Assembly (NCBI RefSeq): GCF_023156505.1
Contig: NZ_JALNMJ010000017.1
Location: forward strand, 62,001 to 126,000
Source of the DNA: Roseibium sediminicola
Lineage (GTDB): Bacteria > Pseudomonadota > Alphaproteobacteria > Rhizobiales > Stappiaceae
Direction: 5' to 3'
DNA: 64,000 nt
Shown here in pieces: positions 1 through 64,000 of this stretch. Made by a program: the position numbers and the translations under genes. The notes beneath the pieces were generated by a model that saw only the letters and a program-made list of their open reading frames with translations, searched no databases and was not told where the DNA came from. Numbering within the stretch: position 1 is the stretch's first letter; every line of letters begins with the position of its first letter.

Positions 1-1119
1 AACCACCGTGACGATGCCGAACCAGACCAGCGACAGGCCCATCGGTTCGATCAGCGGCAGGAACAGCGGCACCACGATCAGGATGATCGAGGCGGTGTCG
101 AGCAGCGTGCCGAGGAAGATCATCATCGCGACATAGATGACCATGACCCAGAAGAAGCTCATCTGCGTCTCGGTCAGAATGTCGCCTAGTTCATTGGGCA
201 GGCCCGCGAGGCCCAGCATGCGGCTGTAGATCGAGGCCGCGGTGATCAGGAACAGGATCGACGCGGTGATGTGGCCGGTTTCAAGGAGCGCCTGCCAGAG
301 CCCACGCCAGGAGAGCTTCTTCCGCACCCCCGCAATCAGCAGCCCGAGCAGGGATCCGGCCGCCCCCGCCTCCACCGGCGTCAGCCAGCCGGTATAGATG
401 CCCCCGAGCACCGCCGTGATCAGGGCCAGGGTCGGCAGTGTCTTGTCGGCAATCTCGAGCAGCGACATCCATTCGCCGTCCTCCATCCTGCGCCCGCCGA
501 CATAGGCCGGGGTAAACCGGCCCATCAGGAAGATGGCAATCACATAGGCAATCGCCAACAGGATGCCGGGCACAACACCGGCCAGGAACATGTCGCCGAC
601 ACTCTGTTCGGCCACGAAGGAATAGATGATCAGCATCGCCGAGGGCGGGATGATCATGCCGAGCACGGACGAGCCGGCCACCACACCGACGGCAAAGCGC
701 GGATTGTAATCGAAGGCCAGCATCTGCGGCACGGAGACCTTGGAAAACACCGAGGCGGAAGCAATCGACGAGCCCGTGACAGCGGCAAAAACCGCGTTGG
801 CGCCGACCGTTGCCATGCCGATGCCGCCCTTCACCCGGCGAAAACCGGAATTCATCACCTGGTAGATATCCGCCCCGAGCCCGGCCTTGGAGACGATCAG
901 CCCCATGAAGGTGAACAGCGGCACGGTCGCGAAGGTGTATTCCATCACACTGTCGCCGATGGCGATCTTCAAGAGATTCACGGCGAGGTCGAAATTGTCC
1001 CGCATCAGCAGGATGGAGACGAAGGACACCAGGCCAAGGGCAATCGGGATATAGACGCCGAGATAGACCAGGACGACAATGGCGATGACCGACAGTATGC
1101 CGATTTCAATAGGGCTCAC
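1..1119 (-). CDS. dctM: TRAP transporter large permease (DctM), 3' end outside window
   Basis: This is the large membrane subunit of a TRAP transporter, which moves a carboxylate-type solute across the inner membrane using an ion gradient. The reverse strand is open from a GTG at 1119 to the window edge (373 codons; the family is usually about 425-450 residues), so the C-terminus is missing. Many hydrophobic segments are visible, plus DctM-typical stretches such as VPLFTFMGLIVSKAG near residue 70 and GSSVLGMIIPPSAMLI in the middle. The GTG overlaps the dctQ stop as GTGA, which decides the start and implies translational coupling. The substrate cannot be read from the sequence. Confidence 0.9.
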   Translation of the reverse strand, partial: MSPIEIGILSVIAIVVLVYLGVYIPIALGLVSFVSILLMRDNFDLAVNLLKIAIGDSVMEYTFATVPLFTFMGLIVSKAGLGADIYQVMNSGFRRVKGGIGMATVGANAVFAAVTGSSIASASVFSKVSVPQMLAFDYNPRFAVGVVAGSSVLGMIIPPSAMLIIYSFVAEQSVGDMFLAGVVPGILLAIAYVIAIFLMGRFTPAYVGGRRMEDGEWMSLLEIADKTLPTLALITAVLGGIYTGWLTPVEAGAAGSLLGLLIAGVRKKLSWRGLWQALLETGHITASILFLITAASIYSRMLGLAGLPNELGDILTETQMSFFWVMVIYVAMMIFLGTLLDTASIILIVVPLFLPLIEPMGLSLVWFGIVTVV

Positions 1120-1676
1120 GCGGGATCCTCGGTCTTGTTGTGTTCAGCCTGTGCGTCGGCGGGGGTACCGCGCGAAATGACCTTGAGAACGAACAGCACC
1201 GTGCACAGCACCGCACTCAGATAGATCGCCAGCTTGATCGGCCACCAGGGGGCTGTGAAGACGCCCGGAACACCGAAAAAGTCCTTCGTTTCGAACATCT
1301 CGACGAATTCCGGCCAGATCGCAAAGGCAACAAGTGTCATGAACACGGCGGAGGCGAAATCGATTGCCCGCCGGAGTGCGTCGGCGAGCTTCGGCCGTGT
1401 CATCCGGAGGATCGTCAGGAAGCCGTCCGACCGGGTCAACCGGCCGGTCCGCACCACGTCCGGCAGCTGCAGGAACACGATCAGGACCATCGAAAACTGC
1501 ACGACCTCGACGGCGCCGCGGAACGGGGCGTGAAAGAAACCTCGGGCAATGACGTCGTAATTCACCACCAGGATCAGCCCGAGCACGATCAGCGTGCCCG
1601 CGGCATTCGCGGTGATGGCCAACCAATTGGCGAGTTTTGAGACGGCGCGAGCGCCGACGAAAAGTGGACGCTGCAT
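1116..1676 (-). CDS. dctQ: TRAP transporter small permease (DctQ)
   Basis: The small membrane subunit of the TRAP transporter, 186 residues, a normal length for the family. Four hydrophobic segments are visible, starting near residues 20, 55, 105 and 145, and the DctQ-like motif NYDVIARGFF lies near residues 39-48. It partners with the downstream DctM (4-bp overlap) and the upstream binding protein DctP. The 134-bp gap from dctP holds a perfect 15-bp hairpin that probably sets the ratio of binding protein to permease. Confidence 0.9.
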   Translation of the reverse strand: MQRPLFVGARAVSKLANWLAITANAAGTLIVLGLILVVNYDVIARGFFHAPFRGAVEVVQFSMVLIVFLQLPDVVRTGRLTRSDGFLTILRMTRPKLADALRRAIDFASAVFMTLVAFAIWPEFVEMFETKDFFGVPGVFTAPWWPIKLAIYLSAVLCTVLFVLKVISRGTPADAQAEHNKTEDPA

Positions 1677-1725
1677 GAAGGTCGCCCGTCAGTCCTGAGT
1701 GAAGCCGTGAGTGTCGGAAAAGGAC

Positions 1726-1758
1726 CATCGGTTTTCCGGCAATGCCGGAAAACCGATG
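1726..1758 (-). promoter_or_regulatory. Perfect hairpin between dctP and dctQ
   Basis: A perfect 15-bp inverted repeat (left arm 1726-1740, loop AAT, right arm 1744-1758) sits in the dctP-dctQ gap. It has no T-run, so it is probably not an ordinary terminator. In binding-protein transporter operons such intergenic stems often protect the upstream mRNA or cause partial termination, giving excess binding protein over permease. That role is inference here. Confidence 0.65.
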
Positions 1759-1810
1759 CCGGGACAAGGCCGCCTTTCCAGGGGCACGGCCGGGTCCGAT
1801 CGGATGAACG

Positions 1811-2896
1811 TTACTGGGTCAGCTCGGCGGACCAGTCACGCACGGGCGTGAAGCCGGCGTCTTCCAGTTTCGCCATATAGGCTTTCAGCATGTCGCTGCC
1901 CGGCTCGCCCTTGGCATCGAGATCGGCGGCCCATTCGACGGCGATGTTGGGCATGGCTGCGGCCCAGGCGGCCCGCTGGTCGGGTGCCATCTCGACTACG
2001 GTCCCGCCCGATTCCACATAGGCGGCCCGGCTTGCTTCCGCCCGGTCCATGGCAATCCCGGCGACATGGTCACGATAGGCAACGGCGACCTCCTGCAGGG
2101 CGGTTTTCACCTCGTCCGGCAGCTTATCCCAATAGTCCTTGTTGACCGTGATTGTCTTGGAATTGACCGCGCCGAGATCGGCCTTGAGCATATAGGGCGC
2201 GACCTCGGCGATCTTGAAGGTCTTGGCGGCTTCAGGCCAGAGCAGTGCGTTGTCGACCAGGCCGGTCTGCAGCATGTTGTAGAAATCCGTCAGGCCGCCG
2301 CGCACACCGGCGGCTCCTTCGATCCCTTCCAGATAACGCAGGTTCATGCCCGCGCCGGCAACCTTCTGGCCTTCCAGATCCTTGAGCGAATTGACCGGGT
2401 CCTTGGAAAACACCTGATAGGTGTCGAGCACCACGCCGGTCGCCAGGTAGACCTGGTTCTGGGCTTCGAACTCCTTCTGCATGGTCGGGAATTCCTTGGC
2501 GATCTCGTCCACCGCCTTGGCGACCGCCCTTGAATCAGGCGCGACAAACGGTGTCACCGCCGCGATCGCCTGGCTCGGCAGTTTGGAGGAATGGAAGATC
2601 GTGGTGACGATGCCGATGTCGCCGAGGCCAAGCTTCACCCCTTCCAGAACGCCTTTCGGCTTGACGATGGAACCGCCATAGCTCTCCTGCCAGTCCATCT
2701 TGTAATTGCCGGTTTCCGCCAGGCGCTTGTCGACTTCCGGAATGAAGAAGTTGGTGAACTCCTGCACCCACAGAGCACGCGCCGGATACCCGTCAATGAC
2801 AACCGCCTTGATGGTTTCCGTTGCAAAGGACGGCAGGGCGGTTGCGCTCAAGAGCGCCAGAGCCAGCGCGCTCCGCCGGGTCAATTTTCCAATCAT
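1811..2896 (-). CDS. dctP: TRAP transporter substrate-binding protein (DctP family)
   Basis: A periplasmic solute-binding protein of 361 residues, the usual size. A Sec signal peptide is visible (K4, then RR and a hydrophobic run, with likely cleavage near residue 25 after SFA). The body carries DctP-type features: GDIGIVTTIFH near residue 93, the SLKDLEGQKV-type segment near 170 and the TGLVDNALLWPEA segment near 210. The ribosome site GGGAGGAG lies just upstream of the ATG. It delivers the solute to DctQM. It is not TAXI-like. The hydrolase and nitroreductase upstream suggest an organic acid, but which one is unknown. Confidence 0.9.
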   Translation of the reverse strand: MIGKLTRRSALALALLSATALPSFATETIKAVVIDGYPARALWVQEFTNFFIPEVDKRLAETGNYKMDWQESYGGSIVKPKGVLEGVKLGLGDIGIVTTIFHSSKLPSQAIAAVTPFVAPDSRAVAKAVDEIAKEFPTMQKEFEAQNQVYLATGVVLDTYQVFSKDPVNSLKDLEGQKVAGAGMNLRYLEGIEGAAGVRGGLTDFYNMLQTGLVDNALLWPEAAKTFKIAEVAPYMLKADLGAVNSKTITVNKDYWDKLPDEVKTALQEVAVAYRDHVAGIAMDRAEASRAAYVESGGTVVEMAPDQRAAWAAAMPNIAVEWAADLDAKGEPGSDMLKAYMAKLEDAGFTPVRDWSAELTQ

Positions 2897-2927
2897 GGCA
2901 TTCTCCTCCCAAAGAATTCAGAGCCAG

Positions 2928-3386
2928 TCAGGCTTTCTGCCAGACCGTCTCCAGGGCCGTTCCCGCCTGTTCGAAGAGTTTCGACAGAGGGCAGTATTTG
3001 GCGACGTCGTCCGCGACCCGTTGCAGGTCGTCCTCCGAAAGCGACCCGTCGCAGGTCACCACCTGGCGCAGCGCGACAAAGGGCACGTCGATCTCTTCCT
3101 CAAGAGTGACGCCCCTGCGGTCAAAGGCGCAGGCAATTTCAATCGTCAGGTGTCCGAGTTCGACACCCAGGCGCTTGGCACATTTGTGCCCGATCACATT
3201 GGTGCAGCCGGCCAGCGCCGCCAGTGCGGTTTCGGTCGGTGCCGGACCGAGATTGGTCCCGCCCCGGGCTGCCGGTTCGTCGATGGAGAAGGTCAGGTCC
3301 CGGATGCCGATATCCGTCCGCGAATGACTGTGGCCATGGGCCTTCGCCTTCAGCTCCACAACGGTCTTTTCCCTGAGCCTCACCAT
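2928..3386 (-). CDS. OsmC family protein
   Basis: A 152-residue OsmC/Ohr-superfamily protein. These are cytoplasmic thiol peroxidases or related proteins acting on organic hydroperoxides. Two cysteines in family-typical contexts are present, one near residue 62 in AALAGCTNV and one near residue 127 in KYCPLSKL. The ATG is preceded by GAGGCGGCG. It sits inside the catabolic operon, 7 bp after the nitroreductase and 31 bp before dctP, so it is probably co-transcribed. Whether it detoxifies peroxide or belongs to the catabolic branch cannot be told. Confidence 0.85.
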   Translation of the reverse strand: MVRLREKTVVELKAKAHGHSHSRTDIGIRDLTFSIDEPAARGGTNLGPAPTETALAALAGCTNVIGHKCAKRLGVELGHLTIEIACAFDRRGVTLEEEIDVPFVALRQVVTCDGSLSEDDLQRVADDVAKYCPLSKLFEQAGTALETVWQKA

Positions 3387-3393
3387 CGCCGCC

Positions 3394-4074
3394 TCACAGG
3401 AACCGGCAGGCCGTGTCGAAGGGCAGGCGCGGCAGTTTCTGGAACAGCGCCGTTTCGTCGGCGTAGCCGAGATTGCAAAGGAAGTTCGATTTCAGCGTCG
3501 TGCCGGCGAAGAATTCCTCGTCGACGATCTTGTTGGAGAAGCCGGACATGGCACCGACGTCGAGGCCCACGGCCCGCGCCGCAATCATGAAATAGGCACC
3601 TTGCAGCGTGCCGTTCCTGAAGGCGGTTACCTCTGCATGCTCGGGCTTGCCTTCGAAATGCGGCCGGCGGTCCTCATGCGGGAACAGATAAGGCAGCTCT
3701 TTCCAGAATTCGAGGTCATGCGCGATGATCACGGTCACCGGTGCCGACATCATCTTGTCGACATTCTTGTCTTTCAGCGACTTGGCCAGCCGCTTCTTGG
3801 CTTCCGGCGTCTCGATGAAGAAAAACCGGGCCGGGCAGGAATTCATGCTGGTCGCGCCGGCGGCAGTGATGTCGTAGATCGTCTCGAGCAGCTCCCGCGC
3901 CACAGGTCTGTCCTGCCAGGCGTAATGCGAGCGGGCGGTTCTGAGGATCAGGTCGATGCTGTCGTCGTCGAGCCGGCCGATACGCGTGCGCAGAGACCGG
4001 ATCTCCTGCTGCGCTTTCGCGCGCAATCTTGCAAGAGCATCTCCGGTTGGAGCCTTGGAGGCGATCATGCTCAT
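3394..4074 (-). CDS. Nitroreductase family protein, RutE/malonic-semialdehyde-reductase-like
   Basis: A 226-residue FMN-dependent nitroreductase-fold protein that closely resembles E. coli RutE, which reduces malonic semialdehyde to 3-hydroxypropionate. Shared stretches include the N-terminal TSMNSCPARFFF, the SAPVTVIIAHD segment, FRNGTLQGAYFMIAARA and DEEFFAGTTLKSNFLCNLGY. The start is the ATG at 4074, which overlaps the upstream hydrolase stop as ATGA. A longer in-frame reading would run through the hydrolase gene and is not credible. No other rut genes are present, so the true substrate may be another aldehyde, enal or nitro compound. Confidence 0.85.
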   Translation of the reverse strand: MSMIASKAPTGDALARLRAKAQQEIRSLRTRIGRLDDDSIDLILRTARSHYAWQDRPVARELLETIYDITAAGATSMNSCPARFFFIETPEAKKRLAKSLKDKNVDKMMSAPVTVIIAHDLEFWKELPYLFPHEDRRPHFEGKPEHAEVTAFRNGTLQGAYFMIAARAVGLDVGAMSGFSNKIVDEEFFAGTTLKSNFLCNLGYADETALFQKLPRLPFDTACRFL

Positions 4075-4952
4075 TCCGCTGCCTCCGTTGCCCGGACATC
4101 CTCCTCGGCCACGACCGGATTGGCGCAGACGCCGATGCCCTCGATCTCGACCTCGACCGTCTCGCCGGGCCTGAGCCAGCGCGGCGGCTTCTTGGCATGG
4201 CCGACGCCCGGCGGCGTGCCCATGGCGAGATAGTCGCCCGGCTCCAGCGTGGTGAACTCGGAAACGGTCGCGATCGTGCGGGCAACGCTCCAGAGCATGT
4301 CGGAGGTGGTTGCGCTTTGCAGGATTTCCGAGCCGACCCGGGATTCGATCTTCAGTCCCTCGGCGCCTTTGGGCAGCTCGTCGGGCGTCACCACGACCGG
4401 TCCGACCGGTCCGGTGCCATCGAAATTCTTGCCCGGCGTCCATTGATGGGTCTTGCGCTGGTATTCGCGCACGGAGCCGTCGTTGAAGAGCGTATAGCCA
4501 AAGACATGGTCGAGCGCGTCGTCTTCGGCGATATGCTTGCCGCCCTTGCCGATGATGACCATCAGCTCTGCTTCATAGTCGAGCTGTTCGGAACAGGACG
4601 GGCGCACCATCGGCGCGCCGGCCGGGATCATCGAGGTGACGGACCGCATGAACAGGGCCGGATAGGTCGGCACGTCATAGCCGCCTTCCTTGATGTGATC
4701 GACGTAGTTGAGGCCGAGACAGATGATCTTGCCGGGCCGCGCAATCGGAAGCCCGGGCGTGAGCGAGGACAGCGGCTCCGCATCGACCTTGTCGCGCTCT
4801 GCTACAAGAGCGTTGAGGTCGACATGCCCATCAACAATGGCTCTTAGATCCGGACCGACCCGACCATCCGCCATCGTCAGGCTCCAGGCCCAGTCGCCCT
4901 CGACGAGATAGACCCCCTGCCCCGACACGCCAGTCCCAACCATCAATCGCAT
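4071..4952 (-). CDS. Fumarylacetoacetate hydrolase family protein
   Basis: A 293-residue FAH-fold enzyme, a metal-dependent C-C hydrolase, isomerase or decarboxylase acting on beta-diketo or 2-oxo acids. The family opening PGKIICLGLNYVDH is at residues 73-86, the metal-ligand motif DYEAEL at 125-130 and the later acidic ligand in LFNDGS near 155-160. ATG 4952 is chosen because GAGG lies about 8 bases upstream; the longer reading frame runs into the divergent gene. It heads the operon of hydrolase, nitroreductase, OsmC and TRAP genes. The substrate is unknown. Confidence 0.88.
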   Translation of the reverse strand: MRLMVGTGVSGQGVYLVEGDWAWSLTMADGRVGPDLRAIVDGHVDLNALVAERDKVDAEPLSSLTPGLPIARPGKIICLGLNYVDHIKEGGYDVPTYPALFMRSVTSMIPAGAPMVRPSCSEQLDYEAELMVIIGKGGKHIAEDDALDHVFGYTLFNDGSVREYQRKTHQWTPGKNFDGTGPVGPVVVTPDELPKGAEGLKIESRVGSEILQSATTSDMLWSVARTIATVSEFTTLEPGDYLAMGTPPGVGHAKKPPRWLRPGETVEVEIEGIGVCANPVVAEEDVRATEAAE

Positions 4953-4984
4953 ATCTGCCTCGGTGTTTCCTAATTTTTTGATAC

Positions 4985-5012
4985 TTTGACGACTATTTTT
5001 AACATTGTCAAA
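4985..5012. promoter_or_regulatory. AT-rich divergent control region with inverted repeat TTTGAC-N16-GTCAAA
   Basis: The 102 bp between the hydrolase operon (minus) and the YciI-like gene (plus) is much more AT-rich than its surroundings. It holds an inverted repeat TTTGAC (4985-4990) / GTCAAA (5007-5012). It may be a regulator site, overlapping -35-like elements in both directions. No regulator gene is adjacent. Confidence 0.4.
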
Positions 5013-5054
5013 TAATATCGATTTTTTTAGAGTGATCGAAACGGGAGGATCCTG

Positions 5055-5441
5055 ATGCCGAAATGGATGGAATACAAACGCATCGCCAAGGAGCGCGGAG
5101 CACTGGCCCTGGAACTTTATGTGGTCAATTCGGTACCCGCCGGACCGGACGTCGATCTGCCCGGCACCTTGCCGGATCACCTTGCCTACCAGACCAAGCT
5201 CGAAGCCGAGGGCAAACTGGCTTTTGCCGGCCCAGTCTCCGATGCCACCGGCGAGAACATGACCGGCGAAGGCCTGATCATCTACCGGGCAGCCTCGCTC
5301 GAAGACGCTAGGGCGCTGGCGGAGCAAGACCCGATGCATCAACACGGTGTCAGAACCTTCACCATCCGCCGCTGGCTGATCAACGAAGGCAGCTTCACGC
5401 TGTCGGTCGGCCTGTCTACGGGCAAGGCCGAGCTTTCCTGA
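5055..5441 (+). CDS. YciI-like small protein
   Basis: A 128-residue protein resembling the YCII-related ferredoxin-like fold: VDLPGTLPDHLAYQTKLEAEGKL early, AGPVSDATGE near residue 60, then SLEDARALAEQDPMHQHGV. Proteins of this fold act in small-molecule turnover (for example dehalogenation-like or lactone reactions), but many are uncharacterised. The ATG follows GGGAGGATCCTG. It is divergent from the hydrolase/TRAP operon and probably shares its control region, so a role in the same catabolic route is plausible. Confidence 0.65.
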   Translation: MPKWMEYKRIAKERGALALELYVVNSVPAGPDVDLPGTLPDHLAYQTKLEAEGKLAFAGPVSDATGENMTGEGLIIYRAASLEDARALAEQDPMHQHGVRTFTIRRWLINEGSFTLSVGLSTGKAELS

Positions 5442-5522
5442 TCCGGAAGATGTCCAGTGTCGACGGAAGAGCCTGTTCGATGGCCTTGGCTGCCCTCTCA
5501 TCCCGCACGCGCGGAGCACTCT

Positions 5523-5770
5523 AATTTGCCAGACTCGCGACAAATTTCGGCGTCACCCCGGGCGAACGAAGCCAGACCCGGGGCCTACTCGTTTGCAGAG
5601 AGCATGAGAGGAGGTACTGTTTGAAGACACCCCCTACGCTTTGGCAAGCCGAACTGCGAGTGGGTCCCGGCTCGCGCTACGCTTGGCCGGGATGACACCG
5701 TAGGTAACGTCTTCTCCAACAGCTTTGACGAGGAAACACATTTGGCAAAGCTCGGGGCTCGGTCTGGAAA
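5523..5770. repeat. Long intergenic repeat L, copy 1 (contains palindromic family A unit)
   Basis: The 458-bp gap between the YciI-like gene and malonyl-CoA decarboxylase holds a long repeat that matches 13103-13350 over about 240 bp with scattered differences. Its core (5552-5696) is bounded by GTCACCCCGGGC at the left and GGCCGGGATGAC at the right, the inverted ends of repeat family A. I see no gene in the gap. Confidence 0.75.
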
Positions 5771-5899
5771 CTGTCAAACAGCGGTCTGGCATTCACACCC
5801 TCCTCAGCCTCCCTCCTTTGGACAATTGGGCGACCCGGCCAGAACACCTATGTTTCCAATGACCCTCAGCCAAGGCCAACGATTGTTCCGGAGCGTTCC

Positions 5900-7177
5900 A
5901 TGTCCATTTTCGGCGATCTGCTGTCGACCGTCTTCGAGCGCCGCAGCCTGACCTTTTCCCCTGGCCGCCGCGACGCGCGGCCGATGGAGGAACTGATCGG
6001 CGCGCTGGTGGGCGCGACGGGCGAAGTCACCGGCCTGTCGCTCGCTGCCAGCATCCTGCAGCGCTACCAGGAGATGGATGACGACGGCAAACTGGCCTTC
6101 TTCCAGCACCTTGCCGGGGACATGAACATCGATCCGGACAAGGTGCGCGCAACGCTCGAAGCCTATGAGGCCGACCCGTCGAAGCAAAGCTACCGCGCGT
6201 TCATGGCCGCCGTCGAACCGGACCGGCAGGAGCTGATCCGGCGGCTCAACCAGATCCCGGGCGCGACGGAAATGCTGGTCCGAATGCGCGCCGATTTGTT
6301 GCGCCTTGGCGGCAAGGACCACGCGCTGCAGGCACTGGACCAGGATTTCCGCCATCTGTTCGTCTCCTGGTTCAACCGGGGCTTCCTGGTGCTGCGCCCG
6401 ATCAGCTGGGAGAGCCCGGCCCATATTCTGGAAAAGATCATCGCCTATGAGGCGGTCCACGAGATTGCCAGCTGGGAAGACCTTCGCCGCCGCCTCGTGC
6501 CGGGCGACCGGCGTTGCTTTGCCTTCTTTCACCCGGCGATGCCCGATGAGCCACTGATTTTCGTGGAAGTGGCCCTGACGAGCGAGATCCCGGGCTCCAT
6601 CCAGGATCTCCTGGCCGAGGACCGTGAGCCGATCACGGCGGACAAGGCCAAGACGGCGGTGTTCTATTCGATCTCCAACTGCCAGGAAGGCCTTGCAGGC
6701 ATTTCCTTCGGCAATTCCCTGATCAAGCAGGTTGCCGCGGATCTGGCAACCGAGCTGCCGGGCCTGAGGACTTTCGTAACCCTGTCGCCGATCCCCGGCC
6801 TGACACGGTGGCTGGTTGACGAGGACATCCCTTTTGCCGAGGCCGGCGAGAAACAGCTGCGCCAGCTCGCCGCCCATTATCTCCTTTCTGCCAAGCGTGG
6901 TGACGGTCAGCCGCTCGATCCCGTCGCCCGGTTTCATCTCGGCAACGGCGCACAGGTCCATGCGGTTCATGCGGAAGCCGACATTTCCGAAAAGGGGCGC
7001 GTGCAGTCGGCCGGCGTGATGGTCAATTACCTCTACGACCTCGGCAAGGTCGCTCAGAACCACGAGCGTTTTGCCAACCAGCAGGAGATTGCAGCCTCGT
7101 CGGACATCAGAAACCTGGACGCGGCAGCCAGGAAACAGGATTTGAGGCGTAAGCTGCAGGAAGATGCTGAGGGGTAG
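5900..7177 (+). CDS. Malonyl-CoA decarboxylase
   Basis: A 425-residue cytoplasmic enzyme that converts malonyl-CoA to acetyl-CoA and CO2. The C-terminal catalytic domain is clear: TLSPIPGLTRW near residue 295 and the conserved FHLGNGAQVH segment near 345, followed by SAGVMVNYLYDL near 375, which matches the eukaryotic and rhizobial (MatA-type) enzymes. An N-terminal helical domain covers about the first 90 residues. The length fits bacterial members. The gene stands alone; no malonyl-CoA synthetase (matB) is in the window. GGAGCG lies upstream of the ATG. Confidence 0.93.
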   Translation: MSIFGDLLSTVFERRSLTFSPGRRDARPMEELIGALVGATGEVTGLSLAASILQRYQEMDDDGKLAFFQHLAGDMNIDPDKVRATLEAYEADPSKQSYRAFMAAVEPDRQELIRRLNQIPGATEMLVRMRADLLRLGGKDHALQALDQDFRHLFVSWFNRGFLVLRPISWESPAHILEKIIAYEAVHEIASWEDLRRRLVPGDRRCFAFFHPAMPDEPLIFVEVALTSEIPGSIQDLLAEDREPITADKAKTAVFYSISNCQEGLAGISFGNSLIKQVAADLATELPGLRTFVTLSPIPGLTRWLVDEDIPFAEAGEKQLRQLAAHYLLSAKRGDGQPLDPVARFHLGNGAQVHAVHAEADISEKGRVQSAGVMVNYLYDLGKVAQNHERFANQQEIAASSDIRNLDAAARKQDLRRKLQEDAEG

Positions 7178-7229
7178 CCCTGCCGCCCCCTTCTGCTCCC
7201 GATCATGTCGCCTTTGCAAGGCGCTCCTT

Positions 7230-8219
7230 TCAGGCATCCGGCTCTGGCAACAGGCCGGGATCGGTTGCCTTGAGCTCGATCTCGCCGCGCTCGTTGCGGA
7301 TCACGAAGATCGCATCGAGGCCGGTCTTCCGGGCGCAGGCCAAGCCCTTCTCCCATCCCAGAACCATCAACGCGGTCGCCCAGGCATCTGCTTCCATGCA
7401 GGTGTCCGCCAGGACGGAGACCGACAGGACACCGTTGCAGACCGGCTGACCTTGTTGTGGGTGCATTGTATGCGAGACCGTTTGTCCAGCGATGATCCGC
7501 ATCTGCCGGTAGGACCCCGAGGTCGCAATCGCTGTGTCGGCAAGCTCTATGGCAAAGGCGCTGTCACGCACGCCCTCGACCGGCTTCTCCAGGCCCACGC
7601 ACCACGCATCGCCACCAGGCTTGCATCCCGATGCCCGGACTTCGCCGTCAATGGACACCAGGTGATCGGAAAGACCCCAGCGGTGCATCACACGACTGAG
7701 GCAATCGACACCATAGCCCTTGGCGATGCCGCACAGATCCAGTTTGCAGTCGGACAAACGGCGCAGGCGCTTGCCCTCCCGGTCAAGTTCGACCTGGCGC
7801 GCCAGGCTGCCCCAGCTTTCCCGCAAACGGACCACTTCGGCCCCATCGTCGCAGGCAACGGGACCGAAGCCCCAGGCACAAACCAGCTCGCCGACAAACG
7901 GATCGAAGGCACCGTCGCTGCCGATGCTGGTTTTCAACGCGGCATGGACGACCGCAAACATGTCCTCCGGCAGATCGACCCACTCCCCGGCCGGCGTCCG
8001 GTTGAACCGGTTGAGATCCGAACCCGGTTTCCAGGGCGACATCTGCGCGTCCACCCGGTCGACTGCCGCTTGCAGCTCCTCCTGGAGGGAGACTAGATCA
8101 ACCGGCAGCTGGGACTGGAAGACCACCGAAAAGCGTGTCCCCATGGTCGCCCCGCTGAGGGCGCTGCGCTGTGACATCATGCCGGCAACCACCGCCGGAA
8201 GAGAAAGATCGGGGATCAT
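7230..8219 (-). CDS. apbE: FAD:protein FMN transferase (ApbE)
   Basis: A 329-residue ApbE-family enzyme, which covalently attaches FMN from FAD to a Ser/Thr of a target protein. Visible family signatures are SGATMGTRFSV near residues 22-32, the MSPWKPGSDLNRFNR segment near 60-75, GAFDPFVGELVCAWGFGP near 100-118, the LDLCGIAKGYGVD segment (minus-strand reading) near 165 and VSHTMHPQQGQPV near 245. No Sec signal or lipobox is evident, which is odd for an enzyme whose usual targets are outside the cytoplasm. It overlaps the upstream PepSY/reductase gene as TGATG. Confidence 0.92.
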   Translation of the reverse strand: MIPDLSLPAVVAGMMSQRSALSGATMGTRFSVVFQSQLPVDLVSLQEELQAAVDRVDAQMSPWKPGSDLNRFNRTPAGEWVDLPEDMFAVVHAALKTSIGSDGAFDPFVGELVCAWGFGPVACDDGAEVVRLRESWGSLARQVELDREGKRLRRLSDCKLDLCGIAKGYGVDCLSRVMHRWGLSDHLVSIDGEVRASGCKPGGDAWCVGLEKPVEGVRDSAFAIELADTAIATSGSYRQMRIIAGQTVSHTMHPQQGQPVCNGVLSVSVLADTCMEADAWATALMVLGWEKGLACARKTGLDAIFVIRNERGEIELKATDPGLLPEPDA

Positions 8220-10411
8220 CAGTAAACGTCCTCCAGATAACGGCCGTCGGCCTTCAGTTTGGTCACAGTGAGGCCCAGCGGTGCGAGCACATCCTCGAAG
8301 GCGTCGCGGACGCCGTCCGCCATGCCCCGGCCACCGCAGATCATGATGTGCGCGCCTTTCTCAACGATCCGCCGCAGCTCTCCGGCTTCGGCGCGCAGGG
8401 CATCCTGCACATAGGCGCCGTCCGGCACGCGGGAGAAGCTGAGCCGGGCCCGCTGCAGCCGGCCTTCACCGATCAGCGCCTCGATCTCCTCGCCGTAGAG
8501 CAGATCGGAGCCCGGATCGCGGCTGCCCGCGAAGAGGTAGGCTGCCTTTTGCGGCCGGTTGCCCCGGGCCATGCCGACCAGGGGCGCGACCCCGGTTCCT
8601 GCACCGATCAGGATCAGCGGCGCCTTGCCGTCCGGCAGGTTGAAACGGCTATTGCCCTTGATGAAGCCCGTGATCCGGTCGCCCGGAATCAGGTCGCAGA
8701 GCTGGTTGGAGCACAGCCCGCCCGGCTGTTTGCTGACGGCGATTTCCAGGTATCCGTCCGCCGTGCTGGAGGCGAGCGAATAGAAGCGCGGCACGTCCGA
8801 GCCTGCCGGCAGGATGCCGATCAGGTCACCGGCCCTGAAGGCAGGCAGCCCCTTCGTTCCGGCGGCGGCCCGGAAGCGCAGCACCGATTTGGGTGTCTGA
8901 TAGGCCTGGCCGTAATCCCGGCGGCTGACACATTCGAAGTCGGACAGCTCCGGCAGCTCGGCTTTGTGCGCGACGTCCAGATCAATTCCGATGGTTTGAC
9001 CAAACGCCCGGCTCCAGGCGGCAAATTGCTGAGTGGACTGGCGATCAACCGTTGCCAGCTCAAGAAGCGGGTCCAGTCCCTTGTCCTTGAGAGCCTTCTC
9101 GACGTCGCCCGCATAGGCGCAGAAGGCCGGAAAACTGCGGTCGCCGAAGCCGACCACGGAACCGGCAAGTCCCGGAGCGGCCTTGAATGCCGGCAACCTG
9201 GCGAGGAAACGGCAGGCGGAGGCAGGCGCGTCGCCGTCGCCATAGGTGGCCGCGAGCACGATGAGCCTCTTCGCGGCCGGATAGGACTTCGCAAGATCGT
9301 TCATGGCGGCGGTGTGGACGCACTGGCCTTCGGCCTTCAGCGCGGCATGCAGGCTTCGGGCAAAGCCCCAGGTGGTGTTGCCTTCGCTGCCGACCAGGAT
9401 CACGGTCTCGGCCCGCGCCGCGGGATCGTTGCCGGCAATGCGCACCGGCTTGCGGATCCGCGCCGCCCAGGTGGCGAGGCCCGAGACAAACAACACCGGC
9501 ACGCAAAGACCCGCCCACCCCAGGACCAGGGCATAGGCCCAGGTGTCCTGGCCGGTATGCAGGGTGAAGGCCAGTTGATAGAGGCTTTGCGCCGGAGTGT
9601 TTTGGGTGAACGCGACAAGTTCACCGGTCGCCTGATCGATCGATCCCGTGCCCGCCGCCGTTGTCAGCGAGAAGACGTCATAGGGATCGCCCTTGGCCGG
9701 AAAGGTCAGCTCGCGCAGATCGGCCAGGCCCAGATCCTTCAAAACCGGCATTTCGGTGACGGCCATGGCCGGACCGCCGGAAGACTCAGCGAAGGTCATG
9801 AAACCGTCCAGCGCCGGAGCCCCGACAAGACCAAGCGTGGTCATCGACATGAAAAGACCGGAGACCGCCAGCAGGACGATTCCGGCAAGGGCAAACCGGC
9901 CCGCCTCCACATGAAGGCGCTGCGCGAACGTGCCTTGCGAGGGTTTGAGAAGACGTTTCCAGCTGCCGCTGCGCTTGACCAGCAGCAGCAACCCGCCAAC
10001 GGAGAGCAGGATCATAACGGCGGCACCCGTGCCGGTGGCGATCCGCCCCGCCTCTCCGGCAAAGAGCGACCGGTGCAGCTCGGTCAGCGTGAGGAAAAAC
10101 GGCGACGGTTCATAGGCGCCGAGGCTCGCACCCGTTGTCGGGTCCACCAGATCGGCGGCCATGCCCGTTTCGCCTGCGTGATAGACGATCACCTCCCCGC
10201 CCGCCTTCTGCACCAGGCGCTGCGGCTCTGTGAACCCGGCGGCAACGCCCGCCACCAGCTCGGCGACGGAGCTTTCAGCCGCGGCCACTGGCGCTGGCGA
10301 CGCCAGGCGGGAGACAGCCGGTTCCAGTGACAGAACGCTGCCGGTCACGGCCATGAAAGTGACCAGAACGCCGGCAAGCAGGGTCGGCCAGGTGTGCAGG
10401 GATCTCAGCAT
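8219..10411 (-). CDS. PepSY-TM / flavodoxin / ferredoxin-NADP reductase fusion protein
   Basis: A 730-residue membrane flavoprotein. A PepSY-associated membrane part has hydrophobic segments near residues 10-29, 128-145, 173-190 and 291-315, with histidines H6, H112, H167 and H285 placed as in heme-linked PepSY helices. A flavodoxin-like domain follows (about 335-475; GSEGNTTWGF, TYGDGDAPASA), then a reductase with the FAD motif RFYSLAS (542-548) and the NADPH motif IGAGTGVAPL (602-611). It probably carries electrons from NAD(P)H through FAD/FMN across the membrane to an extracytoplasmic acceptor. It contains DPTTGAS at 90-96, resembling an ApbE target, although PepSY repeats often read DPxTG naturally. 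Confidence 0.88.
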   Translation of the reverse strand: MLRSLHTWPTLLAGVLVTFMAVTGSVLSLEPAVSRLASPAPVAAAESSVAELVAGVAAGFTEPQRLVQKAGGEVIVYHAGETGMAADLVDPTTGASLGAYEPSPFFLTLTELHRSLFAGEAGRIATGTGAAVMILLSVGGLLLLVKRSGSWKRLLKPSQGTFAQRLHVEAGRFALAGIVLLAVSGLFMSMTTLGLVGAPALDGFMTFAESSGGPAMAVTEMPVLKDLGLADLRELTFPAKGDPYDVFSLTTAAGTGSIDQATGELVAFTQNTPAQSLYQLAFTLHTGQDTWAYALVLGWAGLCVPVLFVSGLATWAARIRKPVRIAGNDPAARAETVILVGSEGNTTWGFARSLHAALKAEGQCVHTAAMNDLAKSYPAAKRLIVLAATYGDGDAPASACRFLARLPAFKAAPGLAGSVVGFGDRSFPAFCAYAGDVEKALKDKGLDPLLELATVDRQSTQQFAAWSRAFGQTIGIDLDVAHKAELPELSDFECVSRRDYGQAYQTPKSVLRFRAAAGTKGLPAFRAGDLIGILPAGSDVPRFYSLASSTADGYLEIAVSKQPGGLCSNQLCDLIPGDRITGFIKGNSRFNLPDGKAPLILIGAGTGVAPLVGMARGNRPQKAAYLFAGSRDPGSDLLYGEEIEALIGEGRLQRARLSFSRVPDGAYVQDALRAEAGELRRIVEKGAHIMICGGRGMADGVRDAFEDVLAPLGLTVTKLKADGRYLEDVY

Positions 10412-10427
10412 CGGCGCGGCTCCGCTG

Positions 10428-10919
10428 TTACATTTTCACCGAAAGTTTGCTGACGAATCCGCCCCCGCCGGCGCTGGCACCGTTGGTCAGCGGCACGGTG
10501 GCATCGCGCGGCTTGTCGCCCCAATCCTCGACCGAGGCATCGACCACCACCTTGTAGCCGGCATCGATCAGGGCATCGGCGACATTGGCCCGCACCGTCA
10601 GGGAGCGGCCGCTGCCGACGCTGGCACCGGTGAGACCGTCGATGGAGCCGCCGGCGCTGGAAATACCGCGGGCCCAGCCTTTCAGGTGCCGGTAGTATTT
10701 CGACTTCCTGCCGGAAACCCAGAGCGTCTGCTGGTAACGGCCGGAACCGTCGACCAGATAAACGGCCAGATAAGCGCCCGGGCCGCGGTAGGTTTTCATA
10801 TCCACCGTAACGGCGACGTCCTTGGCCATCGCGGCGCCTGGAACGATCAGGGCGGATGAGAGCAAAAGAGCAGCTGCGCCTGTCCTCATGGCACTTGTCT
10901 TCAGGGCGATTTTCTTCAT
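10428..10919 (-). CDS. DUF2271 periplasmic protein with candidate FMN-attachment motif
   Basis: A 163-residue exported protein. The signal peptide covers about residues 1-32 (KK start, hydrophobic core, cleavage after AMA). The mature part matches DUF2271: the YLAVYLVDGSGRYQQTLWV segment near 50-68 and KYYRHLKGW near 75-82. It carries D94-G-L-T-G-A-S100, which fits the D-x-x-S/T-G-A-S/T consensus for FMN attachment by ApbE, so Ser100 is the predicted flavinylated residue. It sits just upstream of the PepSY/reductase gene, in a three-gene operon with apbE. Its role is probably as a periplasmic flavin electron carrier. Confidence 0.8.
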   Translation of the reverse strand: MKKIALKTSAMRTGAAALLLSSALIVPGAAMAKDVAVTVDMKTYRGPGAYLAVYLVDGSGRYQQTLWVSGRKSKYYRHLKGWARGISSAGGSIDGLTGASVGSGRSLTVRANVADALIDAGYKVVVDASVEDWGDKPRDATVPLTNGASAGGGGFVSKLSVKM

Positions 10920-11054
10920 GGCGAGTTGATCCTGGTTGCGTTAGACGCCACAAGAAAACGGGACCAAGCTGACAGGCACCTGAAGAAAAGGGAAAAACCC
11001 GTTCAGTCTGGTGTCAGGTTTGTGTGCCTGTTTCCGGTATTCGGTTCCGGCAAC

Positions 11055-11729
11055 ATGAGTGGGGAGGACGGCTTGCGGGTCTTGCTGATCGAGGACGATG
11101 TCATTCTGGGAGAGGCGATCCGCGACCATGTGGTCATGCAGGGCCATGGCGTCGACTGGGTGAAACGCCTCGACGAGGCCGCGCTGGCACTTGACGCCGT
11201 GCCTTACGAACTCCTGCTTCTCGACCTCAACCTGCCCGACGGCCTTGGCCTGACCTTCCTGAAAACCCTGCGCAAGAAAGGCAATGAAGTGCCGGTGATC
11301 ATCGTCACGGCCCAGGACCAGGTTGCCATGCGCATCGTGGGCCTCGACAGCGGTGCCGACGATTATCTGGTCAAGCCTTTCGATCTTGCCGAGCTGCGTG
11401 CCCGCCTGTCCGCGGTCGCCCGCCGATATGCCGGTGCGCCCAACCCGGAACTGACCATCGGTGACGTCACCCTGGACCTCACCCGCAAACACGCCGAGCG
11501 CGGCGGCAAGCCGGTTGAGCTGACCGCGCGCGAATGGGCCGTGCTGGAACGGCTGCTGCGCCACAAGGGCGGCATCGTCTCCAAGCCGGACATCGAGGAA
11601 AGCCTCTATGCCTTTGGCGCGGAGGTGGAGAGCAACACGGTGGAGGTCTATGTCAGCCGGCTGCGCAAGAAGATCGGCGCCGGGGCCATCACCACCGTGC
11701 GCGGCCTCGGTTACAAGGCCGGCGCATGA
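11055..11729 (+). CDS. OmpR-family response regulator
   Basis: A 224-residue response regulator. The receiver domain has acidic pocket ED near residues 13-14, phospho-acceptor D57 in LLLDLNLPD and K107 in YLVKPFD; the winged-helix DNA-binding domain is at about 130-224, ending SRLRKKIG, TVRGLGYKAG. The ATG at 11055 is chosen because the receiver fold starts right after it; the upstream in-frame codons look non-coding. It is divergent from the DUF2271/PepSY/ApbE operon across about 135 bp and overlaps the kinase gene as ATGA. It is the likely regulator of that operon (inference from position). Confidence 0.9.
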   Translation: MSGEDGLRVLLIEDDVILGEAIRDHVVMQGHGVDWVKRLDEAALALDAVPYELLLLDLNLPDGLGLTFLKTLRKKGNEVPVIIVTAQDQVAMRIVGLDSGADDYLVKPFDLAELRARLSAVARRYAGAPNPELTIGDVTLDLTRKHAERGGKPVELTAREWAVLERLLRHKGGIVSKPDIEESLYAFGAEVESNTVEVYVSRLRKKIGAGAITTVRGLGYKAGA

Positions 11730-13051
11730 CACGGCCGCTCTCCATCACCCTGCGCCTGTCACTTCTGCTCGGTCTGTCGACATTGCTCTTGTGGCTCGGC
11801 GCGGCGGCGATTGCCGTCCTGGTGCTGAAACACGAGCTGACGGAAACCTTTGACGACGCGCTTCGCCAGAGCGCGCTGCGCCTTCTACCACTCGCCGTGC
11901 ACGAACTGCGCGAACCGGACGAAGACGACGAATACCGTGTGCCAGGACTGGAAGGCCGCGACAGCGCCAATTTCGGTTATCTGATCCGCGACCCGCGCGG
12001 CCGCACCCGTCTCGTTTCAGGTGACGTGCCGCCCACAAGCTCCATCCCCTCTCCCGCTCCGGAAGGGTTCTTCGATCTCGACGGACGGCGCGCGCTGTCG
12101 CTGACCGATCCGCGCCGCGGCTACAGCATTCTCCTTGTGGAAACCGGCAGCCACAGGCAGGACGTCCTGTTTGACGCCGCCCGCGCCTTGCTCCTGCCGC
12201 TCGCCGCCCTGTTGCCGCTGATTGCGCTCGGCATCTGGGCCACGGTGCGCTTCGCCATGCGTCCTCTCGGGCGCCTGCGTAACGAAATCGCCGAGCGCGG
12301 CGGCGGCAATCTCAAGGCAATCCCGACCGATGGTCATCCAAGGGAACTGGCACCGATCGCCGAAGAGATCGCCAGTCTGCTCAGCCGCCTACGCGCCGCG
12401 CTCGATGCCGAACGCTCCTTTTCCGCCATGAGCGCCCATGAACTGCGCACGCCGATTGCCGGCGCCCTTGCGCAGGTGCAGCAGCTGCGCGCCGAACTCG
12501 GCGACCTTCCCCAGGACGCGCGTGCCCAATCCGTCGAAGACGCCTTGAAGTCGCTGGCGACGCTGTCGGAAAAACTGCTGCAGCTTGCCCGCCTGGAATC
12601 GGGTTTTGCCCGGGCGGAGACGCCGACCGACCTGTTGCCGGTGCTGAAACTGCTGCTCAGGGAGGCAGGCGACTGCAAGTTTGACCTGCGGGAGGGAGCC
12701 GATCTGACCCTTTTCGTCAATCCGGACGCCTTCAGCATTCTGCTGTCCAACCTTCTCCAGAACGCCCGCAAACACGGTGGCGTTTCCCCGGAAATCACCG
12801 TCATTGCGGGGCCCGGAAAACGGCTCAGTGTCGCCAATTCCGGCCCGGTGGTTGCTCCGGAAACGCTGGAAAAACTCGGTCGCAAATTTGTCCGTGGCGA
12901 CACCACCGCCCGCGGCACCGGCCTCGGCCTCGCATTGGTCAAGACCATCGCCGAACAGACGGGCGGCAAGGTCACCTTCCTGTCGCCACGGCCGGGGCAT
13001 ACCGGCGGGTTCGAGGCGGTGGTCACCTGGCCAGTTGTACCGCGGTCCTGA
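11726..13051 (+). CDS. Sensor histidine kinase
   Basis: A 441-residue membrane kinase paired with the upstream response regulator. Transmembrane helices lie near residues 12-33 and 155-175, enclosing a periplasmic domain of about 120 residues. A HAMP-like linker follows, then the H-box SAHELRTPIAG with H238, an N-box around NLLQNARKHG and the G-box GTGLGLALVK. The start is the ATG overlapping the response regulator stop; the longer frame is an antisense-type artefact of the regulator gene. The stimulus is unknown. Confidence 0.9.
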   Translation: MTRPLSITLRLSLLLGLSTLLLWLGAAAIAVLVLKHELTETFDDALRQSALRLLPLAVHELREPDEDDEYRVPGLEGRDSANFGYLIRDPRGRTRLVSGDVPPTSSIPSPAPEGFFDLDGRRALSLTDPRRGYSILLVETGSHRQDVLFDAARALLLPLAALLPLIALGIWATVRFAMRPLGRLRNEIAERGGGNLKAIPTDGHPRELAPIAEEIASLLSRLRAALDAERSFSAMSAHELRTPIAGALAQVQQLRAELGDLPQDARAQSVEDALKSLATLSEKLLQLARLESGFARAETPTDLLPVLKLLLREAGDCKFDLREGADLTLFVNPDAFSILLSNLLQNARKHGGVSPEITVIAGPGKRLSVANSGPVVAPETLEKLGRKFVRGDTTARGTGLGLALVKTIAEQTGGKVTFLSPRPGHTGGFEAVVTWPVVPRS

Positions 13052-13102
13052 AGACGAAGCGGCCTCTTCGCTTACACCTCTCTCCCCCTTGGAGGAGACA
13101 CG

Positions 13103-13350
13103 CATATGGCAGACACGCCACAAATATCGGGGGCACCCCGGGCGACAACGTGAGACCCGGGCCCACTCGTTTGCAGAGGGCATGAGAGGAGGCACTCCTT
13201 GAAGACACACCCTAAGCTTCGGCGAGCGGATCTGCGAGTGGGTCCCGGCTCGCGCTGCGCTTGGCCGGGATGACACCGAGGGTGATGTCACTCTCAACAA
13301 CTTTGGCAAGGAAACACATGTGGCAGAACTTGGCGCACTCTCATTCCATA
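13103..13350. repeat. Long intergenic repeat L, copy 2
   Basis: This direct copy of the repeat at 5523-5770 fills most of the 436-bp gap after the kinase gene. Its family A core is 13131-13274 (GCACCCCGGGC ... GGCCGGGATGAC). Similarity continues on both sides, including a GAGGAAACACAT-like stretch near the right end. No gene is seen in 13052-13487. Confidence 0.75.
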
Positions 13351-13487
13351 GACGCCCGTATTTTTCCCAAGATTGATGGACGGGCCAAAAACGGTTGAAC
13401 TGATGTCGTCGGCAACATCTCTGGAATGTGGTGACGGTCTTCCTGGCGGGGACGATGGCGGACCACGCATGGTGAAAGCAATTTGCG

Positions 13488-14309
13488 ATGCGGGAACTGG
13501 ACTTCACTTCCGATACGTCTGACGTGGCGACGCTCTTTCAGACGGTGGAGAGACATGACTGCGGATATCTGCTCGATTTCCACAGCCACAACCTGTTCGG
13601 CCACACGCGCATAGGGCATCTTGGCACCAGCCAGCGCGCGGATCTGGCCGCGAAACTGAATGAGGACCTTAAAGCCCAGAATTGTCAGACCGCCATCGCC
13701 GCAAGCGACAAGGACCCGGACGGATTTGCACGGGCCGACGCCTTTATCGAGCCCATGCCGATCGCCCATGTGGAAAGCGGCCTCGCCGGAGACATGGCCC
13801 AGTTTCTGTTCCGGACCTGGATCCGCAACAGGGGCGTGGTGATGCCGGACCGGGAGCTGACCCGGCTCAGCCCCTGGCTGCTCCTGACCCTGCCCGACGC
13901 CCCTGCCGGCGATGTGCCCCATGTCACTTTCATCGGCAACCAGTCGTCCTTTGTGAAGTTTTTCCCGCAGTCCATCGACATGGACGCCTACAGATCGCCC
14001 GCCGACTGCCTGCCTAAGGATTACCGGCAGGGCGTCGCCGAGGCCTATCACTGGGCCTTTGAGGGGGAACCCTGTTTCGACATCCAGCGCACCGGATACA
14101 TCCTGGGCGAAGGCCTGCCTGACATGACCCTGCAGCGGCTGCTCCTGCGTTTCGAGACCAAGACCGGCCTTGCCCGGGTCTTCTCACTGGTCACCCTTTT
14201 GGAAATGCACTCACGGCCGTTCGATTCCAACCGGACCGATCACAGGCGCTGGCGCCAGCACGGCCTCAGCTGGCACCCGGCCTATCAGGTCTCCGGTCCG
14301 CCGGGCTGA
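13488..14309 (+). CDS. PAS-like domain protein of unknown role
   Basis: A 273-residue protein that I do not firmly recognise. From about residue 105 its pattern (LFRTWIRNRGVVMPDREL, LSPWLLLTLPDA, later LQRLLLRFETKTGLARVFSLVTLLE) resembles the PAS_5-type sensory domains common in Alphaproteobacteria. The first 100 residues (LLDFHSHNLFGHTRIGHLG and on) match nothing I know. There is no membrane segment, signal peptide or output domain. The ribosome site is weak, so the start is uncertain. It converges with the beta-helix gene. Confidence 0.55.
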   Translation: MRELDFTSDTSDVATLFQTVERHDCGYLLDFHSHNLFGHTRIGHLGTSQRADLAAKLNEDLKAQNCQTAIAASDKDPDGFARADAFIEPMPIAHVESGLAGDMAQFLFRTWIRNRGVVMPDRELTRLSPWLLLTLPDAPAGDVPHVTFIGNQSSFVKFFPQSIDMDAYRSPADCLPKDYRQGVAEAYHWAFEGEPCFDIQRTGYILGEGLPDMTLQRLLLRFETKTGLARVFSLVTLLEMHSRPFDSNRTDHRRWRQHGLSWHPAYQVSGPPG

Positions 14310-14347
14310 GGTGAGACGCGCCAAGATCCGCAATTGCGGGCTTTAGG

Positions 14348-16066
14348 CTATGAAACGGCCAGGTCTCCAATTTCGTCATCTCCGCCCGTCTCTGGAGCCG
14401 TCGATTTCCGAAATTGCGGGTTCAGCGTCACGAACAGCGGGTCTTTCAGCGTGAACAGACCCTCTGCCTGCCAGGCGCCGACAACAGTTCCTTTCCCACC
14501 AACGGTCTGCTCAGCCCCGTCGGGAGCCAGCACCTTGACTTCAAGGCTTTCGGGGATGGCGACCTCCTTGCCACCATCAAGTGCACCCGTAATTCGCAGC
14601 CCCACCGGATCGCCGAAAGCACCGCCGTCAAACTTCGGCTTGTAGCCGCGCGCGTTCACCCCGACCGGATAGCCTGCCTTCCGCGCCGGGTCCGGGAAAC
14701 TCGGGTGGTTGATCATGTCGCCGTCAAAGGTGATTCCGAGCCTGTTCCAAAATTTCGTAAACCGCTTTTTTTCAGAGGCCTTCACCTCGGCGTGCTCCGC
14801 GTAAGCGTCGTGAACCGCCTCCCAGCCCTTGCCGAACGGTGCGGCCACATTCGTTGTCACCTCATCGTCGTCGCCAAAATAGGCAACCACGTTGTTCATG
14901 TGGACAAGGTCAGAGAGCCGCTTCTTCTTGAACAAGGGACCGCGCAGTACGTAGGTGTTGTTGAGAATGTAATGCGGCCCGAGGGCCTCGTGCACACCGC
15001 CAAGCTTGTAGACCCGGCCACGATTCCGCTGATCGTTTTCCGGTCCCGGCCGGTGCCGGTTCCAGATCAGATTGCCGTATATGTAATAAAACCCCGACCG
15101 TGTCGGCTCGAAGGAAAAGGCGGCGAAACAGTCGGCAAAACAATTGTGACGGACGGTCCAGTTGATGGCGAAATATTCCGGCTCGACCGCGTTGTCGCGA
15201 ATGCGGACAAACCAATTGTTCTCGATCAGGATATTGCGGGAGTAGGCCTCCTGCTCGTCCTCTCGCGCCGTGTTGAAGAAATGAATGCCGTTAAAGGCAT
15301 CCAGAATGCAATTGTCCCGGAAAACGGCATAGCCAGCAATGTTCCAGGCGCGGAAGAAGTCGCCATCGTAAGCCCGGGCATCATCCGGCAGCACAAAATC
15401 TTCGGTCTCGGCCTTGTAGCCGTGAACCTGCGTCCACAAGAGCTGTGACCACAACGCGCCGCCGGGAGCTGTGTTCGGAGGTGGTGGGGTCAGTTTCTGG
15501 TTCCGGCGCAAATCCTTCAGATCCGCCTCCCCCTGGCCGCTCGGGTCCTGGATCCAGTCGCATCCCTCGATCAGAAGATGGCGCGTGTCGGTCCCGACCG
15601 CACCGAACGCGAAGGTCCCTTCGCGAAAATGCAAGCGCCGCAGGGTCAGGCTCTGGCAATTGTCGATATAGACAGCCGTCGGCCAGCAATTTTTGAAGCT
15701 CAGATCCTCCAGCACCACCCATTGGCAGTCCTTCAGGAAGAGAGCGGCTTCATCAGCAATGTAATGCAGGCCCGGCAGCCGTCCCGCGGCCTGCTCGACG
15801 CGGGCAATGTTGTTGCCGGTGCAGCGATAGTCTTCGAAATCAAGGCCATTGCCGAGAACGCTTGCGGTCCAGATTTCAGGCTCTTTGTCGTCCTTGTCTC
15901 TCGCCAGCGCGGTTCCCCGGATCCGGATTGGATGCTTCGGCGTGCCGCGCAGGCCCTGGAGCGTAATCGGCTGGTCGTAATTGCCCGCGTCGAGCGTGAG
16001 CCTGTCCCCGGCCCGCAGCTTCTGAACCACTTCTTGAACGGTTCTGCTATCTGCCGAATGTTCCAT
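14348..16066 (-). CDS. Right-handed parallel beta-helix repeat protein
   Basis: A 572-residue protein with the pectate-lyase-like beta-helix pattern: an opening like VQKLRAGDRLTLDAGNYDQ (about residue 10-30), LRGTPKHPIRIRG, and repeated coils such as FRDNCILDAFNGIHFFN, NILIENNWFVRIRDNAVEPE, WTVRHNCFADCFAAF and LNNTYVLRG. Relatives include polysaccharide lyases and epimerases, but I cannot assign a catalytic site. The ATG at 16066 is preceded by GGGGGCGAT, better than the upstream start at 16153. Neither start gives a signal peptide, which is unusual for this fold. Confidence 0.7.
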   Translation of the reverse strand: MEHSADSRTVQEVVQKLRAGDRLTLDAGNYDQPITLQGLRGTPKHPIRIRGTALARDKDDKEPEIWTASVLGNGLDFEDYRCTGNNIARVEQAAGRLPGLHYIADEAALFLKDCQWVVLEDLSFKNCWPTAVYIDNCQSLTLRRLHFREGTFAFGAVGTDTRHLLIEGCDWIQDPSGQGEADLKDLRRNQKLTPPPPNTAPGGALWSQLLWTQVHGYKAETEDFVLPDDARAYDGDFFRAWNIAGYAVFRDNCILDAFNGIHFFNTAREDEQEAYSRNILIENNWFVRIRDNAVEPEYFAINWTVRHNCFADCFAAFSFEPTRSGFYYIYGNLIWNRHRPGPENDQRNRGRVYKLGGVHEALGPHYILNNTYVLRGPLFKKKRLSDLVHMNNVVAYFGDDDEVTTNVAAPFGKGWEAVHDAYAEHAEVKASEKKRFTKFWNRLGITFDGDMINHPSFPDPARKAGYPVGVNARGYKPKFDGGAFGDPVGLRITGALDGGKEVAIPESLEVKVLAPDGAEQTVGGKGTVVGAWQAEGLFTLKDPLFVTLNPQFRKSTAPETGGDDEIGDLAVS

Positions 16067-16173
16067 ATCGCCCCCACAACCGCGCGACAAAGACGCAACT
16101 TCCCCTTGTGAGAAATAGAGCTTGTTACGGGAGCAAATGCAACTCGTCCGCATGCCCTGGGACGCGGACCTGC

Positions 16174-17187
16174 TCAGCCATCGGCCTCAAGGTGATAGCT
16201 GTCGATCAGTTCGACTTCGGCCTTGCTGCCCAGGATGACGGAAATCCGCTGGTGATGCCCGGCCGGCTGTTCGTCGAGAATGCGCGAGCGGCCGGTCGAG
16301 GCCTTCCCGCCCGCCTGTTCGATGATGAAGCCCATCGGATTGGCTTCGTAAAGCAGGCGCAGCTTGCCGCCCATGGAGGCGTTGTTGGCATCCTTGGGAT
16401 AAAGAAAAACACCGCCGCGCATCAGGATCCGGTGCACCTCGGCGACCATGGACGCTATCCAGCGCATGTTGAAGCTTTTGCCGCGCGGCCCCTTCGGCCC
16501 CTCCAGGCATTCCTCGACATAACGCCGGATCGGCGGCTCCCAATGGGAAAAGCGCGACGCGTTGATGGCGAATTCGGCGGTCTCTTCCGGCAGTCTCATG
16601 TCCGGAAAGGTCAGCAGGAACTCGCCCGAGCCGATCTTCTGGGTGAAGCCGTTGACGCCGTTTCCGGTCGACAGGATCAGAGAGGTCGACGGACCGTAGA
16701 GCGCATAACCGGCGCAGATCTGCTTGGATCCCTTGATCAGGACCACGTCGTTGGAGAGATCCGTGATGTCCTCGTCCAGCTCGACCACGGAAAAGATCGA
16801 CCCGACCGACATGTTGACATTGAGGTTGGACGAGCCGTCCAGCGGATCGAAATAGACCAGGTAGTCGCCCTTTTTCGGCGTGTCCTTCAGCCAGATGACA
16901 TTGTCGATTTCCTCAGACACCAGCGCCGCCACCCGCGAGCAGTTGGACAGGTGGCTGAGGAAGATGTCATTGGCGATGACATCGAGCTGTTTCTGGGTCT
17001 CGCCCTGGACGTTTTCCGTCTCGGCCGTGCCCAGAATATCCAGAAACGGTCCGTTGCGAATCTGGTGCGCGATGATCCGGCAGGACGTGCCGATATCCTC
17101 GATCAGCATCATCAGTTCGTGCCCGAGGCCGTGCTTTTCCTCTTCCTGGAGCAGGAACTTGCGAAGGGTCAGGCGATCGATAGTCAT
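16174..17187 (-). CDS. fbp: Fructose-1,6-bisphosphatase, class I
   Basis: A 337-residue cytoplasmic enzyme hydrolysing fructose 1,6-bisphosphate to fructose 6-phosphate in gluconeogenesis or the Calvin cycle. Family marks are VSEEID near residue 90, the metal-binding VYFDPLDGSSNLNVNMSVG near 110-128, GGVFLYPKD near 260 and LRLLYEANPMGFIIEQAGG near 278-296. The ATG at 17187 gives the normal length; an in-frame extension to 17241 looks non-coding. No carbon-fixation genes are nearby, so a gluconeogenic role is more likely. Confidence 0.96.
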   Translation of the reverse strand: MTIDRLTLRKFLLQEEEKHGLGHELMMLIEDIGTSCRIIAHQIRNGPFLDILGTAETENVQGETQKQLDVIANDIFLSHLSNCSRVAALVSEEIDNVIWLKDTPKKGDYLVYFDPLDGSSNLNVNMSVGSIFSVVELDEDITDLSNDVVLIKGSKQICAGYALYGPSTSLILSTGNGVNGFTQKIGSGEFLLTFPDMRLPEETAEFAINASRFSHWEPPIRRYVEECLEGPKGPRGKSFNMRWIASMVAEVHRILMRGGVFLYPKDANNASMGGKLRLLYEANPMGFIIEQAGGKASTGRSRILDEQPAGHHQRISVILGSKAEVELIDSYHLEADG

Positions 17188-17287
17188 GGCGGCATTCCCG
17201 TTGGTCCGGTGTTGGGCACACATTCGTTTATCGCAGCGCAAAAGGAAAGGCCGGTGTTGGCAAGATCAGTAACACAATCCCCACGGT

Positions 17288-17435
17288 GTCATCCCGGACG
17301 CAGCGCAGCGGAGATCCGGGACCCACTCGCTGATCCGTTTGCCGAAGCTTTTGTCACTCCATCAGGGCGGTGCCCTCATGCCAAGGCTCTGCAAACGAGT
17401 AGGCGCCGGGTCGCGCTTCGCTTGCCCGGGGTGAC
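17288..17435. repeat. Family A palindromic repeat unit
   Basis: This unit lies in the 452-bp gap between fbp and the next plus-strand gene. The left end is GTCATCCCGGAC with GCAGCGCAGCGGAGATCCGGGACCCACTC-type sequence; the right end is the inverted form CGCTTGCCCGGGGTGAC. The rest of 17188-17639 shows no gene. Confidence 0.75.
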
Positions 17436-17639
17436 ACCAGTGTTTGCAGCACGCTTTTACGCAAGTCCCATAGGCGGCCCTGCAAAGATGTGCTCTGTGC
17501 CCGTCTCCCCCACCCGGCAATTCCTGCCGCCCCTTCAGGTCCCCTGTGCATATCGGCGAAGGAATCAGTTGGCCGCGTTGCCGGCGTCAGGGGCAAGGCG
17601 CAGGGTTGAGCTGTTGGTTTTCCGCTGAAAGAGGATGCG

Positions 17640-18929
17640 ATGGCAACGCGGGATAGGATGGCCGGGCAGACACAGCTGGCTCTGGACGAACAGCCGGAGC
17701 GCTCCCTGCCGCCCACATACGCAACCTATGAATGGACCGGTGAAGGCCTCAGCGAACGCTGCGGCAGCGACGCCATTGTCTATGCCTATTGGGACCGGCC
17801 CTTTGCCTGCACGATCCGCCGCCAGCACCGCGAGGACCAGGACCTTCTGCCGGACTGGCCCATGCTCGACGCCACGGATTACGGCCGGACCGCCGGCGAC
17901 AAGAGCGTGCTCGCCCATCATCCGCGCACGCTTGGCACCGGCATCGCCGCCGGGCCCGGCGCCGAGGCGGCCGTTACCGACTATCTCCTGTCGCTGCCGC
18001 GTCTGCTGACGCGCCTCGCCGCCCCCTTTGGCGACCAGCAATGGCTGCTGCTCGATCTCTTCCGCCGCTCGTCCGATCTCTGGAAGCTGGTGCACCGGCA
18101 GACAGCCCTCGGCCGCCTCGGCACCCTGTCGCTGACGCTGGAACTTTTCAGCACCGCTGGCCGGACCGCCCCCCGGCAACGGCAGAATTTTGCCGAATTC
18201 CTGTCGCTCTCCACAAGGGAGATCGTCCTGCACCGCTTTCTCGGCAAGCGTCCGGCCCCGGCCCTGCTCGCCGCGCTTGAGCGTTTCCCTCCGGGTGTGA
18301 GCCTGCTGGAGGACCGTGACCTCAAGGCCGCCTTTACAGCGGCCGCCGAGACCAGCGTTCCGGACAGCATCGCCCGCCTGGAGGACAAGAAGGTCAGGGC
18401 CATCCTCTCAGACACCGGCTGGGAGGCGATGCTGGACGCCCACGCGCTGATCGACGGGGGCGTCTCCCTGCCCCGCCTGATCGCCACAATCAATGCCGGC
18501 CTGCGCAATCTGACGGAGACGGAACGGCCGGGCGCGCTGAAAGGCCTTGCCCAGGTCCGCGCGCCGCAATCCCTGCAATGGTGGCTGGCGCACTGGACCA
18601 TGCTTGCCGGCCGCAGCCGCTCCTTCCCCGAATCGCCGATCCCGCCGTCGCCCTTGCTGAGCCCGCTCACCAGCGCCGCGGAGCTGACCCTTGAAAGCCG
18701 GCGCATGCGCAACGGCGTCGACCGCTTCCTGGCCGACGTGCTCGCCGGAGACCTCTATTTCTACCACTTCGACGGCGCCCCGGCGGCAACGATCTGCCTG
18801 GCGGCAACGGGCAAGGACGACTGGGTCCTGCTGGAGGTGCTGGGCGAGGACGGGGTGCCGATCCAGGAGGAGGCGTATCAGGAGATTGTGCCGACCTTGT
18901 TGTCGCAGCAAGTGGCAAGGCGGGAGTGA
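17640..18929 (+). CDS. Uncharacterised 429-residue protein
   Basis: I do not recognise this protein. It is soluble, rich in Ala, Leu and Arg, with mostly helical-looking sequence and no signal peptide or membrane segment. An AAAGAGGATGCG ribosome site precedes the ATG, and codon use matches its neighbours, so it is a real gene. The C-terminal part (ESRRMRNGVDRFLADVLAGD, then a hydrophobic ATICLAATGK) faintly recalls the PcfJ-like pattern, but the usual Cys position is Gly here, so I do not assign it. It is transcribed alone, with repeats upstream. Confidence 0.6.
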   Translation: MATRDRMAGQTQLALDEQPERSLPPTYATYEWTGEGLSERCGSDAIVYAYWDRPFACTIRRQHREDQDLLPDWPMLDATDYGRTAGDKSVLAHHPRTLGTGIAAGPGAEAAVTDYLLSLPRLLTRLAAPFGDQQWLLLDLFRRSSDLWKLVHRQTALGRLGTLSLTLELFSTAGRTAPRQRQNFAEFLSLSTREIVLHRFLGKRPAPALLAALERFPPGVSLLEDRDLKAAFTAAAETSVPDSIARLEDKKVRAILSDTGWEAMLDAHALIDGGVSLPRLIATINAGLRNLTETERPGALKGLAQVRAPQSLQWWLAHWTMLAGRSRSFPESPIPPSPLLSPLTSAAELTLESRRMRNGVDRFLADVLAGDLYFYHFDGAPAATICLAATGKDDWVLLEVLGEDGVPIQEEAYQEIVPTLLSQQVARRE

Positions 18930-19003
18930 TATTCGGATCGAAGAAACCGAACACCTTGTTTAGGCCGCCTTTCGGAAGCCAACGCGGCGTTGCCAGATAC
19001 GGT

Positions 19004-20185
19004 TCACTTCGCGAAATTGATTTCGAACAGTCTTGAGAAGAACCCGCGTGCCTTTTCGTTGCCCGGCTGGTCCTTTTCTATGCGCGCCGGCAGAAATTCA
19101 AGCACGATTTGGCGGTTCTGATGGTCTCCGATGAAACAGGTCCGGATCCGGTAATGGCGCTTGAGACCGATGTGACTGTGCACCTGCCAGACACGCCCCC
19201 CATCCCAGCCGACATTATCGAGCACGAGTGTGAGATCGCGCACATCTGTCGGGCTCAGCAATTTGTCCGTCAGCCGTTCTCTGCCGATCTGCGCCGGTGT
19301 CAGACCGAGTTCGCCGCGTCCCGCATTGTTGGCATATTTGATGCGCCGCGAATTGAGATCAGCGACCAAAATGGGCGTAGGGACCGCATCCAGGATCTCC
19401 GTAGCCGCGATTTCCTGGGCTTTGTTCGTGTATTCGCCCACAAAAACGCATCCGCCATTTGCATGCTCCAGCGCCAAGGGGTGCAGGCTGAACAGCACGG
19501 TTTTTTCCGTGCCATCCGCTTGGGCCAGCTTGAAGGAGTCCTGAATGGACTTGGAATTGGAGAACAGACTGGCGAACGAGGCTGAGAGTTTCTTGCCGAT
19601 ATGGTTCGGAACCATGCGCGCGTCGCGCCCGATAATGTTTTTTGCGTCCTTGATGGCAAACATCGTTAAGAACTGGCGGTTCGCGGAGCGGATGACACCC
19701 ATTCGGTCGGTGACGAGAATGGCGTTAGGAGCCGCGACAAAGGCATGAGACAGGCTATGTAAAATGCTGGGCACTTCAAGCTTTGCAGGCGTATCCATCG
19801 GACACTCCCTCATCAGCCCGACAACCAGGGGCGCAACACCGCGCAGCACCCGAGCCGCGACAAGGTCAAAGAGCTTGTCCCCCGCCTCCGTTTTCATGGT
19901 CAACCGGAGCGGCGCGGACAAGCCATGCTCCACGGCATTGGAGATCATTTGCAGGAATGGCGTTCTATCCGGCTGGTGATAATACTGCAGGGCTTGCTTG
20001 ATCGGGAGTTTGGCCAGCCGGTAGCCCCTCACGCTGGCAACATCGGTTCGCTGCCAGCAGATTTCTTCCCGCATTGGGTCATATCCCCAATAAGAAATAC
20101 CCATGCTGAAAAGAAGTGCGTTTGTTTCCGAATTCGGCACCAGCTGCCGCATGGAACGAAGCAAAATGTTGAGATCTGTGGGCAT
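19004..20185 (-). CDS. Multi-PAS protein without output domain
   Basis: A 393-residue soluble protein that appears to consist of three PAS-type domains: about residues 25-130 (ISYWGYDPMREEICWQRTD), about 145-260 (AAPNAILVTDRMGVIRSAN, then KTVLFSLHPLALEHANGG) and about 265-375 (EILDAVPTPILVADLNSRR, KYANNAGRGELGLTPAQIG). The C-terminus is short and basic, with no kinase, GGDEF, EAL or DNA-binding domain. It may act as an adaptor or sensor partner for another protein. The start is the ATG at 20185; the upstream region is AT-rich. Confidence 0.65.
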   Translation of the reverse strand: MPTDLNILLRSMRQLVPNSETNALLFSMGISYWGYDPMREEICWQRTDVASVRGYRLAKLPIKQALQYYHQPDRTPFLQMISNAVEHGLSAPLRLTMKTEAGDKLFDLVAARVLRGVAPLVVGLMRECPMDTPAKLEVPSILHSLSHAFVAAPNAILVTDRMGVIRSANRQFLTMFAIKDAKNIIGRDARMVPNHIGKKLSASFASLFSNSKSIQDSFKLAQADGTEKTVLFSLHPLALEHANGGCVFVGEYTNKAQEIAATEILDAVPTPILVADLNSRRIKYANNAGRGELGLTPAQIGRERLTDKLLSPTDVRDLTLVLDNVGWDGGRVWQVHSHIGLKRHYRIRTCFIGDHQNRQIVLEFLPARIEKDQPGNEKARGFFSRLFEINFAK

Positions 20186-20462
20186 AATCGGCCCTTATTC
20201 ACCCTAGGGAGCAACTTCCAATTGAACGTTTCAAAGTTGAAAATTGGGTAAATTCAGGATGCTAATTGGTGTTTTCAGAGAAAAAATCGCAGAAATCGGC
20301 TGTTTCCCGGATCAGCCCCAACACAATGAACAAAAGCGCCAAAGGAGACTGCGCCAACTTATAAGTTCTACCCGGATGCCAGGGGCGCTAATTGTTGGTG
20401 CTTCAACAAGCACGGAACTGCCTGCAGCCAAATTTCGATCGCGGTATTTACTTCAGGAAAAA

Positions 20463-20538
<76 letters not shown>

Positions 20539-20767
20539 ATCAACGACGAAGGCCGCTTAAGGGCAGCGGCGCGCCGGATTGCGGGTGTATATACCGGGCT
20601 CTTCCCCGAGGCAATGGGGGATGTGACAATTTTTTGTCAAGGCGGCCATGCAGTTAACGCATATCCCTGACAAACTGACCCAAACGGAACGATTGCACAA
20701 ATGCAACGCCTCCAGCGTAACTTTCAGAAACATCTGAAAACTTTGACGCAATAAATGAAATTAAGGC

Positions 20768-20796
20768 TTGACCGGTCCGGGAGGCCTCACTAGGGT
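20768..20796 (+). promoter_or_regulatory. Probable promoter of the ilv leader
   Basis: TTGACC (20768-20773), a 17-bp spacer and TAGGGT (20791-20796) form a plausible housekeeping promoter about 165 bp upstream of the leader peptide. It is the only good -35/-10 pair I see before the leader. Confidence 0.45.
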
Positions 20797-20962
20797 GCGC
20801 CGCATCAAGCCCGGACGGACAGTACGGGCCTGTGCCGTTTCAATGCCGAAGCTGCTGGCAGATCAACACCTTGCCGGCGTTCCTTCGACAGGGCCGGCGG
20901 GGAGATCCTCAACAACGCTGTCCAGGGCCTTTTGGCCTGCAGCATCAAAGGACCGGGACGAC

Positions 20963-21019
20963 ATGGTCATGTCGCTCATTCTAATCGTAGTAGGAAAGCG
21001 CGCCTCCGCAGCGGGTTGA
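20963..21019 (+). CDS. ilv operon leader peptide (18 residues)
   Basis: A short frame MVMSLILIVVGKRASAAG with GGGACG upstream. The run Leu-Ile-Leu-Ile-Val-Val (codons CTC ATT CTA ATC GTA GTA, 20975-20992) is what a branched-chain amino acid attenuator needs: ribosome stalling there reports a shortage of Leu, Ile or Val. CTA and GTA are rare codons in this window, which would sharpen the response. It is followed by a nested hairpin and a terminator, then ilvB. Confidence 0.85.
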   Translation: MVMSLILIVVGKRASAAG

Positions 21020-21073
21020 GACCCGAACGGACCAGATGGCGCGCGACCAAGGCTCCCTAAGGGGCCTTTTTTT
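20998..21073 (+). promoter_or_regulatory. Transcription attenuator of the ilvB operon
   Basis: The first structure is a nested stem: GCGCGCC (20998-21004) with GGCGCGC (21038-21044), TCCG (21005-21008) with CGGA (21028-21031), and CGGGT (21012-21016) with ACCCG (21021-21025). The terminator is AAGGCTCC (21049-21056), loop CTAA, GGGGCCTT (21061-21068) and a T-run to 21073. Its 5' arm begins inside the last leader codons, so a stalled ribosome would disturb the first stem. The exact antiterminator pairing is not resolved by eye. Confidence 0.8.
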
Positions 21074-21197
21074 GTACCCGCCAGCTGACACCGCTTCCCT
21101 TAAACGAGCCGGATCTTTGACGCCGCAGACGTTGGGCCGATAACAACACAACGAGAGCCAAGCCTGACACTCCAGGCGAACTGCAAGGACGGAAAGA

Positions 21198-22973
21198 ATG
21201 ACACGGGAAATGACCGGCGCCGAAATGGTCATCCAGGCGCTGAAAGACCAGGGAGTTGACACGATCTTCGGCTACCCGGGCGGTGCTGTGCTTCCCATTT
21301 ACGACGAGATCATTCAGCAGGAAGGTCTTGAGCACATTCTCGTGCGTCACGAGCAGGGCGCCGGCCACGCGGCCGAAGGTTATGCCCGTTCCACCGGCAA
21401 GCCGGGCGTTGCCCTGGTCACCTCGGGCCCCGGCGCGACCAACATGGTCACCGCGCTGACCGACGCCATGCTGGATTCGATCCCACTGGTCTGTATTACC
21501 GGCCAGGTGCCGACGCATCTCATCGGCAACGACGCCTTCCAGGAATGCGACACGGTCGGCATCACCCGCCCCTGCACCAAGCACAATTGGCTGGTGCGCA
21601 ATGTCGACGACCTGCCGCGCATCCTGCACGAGGCGTTTTATGTCGCCACTTCCGGCCGTCCGGGCCCGGTTGTCGTCGACATTCCGAAGGACGTCCAGTT
21701 CGCCACCGGCACCTATCAGGGCCCGACGCCGAACCCGGCCGCGGCCCACAAGAGCTACCGCCCGCAGCTGAAGGGCGATGCCGCCGGCATCCGCCAGGCC
21801 GTCGAGCTGATGGCCGCCGCGAAAAAGCCGGTGCTCTATACCGGCGGCGGTGTCATCAATTCCGGCACCCAGGCCTGCCAGCTGCTGCGCGAGCTGGTCT
21901 CGCTGACCGGTTTCCCGATCACCTCCACGCTGATGGGCCTTGGCGCCTATCCGGCTTCCGGCGACAATTGGCTGGGCATGCTGGGCATGCACGGCACCTA
22001 TGAGGCCAACATGGCGATGCACGATTGCGACCTGATGGTCTGCATCGGCGCCCGCTTCGACGACCGTATCACCGGACGCACCGACGCCTTCTCGCCCGGC
22101 TCGCGCAAGATCCACATCGACATCGACCCGTCTTCCATCAACAAGACCATCAATGTAGACCTGCCGATCATCGGCGATGTCGCCCATGTTCTGGAAGACA
22201 CGGTCCGGATCTGGCGCTCGTCCTCCAAGAAGTCGGACGAGGCGGCCATGAAGGCCTGGTGGCAGCAGATCGACCAGTGGCGTGCCCGCAACTCGCTGGC
22301 CTACAAGCCCAACGAAGACATCATCATGCCGCAATACGCGATCCAGCGGCTCTATGAACTGACCAAGCACCGCAAGACCTTCATCTCCACGGAAGTCGGT
22401 CAGCACCAGATGTGGGCGGCGCAGTTCTACGGCTTCGAGGAGCCGAACCGCTGGCTGACCTCCGGCGGCCTCGGCACCATGGGCTACGGCCTGCCGGCGG
22501 CGATCGGCGCGCAGACCGCGCACCGCGACGCGCTTTGCATCGACATTGCCGGCGATGCCTCGATCCTGATGAACATCCAGGAAATGTCGACCGCCGTTCA
22601 GTTCGGCTTACCCGTAAAGGTGTTCATCCTGAACAACCAGTATATGGGCATGGTGCGCCAGTGGCAGCAGCTCCTGCACGGCAACCGGCTGTCCCATTCC
22701 TACACCGACAGCCTGCCGGACTTCGTCAAGCTGGCGGACGCCTATGGCGGTGTCGGCTTCCGGGTGGACAAGCCGGGCGACCTGGACGGCGCCATCGAGG
22801 AGATGATCGCCGTCGACAAGCCGGTCCTGTTCGACTGCCGCGTCGCCAATCTCGCCAACTGTTTCCCGATGATCCCGTCGGGCAAGGCCCACAATGAAAT
22901 GCTGCTGCCGGACGAAGCCAATGACGAGGCCGTCGCCAACGCGATCAGCGCCGAAGGCAAATCCCTGGTTTGA
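21198..22973 (+). CDS. ilvB: Acetolactate synthase large (catalytic) subunit
   Basis: A 591-residue ThDP enzyme condensing pyruvate to 2-acetolactate, or with 2-oxobutyrate to acetohydroxybutyrate, the first step to Val, Leu and Ile. Visible features are FGYPGGAVLPIYD near residue 24-36, the catalytic Glu in VRHEQGAGHAAEGYARSTG (about 50), SGPGATNMVTAL near 77, the FAD-binding middle domain, and the ThDP motif GDASILMNIQE near 452-462. The length is normal. It is preceded by the attenuator. It is followed not by ilvH but by an inserted membrane-protein gene, with a TTGA overlap. Confidence 0.97.
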   Translation: MTREMTGAEMVIQALKDQGVDTIFGYPGGAVLPIYDEIIQQEGLEHILVRHEQGAGHAAEGYARSTGKPGVALVTSGPGATNMVTALTDAMLDSIPLVCITGQVPTHLIGNDAFQECDTVGITRPCTKHNWLVRNVDDLPRILHEAFYVATSGRPGPVVVDIPKDVQFATGTYQGPTPNPAAAHKSYRPQLKGDAAGIRQAVELMAAAKKPVLYTGGGVINSGTQACQLLRELVSLTGFPITSTLMGLGAYPASGDNWLGMLGMHGTYEANMAMHDCDLMVCIGARFDDRITGRTDAFSPGSRKIHIDIDPSSINKTINVDLPIIGDVAHVLEDTVRIWRSSSKKSDEAAMKAWWQQIDQWRARNSLAYKPNEDIIMPQYAIQRLYELTKHRKTFISTEVGQHQMWAAQFYGFEEPNRWLTSGGLGTMGYGLPAAIGAQTAHRDALCIDIAGDASILMNIQEMSTAVQFGLPVKVFILNNQYMGMVRQWQQLLHGNRLSHSYTDSLPDFVKLADAYGGVGFRVDKPGDLDGAIEEMIAVDKPVLFDCRVANLANCFPMIPSGKAHNEMLLPDEANDEAVANAISAEGKSLV

Positions 22974-22981
22974 GTAAACGA

Positions 22982-23440
22982 ATGTCGCTAGCGCTAGTCA
23001 TTCTCATGTTGCTTATCGCATGGCCCTTGCAGCTTCTCGGAAGCTTCACGGGGACTTGTACCATGGCTGACAATGGCGCAGCGACTTCAGGAGCACTGTA
23101 CAGCATCGTTCCGCTTATGATTGCCGCCATGGGAAGCATAGTCTTAACCCGCAGGAGGCGCACAGATCGGCAAAACAGCAGAAGTCTTCTGCTGTTTTTT
23201 CCGGCTCTGTTGTTAGTCGGAATGGTTATGTCTAGCAGCAGTACTTGGTGGTCAGTTCTGCAATTTGGAACACCCTGTGGTGAGCCATTTGCGTCCTATG
23301 GCGCTCCACTCTCGAGCCTTGCAAATTTGCTCACACTTTTTTCCTACCTCATCGCTCCGATCCTTATCGCTGCGATTTTGGTGTCGGCCTACTTATGCTT
23401 TCCGGCACGCCGATACACTTCCGGAGAATCTAGACAATGA
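22982..23440 (+). CDS. Small membrane protein inserted between ilvB and ilvH
   Basis: About 152 residues with four predicted membrane helices (near residues 5-22, 38-53, 70-85 and 105-135 from the ATG). I recognise no family. The frame fills exactly the space between ilvB and ilvH. A TTG at 22970 would overlap the ilvB stop; I list the ATG at 22982. The stop overlaps the ilvH ATG. The codon mix (CTA, CTT, TTG, GCA, TTA) is more AT-rich than the flanking genes, suggesting later acquisition. A terminator-like palindrome lies inside it at 23172-23200. Confidence 0.6.
   Translation: MSLALVILMLLIAWPLQLLGSFTGTCTMADNGAATSGALYSIVPLMIAAMGSIVLTRRRRTDRQNSRSLLLFFPALLLVGMVMSSSSTWWSVLQFGTPCGEPFASYGAPLSSLANLLTLFSYLIAPILIAAILVSAYLCFPARRYTSGESRQ
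23172..23200 (+). terminator. Terminator-like palindrome inside the ilvB-ilvH insert
   Basis: A 13-bp arm (23172-23184) is followed by one base and its perfect complement (23186-23198), with a T-run to 23200 and an A-run at the left. This is the shape of a bidirectional intrinsic terminator, yet it lies inside a reading frame and between two subunits of one enzyme. It might reduce ilvH transcription relative to ilvB, unless suppressed by translation. Confidence 0.5.
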
Positions 23441-24009
23441 ACGCCCAGAATGTTGATGCGCCTTCCGCCTATTTCCTGGCCGAAGTCAGCAATGAAATCG
23501 AAACCCACACCCTATCGCTCCTCGTCGACAACGAACCGGGCGTGCTCGCCCGCGTCATCGGCCTGTTTTCGGGCCGCGGCTACAACATCGACAGCCTGAC
23601 CGTGTCGGAGACCGAACACGAAAAGCACCTGTCGCGGATCACCATCGTGACCACCGGCACGCCGATGATCATCGAGCAGATCCGCCACCAGCTCGACCGC
23701 CTGGTGCCGGTGCACCGGGTCACCGACCTGACAGTGCGCGCCAAGCGCATCAACCAGGACAAGCCGCTGGAGCGGGAACTGGCGCTGGTCAAGGTCGCCG
23801 GCACCGGCGAGAAGCGCCTGGAGGCGCTGCGCCTGGCGGATGCGTTCCGCACAACGGTGATCGACGCCACCACCGAGCACTTCGTCTTCGAGATCACCGG
23901 CCGCACCTCCAAGATCGAGCAGTTCATCTCGATCATGAAACCGCTCGGCCTGGTCGAGGTCTCCCGCACCGGCGTCGCCGCCGTGCAGCGGGGCCCGGAG
24001 GGGCTATGA
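23437..24009 (+). CDS. ilvH: Acetolactate synthase small (regulatory) subunit
   Basis: A 190-residue regulatory subunit that activates IlvB and confers valine feedback inhibition. The N-terminal ACT domain reads HTLSLLVDNEPGVLARVIGLF, then SGRGYNIDSLTVSETE (residues about 24-60); the C-terminal domain follows ERELALVKV near 108. The length is slightly above the E. coli form, normal for Alphaproteobacteria. A GGAG site precedes the ATG, which overlaps the stop of the inserted membrane gene. A strong terminator follows. Confidence 0.96.
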   Translation: MNAQNVDAPSAYFLAEVSNEIETHTLSLLVDNEPGVLARVIGLFSGRGYNIDSLTVSETEHEKHLSRITIVTTGTPMIIEQIRHQLDRLVPVHRVTDLTVRAKRINQDKPLERELALVKVAGTGEKRLEALRLADAFRTTVIDATTEHFVFEITGRTSKIEQFISIMKPLGLVEVSRTGVAAVQRGPEGL

Positions 24010-24037
24010 GCCTTTCTGCATTGATTGATGTCTTGGG

Positions 24038-24068
24038 CCCGCCGCAGGGATGCGGCGGGTCTTTTTTT
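24038..24068 (+). terminator. Intrinsic terminator after ilvH
   Basis: CCCGCCGCA (24038-24046), loop GGGA, TGCGGCGGG (24051-24059), then TCTTTTTTT. The perfect 9-bp GC stem with a T-run marks the end of the ilv operon. Confidence 0.93.
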
Positions 24069-24108
24069 GGCAAAACTGCGCTTTCCAGGACGCATCCACA
24101 CACGCGGC

Positions 24109-24216
24109 GTCATCCTGTGGAGCGCGCCCCGCGCGCGTCTCGAAGGATCGGGCGGCACACAACAGAGCAGGCTGCCGCTCCTTCGAGACGCCGCTCACGC
24201 GGCTCCTCAGGATGAC
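24109..24216. repeat. Family B palindromic repeat unit
   Basis: The left end is GTCATCCTGTGGAGCGCGCC with GTCTCGAAGGATC; the right end is the inverted CCTTCGAGACG and GGCTCCTCAGGATGAC. It lies in the 846-bp gene-free gap 24010-24855, which is almost wholly made of repeats of families A and B. Confidence 0.8.
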
Positions 24217-24372
24217 GCTGCGGTGTGTGGTGAACGTTTGTCTGAAGGCATCTCACAAGCGCCTTCAATGCGCATCGCGATGTCCGCGGATTGGCACCGG
24301 CTTGCCGCAGCGATGTGGCGGGTCTCTTTTGTCTTCCCCCTCCGCTTCGTTTCGCACGGCCACACATTCAGC

Positions 24373-24479
24373 GTCATCCTGAGGAAGCGCGCAGCGCTGT
24401 CTCGAAGGATCCGCCGCATTGCTCCTGCGGCAGGCTGCCGCTCCGTTGAGACGCCGCTCACGCGGCTCCTCAGGATGAC
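24373..24479. repeat. Family B palindromic repeat unit
   Basis: Same organisation as the unit at 24109: GTCATCCTGAGGAAGCGC and GTCTCGAAGGATCC on the left, inverted GAGACGCCGCTCACGCGGC and TCCTCAGGATGAC on the right. The right halves of the two units are nearly identical. Confidence 0.8.
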
Positions 24480-24561
24480 GCTGTGGTATGTGGAAGGCTT
24501 TCGGGTCGGTCGCTCATCATGTTCCCTCAGTGTCTGCCGGCAAACCCTTGCCACTTCCCGT

Positions 24562-24777
24562 GGCTCTGCAAGCGAGTGGGTCCCGGCTCGGGGGCCGGGA
24601 TGATACCGGGGGAAGTGGCACCGCCTTGCGCACCTTAATTCCTCTCCATCGTCATCCCGGACGCAGCGCAGCGGAGATCCGGGACCGGAGAGCCCCCGCA
24701 GCGCCGAAAGGCCCCGACCTGTCGGCAAGCCCTGTGGCTCCCCGGTCCCGGCTCGCGCTTCGCTTGGCCGGGAAGAC
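24562..24777. repeat. Family A repeats: a short half unit and a full unit
   Basis: A half unit (about 24562-24604, GAGTGGGTCCCGGCTCG then GGCCGGGATGAT) is followed by a full unit at 24651-24777 bounded by GTCATCCCGGAC and CGCTTGGCCGGGAAGAC. The full unit is of the sub-type with internal GGGACCGGAGAGCC and GGCTCCCCGGTCCCGG. Confidence 0.7.
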
Positions 24778-24855
24778 GACGGGGAAGGCAGCATGCTTGG
24801 CAAGCCCGTTGGCCGCACCTACATCAAACACAAATCGCCTTTTCCGGACCCGCCA

Positions 24856-25674
24856 ATGCCCTTCGATCTTTCCGCCTATCTCACTCGCGTCGGCCTTGAG
24901 ACCTGCACACCGGACCTCGCCGGTCTGAAGGCCCTCCAGGCTGCCCAGATCAGCGCCATCCCGTTCGAGAACGTGCTGCCGTTTCTGGGGAGGGTGCCCG
25001 AGCTGGATGCAGACAGCCTCTGGCAGAAGCTCGTGGTCGAGCGCTGTGGCGGTTATTGTTTTGAACTCAATTCGCTGCTCGGCGAAGCTCTGGTCGCACT
25101 CGGCTTTTCCCCGCGCAAGGTGCTCGCCCGTGTGCGCCAGGGCGCGGCGGAAGGCGGCGCGCGCTCCCATCTCGCCTTTGTCGTGACGCTGGAGGGCACC
25201 GAATGGCTGGTCGATGCCGGCTTCGGCGGACAGGCGCCAGCCGAACCCGTGCGGATTTCCGACGAGCCGCAGCCGATCCGTGACCAGAGCTACCGCATCC
25301 GCTTCGAGCAGACCTCCGGCGAACATGTGCTGGAGCGCCTGACGGAGGATGGCTGGTTCCCGCTTTACGGCTTCGACCGGGCCGAGGTGCGTCCCGCCGA
25401 CATCGAGGGCGCCAACTTCCTCTGCGCGGCCTCGCCGAAAATGCCCTTTGCGGGAAGCCTGAAATTCTACCGGCTGACGGACGAGGGTTTTTTCAGCTTT
25501 CTGGACAGCCGCGCGCGCTACGTCGGTGGCGGTGAAAACCGGGAGTGGCAGATCCAGGAGGCGGACGAACTGACACGGTTTTTGCGTCAGGACCTCGGTC
25601 TTCGTTATGGCGACGAGGTCATCCGGGATCTGGCCGGGCGGTTAAAAGAACTGGCTGGAACATACTCCGCTTAA
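24856..25674 (+). CDS. Arylamine N-acetyltransferase
   Basis: A 272-residue NAT-family cytoplasmic enzyme that transfers acetyl from acetyl-CoA to arylamines or hydrazines. The triad is in place: C68 in RCGGYCFELN, H105 in ARSHLAFVV and D120 in EWLVDAGFGGQAP. Family stretches IPFENVLPFLG (near 35-45) and LNSLLGEALVALGF follow the norm, and the length is typical. The ATG at 24856 fits homologous N-termini; the 21 upstream in-frame codons lie next to a repeat. It is monocistronic, with no amide synthase nearby, so a detoxifying role is likely. Confidence 0.93.
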   Translation: MPFDLSAYLTRVGLETCTPDLAGLKALQAAQISAIPFENVLPFLGRVPELDADSLWQKLVVERCGGYCFELNSLLGEALVALGFSPRKVLARVRQGAAEGGARSHLAFVVTLEGTEWLVDAGFGGQAPAEPVRISDEPQPIRDQSYRIRFEQTSGEHVLERLTEDGWFPLYGFDRAEVRPADIEGANFLCAASPKMPFAGSLKFYRLTDEGFFSFLDSRARYVGGGENREWQIQEADELTRFLRQDLGLRYGDEVIRDLAGRLKELAGTYSA

Positions 25675-25737
25675 TCCTGAAGAACCGTTCAACCGGTCCT
25701 TCGTTAATCAGGGCAAGAATTAGCTTCCCACACCGAG

Positions 25738-25887
25738 GTCATCCCGGCCCTGAGCCAGGACCCAATCCACCTCTCGGCGATCAGGAGGCGCCGCAAAGGG
25801 CAGTGACTTGCCGCATAGCTTTACCTCTTCCCACAGCTCTGCGAACGAGTGGGTCCCGGATCTTCGCTGCGCTGCGTCCGGGATGAC
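25738..25887. repeat. Family A palindromic repeat unit
   Basis: Bounded by GTCATCCCGGCC and GCGTCCGGGATGAC. It lies between the NAT and SRPBCC genes. A family B fragment (GTCCTGAGGAGCATGC) follows at about 25919-25935. Confidence 0.7.
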
Positions 25888-25950
25888 ACCGTGCGGATGC
25901 GCCACCACACACTCGACGTCGTCCTGAGGAGCATGCAGCAAGCCGCCGCC

Positions 25951-26433
25951 TTACTCGTAAAACCCCTCCCGCAAGTTCACGCCGTGCTCCAGCCAGGCCT
26001 TGAGCGCGCAGAGCATCTGGGTCCAGCCTTCGCAATTGCCATAAGAGGCTTTCACGGCGCCCGGGGTCTCACGCCAGCCTTCCTCATGGATCGTCACCAG
26101 CGTACGGCCGTCCTCCAGCGCTGCGAAGGTCATGGTGACCACTGTGTCATAGCTGGCCGGCTCGGGCATCTTGCCGGTGGAGCTGACCTCGCCCTCTTCC
26201 TGGGCGGCCCATCTGAAGACCAGCAGGCTGTCCTTTTCCACCCTGTCGACCTTGACCGGAAACCGGCCGGGGAATTCCGAGAAGGCCCAATGGACCGTGA
26301 CACCGGGTTCCAGCCGGCCATCCGCGCCGCCGGTGGTGAAATAGGCCGACAGCCGGTCCGGATTGACCACGGCCTCGAACACGTCCGAAACCGGCCTGGC
26401 AATCCGGCCCGCGATCCTGAATGACGGTTTCAT
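25951..26433 (-). CDS. SRPBCC (AHSA1-like) protein, second of a pair
   Basis: A 160-residue START/Bet v1-fold protein of the AHSA1/YndB type: RIARPVSDVFEAVVNPDRLSAYFTTGGADG near the start, FPVKVDRVEKDSLLVFRW in the middle and the C-terminal HEEGW, GWTQMLCALKAWLEHG typical of the family. Such proteins bind small hydrophobic ligands, and many are controlled by a partner ArsR regulator. The ATG at 26433 overlaps the upstream SRPBCC stop as ATGA. The ligand is unknown. Confidence 0.85.
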   Translation of the reverse strand: MKPSFRIAGRIARPVSDVFEAVVNPDRLSAYFTTGGADGRLEPGVTVHWAFSEFPGRFPVKVDRVEKDSLLVFRWAAQEEGEVSSTGKMPEPASYDTVVTMTFAALEDGRTLVTIHEEGWRETPGAVKASYGNCEGWTQMLCALKAWLEHGVNLREGFYE

Positions 26434-26876
26434 TCCTGCCCTCCTGTGATCGGCTCTGACGTGCCGCGTTCGGCGCAAGCGGTCAGATTGCCGAGATGAT
26501 AGGACCAGCCGGTGCGATGATCTTCCACCAGTTGGTCCCGACGGTCCGCAGGGGCCGCGTGCCAGCCTGAATGGCGGAGCTTCAGGAGACTGCCCTGCCC
26601 GGCGGGCGCCAGGCTAAAACGCACCTCTGTCCCGAACGTCCAGTCGTCGTCACGCCAGCTGAGAACGAGACACCGGGGCGGCAGGAACTCGAGCACTTCG
26701 CCGCGCGTATGATGCTGTCCGGCCCCGTCCCGCCAGGGTTCGTGAAAGAGCCCGCCCGTAGTCGGTTCAAGACGCACCGCCTCGCCCCACCACAATTGCG
26801 GGCAGACCAATGTGTCCCAGAGCTGCGCGACAGGCACACTGCATGGTCGTTCCAGCCGGATTTCCGGTTCGCTCAT
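26430..26876 (-). CDS. SRPBCC (AHSA1-like) protein, first of a pair
   Basis: A 148-residue paralogue of the next gene: IRLERPCSVPVAQLWDTLVCP at the start, WRDDDWTFGTEVRFSLAPAGQ and LLKLRHSGWHAAP later, and a C-terminal GWSYHLGNLTACAERG. The GGAGGG ribosome site lies just upstream of ATG 26876. It forms a two-gene operon divergent from the ArsR gene, with 71 bp between the starts. Confidence 0.83.
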   Translation of the reverse strand: MSEPEIRLERPCSVPVAQLWDTLVCPQLWWGEAVRLEPTTGGLFHEPWRDGAGQHHTRGEVLEFLPPRCLVLSWRDDDWTFGTEVRFSLAPAGQGSLLKLRHSGWHAAPADRRDQLVEDHRTGWSYHLGNLTACAERGTSEPITGGQE

Positions 26877-26930
26877 GGTGCCCTCCTCGCCCGGCATGCC
26901 CTTCTCGGCGCCTTGTCGAACAACAATAAG

Positions 26931-26948
26931 TGTTATAAAAACATAACA
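26931..26948. promoter_or_regulatory. ArsR operator candidate TGTTAT-N6-ATAACA
   Basis: A perfect inverted repeat, TGTTAT (26931-26936) and ATAACA (26943-26948), lies in the AT-rich gap between the SRPBCC pair and arsR and overlaps the first base of the arsR start codon. Position and symmetry suit an autoregulatory operator that also controls the SRPBCC genes. Confidence 0.65.
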
Positions 26949-27280
26949 TGTCAAGCACGGACGATTCGGACAGGATTTTCAAGGCGCTGGCCGATGGCCG
27001 ACGGCGGCGTCTGCTCGATCTCCTGAAAGATGCACCGCAGACCACCGGCGCGCTGTGCGCCGCCTTTCCGGATCTCGACCGCTGCACGGTGATGCAGCAC
27101 ATGCGCGTTCTGGAAGCCGCCGACCTGATCATCGTCCAGCGCAAGGGCCGCGAGCGCTGGAACCATCTCAATGCGCTGCCGATCAGGGAAATTTATGATC
27201 GCTGGATCGGCGATTACGCGGAAAATGCCGTCTATTTGCTTCACCGCCTCAAAAGCGATCTCGAAACGCAGCCGAATTGA
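26948..27280 (+). CDS. ArsR-family transcriptional regulator
   Basis: A 110-residue winged-helix regulator: FKALADGRRRRLLDLLKDAPQ at residues 10-30, recognition helix around DRCTVMQHMRVLEAADLI (48-65) and wing VQRKGRERWNHLN. No metal-binding Cys pair is seen, so this is the non-metal type usually paired with AHSA1 proteins. It is divergent from the two SRPBCC genes. The operator overlaps its start codon and no ribosome site is evident, so the mRNA may be leaderless or the start may be slightly different. Confidence 0.88.
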   Translation: MSSTDDSDRIFKALADGRRRRLLDLLKDAPQTTGALCAAFPDLDRCTVMQHMRVLEAADLIIVQRKGRERWNHLNALPIREIYDRWIGDYAENAVYLLHRLKSDLETQPN

Positions 27281-27423
27281 AATCAAACGCATTCGATGCG
27301 CGTTCCGCCGCGGCTTTCTGCCCCGTCTCCCTAGACGCGACACGGCTGAGCGCGTATACGACACCCGCGTCAAAGGCGCTGACTCGGCGCTCTTCACACC
27401 ACCAGATCAAAAGGCATTCCGCC

Positions 27424-28668
27424 ATGATGCACGGTCTCTCCCGGCCGAAAAACCAGATCCGCTGGCTGCTGCTGGAAGGCATCTCGCCGACCGCGCGCGC
27501 GGTTCTTGAAAAGAACGGTTACTCCAATGTGGAAGTCCTGCCCGGCGCGCTGGAAAAGGACGCGCTGATCGAGAAGCTGCAGGGCGTGCAGATGCTCGGC
27601 ATCCGTTCGCGCACGCAGGTGACCGAAGAGGTGCTGGAAGCCGCCAAGACGCTTGTGGCCGTCGGCTGCTTCTCCGTCGGCACCAACCAGGTCGACCTGA
27701 CCGGCACGCTGACCCGCGGCATTCCGGTGTTCAACGCGCCGTTCTCCAACACCCGCTCCGTCGCCGAGCTGACCATTGCCGAAATCGTCATGCTGATGCG
27801 CGGTGTCTTCCCGAAATCCTCCGCCGCCCATGAAGGCCGCTGGCTGAAGACCGCAACCGGCTCGCACGAGGTGCGCGGCAAGACGCTCGGCATCATCGGC
27901 TACGGCAATATCGGCACCCAGCTCTCCAATCTCGCCGAGGCGATGGGCCTCCGGGTTATCTATTTCGATCTGGTCGACAAGCTGCAGCACGGCAATGTCC
28001 TGCCGGCCGAAAGCCTAGACGGCCTGCTGGAAGCCTCCGATGTCGTCTCGCTGCACGTGCCGGACACCCAGGCAACCCGAAACATGTTCGGCGCCGCTGA
28101 AATTGCCAAGATGAAGAAGGGTTCCTTCCTCATCAACAACGCCCGCGGCAAGGTGGTCGATATCGACGCGCTGGCCGAAGCGCTCAAATCCGGTCATCTG
28201 GCGGGCGCTGCCATCGACGTTTTCCCGGTCGAGCCGAAATCCAACAAGGACGAGTTCGTCTCGCCGCTCCGCGGTCTCGACAACGTCATCCTGACGCCCC
28301 ATGTCGGCGGTTCGACGGAAGAGGCCCAGGACCGGATCGGCGAGGAAGTGTCCAAGCGGATGGTGGAATATTCCGACGTCGGCTCCACCATCGGCGCGGT
28401 CTCCTTCCCGCAGGTGCAGCTGCCCAAGGGCACGGAGGCGACCCGCTTCATCCAGGTGCACCACAACGCGCCCGGCGCCATGCGCACGCTGAACGACCTC
28501 TTTACGCGGCACAACCTCAATATCTTCGCCCAGTACATGCAGTCCCACCAGGACATCGGTTATGTGGTTCTGGACGTCGACAGCCGCGTCGAGGACCCGG
28601 TCAGCATTCTGGAAGAGATCCGCGCCCTGCCAAACACCATCCGGGCGAGACTGCTCAACCGGGTGTGA
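27424..28668 (+). CDS. serA: D-3-phosphoglycerate dehydrogenase with ACT domain
   Basis: A 414-residue enzyme oxidising 3-phosphoglycerate, the first step of serine synthesis. The NAD-binding motif GIIGYGNIGTQ is near residue 157; catalytic-region marks are NNARGKVVDIDAL near 240 and LTPHVGGSTEEAQ near 290. The C-terminal ACT domain (HHNAPGAMRTLNDLF onward) supports serine feedback, as in the E. coli-type 410-residue enzyme. Two ATGs (27424, 27427) are possible, and AAAGG lies upstream. It is monocistronic and ends in a strong terminator. Confidence 0.95.
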   Translation: MMHGLSRPKNQIRWLLLEGISPTARAVLEKNGYSNVEVLPGALEKDALIEKLQGVQMLGIRSRTQVTEEVLEAAKTLVAVGCFSVGTNQVDLTGTLTRGIPVFNAPFSNTRSVAELTIAEIVMLMRGVFPKSSAAHEGRWLKTATGSHEVRGKTLGIIGYGNIGTQLSNLAEAMGLRVIYFDLVDKLQHGNVLPAESLDGLLEASDVVSLHVPDTQATRNMFGAAEIAKMKKGSFLINNARGKVVDIDALAEALKSGHLAGAAIDVFPVEPKSNKDEFVSPLRGLDNVILTPHVGGSTEEAQDRIGEEVSKRMVEYSDVGSTIGAVSFPQVQLPKGTEATRFIQVHHNAPGAMRTLNDLFTRHNLNIFAQYMQSHQDIGYVVLDVDSRVEDPVSILEEIRALPNTIRARLLNRV

Positions 28669-28691
28669 GGCAAAGGCGTCAGAGAATTTGG

Positions 28692-28725
28692 AAAGCCCCG
28701 GTCATTGGCCGGGGCTTTTTTTTTT
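28692..28725 (+). terminator. Intrinsic terminator after serA
   Basis: AGCCCCGG (28694-28701), a 7-base loop, CCGGGGCT (28709-28716), followed by a run of T to 28725 and preceded by A residues. Confidence 0.93.
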
Positions 28726-28751
28726 GCATGTGGAAGAAACAAACCCTGGCC

Positions 28752-28936
28752 GTCATTCCGGACGGTCTGCAGCGGAGCTGCATGGCCAGATCCGGAACCC
28801 AGCGCACACTTCGCGCCGCAGGCGCGTCATTGTTTAAAAAATCAAATACTTGTCTGGCTTTGAGCTCGCTTACACTCGCGCTGATACGCTGGATTCCGGA
28901 TCAGCGCGCAGCGTTGCTGCACTTGTCCGGAATGAC
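28752..28936. repeat. Family C palindromic repeat unit
   Basis: Bounded by GTCATTCCGGAC on the left and GTCCGGAATGAC on the right, with inner inverted stretches such as GATCCGGAACCCAGCG versus CGCTGGATTCCGGATC. It lies in the gene-free gap 28669-29099. Confidence 0.75.
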
Positions 28937-29010
28937 GGCGGAAGGGTTCGCGGCAGTCGGAAGGTCCGGTCCACGGCGGTGATTTAATTGAACACAATGC
29001 CCTCTCCAGC

Positions 29011-29052
29011 GTCATCCCGGCCAAGCGCAGCGCGAGCCGGGACCGGGGAGCC
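29011..29052. repeat. Family A half unit
   Basis: GTCATCCCGGCC followed by AAGCGCAGCGCGAGCCGGGACC, a single hairpin arm-pair of family A without the second inverted half. Confidence 0.7.
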
Positions 29053-29099
29053 AGAAGCCTTCGAGGCGAGGCACATTTTGACTTGGCAAATTTCGTCGC

Positions 29100-29690
29100 C
29101 TATTGCCCCCCACCTTCGACGCACCCGGTCTCGATCAGCGTTTTTGCGATCGCCTTGGCCGTCTGCGCCGCTTGCGGCTGGCCGCGGACATGGGCGGTGG
29201 CGATGGCGCCTTCCTTCAGGAGCGCAAGCTGTTCCGCCAGCGCCTGCGGGTCCTTTGCCCCGGCTTCCCTGCAAAGCGTCTCGAGATGATCGACAACGCG
29301 CTTTTTGTGCGCGGCGGCCATCTGGTGGGCCGGGTGTTTCAAGTCGCCGAACTCGCCCGCCGCGTGGATGAAGGCACAGCCGTTGAAGCCGAGCTGCTTG
29401 AAGGCCTCGCCCCTGAACCAGCTTTCCAGCGCGTCAAACATCGTCAGGAGCTGCGCGCGCGGGTCCGATCCGGCCTTCTCCATCTCGGCAAAGAGCCAGG
29501 CACGGAACTGCTCGTCCCGGCGCTCCAGCACCGCCAGGATCAGATCGTCCTTGGACGGGAAGTGCTTGTAGAGCGTCATCTTGGCGACGCCCGCCTCGGC
29601 CAGGATCTTGTCGATGCCGGTCGCGGTGTAACCGCCCTTGTAGAACAGCCGAAGGGCCGTCTCGATGAGATCGTCCCGGCGCGATTTCAT
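29100..29690 (-). CDS. TetR-family transcriptional regulator
   Basis: A 196-residue regulator. The N-terminal HTH is clear: RRDDLIETALRLFYKGGYTA, then GVAKMTLYKHFPSKDDLILAVL (residues about 30-52). A C-terminal ligand domain contains the LGFNGCAFIHAAGEFG segment common in regulators of AhpD-like genes. ATG 29690 is preceded by GTGAGG, so I prefer it to the GTG at 29705. It is divergent from the carboxymuconolactone-decarboxylase-family gene, with two identical operators in the gap. Confidence 0.92.
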   Translation of the reverse strand: MKSRRDDLIETALRLFYKGGYTATGIDKILAEAGVAKMTLYKHFPSKDDLILAVLERRDEQFRAWLFAEMEKAGSDPRAQLLTMFDALESWFRGEAFKQLGFNGCAFIHAAGEFGDLKHPAHQMAAAHKKRVVDHLETLCREAGAKDPQALAEQLALLKEGAIATAHVRGQPQAAQTAKAIAKTLIETGCVEGGGQ

Positions 29691-29710
29691 TTTGCTAAAC
29701 CTCACTGGTC

Positions 29711-29724
29711 AGACAGTTCTGTCT
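29711..29724. promoter_or_regulatory. TetR operator 1, AGACAG-N2-CTGTCT
   Basis: A perfect inverted repeat (29711-29716 / 29719-29724) about 20 bp upstream of the tetR start, placed for autorepression. Confidence 0.75.
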
Positions 29725-29801
29725 ACATCCGTGCGGATTTAACAACAGTTTCAAGGGCTTTCAAGATCACAATTTTCTGATCAGGGCTGAAGCTTGAAAA
29801 T

Positions 29802-29815
29802 AGACAGACCTGTCT
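29802..29815. promoter_or_regulatory. TetR operator 2, AGACAG-N2-CTGTCT
   Basis: A second perfect copy (29802-29807 / 29810-29815), followed by TGTATATAT, about 75 bp upstream of the divergent AhpD-like gene. Two identical 14-bp sites in one divergent gap strongly suggest control in both directions by the adjacent TetR protein. Confidence 0.78.
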
Positions 29816-29888
29816 GTATATATCTCTGCGACACTGCAGGACGTCAGACAAACCCAGGTCACAACGGACCAGACACCAGGAGATTTTC

Positions 29889-30437
29889 ATGACCCGCATT
29901 CATCTGCCCGCGTCCATCGACGCCGCCCCCACCGCTTCCCGCCCGCTTCTGGAAGGCGTCAACAAGATGCTTGGTTCGGTTCCGAACCTCTTCCGCCTCA
30001 CCGCCAACAGCCCGGCCACGCTGGAAGGCTATCTCGGCCTGAACGGCGCGCTTTCGAAAGGCAGCCTGGCCCCACAGACCCGTGAGCGGATCGCCCTCGC
30101 GGTGGCCGAGATCAATGGCTGCGACTATTGCCTTTCCGCCCACACCTACCTGGCGAAAAACCTCGCCAAGCTGGACGACGCGGAAATCGCCGCCAACCGC
30201 AACGGCACGTCGTCCGACCCGAAGGCCGATGCGGCCGTCCGCTTCGCCGTCAAGCTGGTCGAGGCACGCGGCCGGGTTTCCGCTGCCGATGTCTCCGAGG
30301 TGAAGGTTGCCGGCTACAGCGAGGCGGAGATCGTCGAGATCGTCGCCCATGTCGCGCTCAACACGCTGACCAACTACCTGAACGAGGCCTTCGAAACACC
30401 GATCGACTTCCCGGTCGTCAACGCCAACGCCGCCTGA
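29889..30437 (+). CDS. Carboxymuconolactone decarboxylase family (AhpD-like) protein
   Basis: A 182-residue protein of the CMD/AhpD fold. The redox motif GCDYCLSAH (near residues 77-85) with a CxxC-xxx-H pattern indicates a peroxidase or alkylhydroperoxidase activity rather than decarboxylation. An AGGAG ribosome site lies close to the ATG. It is the first gene of an operon with the DUF1348 gene and is probably induced when the divergent TetR regulator releases the twin operators. The inducing compound is unknown. Confidence 0.9.
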
Positions 30438-30508
30438 ACCTGAAACCGCATCGCGGAAGGCCTCCGGGCCTTTCGCCGTGCTCTCTTCTCCCAACAAGGA
30501 TTTCTCCC

Positions 30509-30973
30509 ATGAGCCGCCCGCCCCTTCCACCCTTTGATGCCGAGACGGCCATCCAGAAGGTCCGCATCGCCGAAGACGCCTGGAACAGCCGCGCGCCGGA
30601 AAAGGTCGCTCTCGCCTATACGCCGGACACCCGCTGGCGCAACCGCTCCGATTTTCTCACCGGCCGCGACGCAATCGTCGCCTTCCTGACCGCGAAATGG
30701 GCGCGTGAGCAGGACTACCGCCTGATCAAGGAACTCTGGGCCTTCCGCGGCAATCGCATCGCCGTGCGCTTTGCCTATGAATGGCACGACAGCGCCGGCG
30801 CCTGGATCCGCTCCTATGGCAACGAGAACTGGGAATTTTCCGAGGACGGCCTGATGCGCCTGCGCATCGCCTCCATCAACGACCTGCCGATCAGGGAAGA
30901 AGACCGGCTGTTTCACTGGGCATCCGGGCCGAGGCCGCTGGATCATGCGGGGTTGTCGGAGTTGGGTTTGTAG
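30509..30973 (+). CDS. DUF1348 / NTF2-like protein
   Basis: A 154-residue protein of the DUF1348 (SnoaL/NTF2-like) type: [25 protein letters not shown] near residues 17-41, [22 protein letters not shown], then [23 protein letters not shown] and a final segment with RRI-type residues. AAGGA precedes the ATG. It is co-transcribed with the AhpD-like gene (71 bp gap). The function of the family is not established; the neighbour suggests detoxification of a reactive compound. A terminator follows. Confidence 0.85.
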
Positions 30974-31025
30974 GTGAAGGACACTGCTTTTCCGGCATTG
31001 CTGCCGGGTTCTCTTGGCCCAACGC

Positions 31026-31058
31026 AAAAGGGCCGCGCCCGAGGGCGCGACCCTTTTT
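31026..31058. terminator. Bidirectional terminator between DUF1348 and tautomerase genes
   Basis: AAAAGGG, GCGCCC, then GGGCGC and CCCTTTTT form an interrupted stem (31026-31058) with a T-run on the plus strand and a matching A-run for the minus strand. It serves the two convergent genes. Confidence 0.85.
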
Positions 31059-31077
31059 AAACACCTGGTCGATAAGG

Positions 31078-31302
31078 TCAGGCGACTTTCTTGCCAGACA
31101 TCGCGTGGACATCCGCGGCGCCGAGACGCTGGCCACCGATGGCCCAGTCGCCCTGTTCGACTTCCATGACGCGGACCCAGGTGACCGGGCGCATGGCTTC
31201 ACCTTCCACGGCGACCATGGCTTCGGTGACCTTGTCGATCAGCTCGTGTTTCTGTTCATCGGTGAAAACGTTCTTGATGACGTCGATCGTTACGAGAGGC
31301 AT
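31078..31302 (-). CDS. 4-oxalocrotonate tautomerase family protein
   Basis: A 74-residue tautomerase. After removal of Met the catalytic Pro1 is exposed (M-P-L-V-T-I-D). The family pattern [22 protein letters not shown] follows, with the [16 protein letters not shown] loop. The AGGAGA ribosome site fixes ATG 31302; a longer in-frame reading would hide Pro1. Such enzymes act on 2-oxo/enol acids or as dehalogenases. It is divergent from the winged-helix TPR gene, its likely regulator. Confidence 0.9.
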
Positions 31303-31451
31303 TTCAATTCTCCTGGTATGGGTTTCAATGGTGCAAACCATGATCGGCTGTTTCCGATGACCAAGGGATACGCCTCACCTCACGGCAATGCTTGACGGCG
31401 ACATGAATATAACTGACCTTTTCATGAAGATTTTCAGGGAAAGGGTGACGC

Positions 31452-33059
31452 GTGCCGCGAGCCGACGCCTTGGTACTCACCTTTGACGGATATGAACTGG
31501 ACGGCCCGCGGTTCGAGTTGCGCTGCAATGGCGAACGCGTGTCAATCGAGCCGCAGGTGCTCTCCCTCCTGTTGCTGCTGGCGGAAAACCGCGACCGGAT
31601 GGTCAGCAAGGACGAGCTGATCGAACATGTCTGGGACGGGCGGATCGTCTCCGAAACCGCCGTGGCAGCCCGGATCAAGGCGGCCCGCAAGGCAGTGGGG
31701 GACACGGGCAGCGCCCAGAAAGTCATCCGCACGATCCATGGCAAGGGATTCCGGTTTGTCGCCGAGACCGGGGTCGCCGGTGCTCCGGCAAAGGCGGCAA
31801 CTTCGCCATCGGGTCTCATGACCGAGGCGCAGGCCGCCCCGGCCATCGAGGAAATGCTCAGGACGGCGCGCGACGGGCGGCCTTCCATTGCCGTCCTGCC
31901 CTTCCAGTATTTTGGTGAACCCGGTCGGCATGAGATTGTGGCCGACGCCCTGCCGGCCGACATCATTGCGGACCTCTCCCGCCTGCACTGGCTGTTCGTC
32001 ATCGCCCGCGGGTCGAGCTTCCGCTTTCGCGGGCACGATATGGATCCGCTCGCAGCCGGCCGGCAGCTCGGCGTGCGTTACGGTCTCACCGGCACGGTTG
32101 AACTGTCGGGCGAGACCGTCACGATCGGCGTCTCGCTGATCGACATGACAAGCAGCGGCACGATATGGGCGGACCATTATCGCGGCAGCCTGACCGACTT
32201 GCACCAGCTCAGACCGGAAATCGAAAGCCATGTGGTTGCCAGTCTGGCGGTGCAGATCCCGCAGAACGAAGTGCGGATCGCGCGCAGACGCCCGCCGGGA
32301 GAACTCGACGCCTGGGCCTGTTTCCACCTGGGTCTGGATCACATGTACCGCTTCAACCGGCAGGACAATGCCCGCGCGGCGGCGCTGTTCACCCAGTCGC
32401 TGGAGCGCGACCCCTATTTCTCCGGCGCCATGGGCGGGCTGTCCTTCACCCATTTCCAGTCGGCCTTCATGCGCTTCGGCGACGATCCGCAAGCGGAGGT
32501 GGAACAGGCCCGCGCGCTGGCCCAGCAGGCGGTGGAGATAGACCGGCTCGATCCTTTTGCCCATTTCAATGTCGGACGCTGTTCCTGGCTTGAAGGACGG
32601 CTTGAGGATTCAATTGCCTGGTTCGACCGGGCGACGAGCCTCAGCCCCAGTTTTGCGCAGGGTGCCTATACACGCGGTCTGGTGAACGTGATGGCCGGCA
32701 AGGCGAACGAGGCCGATGCCGATCTGTCGCTGGCACTGGACCTCAGCCCGCTCGATCCGCTCGCCTATGGCATGGTGTCGGCAAGCGCGCTGGTGCAATT
32801 GCAACTCGGCAATCTGGAAAGAGCGGAAGAGCTTGGCGTAAAGGCGGCGCTGATGCCAGGCGCGCACAAGCATATCGCGCTGATCGCGGCGCTGACCTCG
32901 CATCTGGCCGGCAAGGAGGCCGAAGCCCGCGCCTGGCTGGCCCGGGCGCGGCAGGCGGATCCGGCACTTTCTTCGGAGGTCTTCTTCGCCTCCTTCCCCT
33001 TTGCCGAAAACAGGGCCCGCGAGACAATCGAAAAAGGTTTGCGGGACCTGGGGGTTTGA
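31452..33059 (+). CDS. Winged-helix, TolB-like and TPR regulator (CadC-like architecture, soluble)
   Basis: A 535-residue protein. The OmpR-type winged helix is at about residues 8-105 (VSIEPQVLSLLLLLAENRDR, IRTIHGKGFRFVAE). A TolB-like/adenylate-cyclase-associated domain follows at about 140-270 (SIAVLPFQYFGEPGRHEIVA), then TPR-like helices to the end. No membrane segment separates the parts. The start is GTG 31452, with AGGG upstream. This architecture is common in Rhizobiales as single-component regulators. It is divergent from the tautomerase gene across about 150 bp. Confidence 0.85.
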   Translation: MPRADALVLTFDGYELDGPRFELRCNGERVSIEPQVLSLLLLLAENRDRMVSKDELIEHVWDGRIVSETAVAARIKAARKAVGDTGSAQKVIRTIHGKGFRFVAETGVAGAPAKAATSPSGLMTEAQAAPAIEEMLRTARDGRPSIAVLPFQYFGEPGRHEIVADALPADIIADLSRLHWLFVIARGSSFRFRGHDMDPLAAGRQLGVRYGLTGTVELSGETVTIGVSLIDMTSSGTIWADHYRGSLTDLHQLRPEIESHVVASLAVQIPQNEVRIARRRPPGELDAWACFHLGLDHMYRFNRQDNARAAALFTQSLERDPYFSGAMGGLSFTHFQSAFMRFGDDPQAEVEQARALAQQAVEIDRLDPFAHFNVGRCSWLEGRLEDSIAWFDRATSLSPSFAQGAYTRGLVNVMAGKANEADADLSLALDLSPLDPLAYGMVSASALVQLQLGNLERAEELGVKAALMPGAHKHIALIAALTSHLAGKEAEARAWLARARQADPALSSEVFFASFPFAENRARETIEKGLRDLGV

Positions 33060-33155
33060 GAGGGCTGGCGAGAGCGCCCGATGCTGCTGCGCTGAGAGAG
33101 TTCGTGTTGTCTCGCTCAAAGCTGCCGGCGACTTACGCCCCGAGCCGCCCCTCCC

Positions 33156-33578
33156 TCACCTTCCCGCCGACGCCAGCCTTATATGGCTCTGCGTCTCCGC
33201 CACCTCCGGCAGCGCCCTTATCTCGTCCAGCGTTCTGTCCAGCAGCTTCAGCGAGCGAACCCTGAGTTCCGCCACCAGGTCGAACGCGCCGCTGAGCGTG
33301 TGGATGTCGGTGATCGCCTCGATGCGGCGCAGCGCGGCCTGGGTGGCGCGGCCGTCGTCGGCGGTGAGGCGGATCAGGGTGAAGGCGCTGATCTGGTGGT
33401 CTTCCTCCGACTGGCCGAGCTCGACCGTGAAGCGGTGGATCACCTTCTGGTGCTGGAGCCGGTCGATGCGGTTCTGCACCGTGCCACGCGAGACGCCGAG
33501 CTTTCCGGCGAGATCCGTCGCGGACATGCGCGCGTCCCGGGTCAGCAGGTGTAATAGGCGGTGATCGAGGTCATCCAT
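33156..33578 (-). CDS. Lrp/AsnC-family transcriptional regulator
   Basis: A 140-residue feast/famine regulator: DDLDHRLLHLLTRDARMSATDLAGKLGVSRGTVQNRIDRL is the HTH (residues 2-41), followed by a RAM ligand domain from about 60. It probably regulates itself and the divergent saccharopine-dehydrogenase-like gene, perhaps in response to lysine or another amino acid. ATG 33578 is chosen from the family N-terminus; upstream in-frame codons run into the AT-rich promoter. Confidence 0.9.
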   Translation of the reverse strand: MDDLDHRLLHLLTRDARMSATDLAGKLGVSRGTVQNRIDRLQHQKVIHRFTVELGQSEEDHQISAFTLIRLTADDGRATQAALRRIEAITDIHTLSGAFDLVAELRVRSLKLLDRTLDEIRALPEVAETQSHIRLASAGR

Positions 33579-33639
33579 GACGGGCGTCCGGTACGGGTGT
33601 GCGTTGCAGGCAATATCGAACTGACTATTTGCCAGAAAA

Positions 33640-33680
33640 ATACCTTTTTGCAAAATTTTTTGCCGTTTTGTTTGACGCCA
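33640..33680. promoter_or_regulatory. AT-rich Lrp-type control region
   Basis: It contains the palindrome TTTTGCAAAA (33646-33655) and a following TTTTTTGCCGTTTTG stretch, in the gap between the AsnC gene and the divergent dehydrogenase. AT-rich phased TTGC/GCAA elements are typical for Lrp-family binding; the boundaries are approximate. Confidence 0.45.
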
Positions 33681-33810
33681 AATCAGCTCCTAATGGGACC
33701 AACGGGCGTTTTTCGACCCGCGTTTCGGCGCGGGCGGAGACACGCCGAAAGGGGAACATGAAGGCAGCGGCACAATGGACATCAGATCCGGCCCTGCCGA
33801 GGAGCAGAGA

Positions 33811-34872
33811 ATGAAGAAAATCGCGGTATTGGGTCTGGGCAAGGTCGGCGCGCTGGCAGCGCGCCTTTTGCATGAAAGCGGTTTCGAGGTCATCGCCTAT
33901 GACCAGAATGCCCCGCGCGAGACGATGCCCTTTGCCGTTCAGTCGGCCGATCTGAAGGCCTATGACAGCCTGCAGAAGATCGTCTCGGGCGTCGATGCGA
34001 TCCTGTCCTGCCTGCCCTATCAGCTCAATGTCGGCGTCGCGACCGCCGCCCATGCCGCAGGCATCCACTATTTCGATCTGACCGAAGACGTGCCGACCAC
34101 GAAGGCAATCATCGAGATGAGCGCGACCGCCAAGGGCCTGATGGCGCCGCAATGCGGCCTGGCGCCGGGCTTTGTCGGCATTGTCGGCGCCAAGCAGATC
34201 GGCGACTTCGACGATTGCCGCTCCTGCCGCATGCGCGTCGGCGCCCTGCCGCAGAACCCGACCGGGCTGATGGGCTATGCCTTCAACTGGTCGCCCGACG
34301 GCGTCGTCAACGAATATCTCAACGATTGCGAGGTGATCGAGGACGGTGTGCGCAAATGGGTTTCGCCGATGGAATGGCTGGAAACCATCTATATCGACGG
34401 CATGAAACTGGAAGCCTTCACCACCTCTGGCGGTCTCGGCACCATGTGCGAGACCTATCTCGGCAAGGTCGCCAATATCGACTACAAGACCATGCGCTAT
34501 CCCGGCCACGCCGAGCTGATGAACTTCTTCTTCCACGAGCTCTTGATGCGCGAGCGGCGCCAGGAGGCCGGCGAGATCCTGGTTCATGCCAAACCGCCCA
34601 CCGACAATGACGTCGTCTATGTGCATGTGGCCTCCGAAGGCACCATTGACGGGCGCCCGCGCCGCGAGGAATTCGTGCGCGCCTACAAGCCGATCGAGAT
34701 CGGCGGCAAGATGCGCACCGCGATCGCCTGGACGACGTCGGCCTCCGTCGTTGCCGTGATCGAGATGGTCCGCGACGGCAAACTGCCGGGCCAGGGCTTC
34801 CTGCGCCAGGAAGACATCCCGCTGGAGGCGTTTCTGAAGACCCGGACGGGCTCGCTCTACGCGGCGGGGTAA
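33811..34872 (+). CDS. Saccharopine dehydrogenase family protein
   Basis: A 353-residue NAD(P)-dependent enzyme. The Rossmann motif GLGKVGALAARLL is at residues 8-20, then LPYQLNVGVATAAHAAGIHYFDLTED-type sequence near 70-95 and GLAPGFVGIVGA near 117-128. It resembles saccharopine or lysine-6-dehydrogenase-type proteins rather than trans-enoyl reductases. The GAGGAGCAGAG ribosome site fixes the ATG. With the divergent AsnC regulator it suggests lysine (or other amino acid) catabolism; the exact substrate is not shown. Confidence 0.85.
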   Translation: MKKIAVLGLGKVGALAARLLHESGFEVIAYDQNAPRETMPFAVQSADLKAYDSLQKIVSGVDAILSCLPYQLNVGVATAAHAAGIHYFDLTEDVPTTKAIIEMSATAKGLMAPQCGLAPGFVGIVGAKQIGDFDDCRSCRMRVGALPQNPTGLMGYAFNWSPDGVVNEYLNDCEVIEDGVRKWVSPMEWLETIYIDGMKLEAFTTSGGLGTMCETYLGKVANIDYKTMRYPGHAELMNFFFHELLMRERRQEAGEILVHAKPPTDNDVVYVHVASEGTIDGRPRREEFVRAYKPIEIGGKMRTAIAWTTSASVVAVIEMVRDGKLPGQGFLRQEDIPLEAFLKTRTGSLYAAG

Positions 34873-34917
34873 GCCTCCCTGTATGGGGCACCGCCTCCCT
34901 CTTCGGAGTCACCCCGG

Positions 34918-35046
34918 ACAAGCAAAGCGCAGATCCGGGGCCTACTCGTTGCCAGAGCGGCCCTTGTGGGGCACACGCGCGCGGCCTTTCCTGGCGTCTT
35001 GAACAAGCTGCACGGCGAGTGGGCCCCGGCTCAAGGCCGGGGTGAC
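34918..35046. repeat. Family A palindromic repeat unit
   Basis: Bounded by GTCACCCCGGAC and AAGGCCGGGGTGAC; the first of two family A units in the gene-free gap 34873-35375. Confidence 0.75.
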
Positions 35047-35114
35047 ACAGTGGTGTGCGGCAGTGCAGGCGGAAATGGCCTAAGCTGGGCCAAAGGAGGG
35101 GGCCTCCCACCGGC

Positions 35115-35241
35115 GTCATCCCGGCCTAGCATAGCGCGAGCCGGGACCGGGGAGCCACAAGCATTTGCCGACAAAACCTTTCCTAACGACAGCCCCCGGG
35201 CTCCCCGGTTCCGGGTCTTCGCTGCGCTAGGCCGGGATGAC
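35115..35241. repeat. Family A palindromic repeat unit
   Basis: Bounded by GTCATCCCGGCC and TAGGCCGGGATGAC, with internal GGGACCGGGGAGCC and inverted GGCTCCCCGGTTCC. A short hairpin TCTCCGCTTTCGCGGAGA follows at 35300-35317 and also occurs at 37526-37543. Confidence 0.75.
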
Positions 35242-35375
35242 GATGGAAAGGCAAAGCCGCATTGGGCATTGCGTTTCTATTCTGATGAGGCTTCCTAGGT
35301 CTCCGCTTTCGCGGAGATGACACAATGGAGAAAACGCGGACAAGCGAGCTTTGCACCCATCGCAGCCCGACCGGC

Positions 35376-37226
35376 TCAAACACAGCGTCCGGAGCGTTCG
35401 CTTCCGGCAACCGTCACAGCAGGAGACCAGACGTTGCCCGCGGTTCGGATCAAGGTGTCCTGGAGGTCCGCGGCGGACATCGGTTTTCCGAAGTAAAACC
35501 CCTGCAGGATGTCGCAGCCCATGCCGCTTGCCAATTGCGCATGGGCTTCCGTTTCCACGCCCTCGGCGACGATCTTCATACCAAGGCTCTTGCCGATCCC
35601 GATGATAGAAGCCACCAGAGCACGGGCGGTTTCGTCGCTGACGATGGGCAAAATGAACTGGCGGTCGATTTTCAAGACCGTGGGACTGATTTTCAGGAGC
35701 CCCTGGACGGAGGCGTGCCCGGTGCCGAAATCGTCCAGCGCAATGGTGACACCCAGCTCCTTCAACTCGCCAAGCGTCCAGTGCACCACGTCGCCAATGC
35801 GTTCCAGATAGACCGATTCCAGGATTTCAATGGTCAGTCTTTCCGGATCGAGCCCCGATTTCTTGATGTCGTGAATGAGGGTCGGATCCGCCAGCCGGCC
35901 GGCGGAAACATTGATCGAGACGCGCGGCAGGTCGATGCCCGCCTCGTCGAAGGCGGTCAGCGTTTCGGGCAGCGTGCTGAAGGTGATCTCGTCGATCCGC
36001 TTCAGGATCCCCATGGCGGCGGCCGTGTCGAGAAACGCGGCCGGCGGCAGCAGTCCCAGTTTCGGATGCGCCCACCTCACCAGCACCTCGGCGCTGGTGA
36101 CCCGGCCGGTTTCCGCGTCGATCAGGGGCTGAAAATAGGGAATGAATTCCCGGTTCTCGCAGGCAATCAGAAGGTCGGAGACCAGCCGTTTGGTCGCGAT
36201 CGCCTCCGCATGCATTTCCTCGGTAAAGAACGACCAGCGCCCCCGGCCGTTGGTCTTGGCATGGTAGAGCGCCATGTCGGCGTCCGCGACCACCTGTTCG
36301 GGAACATCCATGCCGGCCTTGGCGATGGCAACGCCGACACTGGCGCTGCAAAAGGTCGACTTGCCCTCGAACGCAAAGGGCGCATGCATTTCCTGCACAA
36401 TGGCGTCGGCCAGGCCGCTGATATTCAGCGCGCTGTCGCTCAAGGGGCGCAGGATGACAAACTCGTCGCCGCCGATGCGCGCCACAAGGTCCGTTGCCTC
36501 TGTCAGGCGGCGCAGCATGTTGGCAACGGAGATCAGCAGCCGGTCACCGGCATCATGGCCCAGCGTGTCGTTGACGGATTTGAACCGGTCGAGATCCACA
36601 TAAAAGACGGCAAAATCAGACCCGCCTTTCTGCAGGTCCGCGACCCAGGACTTCAGCTCCACCTCGAAATGGCGCCGGTTGGAGAGGCCGGTCAGCGCAT
36701 CTTCCTTCGACTCCTTGGCCACGGTTTTTGCCAGTTCGTGGAGACGGGTGTTCTCTTTTTCCAGGCGCTGGATTTTCTCGGCAAAGCCGGACAACAGCTC
36801 CTGGTGGGAGGCAGCTGCATCAAGCATCTGCGGCCTTGACGGGTGGACAGGCGGCTCATCCAGTTCAATGAGCGAACACAGCCACCACCGGTCGCCCGTT
36901 GCCGGGTCCGACAACGGCACCCAGCTCATTTTTTCCCAGTATTCCTCGCCGTTTTTCCGATTGGTGCGAACCTTGACGGAGAAGCACTCCCAGTTCATCA
37001 GCTTTTCGATAATGGAAAGATGGTCGCCTTGCGCCATGCTCGCGCCGATCAGTATCGTGCCGCGCTTGCCGCGGATCTCCGCAAGCTCGTAACCGGTGAT
37101 CCGGGTGAAGGCCTTGTTGCACCACTGCAGCTCCATGACCGCGCCGTCTTCGTCATGCGCCAGCGCAAGTGCCAGCCCTTCGGAGCACTTGTCGATGATC
37201 TGGTCGAATATCTGCGCAGGTATCAT
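35376..37226 (-). CDS. PAS-GGDEF-EAL cyclic-di-GMP protein
   Basis: A 616-residue cytoplasmic protein. PAS is at about residues 5-125 (LQWCNKAFTRITGYELAEIRG), a short coiled coil at 140-172, and GGDEF at 176-340 with intact RIGGDEF (250-256). EAL is at about 350-595 with the signature EVL (380-382) in place of EAL. Other phosphodiesterase residues are kept: DDFGTG (498-503), K519 in LKID and EGVE (555-558). It may both make and degrade cyclic-di-GMP, or one domain may be regulatory. No membrane segment is visible; it probably senses through PAS. Confidence 0.93.
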   Translation of the reverse strand: MIPAQIFDQIIDKCSEGLALALAHDEDGAVMELQWCNKAFTRITGYELAEIRGKRGTILIGASMAQGDHLSIIEKLMNWECFSVKVRTNRKNGEEYWEKMSWVPLSDPATGDRWWLCSLIELDEPPVHPSRPQMLDAAASHQELLSGFAEKIQRLEKENTRLHELAKTVAKESKEDALTGLSNRRHFEVELKSWVADLQKGGSDFAVFYVDLDRFKSVNDTLGHDAGDRLLISVANMLRRLTEATDLVARIGGDEFVILRPLSDSALNISGLADAIVQEMHAPFAFEGKSTFCSASVGVAIAKAGMDVPEQVVADADMALYHAKTNGRGRWSFFTEEMHAEAIATKRLVSDLLIACENREFIPYFQPLIDAETGRVTSAEVLVRWAHPKLGLLPPAAFLDTAAAMGILKRIDEITFSTLPETLTAFDEAGIDLPRVSINVSAGRLADPTLIHDIKKSGLDPERLTIEILESVYLERIGDVVHWTLGELKELGVTIALDDFGTGHASVQGLLKISPTVLKIDRQFILPIVSDETARALVASIIGIGKSLGMKIVAEGVETEAHAQLASGMGCDILQGFYFGKPMSAADLQDTLIRTAGNVWSPAVTVAGSERSGRCV

Positions 37227-37525
37227 GGGTAAAGCTCACATCATCATGCACCCAAGGGACCGTCAAGAGATTAGACAAGTGTTAATGCGGCCCGGAAATC
37301 GATGATCTGAATTTCGTCCAGTGCCTTTACAGCAACAAAAGGTGGTTGGGCCTGCAAGGCCTTCGCGCAATGCTTGCCGGAGAAGCCGGATATTTTGCCG
37401 TGAGACCGAAGCTCCTCCGGTCTTGGCGCCGGGCGTTTGGGGCTCGATTGACGGACTGTCTCCGCAGCGTTGTTTCATGTCCCGCCCAACCAGCGTCCTC
37501 CCCGCCAAGCGCCCGGCTTCCCGGG

Positions 37526-37548
37526 TCTCCGCTTTCGCGGAGATAACG
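37526..37548. repeat. Short hairpin repeat (GGTCTCCGCTTTCGCGGAGA type)
   Basis: The same hairpin as at 35300-35317, within the 341-bp gap 37227-37567 between the two cyclic-di-GMP genes. The rest of the gap looks like decayed family A sequence; no gene is seen. Confidence 0.5.
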
Positions 37549-37567
37549 CCGAAGATGCCAGTGCAGT

Positions 37568-38866
37568 TCACAGCTCCGCTTTCGGCCCGACCACCCAGTT
37601 GCGGCCCTTTTTCTTGGCCTCGTAAAGGCGTTGGTCCGCGGTCTTGAACAGGCGTTCGAGCGTGTCGCCATCTTCCGGCGCGCAGGCGACGCCGACGCTG
37701 ACCGTGATCTTTTCGGGCAGATAGACCTTGCTGAACCGCTCGATGGTCTTGCGCAGGCGCTCGGCCAGCGACGTCGCCCCGTCGGCGGGCAGTTTCTCGC
37801 ACAGCAGCACGAATTCCTCACCGCCGACCCGGTACAAATGATCGTCGGAACGCAGGTTTTCCGTCAGAAGGCGCGCGACCGTCTTCAACACTTCGTCACC
37901 CGCCTGATGGCCGTGCCGGTCGTTGACCTGCTTGAAATGATCGATATCGATCACCAGCAAGGACACCGCCCGTCCTTCCGCCAGATTCCGCGCCAGGATC
38001 GCCGGGGCGTTCTGGTCATACTGGCTGCGGTCGAGCGCGCCGGTCAGGTGGTCGCGGATCGAGGCTTCGAGCAGCTTGTGATAGCGCTCCCGGTAGGTCA
38101 GCACCTGGAAGACGTCTTTCAGGGGCCGGTCGGTCAGCCAGCCCTTCTCGGTGTCGAAATATTTCAGATAGACGATGAAAAGTACCGTATAGACGACCGT
38201 CGCGACCATCTTGGCGACCCAGCCGCCGAAAAAGACATGGCCCGGCGCACCGGAAACATAATGCAGCGCCAGGAAGAAACCCGCCTGATCGAAGGTCAGG
38301 ACAACCGCGCCGCAGATCAGGAAACGCAGTCCCAGATGCCGGCCGAGCCAGTCGCCGATCCGTTCATACAGGATGATGATCAGGATGCTGTCAATGAACA
38401 GGAGGATGGTGCCCCAGACCATCAGCAGCCCCATCTCGTCGATAAAGGCGAAGTCCGGACCGTGGCTGTTGGTGACGTCGATTGTCTCGTGGTTCCTCAA
38501 GATCATCACCAGGGCGACGATCAGGAAATTGCCGATCAGAAGGCCATAGATCGGCTGGCGCACCGCAAGCGCGTCCTCGCGAACATAAAGCAACAGGATC
38601 ATCAACAACTTGCCGGAGAACAGCACCGTAGAGCCGGGCGAGACGATGCCGAAGGGCAGCTGGATGTAGAACACGCTGGCGAGATAGGTCTCCAGAAAAT
38701 GCATCACGCCCAGCGCGCACATGAAGACGCCGATGCCAATCACCTTGCGTGCGCGCAGCAAGCTCATCATGACGGTGAAATAAACGGCGGCCTGGGCAAA
38801 GAGGAGGAGAACGTTGGAAGTGGCCATGGGCAGTCCGGATTGTCTTTCTTGCAGCAATGTATGCAT
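37568..38866 (-). CDS. Membrane diguanylate cyclase (GGDEF)
   Basis: A 432-residue protein. Seven or so membrane helices occupy residues about 17-235, followed by a GGDEF domain at about 265-425 with GGEEF at 348-352 and the DIDHFKQVND motif at 307-316. An RxxD-type inhibitory site is not obvious. It synthesises cyclic-di-GMP at the inner membrane. The start could be the ATG at 38866 or at 38827 (13 residues later); neither has a strong ribosome site. It follows the other cyclic-di-GMP gene on the same strand but is separated by repeats. Confidence 0.92.
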   Translation of the reverse strand: MHTLLQERQSGLPMATSNVLLLFAQAAVYFTVMMSLLRARKVIGIGVFMCALGVMHFLETYLASVFYIQLPFGIVSPGSTVLFSGKLLMILLLYVREDALAVRQPIYGLLIGNFLIVALVMILRNHETIDVTNSHGPDFAFIDEMGLLMVWGTILLFIDSILIIILYERIGDWLGRHLGLRFLICGAVVLTFDQAGFFLALHYVSGAPGHVFFGGWVAKMVATVVYTVLFIVYLKYFDTEKGWLTDRPLKDVFQVLTYRERYHKLLEASIRDHLTGALDRSQYDQNAPAILARNLAEGRAVSLLVIDIDHFKQVNDRHGHQAGDEVLKTVARLLTENLRSDDHLYRVGGEEFVLLCEKLPADGATSLAERLRKTIERFSKVYLPEKITVSVGVACAPEDGDTLERLFKTADQRLYEAKKKGRNWVVGPKAEL

Positions 38867-39155
38867 TGATTCTCGCGCATAGCGAAACCAAAACCGGTTT
38901 CGTGGCTAAGTAGGACCAAGAGACCCGTCAAGGCCTCCTCTTACGGCAAATGCCCTGCGCGCGAAATTCCGGGGAACTACTGTGTCGTTGCGTTGCCTTG
39001 TCTTCAATTTTTCTCCCGGCCTGCAGAAAAGGGCACCATATCCGCGCCCCTGATCGTGGCTTTCCGGCGGGCAATCCGGGAGGCAAAGTTCCCGGCGTCT
39101 GCACGCAATCGTGAAAGACCGCGATCTGAGGACGTCTTGATCGCCTGCCCGGGAC

Positions 39156-39686
39156 ATGGTCTCCATGGCCGCCCCGGAACAAGACGGACAGACCTGCAAC
39201 ATGTGCTCCAAGCCCTCTGGCGAGATTGAATTTCGGCGGCTGACGGACATTGCCCCCGAAATCCTCCTTGCGCATATGTCCGACCCGCGCGTTGGCGAAC
39301 ACCTGCCGTTGCAGACCTTCACCTGGGATCTCGACATGGTGGAAAAATTCGTGGCGGCCAAGGAAGCCTGCTGGCAGTGCGACGGCCTCGGCCACTGGGC
39401 GATTTTCTGCGGCGGGTCCTATGTCGGCTGGGGCGGGTTTCAGAAGGAAGACACCGAATGGGATTTCGGACTGGTGCTGACGCCGGACGCTTTCGGTCTT
39501 GGCGCCCGCATCGCCCGTCAGGCACTCGCCTTCGCCCGTGCCGATACGCGCATCCCCTTTGTCACATTCCTGCTGGCGCCCACGCGCAAAAATCTCGGCG
39601 CCCTCACCCGACTGGGCGCGAAACCGCTCGGCACCGTCGAACATGCCGGGACCGCGTTTCTGAAATTCCGGCTCGAGACCGCCTGA
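39156..39686 (+). CDS. GNAT family N-acetyltransferase
   Basis: A 176-residue RimJ/RimL-like acetyltransferase: IEFRRLTDIAPEILLAHMSD near the start, GHWAIFCGGSYVGWGGFQKE as the central beta strands, GLVLTPDAFGLGARIARQAL at the acetyl-CoA loop, then NLGALTRLGAKPLGTVEHAG near the end. The substrate is unknown. Several ATGs (39156, 39165, 39201) are possible; the conserved fold begins near residue 22. The 289 bp upstream (38867-39155) shows no other feature. Confidence 0.85.
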   Translation: MVSMAAPEQDGQTCNMCSKPSGEIEFRRLTDIAPEILLAHMSDPRVGEHLPLQTFTWDLDMVEKFVAAKEACWQCDGLGHWAIFCGGSYVGWGGFQKEDTEWDFGLVLTPDAFGLGARIARQALAFARADTRIPFVTFLLAPTRKNLGALTRLGAKPLGTVEHAGTAFLKFRLETA

Positions 39687-39775
39687 AAGACCAAACCCTG
39701 TGGCAAAGTGCGGGCTCGCCCATTTGCAACTCCGGCGCCATCATCGCCTAAAACCGGACACTCCTGGAGCCCGAC

Positions 39776-40225
39776 ATGGCCGACACGACGGAAGGACAAT
39801 GCCACGGCATCGAACGTGCTGAACCAGGACTGCCCCAGGGCAACCTTATCGTCTTCGATGGCATCTGCGTGTTCTGCTCCGGCTTTGCCAGGTTCATGGT
39901 CAAACACGACCGGCGCGCCGGCTTCCGGTTTGTGGACGCCCATTCGCAAACGGGCCGCGCGCTCTACCGGCTTTTCGATCTCGATCCGGACCTGATGGAA
40001 ACCAACATCGTCATCCATGACGGCCGTGTCCACACCAAGATGGCGTCCTTTACCGCAGCCATGGCGAGCCTCGGCTGGCCGTGGAAGGCGCTGACGGTGT
40101 TGAACCTTCTTCCCAGGAGCCTCGCCAACTGGATCTATGACCGGATCGCGCAAAACCGCTACCGCTTCGGCCGGCGTGCCTGCCCTCTGCCGTCGGCTGA
40201 ACTCAAGGAACGGTTGATTGACTGA
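39776..40225 (+). CDS. DCC-family thiol-disulfide oxidoreductase (DUF393)
   Basis: A 149-residue thioredoxin-like protein of the DCC family, named for the motif seen here as FDGICVFCSGFARF (residues about 27-40). The next conserved stretch FRFVDAHSQTGRAL and the C-terminal RYRFGRRACPLPS also fit. Its role is probably redox or electron transfer; exact partners are unknown. TGGAG precedes the ATG. The stop overlaps the TTG start of the DUF4166 fusion gene, so the two are co-translated. Confidence 0.9.
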   Translation: MADTTEGQCHGIERAEPGLPQGNLIVFDGICVFCSGFARFMVKHDRRAGFRFVDAHSQTGRALYRLFDLDPDLMETNIVIHDGRVHTKMASFTAAMASLGWPWKALTVLNLLPRSLANWIYDRIAQNRYRFGRRACPLPSAELKERLID

Positions 40226-41903
40226 AGCCAACTCCAGGCAACGGATTGTCATTCTTGGTGGCTACGGCGTCTTCGGCGGCAAGCTGGCCGAAGCCTTGCT
40301 GCGCCAGCCGCAATTCGAGGTCGTCATTGCCGGCCGCAATCTCGGCAAGGCGCAGACCTTCTGTGACCGCCATGGTGGCTTGCCGGCGGCACTGGACAGA
40401 TCCGCAAGCAATTTCTCTGAAACGCTTGCCGGCCTCGCCCCGTTCGCGACCATCGACGCCGCCGGCCCCTTCCAGGCCTATGGCGAGCACCGCTACAAGG
40501 TTGCCGAGGCCGCTCTTGCCGCAGGCAGCCATTATCTGGATCTGTCCGACGACGCCGGTTTCACCGGCGGCATTGGTGTCCTGCGGGATCAGGCCCTGGC
40601 AGCGGGGCTTTCGGTCCTCTCGGGCGTTTCCAGCGTTCCCGCCCTGTCATCGGCTGCTGTCGAGGCGCTTCGCGGCGACTTCTCCCGCCTGGACCTGATT
40701 GAAAGCGTGATCCTGCCCGGCAACCGTGCCCCACGCGGTCTCTCTGTCATGCGCGCGATCCTGACCCAGGCGGGCCGGCCGATGACCGTCTTTCGCGACG
40801 GGATCAGAATCCGGCTTCCTGGCTGGTCCGGCCTTTCCAAACGCCGGATAGGTCCACCAGGAAGGGCCGGTCTGCCACCTCGTTGGACGTCTTTCATTGG
40901 CGCCCCGGATCTGACGCTCTTCCCGGAACGTTATCGCGCCCGGACCGTGCTGTTCCGCGCCGGGCTGGAGCTTCCGATAATGCATCTCGGACTTTGGGGG
41001 CTTTCCTGGATGGTGCGTCTCCGCCTGCTGCGCTCGCTGGACCCCATGGCCGGTGTCCTGCAGAAGATCGCCGACTGGCTGGAGCCCCTTGGCAGCGACC
41101 GCGGCGGCATGGAAGTTCGCCTCGCCGGCCTCGACGGCAGAGGCAAGCCGTTGAGCCGCCGCTGGACCCTGATCGCAGAAGCCGGCGACGGACCGCATAT
41201 CCCCGCCGTGGCCGCCGCGATCTTGTGCCGGCGGCTCACGCAAGGCACGGTTCCGGCAGGTGCCCGCCCCTGCCTGGGAGAAATCACGCTTCAGGACGTT
41301 TCGGAGGCAACCTCCCACCTCAGCGTCGCCACCCGGGTCGACACGGATGACCGCCCCTGCCTGTTCCAGCAGGCCCTTGGTACCGGCTTCGACACTTTGC
41401 CGGCGCCCGTCCGGGATCTGCACACGGTGTATGACAGGCGCTGCTGGACCGGCGAGGCCAAGGTCACACGCGGCGGCTCTTTCCTGAGCAAGCTGATCTG
41501 CCGCATGGTCGGCTTTCCGCCGCAAGCGGAGCGGACACCGGTTGCGGTGACAATCGAGCGGCGTGGGAAGGCTGAAATCTGGCAGCGCAATTTCGGCGGC
41601 AAGGTGTTTAAATCCGTGCTCAGCCTGCGGGGCGCGCCCGGCTCCGGCATCGTGCAGGAACGGTTCGGCCCGATTGCGTTCAACATTCATTTGCAACAGC
41701 GGCACGGGAGATTGGCCTTCCCTGTCGGCCGGGGCCGGTGCCTCGCACTCCCATTGCCAAACTGGCTGATTCCGCTCAGCGAAGCGTGGGAACAAGATGA
41801 TAGTGGGCGCTTTAACTTTGACGTGAAGATCTCGTTGCCGGGCATCGGCATGCTCGTCCACTATCAGGGATGGCTGCAACCTCAGAGTCTGGCCCATAAA
41901 TGA
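40218..41903 (+). CDS. Saccharopine-dehydrogenase-like / DUF4166 fusion protein
   Basis: A 561-residue protein. The N-terminal Rossmann domain carries VILGGYGVFGGKLAEALL (residues about 11-28) and the saccharopine-dehydrogenase-like segment AAGSHYLDLSDDAGF near 100. The C-terminal DUF4166 begins near 375 (GTGFDTLPAPVRDLH) and ends in the MLVHYQGWL segment. The start is a TTG at 40218 with AAGGAACGG upstream, overlapping the DCC gene. The final six codons and the stop lie within a 268-bp MITE-like element, so the native C-terminus may have been replaced. Substrate unknown. Confidence 0.85.
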   Translation: MTEANSRQRIVILGGYGVFGGKLAEALLRQPQFEVVIAGRNLGKAQTFCDRHGGLPAALDRSASNFSETLAGLAPFATIDAAGPFQAYGEHRYKVAEAALAAGSHYLDLSDDAGFTGGIGVLRDQALAAGLSVLSGVSSVPALSSAAVEALRGDFSRLDLIESVILPGNRAPRGLSVMRAILTQAGRPMTVFRDGIRIRLPGWSGLSKRRIGPPGRAGLPPRWTSFIGAPDLTLFPERYRARTVLFRAGLELPIMHLGLWGLSWMVRLRLLRSLDPMAGVLQKIADWLEPLGSDRGGMEVRLAGLDGRGKPLSRRWTLIAEAGDGPHIPAVAAAILCRRLTQGTVPAGARPCLGEITLQDVSEATSHLSVATRVDTDDRPCLFQQALGTGFDTLPAPVRDLHTVYDRRCWTGEAKVTRGGSFLSKLICRMVGFPPQAERTPVAVTIERRGKAEIWQRNFGGKVFKSVLSLRGAPGSGIVQERFGPIAFNIHLQQRHGRLAFPVGRGRCLALPLPNWLIPLSEAWEQDDSGRFNFDVKISLPGIGMLVHYQGWLQPQSLAHK

Positions 41904-42149
41904 AATCGAAATGGCATGGGAAATGGCGAAACACCGATAGGAAGGGTGCGCGGAGCGGGCTTATTGCCCGGTCAAGCACGCTGACGACACGGGGTGAAGC
42001 CATTTCCATGTCCTTCGGATTTGACCGAATTGGTCTTCCTCGGCGTCGCGAAAGGCTAGAAAATGAACCACATTTCCTGCGCTTTCGCTCCTAGATGAAG
42101 ACCAATTCGCCTCAAACCATTTCAGCTTCATTTATGGGCCAGACTCTGA
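41882..42149. mobile_element. MITE-like element with 33-bp imperfect terminal inverted repeats
   Basis: The left end (41882-41914) and right end (42117-42149) are inverted copies: 23 bp are identical at the outer edge, then 3 mismatches, then 7 more matching bases. The interior has no gene but holds further inverted pairs (GAATTGGTCTTC near 42030 with GAAGACCAATTC near 42095; CATGGGAAATGGC with GCCATTTCCATG). No clear target duplication is seen. It fills most of the 389-bp gap 41904-42292 and supplies the end of the upstream gene. Confidence 0.65.
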
Positions 42150-42292
42150 AGAGCCCGCCCTGACACCGGCGGAATCGGCCTGACGGATCGAGTCTTTCCC
42201 TCTGTTTGCTGAAAAACTGCACATGCCCTCCTGAAAAAGCACGTTCCGGTCTCGCTAGACAGATCCCGTCTCGACAGCAAGGAGGATCGCGC

Positions 42293-42787
42293 ATGTCCAA
42301 CGACGGTAAGCAACAGCAGGGCTGGTTCCAACGCAACGCCTGGCGGTTCGTCGTGGCCGCGGAGAGCGCGGCCGCGGGCACTTTGGTGGCCTTCACGGTC
42401 GCCATGATGCTGAAAAACGGCGGCTCCGGAGGCGGCGGAGCCGTCGAACCCTATATCGCCGCGCTCCTGGGCGGTGGCGGCGGCCTGGTCGGCGGCTTTT
42501 GTCTGTCCAGCTGGTACGGCCGGCCGGGCCGGTATGGCTGGGCCTACGCCATTTTGTTCTCCCTGGTCGCCCCGCCCCTTGCCGGCGCGATAGCCGGCTC
42601 CTGCCTGCTGCCGGGCGTCGGCACCGCGGTCGGCGCCGGCATGGCGCTCTGGACTTTCTATTATCCGCAATCGATTGCCGTCTGGGCGGCCTGCCTGATC
42701 GCCATCCATCTGCACACGCGCCGGCTGCGGGCGCGGCAATTTTCCGGCGGGCATCTTGCCGGCGCCGCCCCGAAACATTGTCTCTAG
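42293..42787 (+). CDS. Small membrane protein of unknown function
   Basis: A 164-residue protein with four hydrophobic segments (about residues 18-40, 52-72, 82-110 and 118-140), a Gly-rich loop GGSGGGG near 43 and many small residues. An ideal ribosome site AAGGAGG lies 7 bases before the ATG, so it is surely translated. The C-terminus is basic. I do not recognise a family. It stands alone between the MITE-like element and pdxJ. Confidence 0.65.
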   Translation: MSNDGKQQQGWFQRNAWRFVVAAESAAAGTLVAFTVAMMLKNGGSGGGGAVEPYIAALLGGGGGLVGGFCLSSWYGRPGRYGWAYAILFSLVAPPLAGAIAGSCLLPGVGTAVGAGMALWTFYYPQSIAVWAACLIAIHLHTRRLRARQFSGGHLAGAAPKHCL

Positions 42788-42889
42788 TGACAATATCTTG
42801 TTTGACTTCAAGGACTTTTGGAACAATCTTGCGATCCTGACCCAACCCTTTCAAGCTTGATCAGAACCGCTTTTTCCGGATTGTCAGCC

Positions 42890-43639
42890 ATGCCCGAAGT
42901 CTCGCGCCTCTCCGTTAACGTCAATGCCGTCGCCATGCTGCGCAACCGCCGCGACCTGCCCTGGCCGAGCGTGACCGGGCTGGCCGCGATTGCCATGGAA
43001 GCGGGCGCCAAGGGCATCACCGTGCATCCGCGACCCGACGAGCGCCATATCCGCAAAACGGATGTGTTCGAGCTCTCCGAGCTGATCGAGGACCGGTTCC
43101 CCAACAAGGAACTTTGCCTGGAAGGCTATCCCGCGCCGGACTTTATGAAACTGGTCGAAGAGGCACGGCCGGAGCAGGTGCTGTTCGTGCCCGACGATCC
43201 GGACCAGTCAACGTCCGATCACGGCTGGGATTTTTCGAAAGACACAGGCGCGCTCGAAACCGCGATTGCCGCCGCAAAGGAATGGGCGGTTAAGGTCTCC
43301 TTGTTCTGCGATCCGGATCCCGCCGCGCCGGAACACGCCGCCCGGCTCGGCGCGGAGCGGATCGAGATCTATACTGGCCCCTATGGCGGCTGTTACGACG
43401 ATCCGGCGAAAGCCGCGCGCGAACTCGACAAGGTGGTCGCCGCCGCGGAAGCCGCGCGTGGTTGCGGCCTTGGCGTCAATGCCGGCCATGACCTTACGGT
43501 CGAAAATATCCCGCCCCTGCTGGCGCGCGCGCCCTTCATCCGGGAAATGTCCATCGGCCACGGCTTCACCGCCGACGCCCTGATCTACGGCTTCACCGGC
43601 AGCGTCACCCGGTTCCGCCGGGCCATGGGCGAGATCTGA
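42890..43639 (+). CDS. pdxJ: Pyridoxine 5'-phosphate synthase
   Basis: A 249-residue TIM-barrel enzyme that condenses 1-deoxyxylulose 5-phosphate with 3-amino-2-oxopropyl phosphate in vitamin B6 synthesis. Visible signatures are LSVNVNAVAMLRNRR at residues 7-21, GITVHPRPDERHIR near 43-56, VLFVPDDPDQSTSDHGWD near 97-114, IEIYTGPY near 160 and VNAGHDLTVENIPPL near 200. The length is normal. It abuts the HD-domain gene directly. Confidence 0.95.
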   Translation: MPEVSRLSVNVNAVAMLRNRRDLPWPSVTGLAAIAMEAGAKGITVHPRPDERHIRKTDVFELSELIEDRFPNKELCLEGYPAPDFMKLVEEARPEQVLFVPDDPDQSTSDHGWDFSKDTGALETAIAAAKEWAVKVSLFCDPDPAAPEHAARLGAERIEIYTGPYGGCYDDPAKAARELDKVVAAAEAARGCGLGVNAGHDLTVENIPPLLARAPFIREMSIGHGFTADALIYGFTGSVTRFRRAMGEI

Positions 43640-44224
43640 ATGGAGACCGACCTGTCCCGGCAGATCGGCTTTCTCCTGGAAACCGACAAGCTGAAGGAAG
43701 TCGTCCGGCTCAACCAGCTGGCCGCGGGCAACCGCCGGGAGACCACAGCAGAGCATTGCTGGCACGTCATCCTGCAGACGCTGACCCTTGCCGAACACGC
43801 GCCCGAGGGCACGGACATTGCCCATGTGGTGCGCCTGCTTGCCGTTCATGATCTCGTGGAGATCGATGCCGGCGACCATTGGGTGACGGACGACAACCGG
43901 GCCGACGTCAAACGCCGGGAAGAAGCCGCCGCAAACCGCCTGTTTGCGCTTCTGCCAGGGGCGCAGGCACAAGACTTCAAAGATCTCTGGCTGGAATTCG
44001 AGGCCTGCGAAACCGCCGAGGCTCGCTTCGCCAATGCCATGGACGCCTTTCATCCGATGGTGCTGGTATTTGCCTCCGGCCAGCCTGATCCGACCCACGA
44101 ACCGCTGTCCGCCGAGACAATGCGGCGGACCAAACAAGACCACCTCGCCCCCTTTCCCACGCTCTGGGCCTATGCCCAGGAGCTTCTCGACCAGGCCGTC
44201 CGCGACGGCCGCCTACTGCCCTGA
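43640..44224 (+). CDS. HD-domain hydrolase (YfbR/HDDC2-like)
   Basis: A 194-residue metal-dependent phosphohydrolase with the HD pattern: the first His in TTAEHCWHVILQTL (near 36-48), VVRLLAVHDLVEIDAGD (near 66-82, with HD at 72-73 region) and a later Asp in ANAMDAFHPMV. Relatives are 5'-deoxynucleotidases. It starts immediately after the pdxJ stop with no gap, so it is co-transcribed; a link to B6 metabolism is possible but unproven. Confidence 0.87.
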   Translation: METDLSRQIGFLLETDKLKEVVRLNQLAAGNRRETTAEHCWHVILQTLTLAEHAPEGTDIAHVVRLLAVHDLVEIDAGDHWVTDDNRADVKRREEAAANRLFALLPGAQAQDFKDLWLEFEACETAEARFANAMDAFHPMVLVFASGQPDPTHEPLSAETMRRTKQDHLAPFPTLWAYAQELLDQAVRDGRLLP

Positions 44225-44291
44225 TCCAGGGCCGCACTCTGATATTGCCTCCGGCCTGCCCCGCTTCAGGCCGCCTTTCAAGGATTGTCCG

Positions 44292-44915
44292 ATGCCAATC
44301 GATCTCTGGCTCGTGTTTGTCGCCGTCTCCCTGCTGCCAGCCATCAGCCCGGGTCCCGCCGTCATGCTGGCGCTCTCCAACACGCTGCGCTTCGGCCGCA
44401 ATGCCACGCTGGCCTCGGCCAGCGGCAATGCGCTTGGCCTGGTGGTTCTCGGTTATGCGGTAGCCCTTGGCTTCGGTGCGATCATGGCAACCTCCGCCAT
44501 TGCCTTCACGGTTTTGAAAATCATCGGCGCCGCCTACCTGATCTTTCTCGGTATGAAGATCTGGCGCGACAAGACGACGTTCCAGGTGCAGGACGGCGTG
44601 CTGACGGCCAGGAAGAGCGGCTGGAAACTGTTCCTCGAAGCGTTTTTGGTGTCGATCACCAATCCCAAGGCGATCCTGGTGATCACCGCCCTGTTCCCGC
44701 AATTCATGCACAAGGGCCGGATCGATCTATTCGAAATCACGATCCTGTCGGTGACCTATGCCGCGCTCTGCTTTGCCAACCACGCCGCCATCGCCTTTGC
44801 CGGTGGCCACATGCGCCGCTTCCTGACTTCGGCAAAACGCATGCTGTGGGTGCGCCGGGTCACCGGCACCCTCTTTGTCGGCTTTGGCACGGCACTGGCG
44901 GCCGCGAGCCGGTAA
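44292..44915 (+). CDS. LysE-family amino acid exporter
   Basis: A 207-residue inner-membrane exporter with six helices. The family opening LLPAISPGPAVMLALSNTLRFG is at residues 14-35; the segment ITNPKAILVITALFPQF is near 120-136. Substrates of this family are amino acids such as lysine, homoserine or threonine. It lies 67 bp after the HD gene and may be in the same transcript. Confidence 0.9.
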   Translation: MPIDLWLVFVAVSLLPAISPGPAVMLALSNTLRFGRNATLASASGNALGLVVLGYAVALGFGAIMATSAIAFTVLKIIGAAYLIFLGMKIWRDKTTFQVQDGVLTARKSGWKLFLEAFLVSITNPKAILVITALFPQFMHKGRIDLFEITILSVTYAALCFANHAAIAFAGGHMRRFLTSAKRMLWVRRVTGTLFVGFGTALAAASR

Positions 44916-44978
44916 GCGGATTTCACGGGCGCGCGAATCCGGTAGGCTCTGCCTCCGCCCAACCGGAACCCGCGTCCC

Positions 44979-45521
44979 ATGTCCGTCTCGCTCCTTAGCT
45001 TCTGTGGCAGTCTGCGCGCTGCCTCGTCCAATCTGGCGCTTCTGACCGCCGCCGAACGCCTGGCGCCGGAAGGACTGTCGATTGAGCGCTATGACGCGAT
45101 CGCCGAGCTGCCGCATTTTTCGCCCGATCTCGACACGCAAGACCGGTTGCCGGCAATCGTCCGGGAGCTGCGTGACCGTGTCGCGGCGGCGGATGGCCTG
45201 CTCTTCGCAGTGCCGGAATACATGCATTGCCTGCCGGGAAGTTTCAAAAACGCGCTCGACTGGATGGTCGGCTGCACCCGCTTTCCGGGCAAACCGGTGG
45301 CGCTTGCCCATGTCAGCGACCGGCACGCCTTTGCCCCCGGCCAGCTGGAAGAAGTGCTCCGGACCATGTCGGCCGAGATCGTCGCCGAGGCCGGATTCTC
45401 GTTGGGACTGAGAACCAACGATGTCACGGCGGACAGGATCTGCGGAGACAGCCATCTGGCAGGGATCATCAGCGACGGCCTTGAACGCTTCCGCGCCAGG
45501 CTTGCCCACGTCTGCTATTAG
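44979..45521 (+). CDS. NADPH-dependent FMN reductase family protein
   Basis: A 180-residue flavodoxin-fold protein. The FMN loop is SFCGSLRAASSNLALL (residues 7-22), and VPEYMHCLPGSFKNALDWM near 78-96 is the classic family segment. Likely reductions are of FMN, quinones or azo compounds. It is convergent with the acdR gene; its stop at 45519-45521 overlaps the end of the original acdR frame. Confidence 0.9.
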   Translation: MSVSLLSFCGSLRAASSNLALLTAAERLAPEGLSIERYDAIAELPHFSPDLDTQDRLPAIVRELRDRVAAADGLLFAVPEYMHCLPGSFKNALDWMVGCTRFPGKPVALAHVSDRHAFAPGQLEEVLRTMSAEIVAEAGFSLGLRTNDVTADRICGDSHLAGIISDGLERFRARLAHVCY

Positions 45522-45982
45522 AACTGTAACAGCGCGTTGTCCGTCACCTCCTTCATGACGAAGAAGGTCCGCGTCTACCGCACGCCCGGCAAGGCGATGA
45601 GCTTTTCGCCATGTAGCTTGTTGAAGTCGGCCATGTCGCGCGCGCGGATCTTGAGGAAATAATCGAAATCGCCGGCCACCAGATGGCAATCCAGAATGAA
45701 GTCGGCCTTTCGGATGACCTCCTCGAATTCGGCGAAGCTCTGCGGTGTCGAGCGGTCCAGCACCACCCCGACAATGACGAGCGCCGAGCGTTCGACCTTC
45801 ACGGGATCGATCTGCGCACGCACGCCCTGAACATAGCCCTGATCGAAGAGCCGCTGCGTCCGCCTGTGGCAGGTCGCGGGGCTGACATTCACCTGCGCGG
45901 CAAGATCCGCATTGCTGAGACGGCCATCCGATTGCAAGAGCCTGAGAATTTTCCTGTCAATCCTGTCCAGATTTTCCGCCAT
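45518..45982 (-). pseudogene. acdR: Lrp-like regulator AcdR, truncated by an in-frame TAG
   Basis: An Lrp/AsnC regulator: DRIDRKILRLLQSDGRLSNA and VNVSPATCHRRTQRLFDQG form the HTH, then a RAM domain. The frame stops at a TAG (45575-45577) after LIALPGVR, leaving 135 residues. Reading on in the same frame gives TRTFFVMKEVTDNALLQF and TAA at 45518, exactly the usual Lrp ending, so a CAG-to-TAG change has probably removed the last 19 residues. The protein may still work. It is divergent from acdS, which AcdR-type regulators are known to control. Confidence 0.8.
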
Positions 45983-46138
45983 GAAAGATTCTTCCGTTTT
46001 CTTATTCTAATTTCGAAGTTTCTCTCACTTCAACGTCAACTTCTTCTGAACCGGAGAAACAATTCGGAAGCATAAGAGAGCACCTTTCATCCGAAATCTG
46101 CAAGGCTCATGGCATTATCAACCAACACGGTGTGCTCC

Positions 46139-47155
46139 ATGAACCTCGACAAGTTTGACCGTTATCCGCTCACCTTCGGCCCCACTCCGATAGAACATCT
46201 TCCCCGCCTGTCCGAAGCCCTTGGCGGCAAGGTGGACATCTATGCCAAGCGCGAGGATTGCAATTCGGGCCTGGCCTTTGGTGGCAACAAGCTGCGAAAG
46301 CTTGAATTTATCGTGCCGGATGCCCTGGCCTCGGGTGCGGATACGCTGGTTTCCATCGGCGGTGTTCAATCAAATCACACACGCATGGTCGCCGCGACGG
46401 CAGCAAAAATCGGCATGAAATGCGTCGTCGTCCAGGAAAAGTGGGTTCCGCACCACGACGCGGTCTATGACCGCGTCGGCAATATTCTGCTGACACGGCT
46501 GATGGGTGCGGACTCACGCCTGGTGGAGGACGGTTTCGATATCGGTATCAGGCAAAGCTGGGAGGACGCGCTTCAGTCTGTGCGCGACGCCGGCGGCGTT
46601 CCCTACGGCATTCCGGCCGGCGCCTCCGTCCACAAATACGGCGGCCTCGGCTACGTGCACTTCGCGGAGGAAGTCAGGCAGCAGGAAGCGGACATGGGCA
46701 TCACCTTCGACTACATCATCGTTTGCGTGGTGACCGGCTCCACGCAGGCCGGGATGATCGTCGGCTTCGCGGACCAGAACCGGGCAGACCGTGTCATTGG
46801 CATCGACGCCTCGGGCACGCCCGAGCAGACACGTGCGCAGGTCCGGCAGATCGTCGACGGCACGGCGGATCTTGTCGACCTCGGGCGCCGGGTACGGGAC
46901 GACGAGATCGTGATCAGGACGGACTATGCCTACCCGGCCTATGGCGTGCCGTCAGAGGAAACCAATGCCGCCATCAGGCTTGCGGCGAAATGCGAGGCGA
47001 TGATCACCGACCCGGTCTATGAGGGCAAATCCATGCAAGGCATGATCGACCTGATCCGGACCGGAGACATACCTGCCGGATCAAAGGTTCTATACGCGCA
47101 TCTTGGCGGCGCGCCCGCGCTCAACGGCTACAGCTCCTACTACAAGGACGGATGA
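46139..47155 (+). CDS. acdS: 1-aminocyclopropane-1-carboxylate deaminase
   Basis: A 338-residue PLP enzyme that splits ACC, the plant ethylene precursor, into 2-oxobutyrate and ammonia. The sequence aligns without gaps to Pseudomonas ACC deaminase. PLP lysine is K51 in FGGNK; S78 in GGVQSNH, Y294-E295 in PVYEGKSM and L322 in AHLGGAPAL are the residues that separate it from D-cysteine desulfhydrase. The start at 46139 (MNLDKF) matches family numbering; an ATG at 46109 with a CAAGG site could add ten residues. It is regulated by the divergent AcdR. Confidence 0.95.
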
Positions 47156-47174
47156 ACTGCCTGAGACCGGACGA

Positions 47175-47196
47175 GACAGGGCCTGCCGGCCCTGTC
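47175..47196. terminator. Hairpin between convergent acdS and LprI-like genes
   Basis: GACAGGGCC (47175-47183), loop TGCC, GGCCCTGTC (47188-47196). The perfect 9-bp stem lacks a T-run but lies exactly at the meeting point of two converging genes and overlaps the stop codon of the minus-strand one. Confidence 0.5.
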
Positions 47197-47812
47197 AGCC
47201 TGCACGCACCTTGCAGTCGAACGACGTCCCCTGCGGCCACTCGACCATTGCGTCATTGCCCTTGATCCAGAAGACGATACCGAAGTCGCCCTCATAGCGC
47301 GCGCCCGAACCGCTCAGTCCCTGGACGGCGATTTCCGTGGTGTCGCCGCGCTCCAGCCGCGCCGAGGGCGGCTCGGTCGGAAAGAAGGTCGCGACGATCT
47401 CGTCGGCCGGATTGCCGTTGCAGGTGTAAAACACCGGCGCCTGGCCCTTGATCAACTGGTAACGGGCGGTCAGCTCCGCGATACGGCGCTCATAGGTGGC
47501 TTTGAGGCAGGCAAGCTCATCCTCGCCCTTCCAGCACTCGTCCCGGCCCTTGACCCAGCCACGCTGATAGGCCTTCAGCGTGTTCAGTGCTTCGTCCGCG
47601 CCGGCATCAAGGGATTTCACCACGTCCACCGCACCGCCATAAATCTCGGCCAGTTTCCGGTCGAGCGCCGCCAGCTCGTCATTCGAACAGATCAGCTTTT
47701 CTGCGGAGCTTTCCGCCTTGGCACAATCGAAAGCCGGCTCCGCGGCCAGCGAGGCTGATGACCAGAACAGGGCGGCAAACAGAGTGGCCAGAACTATTCC
47801 CAAAACGCGCAT
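47195..47812 (-). CDS. Periplasmic LprI/DUF1311 plus MliC-like lysozyme inhibitor protein
   Basis: A 205-residue exported protein. The signal peptide is about residues 1-24 (cleavage after SLA). A DUF1311/LprI domain follows, with paired Cys (FDCAKAESSAEKLICSNDEL near 28-47, WKGEDELACLKATYERR near 92-108). A C-terminal MliC-like domain begins near 125 (VFYTCNGNPADEIVATFF) and ends in SFDCKV. Both domains are known from lysozyme inhibitors, so protection of the cell wall from host or competitor lysozyme is likely. AGGAGG precedes the ATG. Confidence 0.88.
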   Translation of the reverse strand: MRVLGIVLATLFAALFWSSASLAAEPAFDCAKAESSAEKLICSNDELAALDRKLAEIYGGAVDVVKSLDAGADEALNTLKAYQRGWVKGRDECWKGEDELACLKATYERRIAELTARYQLIKGQAPVFYTCNGNPADEIVATFFPTEPPSARLERGDTTEIAVQGLSGSGARYEGDFGIVFWIKGNDAMVEWPQGTSFDCKVRAG

Positions 47813-47938
47813 GACTAGACCTCCTGAAAACGGGAAGACTATCAGTCTAAGCGTGAAGGCGTGGCGAGAATTTGAAGGAGGCTGGGAAATCATGTCGCAT
47901 CGAAATGCGCAGGTTCGATTTTGCCGCTTGCGCCGCTC

Positions 47939-48097
47939 ACCCCCACCCTTGATCCCTCCCCACAAGGGGGAGGGAGACGCAAGCGGCGCACGCCCGTAGA
48001 GAAGCCAACTCATCATGCGTTATTCCTTGCTGTTGCAAGTGAGCTTGCACTGCCTAATTCCCCTCCCCTTTGTGGGGAGGGGTTAGGGGTGGGGGTA
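47939..48097. repeat. Family D palindromic repeat unit
   Basis: CCCCCACCCTTGATCCCTCC at the left and the inverted GGAGGGGTTAGGGGTGGGGG at the right, each beside CCCTCCCCACAAGGGGGAGG-type inner palindromes. It occupies the 347-bp gap 47813-48159; no gene is seen there. Confidence 0.8.
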
Positions 48098-48159
48098 CGC
48101 AGCGCTGGCCGTAAGAAACTCATCAGCCAGACCAGTAACTCTGAACCGCCGTTGCCCCT

Positions 48160-48957
48160 TTACGCCGCTTCGGCCCGTTTCATCTTCTGGTGCTCGTCTT
48201 CGACCAGGCCGATTTTCCAATAGCCTGAAATGTAGGTGTCCTTTTTCGGCACCTGGCGCTCATTGTGAAGATGATCCCGGAGCGCCCGGATCACCGAGCT
48301 TTCCCCGGCAATGCAGGTCTGAATGGTGCCGGACGGCCAGTCGAGGGACCGGACCAGGTCGACTTGGGCGGTCGAGGGGCGGTGCACGTCCGCCTGGACC
48401 AGCCAGCGGATGTCGATGCCGGCGGGCGCGGAAATCTCGCGAATGTCCTCATCGCACGGTACTTCGAACACACAGAGACCCCTGGCATCGGCCGGCATCT
48501 GCTCCAGCGTCGCCTCGACCACCGGCATGGCCGACAGGTCGGCGGCCAGCAGATACCAGTCGGCATGGAACTCGGTGAGTTTCGGCTGGCTCGGGCCGAA
48601 AAAGCCAAGGAAGGAACCCGGCCCCGCCGCCTGCGCCCAGCGCGTCGCCGGGCCTTCGTCGCCGTGGGCGACAAAATCGATGTCGAGTTCCAGAACATCT
48701 TCCCGATAGGCGCGCACGGTGTAGGTGCGAACAGGATGGATCTTTTCCTCCGGCCCGTCGGGTGCAAAATACGCTTCGAACGCGTCCCGGCTCTCGCCGT
48801 CGCGCGGCAGCACCAGCTTGCAATTGGCGCCGTGATGGCCCTTCGGAAACCCTTCCAGCTCCGGCCCCGCAAAGGTGACACGAATGAAGTTCGGGCTGAG
48901 AGGAACGGCGGATTTGACGGTCAGGAACCTGGGACGGCGTTTGGGAAGTCTGGCCAC
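48160..48957 (-). CDS. Siderophore-interacting protein (FAD-dependent ferric reductase type)
   Basis: A 265-residue SIP/ViuB-family cytoplasmic flavoprotein that reduces ferric siderophores to release iron. The FAD domain carries HPVRTYTVRAYRED near residues 74-87, with family features GPASRW-like GPATRWAQAAGPGS near 104 and LLAADLSAMPVVEATLEQMP near 135; the C-terminal SGYWKIGLVEDEHQKMK is typical. GTG at 48957 has AAAGAGG upstream; a GTG two codons earlier is the alternative. A RirA-like box lies just upstream. Confidence 0.9.
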   Translation of the reverse strand: MARLPKRRPRFLTVKSAVPLSPNFIRVTFAGPELEGFPKGHHGANCKLVLPRDGESRDAFEAYFAPDGPEEKIHPVRTYTVRAYREDVLELDIDFVAHGDEGPATRWAQAAGPGSFLGFFGPSQPKLTEFHADWYLLAADLSAMPVVEATLEQMPADARGLCVFEVPCDEDIREISAPAGIDIRWLVQADVHRPSTAQVDLVRSLDWPSGTIQTCIAGESSVIRALRDHLHNERQVPKKDTYISGYWKIGLVEDEHQKMKRAEAA

Positions 48958-48970
48958 GGCCACCTCTTTA

Positions 48971-49000
48971 ATGCTGAATAATTTTCTCAGGATTTAGCAT
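48971..49000. promoter_or_regulatory. RirA-type iron box within a larger inverted repeat
   Basis: TGA (48975-48977), nine bases, TCA (48987-48989) matches the TGA-N9-TCA iron-responsive operator bound by RirA in Rhizobiales. It lies inside ATGCTGAAT (48971-48979) / ATTTAGCAT (48992-49000), an 8-of-9 inverted repeat, directly upstream of the siderophore-interacting protein gene. Confidence 0.55.
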
Positions 49001-49071
49001 TTCACGGACAGGATTTAAAGAGGCGCGCCAGTGGAAAGACGGAACGGGGTGTGGCACGCCACCTTTTCTCC

Positions 49072-49234
49072 ATCATTCCGGACAAGTGCAGCTTTGCTGC
49101 ATGATGATCCGGAATCCAGCGTGTCAGCGTTAGCGAAGCGAACACCCTTGGATTGGATGTTGCCGCGCCTTAGGCGCGAAATATGTCTGGGTTCCGGGTC
49201 GGCGCTCGGCTTCGCCTCACTGGCCCGGAATGAC
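49072..49234. repeat. Family C palindromic repeat unit
   Basis: The left end is CATTCCGGACAAGTGCAGC, the right end GGCCCGGAATGAC, with inner GATCCGGAATCCAGCG as in the unit at 28752. It lies in the gap 48958-49320. Confidence 0.72.
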
Positions 49235-49268
49235 GGGTTGGTAAGCGGAGAAAACTTAAAACCGCAGC

Positions 49269-49294
49269 AAAAAGCCCGCCGGGTGGCGGGTTTT
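49269..49294 (-). terminator. Intrinsic terminator of the YHS gene
   Basis: On the minus strand CCCGCC, loop ACCC, GGCGGGC, followed by TTTTT (complement of 49269-49273), about 25 bp after the YHS stop. Confidence 0.85.
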
Positions 49295-49320
49295 CGAAAC
49301 ACCGGCAAGGATGAGAAACC

Positions 49321-49815
49321 TCAGTCCCGGATGATGGGTTCTTTCAGATCGCTCGGCTTCTTGTCCTTGATGATTTCCCAGTTGAGCGTCGCCTTGCGGA
49401 TGTGGCCCGGGACGTCCTGCTCGAAGCGTTCCTGAACCGTCAGCGAATTGTTCAGGTAGAGCTTGCCATCGACGATCGACCAGGCATCCGGCACCACCGG
49501 GACCTTGAAACCCATGGACGCGCCGAAGGCGCAGAAGCCGCCATATTGCGGCGCGTATTTGGCCGGATCGGCGGCGAAGGCGTCGCGGTTTTCCGCGGAC
49601 GAGAATTTCCAGGTCACGTCGTCATAGTCGAATGTGTAGTCGTCGGAGCCGGCGACCGGTTTGCCTTCGGTGAAATAGGCGACCGGATCGGTTCCGCCGA
49701 TTGCGGCGCCCTCCTTGGTGAAGGTGGTGATTTCGTCGGCCGAGGCCGTGAAGGCGGCGGCGGAGAACAGGGCGGTCAGCCCCAGAAGAACGGATTTGGA
49801 CGTATAAAGCGGCAT
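49321..49815 (-). CDS. Exported YHS-domain protein
   Basis: A 164-residue exported protein. The signal peptide is about residues 1-26 (cleavage after ASA). A YHS-like domain follows: IGGTDPVAYFTEGKPVAGSDDYTFDYDD, WKFSSAENRDAFAADPAKYAPQYGGFCAFGAS near 70-100. YHS domains are associated with metal or redox proteins; related proteins are common in the alphaproteobacterial periplasm, with no settled role. ATG 49815 is preceded by GGGAGA; it ends in a terminator. Confidence 0.85.
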   Translation of the reverse strand: MPLYTSKSVLLGLTALFSAAAFTASADEITTFTKEGAAIGGTDPVAYFTEGKPVAGSDDYTFDYDDVTWKFSSAENRDAFAADPAKYAPQYGGFCAFGASMGFKVPVVPDAWSIVDGKLYLNNSLTVQERFEQDVPGHIRKATLNWEIIKDKKPSDLKEPIIRD

Positions 49816-49955
49816 CAACGTCTCCCTGACATGTCTGGCCGGTGCTTCCCTGCACCGCGCCGGTCAGAAAATGTCCCCAGCTGCAGACAAACACCAATCA
49901 CCCTTGATCACAGAGCCGACAGCACCGGGAGAGCGGAACGTGATCGCGAGTTCGG

Positions 49956-50546
49956 TCACATTCCCGGGAGGCCCTGAAACGCCGCCGGGTCCCTCGGCGC
50001 GACAAGGCCGAGCACCAGATAGATCGCCGTCTCTATGTCCCCCTCCGTAACGTCCTGGCCACGGATCAGCAGGCGGAAATAGATCAGCCCGAGCAGGAGA
50101 TCGATCCGGGTCTCCATGTCCGCTTCGAACGGCGTCGCCAGAAAGATCTGCCGCAGCACCAGACGCCGCCCCTCTTCCGCCTCGGCCAGCACAGCGGCCA
50201 GACCAGGCCGCTGGCGGTAGGGCACCAGCGCCCGTATCGCGCCGCCGAGAGGCGTTTCCTGCAAGGCCTTGACCGAGTTCAAAAGACACAGCCGCAGATC
50301 CTCGGCAACACTGCCGCGCTGCGGCGGTCCCGGATTGGCCGTCACCAGCGCCTGTTCCACCGCGGCTGCGATCAAAGCCTCCTTGTCGGCATAGCGGCGG
50401 TAAACCGCCTGTTTGCTTGTCCGTGCCCGCGCGGCGATGGCGGCAATGGTGGTTTTCTCATAGCCGTTTTCAGCAAGTTCAGAGAGTGTCGCCGCCAGAA
50501 GGGCTCCGGTGACCCGCGCTTGCCGCGGCCGGCCGGCCTCAGCCAT
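49956..50546 (-). CDS. TetR-family transcriptional regulator
   Basis: A 196-residue regulator. The HTH runs through ELAENGYEKTTIAAIAARARTSKQAVYRRYADKEALI-like sequence (residues about 24-60); the C-terminal domain has LLGLIYFRLLIRG typical of TetR_C helices. It overlaps the upstream darcynin-like gene by 8 bp, so the two form an operon, and the inverted repeat upstream of that operon is its probable operator. Confidence 0.9.
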   Translation of the reverse strand: MAEAGRPRQARVTGALLAATLSELAENGYEKTTIAAIAARARTSKQAVYRRYADKEALIAAAVEQALVTANPGPPQRGSVAEDLRLCLLNSVKALQETPLGGAIRALVPYRQRPGLAAVLAEAEEGRRLVLRQIFLATPFEADMETRIDLLLGLIYFRLLIRGQDVTEGDIETAIYLVLGLVAPRDPAAFQGLPGM

Positions 50547-50907
50547 TGGTTTCCTCTTTCAGGCTCGCCTCGTAATCCTGAAAGCCGTTTTCGATGCCTG
50601 TCGTGACATTAACGATGCGCGCGTAGGGGTGAGCGAAGATCTCCGTGTCGCGCAGCTCCTCCCAGAGATGATGATAGGCGCGCATGTCGGAAAACCGGCA
50701 GATGGCGAAATCGGAAAACCCGCCGGCCAGCGCATCGGCGTCGAACCACTCGAAGGTGACCTTGGGATGGCGGGCAAGAATCGCGCCGATCTTGCCGGCG
50801 ATACGGCCCCTCTCCTCACGCGGCAACGCCAGCCAGGCGGGTTCGAACGCCAGATAGACAACGGCCGCCATCGGCAGCGGGCGCAGGGTTTCGGCTGGTT
50901 TGCTCAT
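50539..50907 (-). CDS. Darcynin-like protein
   Basis: A 122-residue protein resembling the darcynin family: [46 protein letters not shown]-like order, then [33 protein letters not shown] and a final [11 protein letters not shown]. These small ferredoxin-fold proteins are uncharacterised. The family call is tentative. It is the first gene of an operon with a TetR regulator, suggesting induction by a small molecule. Confidence 0.65.
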
Positions 50908-50920
50908 ACGAAAACTCTAT

Positions 50921-50942
50921 TACGGTTATTACTGGTACCGTA
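50921..50942. promoter_or_regulatory. TetR operator candidate TACGGT-N10-ACCGTA
   Basis: A perfect inverted repeat (50921-50926 / 50937-50942) in AT-rich sequence just upstream of the darcynin/tetR operon start at 50907. Spacing and position suit autorepression by the operon's own TetR protein. gatC lies on the other side. Confidence 0.6.
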
Positions 50943-51073
50943 TTATGATGAAATCTCCGGTGGGGCAAGACGCATTGCTTGAATATTTTTGCCTCCCGCC
51001 GCAAAGAGAACGGGACAGATCCAGGCAGCCGGAGCCTTCTCCGCTGCGCTTCAAGAAGACCCACGAGGAAAAC

Positions 51074-51361
51074 ATGTCAGTTGATACCGATACGGTGAAA
51101 CGCGTCGCGCGCCTGGCGCGCATCAAGGTGAGCGACGACGACGCCACCCGCATGACCGGCGAATTGAACGCCATTCTCGGCTTTGTCGAGCACCTCGACG
51201 AAGTCAATATCGACGGCGTCGAGCCGCTGACCTCCGTGGTCGAGCAGACCATGAAAAAGCGCGTGGACGGTGTCACGGACGGCAGCAAGGCCGACGACAT
51301 CACCCAGAACGCCCCGGCCTCGGAAGATCATTTCTTCATGGTGCCGAAAGTCGTCGAATAA
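51074..51361 (+). CDS. gatC: Asp/Glu-tRNA amidotransferase subunit C
   Basis: A 95-residue subunit of the GatCAB complex, which converts misacylated Glu-tRNA(Gln) or Asp-tRNA(Asn) to the correct form. Family marks are [20 protein letters not shown] at residues 8-27, [15 protein letters not shown] and the C-terminal [25 protein letters not shown] precedes the ATG. It is directly followed by gatA; gatB is not in the window. Confidence 0.96.
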
Positions 51362-51412
51362 GCGCCCCGTCCGACCCGATCTGGCCCTTGCCGGCCAACA
51401 CGAGAAGAATCC

Positions 51413-52897
51413 ATGACCGATCTGACCAAACTCACCATTGCCGAGGCCCGCGAAGGCCTGAAGAACAAGGACTACACGTCCCTGGAACTGACCGACGCCT
51501 TTATCGGCAACATCGAGGCCGCCAACGCCCAGCTCAACGCCTATGTGACCGTAACCGCAGATCAGGCCCGCGAGATGGCGAAAGCGTCCGACGCGAAGCT
51601 CGCCAAGGGCGAAGGCGGCGCGTTGGAAGGCATTCCGCTCGGCATCAAGGACCTGTTCGCCACCAAGGGCGTGCACACCCAGGCTTGCAGCCACATCCTG
51701 GACGGCTTCAAGCCGCCGTATGAATCCACCGTGACCTCGAACCTGTGGGCCGACGGCGCCGTCATGCTCGGCAAGCTCAACATGGACGAGTTCGCCATGG
51801 GCTCCTCCAACGAGACCTCCTATTACGGCCCTGTGATCAACCCGTGGCGCAAGCAGGGCTCCAACCAGGATCTGGTTCCGGGCGGCTCGTCCGGCGGGTC
51901 CGCGTCCGCAGTTGCAGCGCGCATGTGCATGGGCGCAACCGCCACCGACACCGGCGGCTCGATCCGCCAGCCGGCCGCCTTCACCGGCACCGTCGGCATC
52001 AAGCCGACCTATGGCCGCTGCTCGCGCTGGGGCGTCGTCGCCTTCGCCTCCTCGCTCGACCAGGCCGGACCGATCGCCCACACGGTCCGCGACAGCGCAA
52101 TCCTGCTGAAATCCATGGCTTCCGTCGACCCGAAGGACACCACCTCCGTCGACATCGAGGTGCCGGATTACGAAGCCGCCATCGGCAAGTCGGTAATGGG
52201 CCTGAAGATCGGCATTCCGGCCGAGTACCGCATGGAGGGCATGCCGGGCGAAATCGACGAACTCTGGCAGAAGGGCATCGAATGGCTGAAGGATGCCGGC
52301 GCCGAAATCGTCGACATTGCCATGCCGCACACCAAATACGCCCTGCCGGCCTATTACATCGTCGCCCCGGCGGAAGCCTCGTCCAACCTCGCCCGTTATG
52401 ACGGCGTCCGCTACGGCCTGCGCGTGCCGGGCAAGGACATTGTCGAGATGTACGAGAACACCCGCGCCGAAGGGTTCGGCGAGGAGGTCAAGCGCCGCAT
52501 CCTGATCGGCACCTATGTGCTCTCCGCCGGCTACTATGACGCCTATTACCTGAAGGCCCAGAAGGTGCGCACCCTGATCAAACGCGACTTCGACCTCGCC
52601 TGGGAAAACGGTGTCGACGCCATCCTGACTCCGGCCACCCCGTCGGCCGCCTTCGGCGTCGCCGACCAGGACCTGCATTCCGACCCGGTGAAAATGTACC
52701 TGAACGACATCTTCACCGTGACCGTGAACATGGCCGGCCTACCGGGCATTTCGGTCCCCGCCGGCCTCGACAAGTCCGGCCTGCCGCTTGGCCTGCAGCT
52801 CATCGGCAAGCCCTTCGACGAAAGCACCCTGTTCCAGGTCGGCCAGGTCATCGAAGACGCCGCCGGCTCCTTCGAACCGGAGAAATGGTGGGGCTGA
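51413..52897 (+). CDS. gatA: Asp/Glu-tRNA amidotransferase subunit A
   Basis: A 494-residue amidase that frees ammonia from glutamine for the amidotransferase complex. The Ser-cisSer-Lys triad context is visible: [11 protein letters not shown] (near residue 78), [16 protein letters not shown] (near 157) and [14 protein letters not shown] (near 180). The length is normal. It lies 51 bp after gatC. A family D repeat follows. Confidence 0.97.
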
Positions 52898-52927
52898 TCC
52901 GGACCTGCCCACGTTCGGGGTTTGGTT

Positions 52928-53085
52928 ACCCCCACCCCTATCCCCTCCCCACAAGGGGGAGGGGGACCACCCGCGGCAATGCTGCGGTGAGATTGGCGGC
53001 GGTTGCCTGACGTTGGCAATGAGTCCGACGGCAAATCGCAGCTGAGTCCCCTTCCCCCTTGTGGGGAAGGGTTAGGGATGGGGGT
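52928..53085. repeat. Family D palindromic repeat unit
   Basis: CCCCACCCCTATCCCCTCCC at the left and the inverted GGGAAGGGTTAGGGATGGGG at the right, with inner CCCCACAAGGGG and CCCCCTTGTGGGG palindromes. It fills most of the gap between gatA and the oxidase gene. Confidence 0.8.
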
Positions 53086-53166
53086 AAACGGCGAAGCCGT
53101 AACTTTAATCCGAAGCCTCCATGAACCGTTACCCAATTCGCTGAAACCTCTGGAAAGAACCGTCCA

Positions 53167-54261
53167 ATGCCTGACATCGAAACCCTCGTGATTGGCGCCG
53201 GTGTCATCGGACTGGCAATCGGCCGGGCGCTGGCGCTCAAGGGCCGGGAAGTGATGGTACTGGAGCGGCACGGGCTGATCGGCTCGGAGACCAGCGCCCG
53301 CAATTCCGAGGTGATCCATGCCGGCATCTATTACCCGCCCGGCAGCCTGAAGGCGAAGCTGTGCCTGCCCGGCAAGCACATGCTTTATGAGTTCTGCGCC
53401 GAGAACGGTATTGCCCATGAGCGCCTGGGCAAGCTGATTGTCGCCGCCGACGAGGCGCAGCTGCCGGAACTGGAACGCCTACACAAGCAGGCCCTGACCG
53501 CGGACCTGACGGACCTCGTCTTCTACGACCGCAAGAAGCTGCAGGAAATCGAGCCGGAGCTCGACTGCGCCGGAGCGCTGTGGTCGCCCTCGACCGGCAT
53601 CATCGACAGCCACGGCTATATGCTTGCCCTGCAGGGAGGGCTGGAAGCCCAGGGCGGCCAGGTCGTGCTCAACAGCACGGTCCGGGAGATCGCGCCCTGT
53701 CCCGATGGTTACAAGGTGACGGTCGTGACCCCGGACGGAGACAGCATGGCCCTCACCTGCCGGGAACTGATCGTCTCCGCCGGTCACGGCGCGCCCGGCC
53801 TGATGGCGGACCTGCCCGGCGCCAACGCACCGAAGGCCTATATCGCCAAGGGCAATTATTTCAAGCTGCAGGGCAAGGCGCCGTTTTCCCGGTTGGTCTA
53901 TCCGGTGCCCGAACCCGGTGGTTCCGGCGTCCACATCACGCTCGACCTGCAGCACCAGGCCCGGTTCGGCCCGGATGTCGAGTGGGTCGAGGACTTTGAT
54001 TTCGAGGTTGATCCTAAACGCGGCGACAAGTTCTACGCCGCGATCCGCAGCTACTGGCCCGGACTGCCGGGCAATTCCCTGATCCCGGATTATTGCGGCT
54101 TCCGGCCGAAAATTTCAGGCCCAGGCGAACCAGCCGCGGATTTCCGCATCGACGGGCCGGAAGCCCATGGGTTGGAAGGTCTGGTTGCCCTATACGGAAT
54201 GGAGTCGCCGGGCCTCACTTCCAGCCTCGCCATCGCGGACGAAGTCGTCGGGCGTCTCTGA
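53167..54261 (+). CDS. FAD-dependent oxidoreductase, L-2-hydroxyglutarate oxidase (LhgO)-like
   Basis: A 364-residue DAO-superfamily flavoprotein. The dinucleotide motif VIGAGVIGLAIGRALA is at residues 8-23. The segments ETSARNSEVIHAGIYYPPGSLKAKLC-like (near 43-67), GIIDSHGYMLALQ (near 145) and the final YGMESPGLTSSLAIADEV match LhgO and related 2-hydroxy-acid oxidases. L-2-hydroxyglutarate is the best guess for substrate. It is monocistronic between a repeat and opgG. Confidence 0.88.
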   Translation: MPDIETLVIGAGVIGLAIGRALALKGREVMVLERHGLIGSETSARNSEVIHAGIYYPPGSLKAKLCLPGKHMLYEFCAENGIAHERLGKLIVAADEAQLPELERLHKQALTADLTDLVFYDRKKLQEIEPELDCAGALWSPSTGIIDSHGYMLALQGGLEAQGGQVVLNSTVREIAPCPDGYKVTVVTPDGDSMALTCRELIVSAGHGAPGLMADLPGANAPKAYIAKGNYFKLQGKAPFSRLVYPVPEPGGSGVHITLDLQHQARFGPDVEWVEDFDFEVDPKRGDKFYAAIRSYWPGLPGNSLIPDYCGFRPKISGPGEPAADFRIDGPEAHGLEGLVALYGMESPGLTSSLAIADEVVGRL

Positions 54262-54464
54262 GACCAGCTGAATTTTTCGTGACCTTTCTGGCAACCAATC
54301 GCTCTCTCAGGTGTTTTCCGGGAGAGCGAACAACCGAGCTTTGTTGCAATGCACAGAAATGCCGTTTTTTGGTCTGGATTTCTCCCTAAAATTGCTGCAG
54401 TGCACGTGCTGACTCATTTTGTGACCCAAAAAGAACATTAATTTCAACATGGTGGGCTAACGTC

Positions 54465-56057
54465 GTGATCAATCGACGCGTATTTCTTTCGGCAACTGCG
54501 CTTGCCGCCGGAGCCTTGTCCGCGGGCGGACTCCCGGGCTTTGCTGCGGCTGAGGAGCTGTCGACACAACCGTCTCAAGCCGATGAGCCCGAGGGTAAGG
54601 CATTCGACTTCGAATCGCTCGTGTCACAGATGAAGGAAAAGGCAGGCCGTTCCTACGAGCCGGCAAGCTCAGAGTTTCCCGAAGTCCTTGCCAAGCTGAC
54701 CTATGACCAGCACCGCGCCATCCGCTTCAATCCAGACCGCTCGCTCTGGAAGGACCAGGGCGGAAACTACCGACTGCAGGCCTTTCATCCCGGCTGGCTG
54801 TTCAAGGAACCGGTTGAACTCTTTGAAGTCGTCGATGGCAAGGCCCGGCCCGTGCATTTCACCGGCGCGGATTTCATCTACGGCGAACCGCTCGTCCCGT
54901 CCGATTTCAAGGACATCGAAATGCCCGGCATTGCCGGCTTCCGTCTGCATCACCCGCTCAACACGCCGGAGTATTTCGACGAGCTGATCGTGTTTTTGGG
55001 CGCGAGTTATTTCCGCTCTCTCGGCAAGGGCAATGTCTACGGCCTGTCCGCAAGGGGCCTGGCGGTCGATACCGCCATTGCCGGACCGGAGGAATTCCCG
55101 CGTTTCAGCCGCTTCTATCTGGAACGTCCGGCCCGCGGCGCCTCGGAAATGCGGCTTTACGCGGAACTGGAGAGCGAACGGGTCACCGGCGCCTACCAGT
55201 TTACCATCAAGCCCGGCGCCAACACCGTGGTGGAAGTGGATGCGCGCATTTTCCTGCGCGACGATGTCCAGCGCCTCGGCATTGCGCCGCTGACCTCGAT
55301 GTTCCTGTTCGGCGAGAACGACCGGGTCGGTTTCGACGACTACCGTCCGGAAGTGCACGACAACGACGGGCTCCTGATCCTGCGCCGCAACGGCCAGCGA
55401 CTGTGGCGCCCATTGCGCAATCCGGACGCGCTTGCCCTGTCCTTCTTTGCGGAGGAGGCTCCCGCCGGCTTCGGCCTGCTGCAGCGGGACCGCTCCTTCG
55501 ATCATTATCAGGACACGGAAGCCAAATATCAGCGCCGCCCGTCGCTCTGGATCGAACCGGTCAACGACTGGGGCAAGGGTCAGGTGATGCTGGCCGAAAT
55601 TCCCGCCGACAAGGAAATTCACGACAACATTGTCGCCTTCTGGGTGCCGGAAGCGGGAACCGAAGCAGGCTCTGAACACCGGTTTACCTACCGCATGATC
55701 TGGGGCCGCGATCCGGAGCCCGGTACGGAACTCGCCAAGGTGGTGGCGACCGGCACCGGCCACGGCGGCGCTGCCGCCTCCGACCCGGATCCGAAACTCC
55801 GGAAATTCGTGGTCGAGTTCGGCGGCGACGCGCTATCCGGCCTTGGCGCGGACGCCCCGGTGGAGCCCCGGCTGTCGCTGCAGAAAGGCTCGGTCAAACA
55901 CAGCTTCGTCCAACGCCTAGAGGGCGGCACCTGGCGGGCGGTTCTCGATATCGAACGGGATGACGAGGAAATCCCGGTCGAGTTCATTCTGGCGCTGCAA
56001 TTGAACGGCGCCGACATCACGGAAACCTGGATGTATCAGTGGAGTGGACAATCATGA
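54465..56057 (+). CDS. opgG: Periplasmic glucan biosynthesis protein OpgG/MdoG family
   Basis: A 530-residue periplasmic protein needed for osmoregulated periplasmic glucan synthesis or branching. The N-terminus has a twin-arginine-type signal (NRRVFLSATALAAG, cleavage near residue 29), more like OpgD than E. coli OpgG. Family stretches include YDQHRAIRFNPDRSLWKD near 85-102, the HPGWLFKEPV segment near 108, RGLAVDTA, LTSMFLFGEN near 280 and EVHDNDGLLILRRNG near 298. The start is GTG 54465. It overlaps the next small gene as ATGA. Confidence 0.92.
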   Translation: MINRRVFLSATALAAGALSAGGLPGFAAAEELSTQPSQADEPEGKAFDFESLVSQMKEKAGRSYEPASSEFPEVLAKLTYDQHRAIRFNPDRSLWKDQGGNYRLQAFHPGWLFKEPVELFEVVDGKARPVHFTGADFIYGEPLVPSDFKDIEMPGIAGFRLHHPLNTPEYFDELIVFLGASYFRSLGKGNVYGLSARGLAVDTAIAGPEEFPRFSRFYLERPARGASEMRLYAELESERVTGAYQFTIKPGANTVVEVDARIFLRDDVQRLGIAPLTSMFLFGENDRVGFDDYRPEVHDNDGLLILRRNGQRLWRPLRNPDALALSFFAEEAPAGFGLLQRDRSFDHYQDTEAKYQRRPSLWIEPVNDWGKGQVMLAEIPADKEIHDNIVAFWVPEAGTEAGSEHRFTYRMIWGRDPEPGTELAKVVATGTGHGGAAASDPDPKLRKFVVEFGGDALSGLGADAPVEPRLSLQKGSVKHSFVQRLEGGTWRAVLDIERDDEEIPVEFILALQLNGADITETWMYQWSGQS

Positions 56058-56437
56058 TGAGACAGGAGAACACCGATTTCGGCAGTTCACCAACAGGCCT
56101 GCCGCAGTCCTTGGGCTCTGAAATCAGAGCCGTTCTGAAGCGTCCGGATCTCACGGACGAAACCTTGCTGGCAGCCCTGGACAGGGACACCTTCCCCGTG
56201 ACCGCGTGTCTTTCCCTGAGCGACTTCAAACGCGGCCTTGGCCAGCCGGAGCAGCGCTTGCGGCTGATCCGGTGCCTGGCGGTTCCGGCGCCGCAGCACG
56301 GTCTTGAAATGCCCGAACACGACCTCAACCCGCCGCTTGGCGTCCGCATGGCGCCGTTTGTACGCCTGTGGCAACGGCTCCAGCCCGCCGCACGCGCGCA
56401 GATGAAACAGGTCCCGGTGACGGCGCGGAACCAATAA
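56054..56437 (+). CDS. Small cytoplasmic protein between opgG and opgH
   Basis: A 127-residue soluble protein, not recognised as a family. It overlaps the opgG stop and ends one base before the opgH start, so it is clearly part of the operon. E. coli OpgH has an N-terminal cytoplasmic region of about 140 residues that the OpgH here lacks. This protein has a similar size and position, and its last part (FVRLWQRLQPAARAQMKQVP) faintly recalls that region. It may be a detached OpgH N-domain; this is inference. Confidence 0.65.
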   Translation: MMRQENTDFGSSPTGLPQSLGSEIRAVLKRPDLTDETLLAALDRDTFPVTACLSLSDFKRGLGQPEQRLRLIRCLAVPAPQHGLEMPEHDLNPPLGVRMAPFVRLWQRLQPAARAQMKQVPVTARNQ

Positions 56438-56438
56438 A

Positions 56439-58193
56439 ATGTCCCGGATCACGGCTCTTGCGTTGACCGTCATCTTCCGGCGGCTGGCCATGCTGATCAT
56501 CGCGCTCTGCCTGACCATCGCCGCGTCCTTCCTGTTCGCGACGGTGGTTCAGGCGGACGGCTTCGACTGGCTCGACGTGGTCCGAATAGCGCTCATGGCA
56601 ATTGCCGCCTTCTGGCTCGCCTGGGGCGGCTGCATCGCCCTTTTCGGCATTCTGTTCCCGCCGGAAGCCCCGCCGCGCGGTCCGTCCCTGCCCGAGGGCC
56701 GTACCGCCATCCTGCTTCCGATCTACAATGAGGCAACCGCACCGGTCTTTGCCCGTCTGGAAGCGATCATGCGCTCCGTCGACCAGTTGCGCGCCCGGGA
56801 CCGGTTCGATTTTCATGTGCTCTCGGACACCACCAAACTGGACGTCGCGGCCAGGGAACAGGCTGCCTATCACCGGCTGCTGACGAAACGCGGCGCGGGT
56901 GGCCGGCTGTTCTACCGCCGGCGCGAGAAGAACATCGGCCGCAAGGCCGGCAACATTGCCGACTTTCTGACAACGTCCGGCGGCGCCTACGACTACATGC
57001 TCGTGCTGGACGCCGACAGCCTGATGGACGGCGACACCATTCTGGAAATGGTCCGCCGCCTGGAGGCAGATCCGCGCCTCGGCCTGCTGCAGTCCCTGCC
57101 GCGGATCATCGGCCTCAACACCCTGTTCGGCCGGCTTCTGCAATTCGCAACCAGTCTTTACGGCCCTTATTTTGCGCGCGGCCTGGCCTCCGTTCAGGGC
57201 CGCGAAGGCGCCTTTTGGGGCCACAATGCCCTGATCCGCACAAGAGCCTTCGCCGCATCCTGCGGCATGGCGCCCCTCACCGGCACACCGCCCTTTGGCG
57301 GGCATATCCTCAGCCACGACACGGTCGAGGCCGCGCTTCTGGCACGCGACGGCTGGACCGTCCGGCTCGATCCGGACCTGACGGGGTCCTATGAGGAAGC
57401 GCCGGCCAACATGGTCGACTATGCCAAGCGCGACCGGCGCTGGTGCCAGGGCAATTTACAGCACAGCCGCATCATGGCCGCGCCAAGATTGCGGTTCTGG
57501 AGCCGGATCTCGATCCTGCAGGGGATCTTCGCCTATCTGGCCTCGCCGATCTGGCTGGTGTTCCTGCTGACCAGCTTGGCCGCGCCGCTGGTGGCCTCGC
57601 CGCCGGTCTATTTCGATGGCCGCTCGCTGTTCCCGGTCTTTCCGCATCCGGAGACCGCGACCGCCCTGGCGCTGCTGTTCGGCCTGGTCGCGCTGCTGAT
57701 CCTGCCCAAGCTGCTGTTGACGATCCGGGTGCTGCTCAGCGGCGAGGCCCGCGGCTTCGGCGGCGCTCGGGGTGTTGCTATAGGTTTCCTTCTTGAAACC
57801 CTTTTGACCTCGATCCTGGCGCCGATCCACATGATGTTTCACTGCCGGTCCGTTTTCCAGGTTGTCATCGGTGCCGACAGCGGCTGGCCGACGGCTGACC
57901 GCGACGACGGCTCGCTACCGCTCACCGCGGCTCTCTCCGCCACCTGGTGGATGGTGCTGACCGGCGTGGCCGCGATCGCCTTTTCCCATGAATATGTGCC
58001 GGAGCTGTTCTATTGGCTGCTGCCCGTCGCCCTGCCGCTGGTCGCAGCCCCGCTCCTGGTCTGGCTGACGGCGTCCGTCTGGCTCGGCCGGCTGACGCGC
58101 AGGCTCGGCCTCTTTACCGTTCCGACCGACACATGTCCGGTCCCGGTCGCCGACGACATGCGCCAGGCGCTCGAGGAGATGGCGGTGGCGTGA
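56439..58193 (+). CDS. opgH: Glucan glucosyltransferase OpgH/MdoH family (short form)
   Basis: A 584-residue inner-membrane GT2-type glycosyltransferase that builds the periplasmic glucan backbone from UDP-glucose. Two N-terminal helices (about 10-35 and 45-70) precede the catalytic domain: AILLPIYNEATAPVF near 90, HVLSDTTKLD near 126, YMLVLDADSLMDGD near 185, GHILSHDTVEAALLARDGW near 288 and KRDRRWCQGN near 330. Six or so helices follow. It is about 260 residues shorter than E. coli OpgH, missing the N-terminal cytoplasmic and the long C-terminal part. Confidence 0.93.
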   Translation: MSRITALALTVIFRRLAMLIIALCLTIAASFLFATVVQADGFDWLDVVRIALMAIAAFWLAWGGCIALFGILFPPEAPPRGPSLPEGRTAILLPIYNEATAPVFARLEAIMRSVDQLRARDRFDFHVLSDTTKLDVAAREQAAYHRLLTKRGAGGRLFYRRREKNIGRKAGNIADFLTTSGGAYDYMLVLDADSLMDGDTILEMVRRLEADPRLGLLQSLPRIIGLNTLFGRLLQFATSLYGPYFARGLASVQGREGAFWGHNALIRTRAFAASCGMAPLTGTPPFGGHILSHDTVEAALLARDGWTVRLDPDLTGSYEEAPANMVDYAKRDRRWCQGNLQHSRIMAAPRLRFWSRISILQGIFAYLASPIWLVFLLTSLAAPLVASPPVYFDGRSLFPVFPHPETATALALLFGLVALLILPKLLLTIRVLLSGEARGFGGARGVAIGFLLETLLTSILAPIHMMFHCRSVFQVVIGADSGWPTADRDDGSLPLTAALSATWWMVLTGVAAIAFSHEYVPELFYWLLPVALPLVAAPLLVWLTASVWLGRLTRRLGLFTVPTDTCPVPVADDMRQALEEMAVA

Positions 58194-58231
58194 TATTGAA
58201 CACGTCAAACTTCAAACGGCAACCTCTCCGG

Positions 58232-58360
58232 CGTCATCCCGGACGCAGCGAAGCGAAGATCCGGGACCGGAGAGCCAAGGATTTTGAGATGCGGGCACAC
58301 TGAGCGAACTACGCAAGTGGCTCCCCGGTCCCGGCTCGCGCTGCGCTTGGCCGGGAAGGC
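58232..58360. repeat. Family A palindromic repeat unit
   Basis: Bounded by GTCATCCCGGAC and CTTGGCCGGGAAGGCGATGG, with internal GGGACCGGAGAGCC / GGCTCCCCGGTCCCGG inverted pair, like the unit at 24651. Confidence 0.72.
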
Positions 58361-58417
58361 GATGGAGAGGTTGGGGCCTGCGGCGATTATCGGATTTTCA
58401 AAGTCCCCTCGAGACGA

Positions 58418-58768
58418 TCAGTGCACCCGACCGCTTTCGGCTTCCAGGATACCGTCGGCATCGAGGCCCGCGATGGGAAGGCGCGTGTCGGTCGGCACGT
58501 CGCCGGAGAGCTGCAGGGCAAGGTAACGGCCACAGCAGACCCGTAGGAAACTGGTGAAATTGCCGAGGTCATGGCCGGCATCGATGCTCTCGTGATGCAA
58601 CCTGGTGATCAGCTGGACCACATTCATGCCGTCACGCGCGGCGATCTCGTCGAGCACTTTCCAGAAGAATGTTTCCAGGCGCACGGACGTCACCATGCCG
58701 TCGATCCGGAGCGACTTGGTCGTGCTCTCCCACAGCGCCGGATCCGCGTCGATGAACAATTTGCACAT
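58418..58768 (-). CDS. Ribbon-helix-helix domain protein
   Basis: A 116-residue protein of the alphaproteobacterial RHH_4 type: TKSLRIDGMVTSVRLETFFWKVLDEIAARDGM-like order, in which SVRLETFFWKVLDEIA is the ribbon and first helix (near 28-43), then VVQLITRLHHESIDAGHDLGNFTSFLRVCCGRYL. It is probably a small DNA-binding or arylsulfate-related regulator of unknown target. The start at ATG 58768 is fixed by GGAGG; longer readings go into repeats. Confidence 0.82.
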   Translation of the reverse strand: MCKLFIDADPALWESTTKSLRIDGMVTSVRLETFFWKVLDEIAARDGMNVVQLITRLHHESIDAGHDLGNFTSFLRVCCGRYLALQLSGDVPTDTRLPIAGLDADGILEAESGRVH

Positions 58769-58856
58769 GCCGGTTTCCTCCGTGTTTTCCGAGTTTCTGG
58801 TTTTTCGCACGTTTTTCATTGCGGCGAGGACATATGCCTTCGATACGCGTGCAGCC

Positions 58857-59023
58857 TAATCCCCTTCCCCCTTGTGGGGAAGGGAACCGCATGCACAGTC
58901 TTCGCCAAATAACACCGCGTCATCCTGAGGAGGACCGCAAGGTCCGTCTCGAAGGATCGGCAACACACTCAGGAACAAGTGGCCGATACTTCGCGGCAGC
59001 GCTTCGCGCTTCCTCAGGATGAC
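58857..59023. repeat. Family D half unit followed by family B unit
   Basis: A half unit of family D (58857-58890, AATCCCCTTCCCCCTTGTGG) is followed by a full family B unit (58919-59023) bounded by GTCATCCTGAGGAGGACC and CTTCCTCAGGATGAC. Gene-free gap 58769-59056. Confidence 0.75.
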
Positions 59024-59056
59024 GCTGTGTTTTCAGCAGGTGCTGCTTGCCCTGCT

Positions 59057-59650
59057 TTACGCCGCCAGCGCCCCGGCGGCTTCGCCCTTCAGCACGGCGT
59101 TGAACTGGGAGAGCCAGGCCGGATGGGCCGGCCAGGCAGGCGCGGTGACCAGGTTGCCATCGGTGACGGCGCCGTCGATGGCGATGTCGGCATAGGTGGC
59201 CCCGGCCAGTTCCACTTCCGGCCGGCAGGCCGGATAGGCGGAGACGGTCCGGCCATTGATGACCTTGGCGGCGGTCAGGATCTGCGCGCCGTGGCAAATG
59301 GCGGCAACCGGCTTGTTTTCGTCCATGAAATGTTTGACGGCGGCAAGAACCGCTGCGTCGAGACGCAGATATTCCGGCGCCCGGCCGCCCGGGATCAACA
59401 GCGCATCATAGGCGGCGACGTCGACTTCAGCGAAGGTCGCGTTCAGCGTGAAATTGTGGCCGCGCTTTTCCGTATAGGTCTGGTCACCCTCGAAATCGTG
59501 GATGCAGGTGGCGACGGTATCGCCGGCCTTCTTGCCAGGGCAGACAGCGTCGACCTCATAGCCCATGGCCAACAGCGTCTGGAACGGCACCATGGTTTCA
59601 TAGTCCTCAGTGAAGTCCCCGGTGATCATCAGGATCTTTTTCGCACTCAT
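59057..59650 (-). CDS. DJ-1/PfpI family protein
   Basis: A 197-residue protein of the DJ-1/PfpI fold. The nucleophile elbow is [13 protein letters not shown] near residues 115-127, with Cys118 as candidate nucleophile; the acidic partner and [14 protein letters not shown] (near 85-98) are present. Relatives are proteases, glyoxalases/deglycases or chaperones, and the sub-type cannot be fixed by eye. The length is normal. It is monocistronic, between repeat-rich gaps. Confidence 0.88.
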
Positions 59651-59791
59651 GCTCTGTCCTCCAGCTTGGCAAAAAGCGATGCCGAAACGCTAGCAGGCAA
59701 AGGGATTGAGCGGGTATTAGGCGGGTACTACAGGGCAAAATTGGCGGAAACGGCAGGGCTTTTTGGTTTCTGCCCCCCCATCTCCCTCGGT

Positions 59792-59908
59792 GTCACCCCG
59801 GACAAGCGCAGCGCCGATCCGGGGCTCACTCGCAAATCAACTTGTCAAAGCCAACAAGGCTCTGGAAACGAGTAGGCCCCGGGTCTCGCTTTGCTCGCCC
59901 GGGGTGAC
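59792..59908. repeat. Family A palindromic repeat unit
   Basis: Bounded by GTCACCCCGGAC and GCTCGCCCGGGGTGAC, with an extra CGGGGTGACACTGAA copy immediately to the right (to about 59930). It lies in the 342-bp gap 59651-59992, which otherwise shows no gene. Confidence 0.75.
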
Positions 59909-59992
59909 ACTGAACCGGGGTGACACTGAATATGAGGCAGCGCCGATTTCTTTTTAGCCCCCCCCAAGCAAAAGGGCCTGTTCGCCTTCGCA

Positions 59993-60628
59993 TCACGCCG
60001 CCCGCAAAGACGAACGCTGTGGATTTGCCTGCGACAGCACCAAACCGATCCGGATCATCCAGAGATAAAGAAGCGCCTCCAGCAGCCGCTGAAACAGACC
60101 TGCATGGCCTTCGGACACGAGCATGCCGGCGAGGAGCCCAGTGCCGGTGAGCAGACCGGCGACCTCCAGCCCTCTCGGCAACGAATGTTTCCCCGCCCGG
60201 TTCAGTCCGGCCGAGATCAGGAAAAGGCCGCACAGGCCGGCGGCATAGGCAGCCATGCCGGCACTGACATGGATCAGATGCGACCGGGTCGGATCCACCG
60301 GGCGGCACTCGAAATCGCAGGGAAAGAAGGCTGCCGTCATCAGAAGGCCCGCATAGACCAGCATCAGGATCAGCCCGGCCAGCGCCAGGCGATTGCGGGT
60401 GACTTTCCTTGCCGCCAGTCCCAAAAACAGAAGGACCCAGATCTCGGCCCCGGCAAAGACGAACACATTCACCAAGGCCCCGCGCGCCGTTCCCGACGCA
60501 CCAAGTTCACTCATGAATTGGGAGAGATGGCTGTAGCCCGGGTAAAAATGCCCGGCGATCAGAACACCACAGGCGAGCCAGAGGAAACTGACGACCGGCA
60601 ACAGGACGAGTGGATTCGGCTTGATCAT
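59993..60628 (-). CDS. DUF998 membrane protein
   Basis: A 211-residue inner-membrane protein with six hydrophobic segments. The DUF998 opening is visible: LACGVLIAGHFYPGYSHLSQFMSELGASG (near residues 18-46) and FFPCDFECRPVDPTRSHLIHVSAGM near 100-124, with conserved acidic and Cys residues. The family has no known activity. The 255 bp upstream to the aldolase gene hold only decayed repeat sequence. Confidence 0.82.
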   Translation of the reverse strand: MIKPNPLVLLPVVSFLWLACGVLIAGHFYPGYSHLSQFMSELGASGTARGALVNVFVFAGAEIWVLLFLGLAARKVTRNRLALAGLILMLVYAGLLMTAAFFPCDFECRPVDPTRSHLIHVSAGMAAYAAGLCGLFLISAGLNRAGKHSLPRGLEVAGLLTGTGLLAGMLVSEGHAGLFQRLLEALLYLWMIRIGLVLSQANPQRSSLRAA

Positions 60629-60883
60629 GAACGATGCTTAGCACACCGCCTGATTGCAATCAGTGAGATTTCAGCCGGGTTTCCGCTTTCCTTCGATCCG
60701 CGAGAGCAAATTCAAGAACGGCATCGCCCTCTTCACTTGTGATCCCGCGAAAGCGAAGACCCAGGACACCGTGAGCAATCGTTTTGTTCACGTCGCCAGC
60801 AACACCGCGTGCTGGGTCCCGGTCTTGCCGCTAGCGCGGCAAACCGCGATGACAATCGGACAGGCGTGTGCCGGTGACCGGGA

Positions 60884-61663
60884 TCAGTCCTTGTAATCCG
60901 GCTCGCTCCGGTCCAGCTGCCGCTTCCAGTAATCGAAATGGGCGTAGCCCATGCCCTTGTAGGGCTCCCATTCGGCGGCGGTCTTGGCAGCCAGGTTGTC
61001 GGACATGACCGCCAGCGGCTGGCCGGAGGCATAGGCTTTCAGGAGAATTTCCGCTGCCCGCTCGAAGAAATAGAGATGCTCGAAGGCTTCCGGCACAGTT
61101 TCGGCGGCAATCGAGACGCCGTGATTGCCCATCATCAGCACCGGCTTGTCGCCGAGGGTCTCGGCGATCCGCCGCCCCTCCTCCGCCTCGTCGGCCATGC
61201 CGCCGAAGCCGAGATCGACGGCAACCTTGCCGAAGAAGCGTGCCGTGTTGAGATCGACCGGCTTCATCGACGGGTCGGCGAGACAGGCCAGCGCGGTGGC
61301 ATGGGGCGGATGAACGTGGAACAGCACCCGCGCTTTCGGATTGGTCCGGTGCACCGTGCCGTGAATGCACCAGGCGGAGGCATCCGGGGCGTCGTCCTTC
61401 TCCATCACCTGATTGTCATTGGCGTCGAGCAGCAGAAGATCGCTGGCGCGGATTTCGGAAAAATGCCACCATTTCGGGTTCATCAGGAACCGGGTGCCGT
61501 CCTCGGACACCGCGGCGGAAAAGTGGTTGCCGACGGATTCGTGCCAGCCGAGCCGCACCGCGATGCGGAAGGCGGCGGCAAGATCCTCGCGCAGAGCCTG
61601 TTCGCTCTGCCGTTCCGGTTTTGACTCGGACGTGCCGAAGGCAACCTCGGTGACGACGCTCAT
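60884..61663 (-). CDS. Class II aldolase/adducin family protein
   Basis: A 259-residue Zn-dependent aldolase-fold protein. The ligand cluster HVHPPHATALACL is near residues 113-125 and a later His in MMGNHGVSI near 176. The N-terminus RIAVRLGWHESVGNHFSAAV is typical of the adducin-like branch rather than fuculose aldolase. It overlaps the upstream gamma-butyrobetaine-hydroxylase-like gene as ATGA, so it belongs to the same operon, possibly acting in carnitine or trimethyllysine-type metabolism (inference). Confidence 0.88.
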   Translation of the reverse strand: MSVVTEVAFGTSESKPERQSEQALREDLAAAFRIAVRLGWHESVGNHFSAAVSEDGTRFLMNPKWWHFSEIRASDLLLLDANDNQVMEKDDAPDASAWCIHGTVHRTNPKARVLFHVHPPHATALACLADPSMKPVDLNTARFFGKVAVDLGFGGMADEAEEGRRIAETLGDKPVLMMGNHGVSIAAETVPEAFEHLYFFERAAEILLKAYASGQPLAVMSDNLAAKTAAEWEPYKGMGYAHFDYWKRQLDRSEPDYKD

Positions 61664-62790
61664 TTGAACCGTCCTTCCCCGGAGAGGATCCGGTATGTGG
61701 AGCGCAATTCGCCCCGGTCCGTATAACAGCCGCGCAGGTGCCGGTTGCCGCTTGTGGCCGAGTAGGCGGCGCGGCCATGCACGATGCGGTGATTGTCGAA
61801 GACGATACACTCACCCGCGTTCAGCCGGAACCGCATCAGATATTTGTCGTCGCGCATCATCCGGCCGAAACGGCAAAAGGCCGGGTAATAACGGTCGAGA
61901 TCTTTCTGTGGCATGTCGAAAATGTCGGCGTGGTGCTGGCTGATGGTGACGCCGGAAATGTTGCCGTGCTCGTCCAGCTCGATCACCTTCTGGCGCGCGC
62001 GCATGTCGAACGTGTCGTGCTCGCAGAAATAGGGCACGTCGGTTTCGACCAGAAGCTTGAAATCCTCTGGGTAAAGCGCCTGGAAATCCTCGGCAACGGC
62101 CAGGCCGTCGGCGAAGATCGAATTGCCGCCCTCGACCGAATTTGCCCGGCAATGCAGGAACTGGACGCCCGGCGCCAGATCCTCGTCGGGCAGGTCCGTG
62201 TGCAGCGGCAGGGCCTTGGAGGTGAAGGCGAGGTTGGTCGGCTTGATATGGGTCTTGACCTCGAACACCAGGCCGAAATAGCTCGGCCGCACATAGCCGA
62301 TCAGACCGGCGGTATCGGTCAGGGCTTCGTCCGTGTCCGGCAGGCCGGTCAGAAGCGCCACCCCGTCGGTCAGCATCGCCTCGGCCCAGTCGCGGACATT
62401 GGCCTTGTCGGCCATCAGGTCGTCATAGGCAAAGCGTGCGATCTTGCCATAGTGATCGGAATACCAGGGAACCCGCGGCAGGTTGGCGATGTCGGCGCGT
62501 TTCTCGCCCCTGGAGAACAGCGCCAGCTGCTCCATCGGCAAGCGCGTGACGTGGCCGCTGCCGGCCCAGGTGATTTCCAGGTGGCCGTTGGCGATCGCGG
62601 CACTGGCGGCTTTCGGCGCTTCATCCATGCCGAAGACGTCGAACACCCGCTCACGGGTTTCCGGATCGAACGAACTCGGGCAATTGTCGCGCAGCCAGTA
62701 ATAATTGAAATAGGCCATCCGCCCATCGCTGAGCGGCACGTCCAGCCCCTGCTCCTGCAGCAGCACACCCGCTTCGCCGGTTCCAAGCAT
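61660..62790 (-). CDS. Gamma-butyrobetaine hydroxylase-like dioxygenase
   Basis: A 376-residue Fe(II)/2-oxoglutarate oxygenase. The N-terminal GBBH-like Zn domain (YFNYYWLRDNCPSSFDPETR near 28-47) is followed by a TauD-type domain with HTDLP (the H-x-D ligands, near 195) and the distal His in VFDNHRIVHGR (near 340). Such enzymes make carnitine from gamma-butyrobetaine or act on trimethyllysine. First gene of the operon with the class II aldolase, divergent from a LysR regulator. Confidence 0.92.
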   Translation of the reverse strand: MLGTGEAGVLLQEQGLDVPLSDGRMAYFNYYWLRDNCPSSFDPETRERVFDVFGMDEAPKAASAAIANGHLEITWAGSGHVTRLPMEQLALFSRGEKRADIANLPRVPWYSDHYGKIARFAYDDLMADKANVRDWAEAMLTDGVALLTGLPDTDEALTDTAGLIGYVRPSYFGLVFEVKTHIKPTNLAFTSKALPLHTDLPDEDLAPGVQFLHCRANSVEGGNSIFADGLAVAEDFQALYPEDFKLLVETDVPYFCEHDTFDMRARQKVIELDEHGNISGVTISQHHADIFDMPQKDLDRYYPAFCRFGRMMRDDKYLMRFRLNAGECIVFDNHRIVHGRAAYSATSGNRHLRGCYTDRGELRSTYRILSGEGRFK

Positions 62791-62800
62791 CTTTGTCGTC

Positions 62801-62932
62801 CTTAAGTTAAGTCTGAGCTCCGACGTCCCTTCTTGAGCGAAACAGCGGAAGCATCTGTAATTCTGGTCGTTTCATCGAAATTGCGCTTGTGCCGCCGGTT
62901 TGAAAAGGCGATAAAAACAGAAGTTAACTTAA
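62801..62932. promoter_or_regulatory. Divergent control region with two inverted copies of TTAACTTAAG
   Basis: TTAACTTAAG occurs on the minus strand at about 62801-62810 and on the plus strand at 62923-62932; the second overlaps the palindrome AAGTTAACTT (62921-62930). Both lie between the oxygenase start and the LysR start, placed as operator copies for the LysR regulator. Confidence 0.55.
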
Positions 62933-62958
62933 GCAAAAACTAAACTTGAGCGCTTCCC

Positions 62959-63852
62959 ATGCACCGACTGCCGCCGCTTCGCCTGCTGTCTGTCTTCGAA
63001 ACCGTGCAGCGCGCCGGCAGCGCCAAGGCGGCGGCGGTTGAACTCAATGTGTCGCTGTCGGCGGTCAGCCAGGCGCTGAAGCAGCTGGAGAGCCATGTCG
63101 GCGCGGCGCTGATCGACCGCAGCACCCGCCCCGCTGGCCTGACCGAGGCCGGCGAGATCCTGCTGAAAGCCGTCACCGAAAACCGCGAACGGCTGACGGG
63201 CGCGCTTGACGACATTCGTGCCCTGACCGACCCCAGCGGCGCCACGGTGACGCTGGCCTGCACCATCGGATTTGCCACCTACTGGCTGATGCCCCGGCTG
63301 GAAGCCTTTTACCTGGAGCACCCGGATGTTGCGGTGAATGTGCAGACGACCCAGCAGGAAGTGCCGCGCCTCGGTCCCGGCGCGGACATTGCGATGCGCT
63401 ATGGCGACGGCCGCTGGGACGACGGCACGGTCGAGCTTCTATTTGAGGAACGGGTCGAACCGGTCTGCGCACCATCCTATGTCCGCCGCCTGATGGAGAC
63501 CGGCGGCAGCCTCGGCTCGGCCTTCCTGATCCATGTGGAGACCAGCGACCGGCGCTGGATTTCCTGGGCCGACTATCTTTCCCGGACCGGCCAGAAGGCC
63601 GCGGGTTCCGCCAAGGGCCTCAGGTTCTCAAACTACGTCCAGGCCACACAGGCGGCCCTTTCCGGCCACGGCGTCATGCTCGGCTGGCGCTCGATCACCG
63701 GCGACCAGGTCGACAAGGGCCTGCTCATCCCCGCCGGCCTGCCGCCGCTGACGCCGAATAACGCCTATCACGCAGTGCTGTCGCACAGGAGCCGGAACAG
63801 GGAGACCGCGGAGGTGGTGGTGGATTGGTTGAGAAGGGCAGCTGCCTTGTGA
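62959..63852 (+). CDS. LysR-family transcriptional regulator
   Basis: A 297-residue regulator. The HTH is RLLSVFETVQRAGSAKAAAVELNVSLSAVSQALKQLE-like sequence (residues about 8-44). The effector domain follows with VTLACTIGFATYWLMPRL near 95 and GADIAMRYGDGRWDDG near 137, a GcvA-like branch. It is divergent from the gamma-butyrobetaine-hydroxylase/aldolase operon and probably controls it. The last 148 bp of the window (63853-64000) show no supported gene, only a possible short frame opening at 63925. Confidence 0.92.
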   Translation: MHRLPPLRLLSVFETVQRAGSAKAAAVELNVSLSAVSQALKQLESHVGAALIDRSTRPAGLTEAGEILLKAVTENRERLTGALDDIRALTDPSGATVTLACTIGFATYWLMPRLEAFYLEHPDVAVNVQTTQQEVPRLGPGADIAMRYGDGRWDDGTVELLFEERVEPVCAPSYVRRLMETGGSLGSAFLIHVETSDRRWISWADYLSRTGQKAAGSAKGLRFSNYVQATQAALSGHGVMLGWRSITGDQVDKGLLIPAGLPPLTPNNAYHAVLSHRSRNRETAEVVVDWLRRAAAL

Positions 63853-64000
63853 GCAACGTTTGAAGGCTGCCAATCCAAATCGGCCGACATTTTGGCAATC
63901 TGATCTCAAAAACCTTCCTTGAAAATGGTAGTGTCCAACAGAAGACCGCTCAAATGGGGATGGCGTGGTCTGGTTGTCCTGGTGAAAACAGAATTTGACG

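What the first reader, a model, noticed from the sequence alone, without database searches (positions are those of the whole stretch)
7230..13051. Self-contained extracytoplasmic flavinylation and electron-transfer locus with its own two-component system
apbE, a PepSY/flavodoxin/NADPH-reductase fusion and a DUF2271 protein form an overlapping operon, divergent from an OmpR-type regulator/kinase pair. The parts seen would carry electrons from cytoplasmic NADPH to a flavinylated periplasmic protein. ApbE-PepSY-DUF2271 associations have been described by genome surveys of flavinylation, but the physiological acceptor is unknown, and the dedicated kinase may report the signal that calls for it.
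Basis: partly seen in the sequence, partly recalled or inferred. Interest (0 to 1): 0.7.

Follow-up and report, generated by a model that had tools for sequence, protein, structure and literature searches.

The report
Sensor-controlled flavin electron-transfer gene module
Many proteobacteria carry a small gene set that probably moves electrons from inside the cell to a flavin-carrying protein outside it; this work finds that the set travels with its own sensor-regulator pair and a distinctive DNA switch, which makes its unknown trigger testable.

Summary
In detail: apbE, a PepSY_TM/flavodoxin/reductase fusion and a DUF2271 gene form an operon divergent from an OmpR-type regulator/kinase pair. 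The electron-transfer parts are a known kind, the PepSY-like flavinylation system (PMC8238504). Three findings go beyond that. (1) The regulator/kinase pair is a conserved partner: 34 of 38 loci with fusion and DUF2271; 67 of 80 named alpha-, beta- and gammaproteobacterial loci by tally. (2) Its likely target site is visible: CTGA-N7-CTGA upstream of the regulator in 34 of 35 and 61 of 66 regions; a 49-bp four-half-site form (window 10969-11017) occurs 34 times in 297 genomes, each time at this regulator family or its module, never for the reversed control. (3) The module's ApbE mostly lacks room for an export signal (start to active motif 25 residues or fewer in 75 of 98 copies), though DUF2271 has a leader; the window's own copy is ambiguous. 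Flavin attachment before export is therefore possible. Periplasmic ferric reduction with an iron-linked signal is the likeliest role: inferred, not shown. New variant of a known kind.

The parts
7230..8219 (-). ApbE, FAD:protein FMN transferase; export signal ambiguous in this copy, absent by hydropathy in most relatives
   Evidence: Pfam PF02424; N-terminus MIPDLSLPAVVAGMM, no upstream in-frame start codon in the last 40 residues shown; hydropathy 2.15 (8-residue) and 1.46 (15-residue)
8219..10411 (-). PepSY_TM / flavodoxin / NAD(P)H reductase fusion; His6, His113, His167, His285 invariant in the alignments
10428..10919 (-). DUF2271 secreted protein, presumed covalent-FMN carrier
   Evidence: PF10029; hydrophobic leader; model pLDDT 79.9
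10620..10640 (-). Motif DGLTGAS of DUF2271 (residues 94-100; predicted FMN on Ser100)
   Evidence: numbering from A4; motif counts; motif validated in another DUF2271 in PMC8238504 (passages)
10969..11017 (.). Composite operator: CTGAC-N6-CTGAA and, with starts 33 bp apart, its inverted copy; four half-sites
11055..11729 (+). OmpR/PmrA-type response regulator
   Evidence: Pfam; best NCBIfam model PmrA, 203.9 bits against a cut-off of 330
11726..13051 (+). Membrane histidine kinase with a short sensor loop between two hydrophobic stretches
   Evidence: Pfam HisKA + HATPase_c; alignment, membrane stretches judged by eye
11909..11923 (+). REPDE (RExxE) in the sensor loop, residues 62-66
   Evidence: ExxE in iron-sensing kinases: PMC12666569 (passages)

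Best explanation
A dedicated two-component system switches on a transmembrane electron-transfer module. Shown by sequence: the regulator family has a conserved direct-repeat site before its own gene and, in many loci, before the module, and the composite form was found nowhere else in 297 genomes of the order. Inferred: the phosphorylated regulator binds the four half-sites at 10969-11017 and activates both divergent transcripts. NADPH is oxidised at the reductase domain of the fusion; electrons pass through the flavodoxin FMN and two hemes in the PepSY_TM domain (His6/113/167/285) to FMN covalently bound to Ser100 of periplasmic DUF2271, which reduces a periplasmic acceptor, most likely ferric iron or a ferric chelate. 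ApbE attaches the FMN, probably in the cytoplasm before or during Sec export in most of these loci. The kinase senses periplasmic iron, or a redox or envelope state linked to it; in most relatives a small secreted PepSY_2 protein probably acts on the kinase, while the window lineage lacks it and has an RExxE loop.
For: Operator: 34 of 35 and 61 of 66 regulator upstream regions, 53 against 1.07 and 111 against 3.16 expected, other spacings 0-5 and 0-7; 34 of 34 composite sites in 297 genomes at the module or regulator family, reversed control 0. Electron path: Pfam, invariant His, diflavin reductase fold. Flavin motif: [ST]GAS in 113 of 119 DUF2271 copies. ApbE: start to TMGT motif 25 residues or fewer in 75 of 98 copies; 8-residue hydropathy of 1.6 or more in 5 of 97 against 117 of 117 DUF2271 copies. 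Iron link: Caulobacter genes with these names, CCNA_03155-03159, are listed as iron-responsive (PMC3751524 passage) and insertions in them lower fitness with EDTA (PMC12004947 passages); in G279 the composite operator precedes PepSY_2 with VIT1 downstream; ferric-reductase-like and b561 genes sit in some clusters.
Against: No binding, expression, heme, flavin or iron data exist for this locus. No TonB receptor, VIT1 or DUF4198 was found among the locus and flanking genes that I examined. Plain ExxE in the kinase loops is barely above chance (15 of 20 against 9.78 expected without PepSY_2; 22 of 74 against 16.97 with it) and duplicate loci are included. The regulator is below the NCBIfam cut-off of each of the 25 models shown. 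The window ApbE is about as hydrophobic at its N-terminus as two exported-type ApbEs of the same genome (2.15 against 2.44 and 1.90 on 8 residues), so a weak leader is not excluded here. 13 of 80 named loci lack the pair by tally; Caulobacter uses Fur (PMC8238504 passage).
Confidence: 0.58

Rival explanations
1. The module is an envelope repair or detoxification reductase (for oxidised proteins, hypochlorite, quinones or the like), and the kinase senses envelope or oxidative stress rather than iron.
For: A small PepSY protein acts on the kinase DbfS, which answers outer-membrane stress in Vibrio (PMC12714742 passages). PepSY_2 is in 61 of 80 named loci. No iron-uptake gene adjoins the window locus among the genes examined.
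Against: VIT1, ferric-reductase-like and cytochrome neighbours in relatives and the iron phenotypes of the Caulobacter genes.
Confidence: 0.25
2. The kinase senses another metal (copper, zinc, uranium, lanthanides), with PepSY_2 and the poly-aspartate protein as metal-binding partners, and the module reduces that metal.
For: PepSY-domain proteins bind uranium, iron or lanthanides (PMC8963506, PMC11845868, PMC12714742 passages and references); the kinase scores with heavy-metal families, below cut-off; a poly-aspartate protein is in 14 of 35 named alpha loci.
Against: The window locus lacks both small proteins, and PepSY_2 was not found in its genome, yet kinase, operator and reductase are kept.
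Confidence: 0.15
3. ApbE of this locus is exported and flavinylates DUF2271 in the periplasm as in the textbook model, or its real substrate is another protein.
For: DUF2271 has a leader; characterised ApbEs mostly act on secreted targets from the periplasm (PMC12052999 passages); the window ApbE N-terminus scores 2.15 on 8 residues, between the NQR- and nos-linked ApbEs of the same genome (2.44 and 1.90).
Against: The window N-terminus has no basic residue before its hydrophobic stretch; its close relatives L062-L064 and most other copies are not hydrophobic there, and 75 of 98 copies reach the TMGT motif within 25 residues of the first possible start.
Confidence: 0.3

Closest known systems
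PepSY-like flavinylation system (PMC8238504)
   Same: PepSY_TM protein, ApbE, DUF2271 with [ST]GA[ST] motif; 3220 clusters, 2833 with DUF2271, 1077 PepSY genes with a NAD-binding domain (passages)
   Different: In the main text 'histidine kinase' and 'sensor' do not occur, 'two-component' only in a reference title, and Fur is the regulator named (supplements not seen). Here a conserved regulator/kinase pair with an operator, and an ApbE family mostly without export signal; no DUF4198 among the genes examined
Caulobacter CCNA_03155-03159 (PMC3751524, PMC12004947)
   Same: DUF2271, ApbE and NADPH flavoprotein in one iron-responsive cluster; insertions lower fitness with EDTA (passages)
   Different: DUF4198 present and Fur control; no kinase pair mentioned in the passages seen. 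Its sequences were not compared here
PmrAB and BqsRS iron-sensing two-component systems
   Same: BasR/PmrA is the best solved match of the regulator; 11-bp-period repeat (BqsR TTAAG-N6-TTAAG, PMC4682146 passages); ExxE-type loop (PMC12666569 passages)
   Different: Operator CTGAC-N6-CTGAA; regulator below the PmrA and QseB cut-offs; composite sites confined to one module, whereas 432 BqsR-like sites are reported with two or fewer mutations
DbfQRS of Vibrio cholerae (PMC12714742)
   Same: Small secreted PepSY protein near a kinase/regulator pair in most named relatives (61 of 80)
   Different: No PepSY_2 at the window locus and none found in its genome; the neighbouring output is an electron-transfer module, not biofilm

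Membership tests
PepSY-like flavinylation system | PepSY_TM protein encoded in a cluster with ApbE and/or DUF2271 | tested here: met
PepSY-like flavinylation system | [ST]GA[ST] motif in the substrate | tested here: met
   DGLTGAS in the window; 113 of 119 copies read carry [ST]GAS (111 of 115 scored, plus L081 and L173, which the pattern missed); exceptions: L063, L064, L144, L145 (two genomes, each fetched twice) TGPS, L159 AGAS, L147 TGGS
PepSY-like flavinylation system | Signal peptide on at least one of the target genes | tested here: met
   DUF2271 leader by hydropathy only; no signal-peptide program was run
PepSY-like flavinylation system | Covalent FMN on the substrate | not testable with these tools
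   needs gel fluorescence or mass spectrometry
Canonical exported ApbE | N-terminal export or lipoprotein signal | tested here: inconclusive
   Window copy ambiguous: 2.15 (8 residues) and 1.46 (15 residues), against 2.44/1.51 and 1.90/1.79 for the NQR- and nos-linked ApbEs of the same genome. As a family not met: 5 of 97 reach 1.6 on 8 residues, 0 of 95 on 15; the 98 rows include two ApbEs not of this module (L082, L083) and duplicates
FoxB-like di-heme PepSY_TM reductase | Four conserved membrane histidines | tested here: met
   His6, His113, His167, His285 invariant in 12 of 12 and 24 of 24 sequences; two heme sites of two histidines each from PMC11334425 passages; that these four are the ligands is inferred
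FoxB-like di-heme PepSY_TM reductase | Fold match to the solved FoxB structure | tested here: inconclusive
   the diflavin part filled the lists; a sequence search of the membrane part found no relative
PmrAB/QseBC two-component systems | Curated family score of the regulator | tested here: not met
   PmrA 203.9 of 330, QseB 189.4 of 345
Iron-sensing kinases | ExxE motif in the periplasmic loop | tested here: inconclusive
   RExxE in the window; [RHK]ExxE in 12 of 20 loci without PepSY_2 (2.26 expected) and 19 of 74 with it (2.59 expected); plain ExxE 15 of 20 (9.78 expected) and 22 of 74 (16.97 expected); six loci left out, duplicates included
DbfQRS-like modules | Small PepSY protein near the kinase/regulator pair | tested here: not met
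   none at the window locus; none found in the genome, in a search without positive control

The most novel reading that the evidence does not exclude
Probability: 0.32. Interest if true: 0.78.

Novelty: new variant of a known kind. Interest (0 to 1): 0.62.

Why it matters
Extracytosolic flavinylation is reported for about half of bacteria (PMC8238504 abstract), but I know of no established trigger or acceptor for the DUF2271 type. A conserved operator gives a direct reporter assay for the trigger: fuse 10969-11017 to a reporter and screen metals, redox agents and envelope stress. The missing export signal in most of these ApbEs asks whether covalent flavin can be attached before Sec export; how FAD reaches ApbE is called obscure in the review PMC12052999 (passage).

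Tried and rejected
The first genome-contig scan, with the single window protein, found no relative; an alignment query worked. A looser single-box pattern over 297 genomes matched 61 genomes and also gave reversed-control matches; of 41 single-box loci looked at (11, 30 of those), only 22 hold module or regulator genes (10 of 11 and 12 of 30), so I rely on the composite operator and on position-specific counts. PDB: no sequence relative for DUF2271; its model gave only weak matches such as Ig-like and C2 domains, best E 0.11. FoxB is not among the rows shown in either fold search, which does not exclude it. No sigma-70-like promoter was found around the operator. Literature searches touching this pairing listed no paper on it; only listings or passages were seen, supplements were out of reach, and most subscription papers are not held. 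DPTTGAS in the PepSY part of the window fusion looked like a second flavinylation site, but TGAS is there in only 4 of 12 aligned sequences. The DUF4405 gene near the operator in G133 lies on the opposite strand from the gene beside the operator, so I do not count it as controlled. My first reading that the window ApbE itself clearly lacks an export signal was dropped; I lowered the best explanation from 0.6 to 0.58, the novel case from 0.35 to 0.32, and raised the export rival from 0.25 to 0.30.

Full report
ApbE (7230-8219), a 730-residue PepSY_TM/flavodoxin/NAD(P)H-reductase fusion (8219-10411) and a DUF2271 protein (10428-10919) lie on the minus strand; an OmpR-type regulator (11055-11729) and a histidine kinase (11726-13051) diverge on the plus strand. 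Two joints overlap, by one base (PepSY/apbE) and four bases (regulator/kinase); DUF2271 and PepSY are 16 bp apart. The window lies in a 6.3-Mb genome; among named records the closest fusion proteins are those of Stappia sp. BW2 and Roseibium aggregatum (71% and 70%).

The regulator/kinase pair is a conserved partner. I fetched 40 stretches: the 10 full-length matches of the fusion in 60 relatives, and 30 of the 52 DUF2271 places of a survey of 297 genomes of the order, in which 44 genomes had a match and 41 passed the Pfam cut-off. By comparison with the window proteins the fusion and DUF2271 occur together in 38 of the 40 (not L082, L083), and in 34 of those 38 regulator and kinase are next to them. 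The four without are L065 (the contig begins 82 bases before the DUF2271 match), L089, L100 and L101. Three further survey loci fetched later (L138-L140) also have the pair. Among the 34, the pair is divergent from DUF2271 in 23 and in the same direction in 11: the association is conserved, the order is not. In one of the 67, L174, the contig ends at the regulator and the kinase hit lies elsewhere. In the own genome the next regulator is only 42% identical.

The operator is the strongest new result. Aligning the window with its three closest relatives showed conserved sites. Exact CTGA-N7-CTGA, an 11-bp-period direct repeat, lies within 220 bp upstream of the regulator in 34 of 35 loci (not L093): 53 matches against 1.07 expected from the density in the same loci, while spacers of 3-6 and 8-13 give 0-5. 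In the named set it is in 61 of 66 upstream regions of 250 bp, 111 against 3.16 expected, other spacers 0-7. 266 sites collected near these genes, duplicates included, read A-S-CTGAC-R-G-C-A-A-S-CTGAA-G; the columns outside the two CTGA words were free. In the window and many relatives two such sites face each other with starts 33 bp apart. That 49-bp composite pattern, searched over 297 genomes of the order, has 34 sites in 32 genomes and none for the reversed control. All 34 lie within about 450 bp upstream of this regulator family, of DUF2271 or the poly-aspartate gene before it, or of PepSY_2. The pattern was drawn from such loci, but the absence of other sites was not built in. In the own genome it occurs once, at 10969-11017. 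In a few genomes the same regulator and operator adjoin other partners: FMN_bind, ApbE, an NQR/RNF-like NAD-binding membrane protein and a b561 in G326; PepSY_2 and b561 in G238 and G165; and, without a regulator beside it, PepSY_2 with VIT1 downstream in G279. That VIT1 shares the transcript is inferred from strand and order.

Extra parts in relatives. A small secreted PepSY_2 protein (PF13670) is in 61 of 80 named loci. It is absent from the window locus and was not found in its genome (a search without positive control). A secreted poly-aspartate protein with a conserved C-terminus near NGLFGNG and no Pfam or NCBIfam match is in 14 of 35 named alpha loci and 0 of 45 others. Cytochrome b561 is in 6 of 35 and 0 of 45, a ferric-reductase-like protein in 2 of 35 and 10 of 45 (example domains).

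ApbE topology. Of 98 ApbE copies (two of them, L082 and L083, not of this module, and duplicates included; one row not scored), 75 reach the TMGT motif within 25 residues of the first possible start. On an 8-residue hydropathy window 5 of 97 reach 1.6 (window, L172, L174, L183 and L083) against 117 of 117 DUF2271 copies; on 15 residues 0 of 95 against 106 of 117 (an earlier form of the count, 0 of 98 against 104 of 115, is). The two other ApbEs of the own genome, one beside NqrA and one beside NosL, have twin-arginine-like leaders by eye and score 2.44 and 1.90 on 8 residues, 1.51 and 1.79 on 15. The window copy scores 2.15 and 1.46, so for it the hydropathy test is inconclusive; it has no basic residue before the hydrophobic stretch, and its close relatives L062-L064 are not hydrophobic there. 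Cytosolic ApbE is known for a soluble fumarate reductase (PMC12052999 passage); pairing with an exported carrier would be unusual.

What the kinase senses is open. BasR/PmrA is the best solved match of the regulator, BqsR uses an 11-bp-period repeat (PMC4682146 passages), and iron-sensing kinases share an ExxE loop motif (PMC12666569 passages). The window loop reads HELREPDED. [RHK]ExxE lies within 30 residues of the LPLA anchor in 12 of 20 loci without PepSY_2 and 19 of 74 with it, where shuffling gives 2.26 and 2.59; but plain ExxE is 15 of 20 against 9.78 and 22 of 74 against 16.97, six loci lacked the anchor, duplicates are included, and in the PepSY_2 group many matches sit further along the loop. 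This is a hint, not a test. Iron is favoured by the Caulobacter genes and the VIT1 and ferric-reductase neighbours; the regulator reached no cut-off among the 25 best NCBIfam models shown.

Novelty. The parts and the electron-transfer idea are known; a conserved regulator/kinase pair with its own operator, and an ApbE family mostly without export signal, were not found described in the searches made or in the main-text passages of PMC8238504. Supplementary tables were not seen and may list these neighbours.

Noticed in passing
48160-48963 (-): A siderophore-interacting FAD protein (PF04954/PF08021), about 35 kb from the locus; the composite operator occurs in this genome only at the locus.
   Followed up: partly
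L063 8380-8841, L064 10741-11202 (same genomes as L144, L145): DUF2271 of two close relatives has TGPS in place of TGAS at the flavinylation motif; whether it can still be flavinylated is unknown.
   Followed up: no
L080 9104-9478 and 14 named alpha loci: Small secreted poly-aspartate proteins with a conserved C-terminus near NGLFGNG, no Pfam or NCBIfam match for the one scanned.
   Followed up: partly
L065 and L066 (both G025): One genome of the window's genus holds two copies of the module, each about 47-48% identical to the window's fusion; the genus has two versions, patchily present.
   Followed up: no
L090 10425-13145; L257: A transporter set with an SsuA-like binding protein (below the NCBIfam cut-off) sits between DUF2271 and the regulator, or beside the regulator without DUF2271 in the stretch held; substrate unknown.
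   Followed up: partly
37568-38866 (-): A VUPS-GGDEF protein (vitamin-uptake-like sensor domain with diguanylate cyclase domain).
   Followed up: no
5900-7177 (+): A malonyl-CoA decarboxylase gene ends about 50 bp from the end of apbE, convergent with it.
   Followed up: no
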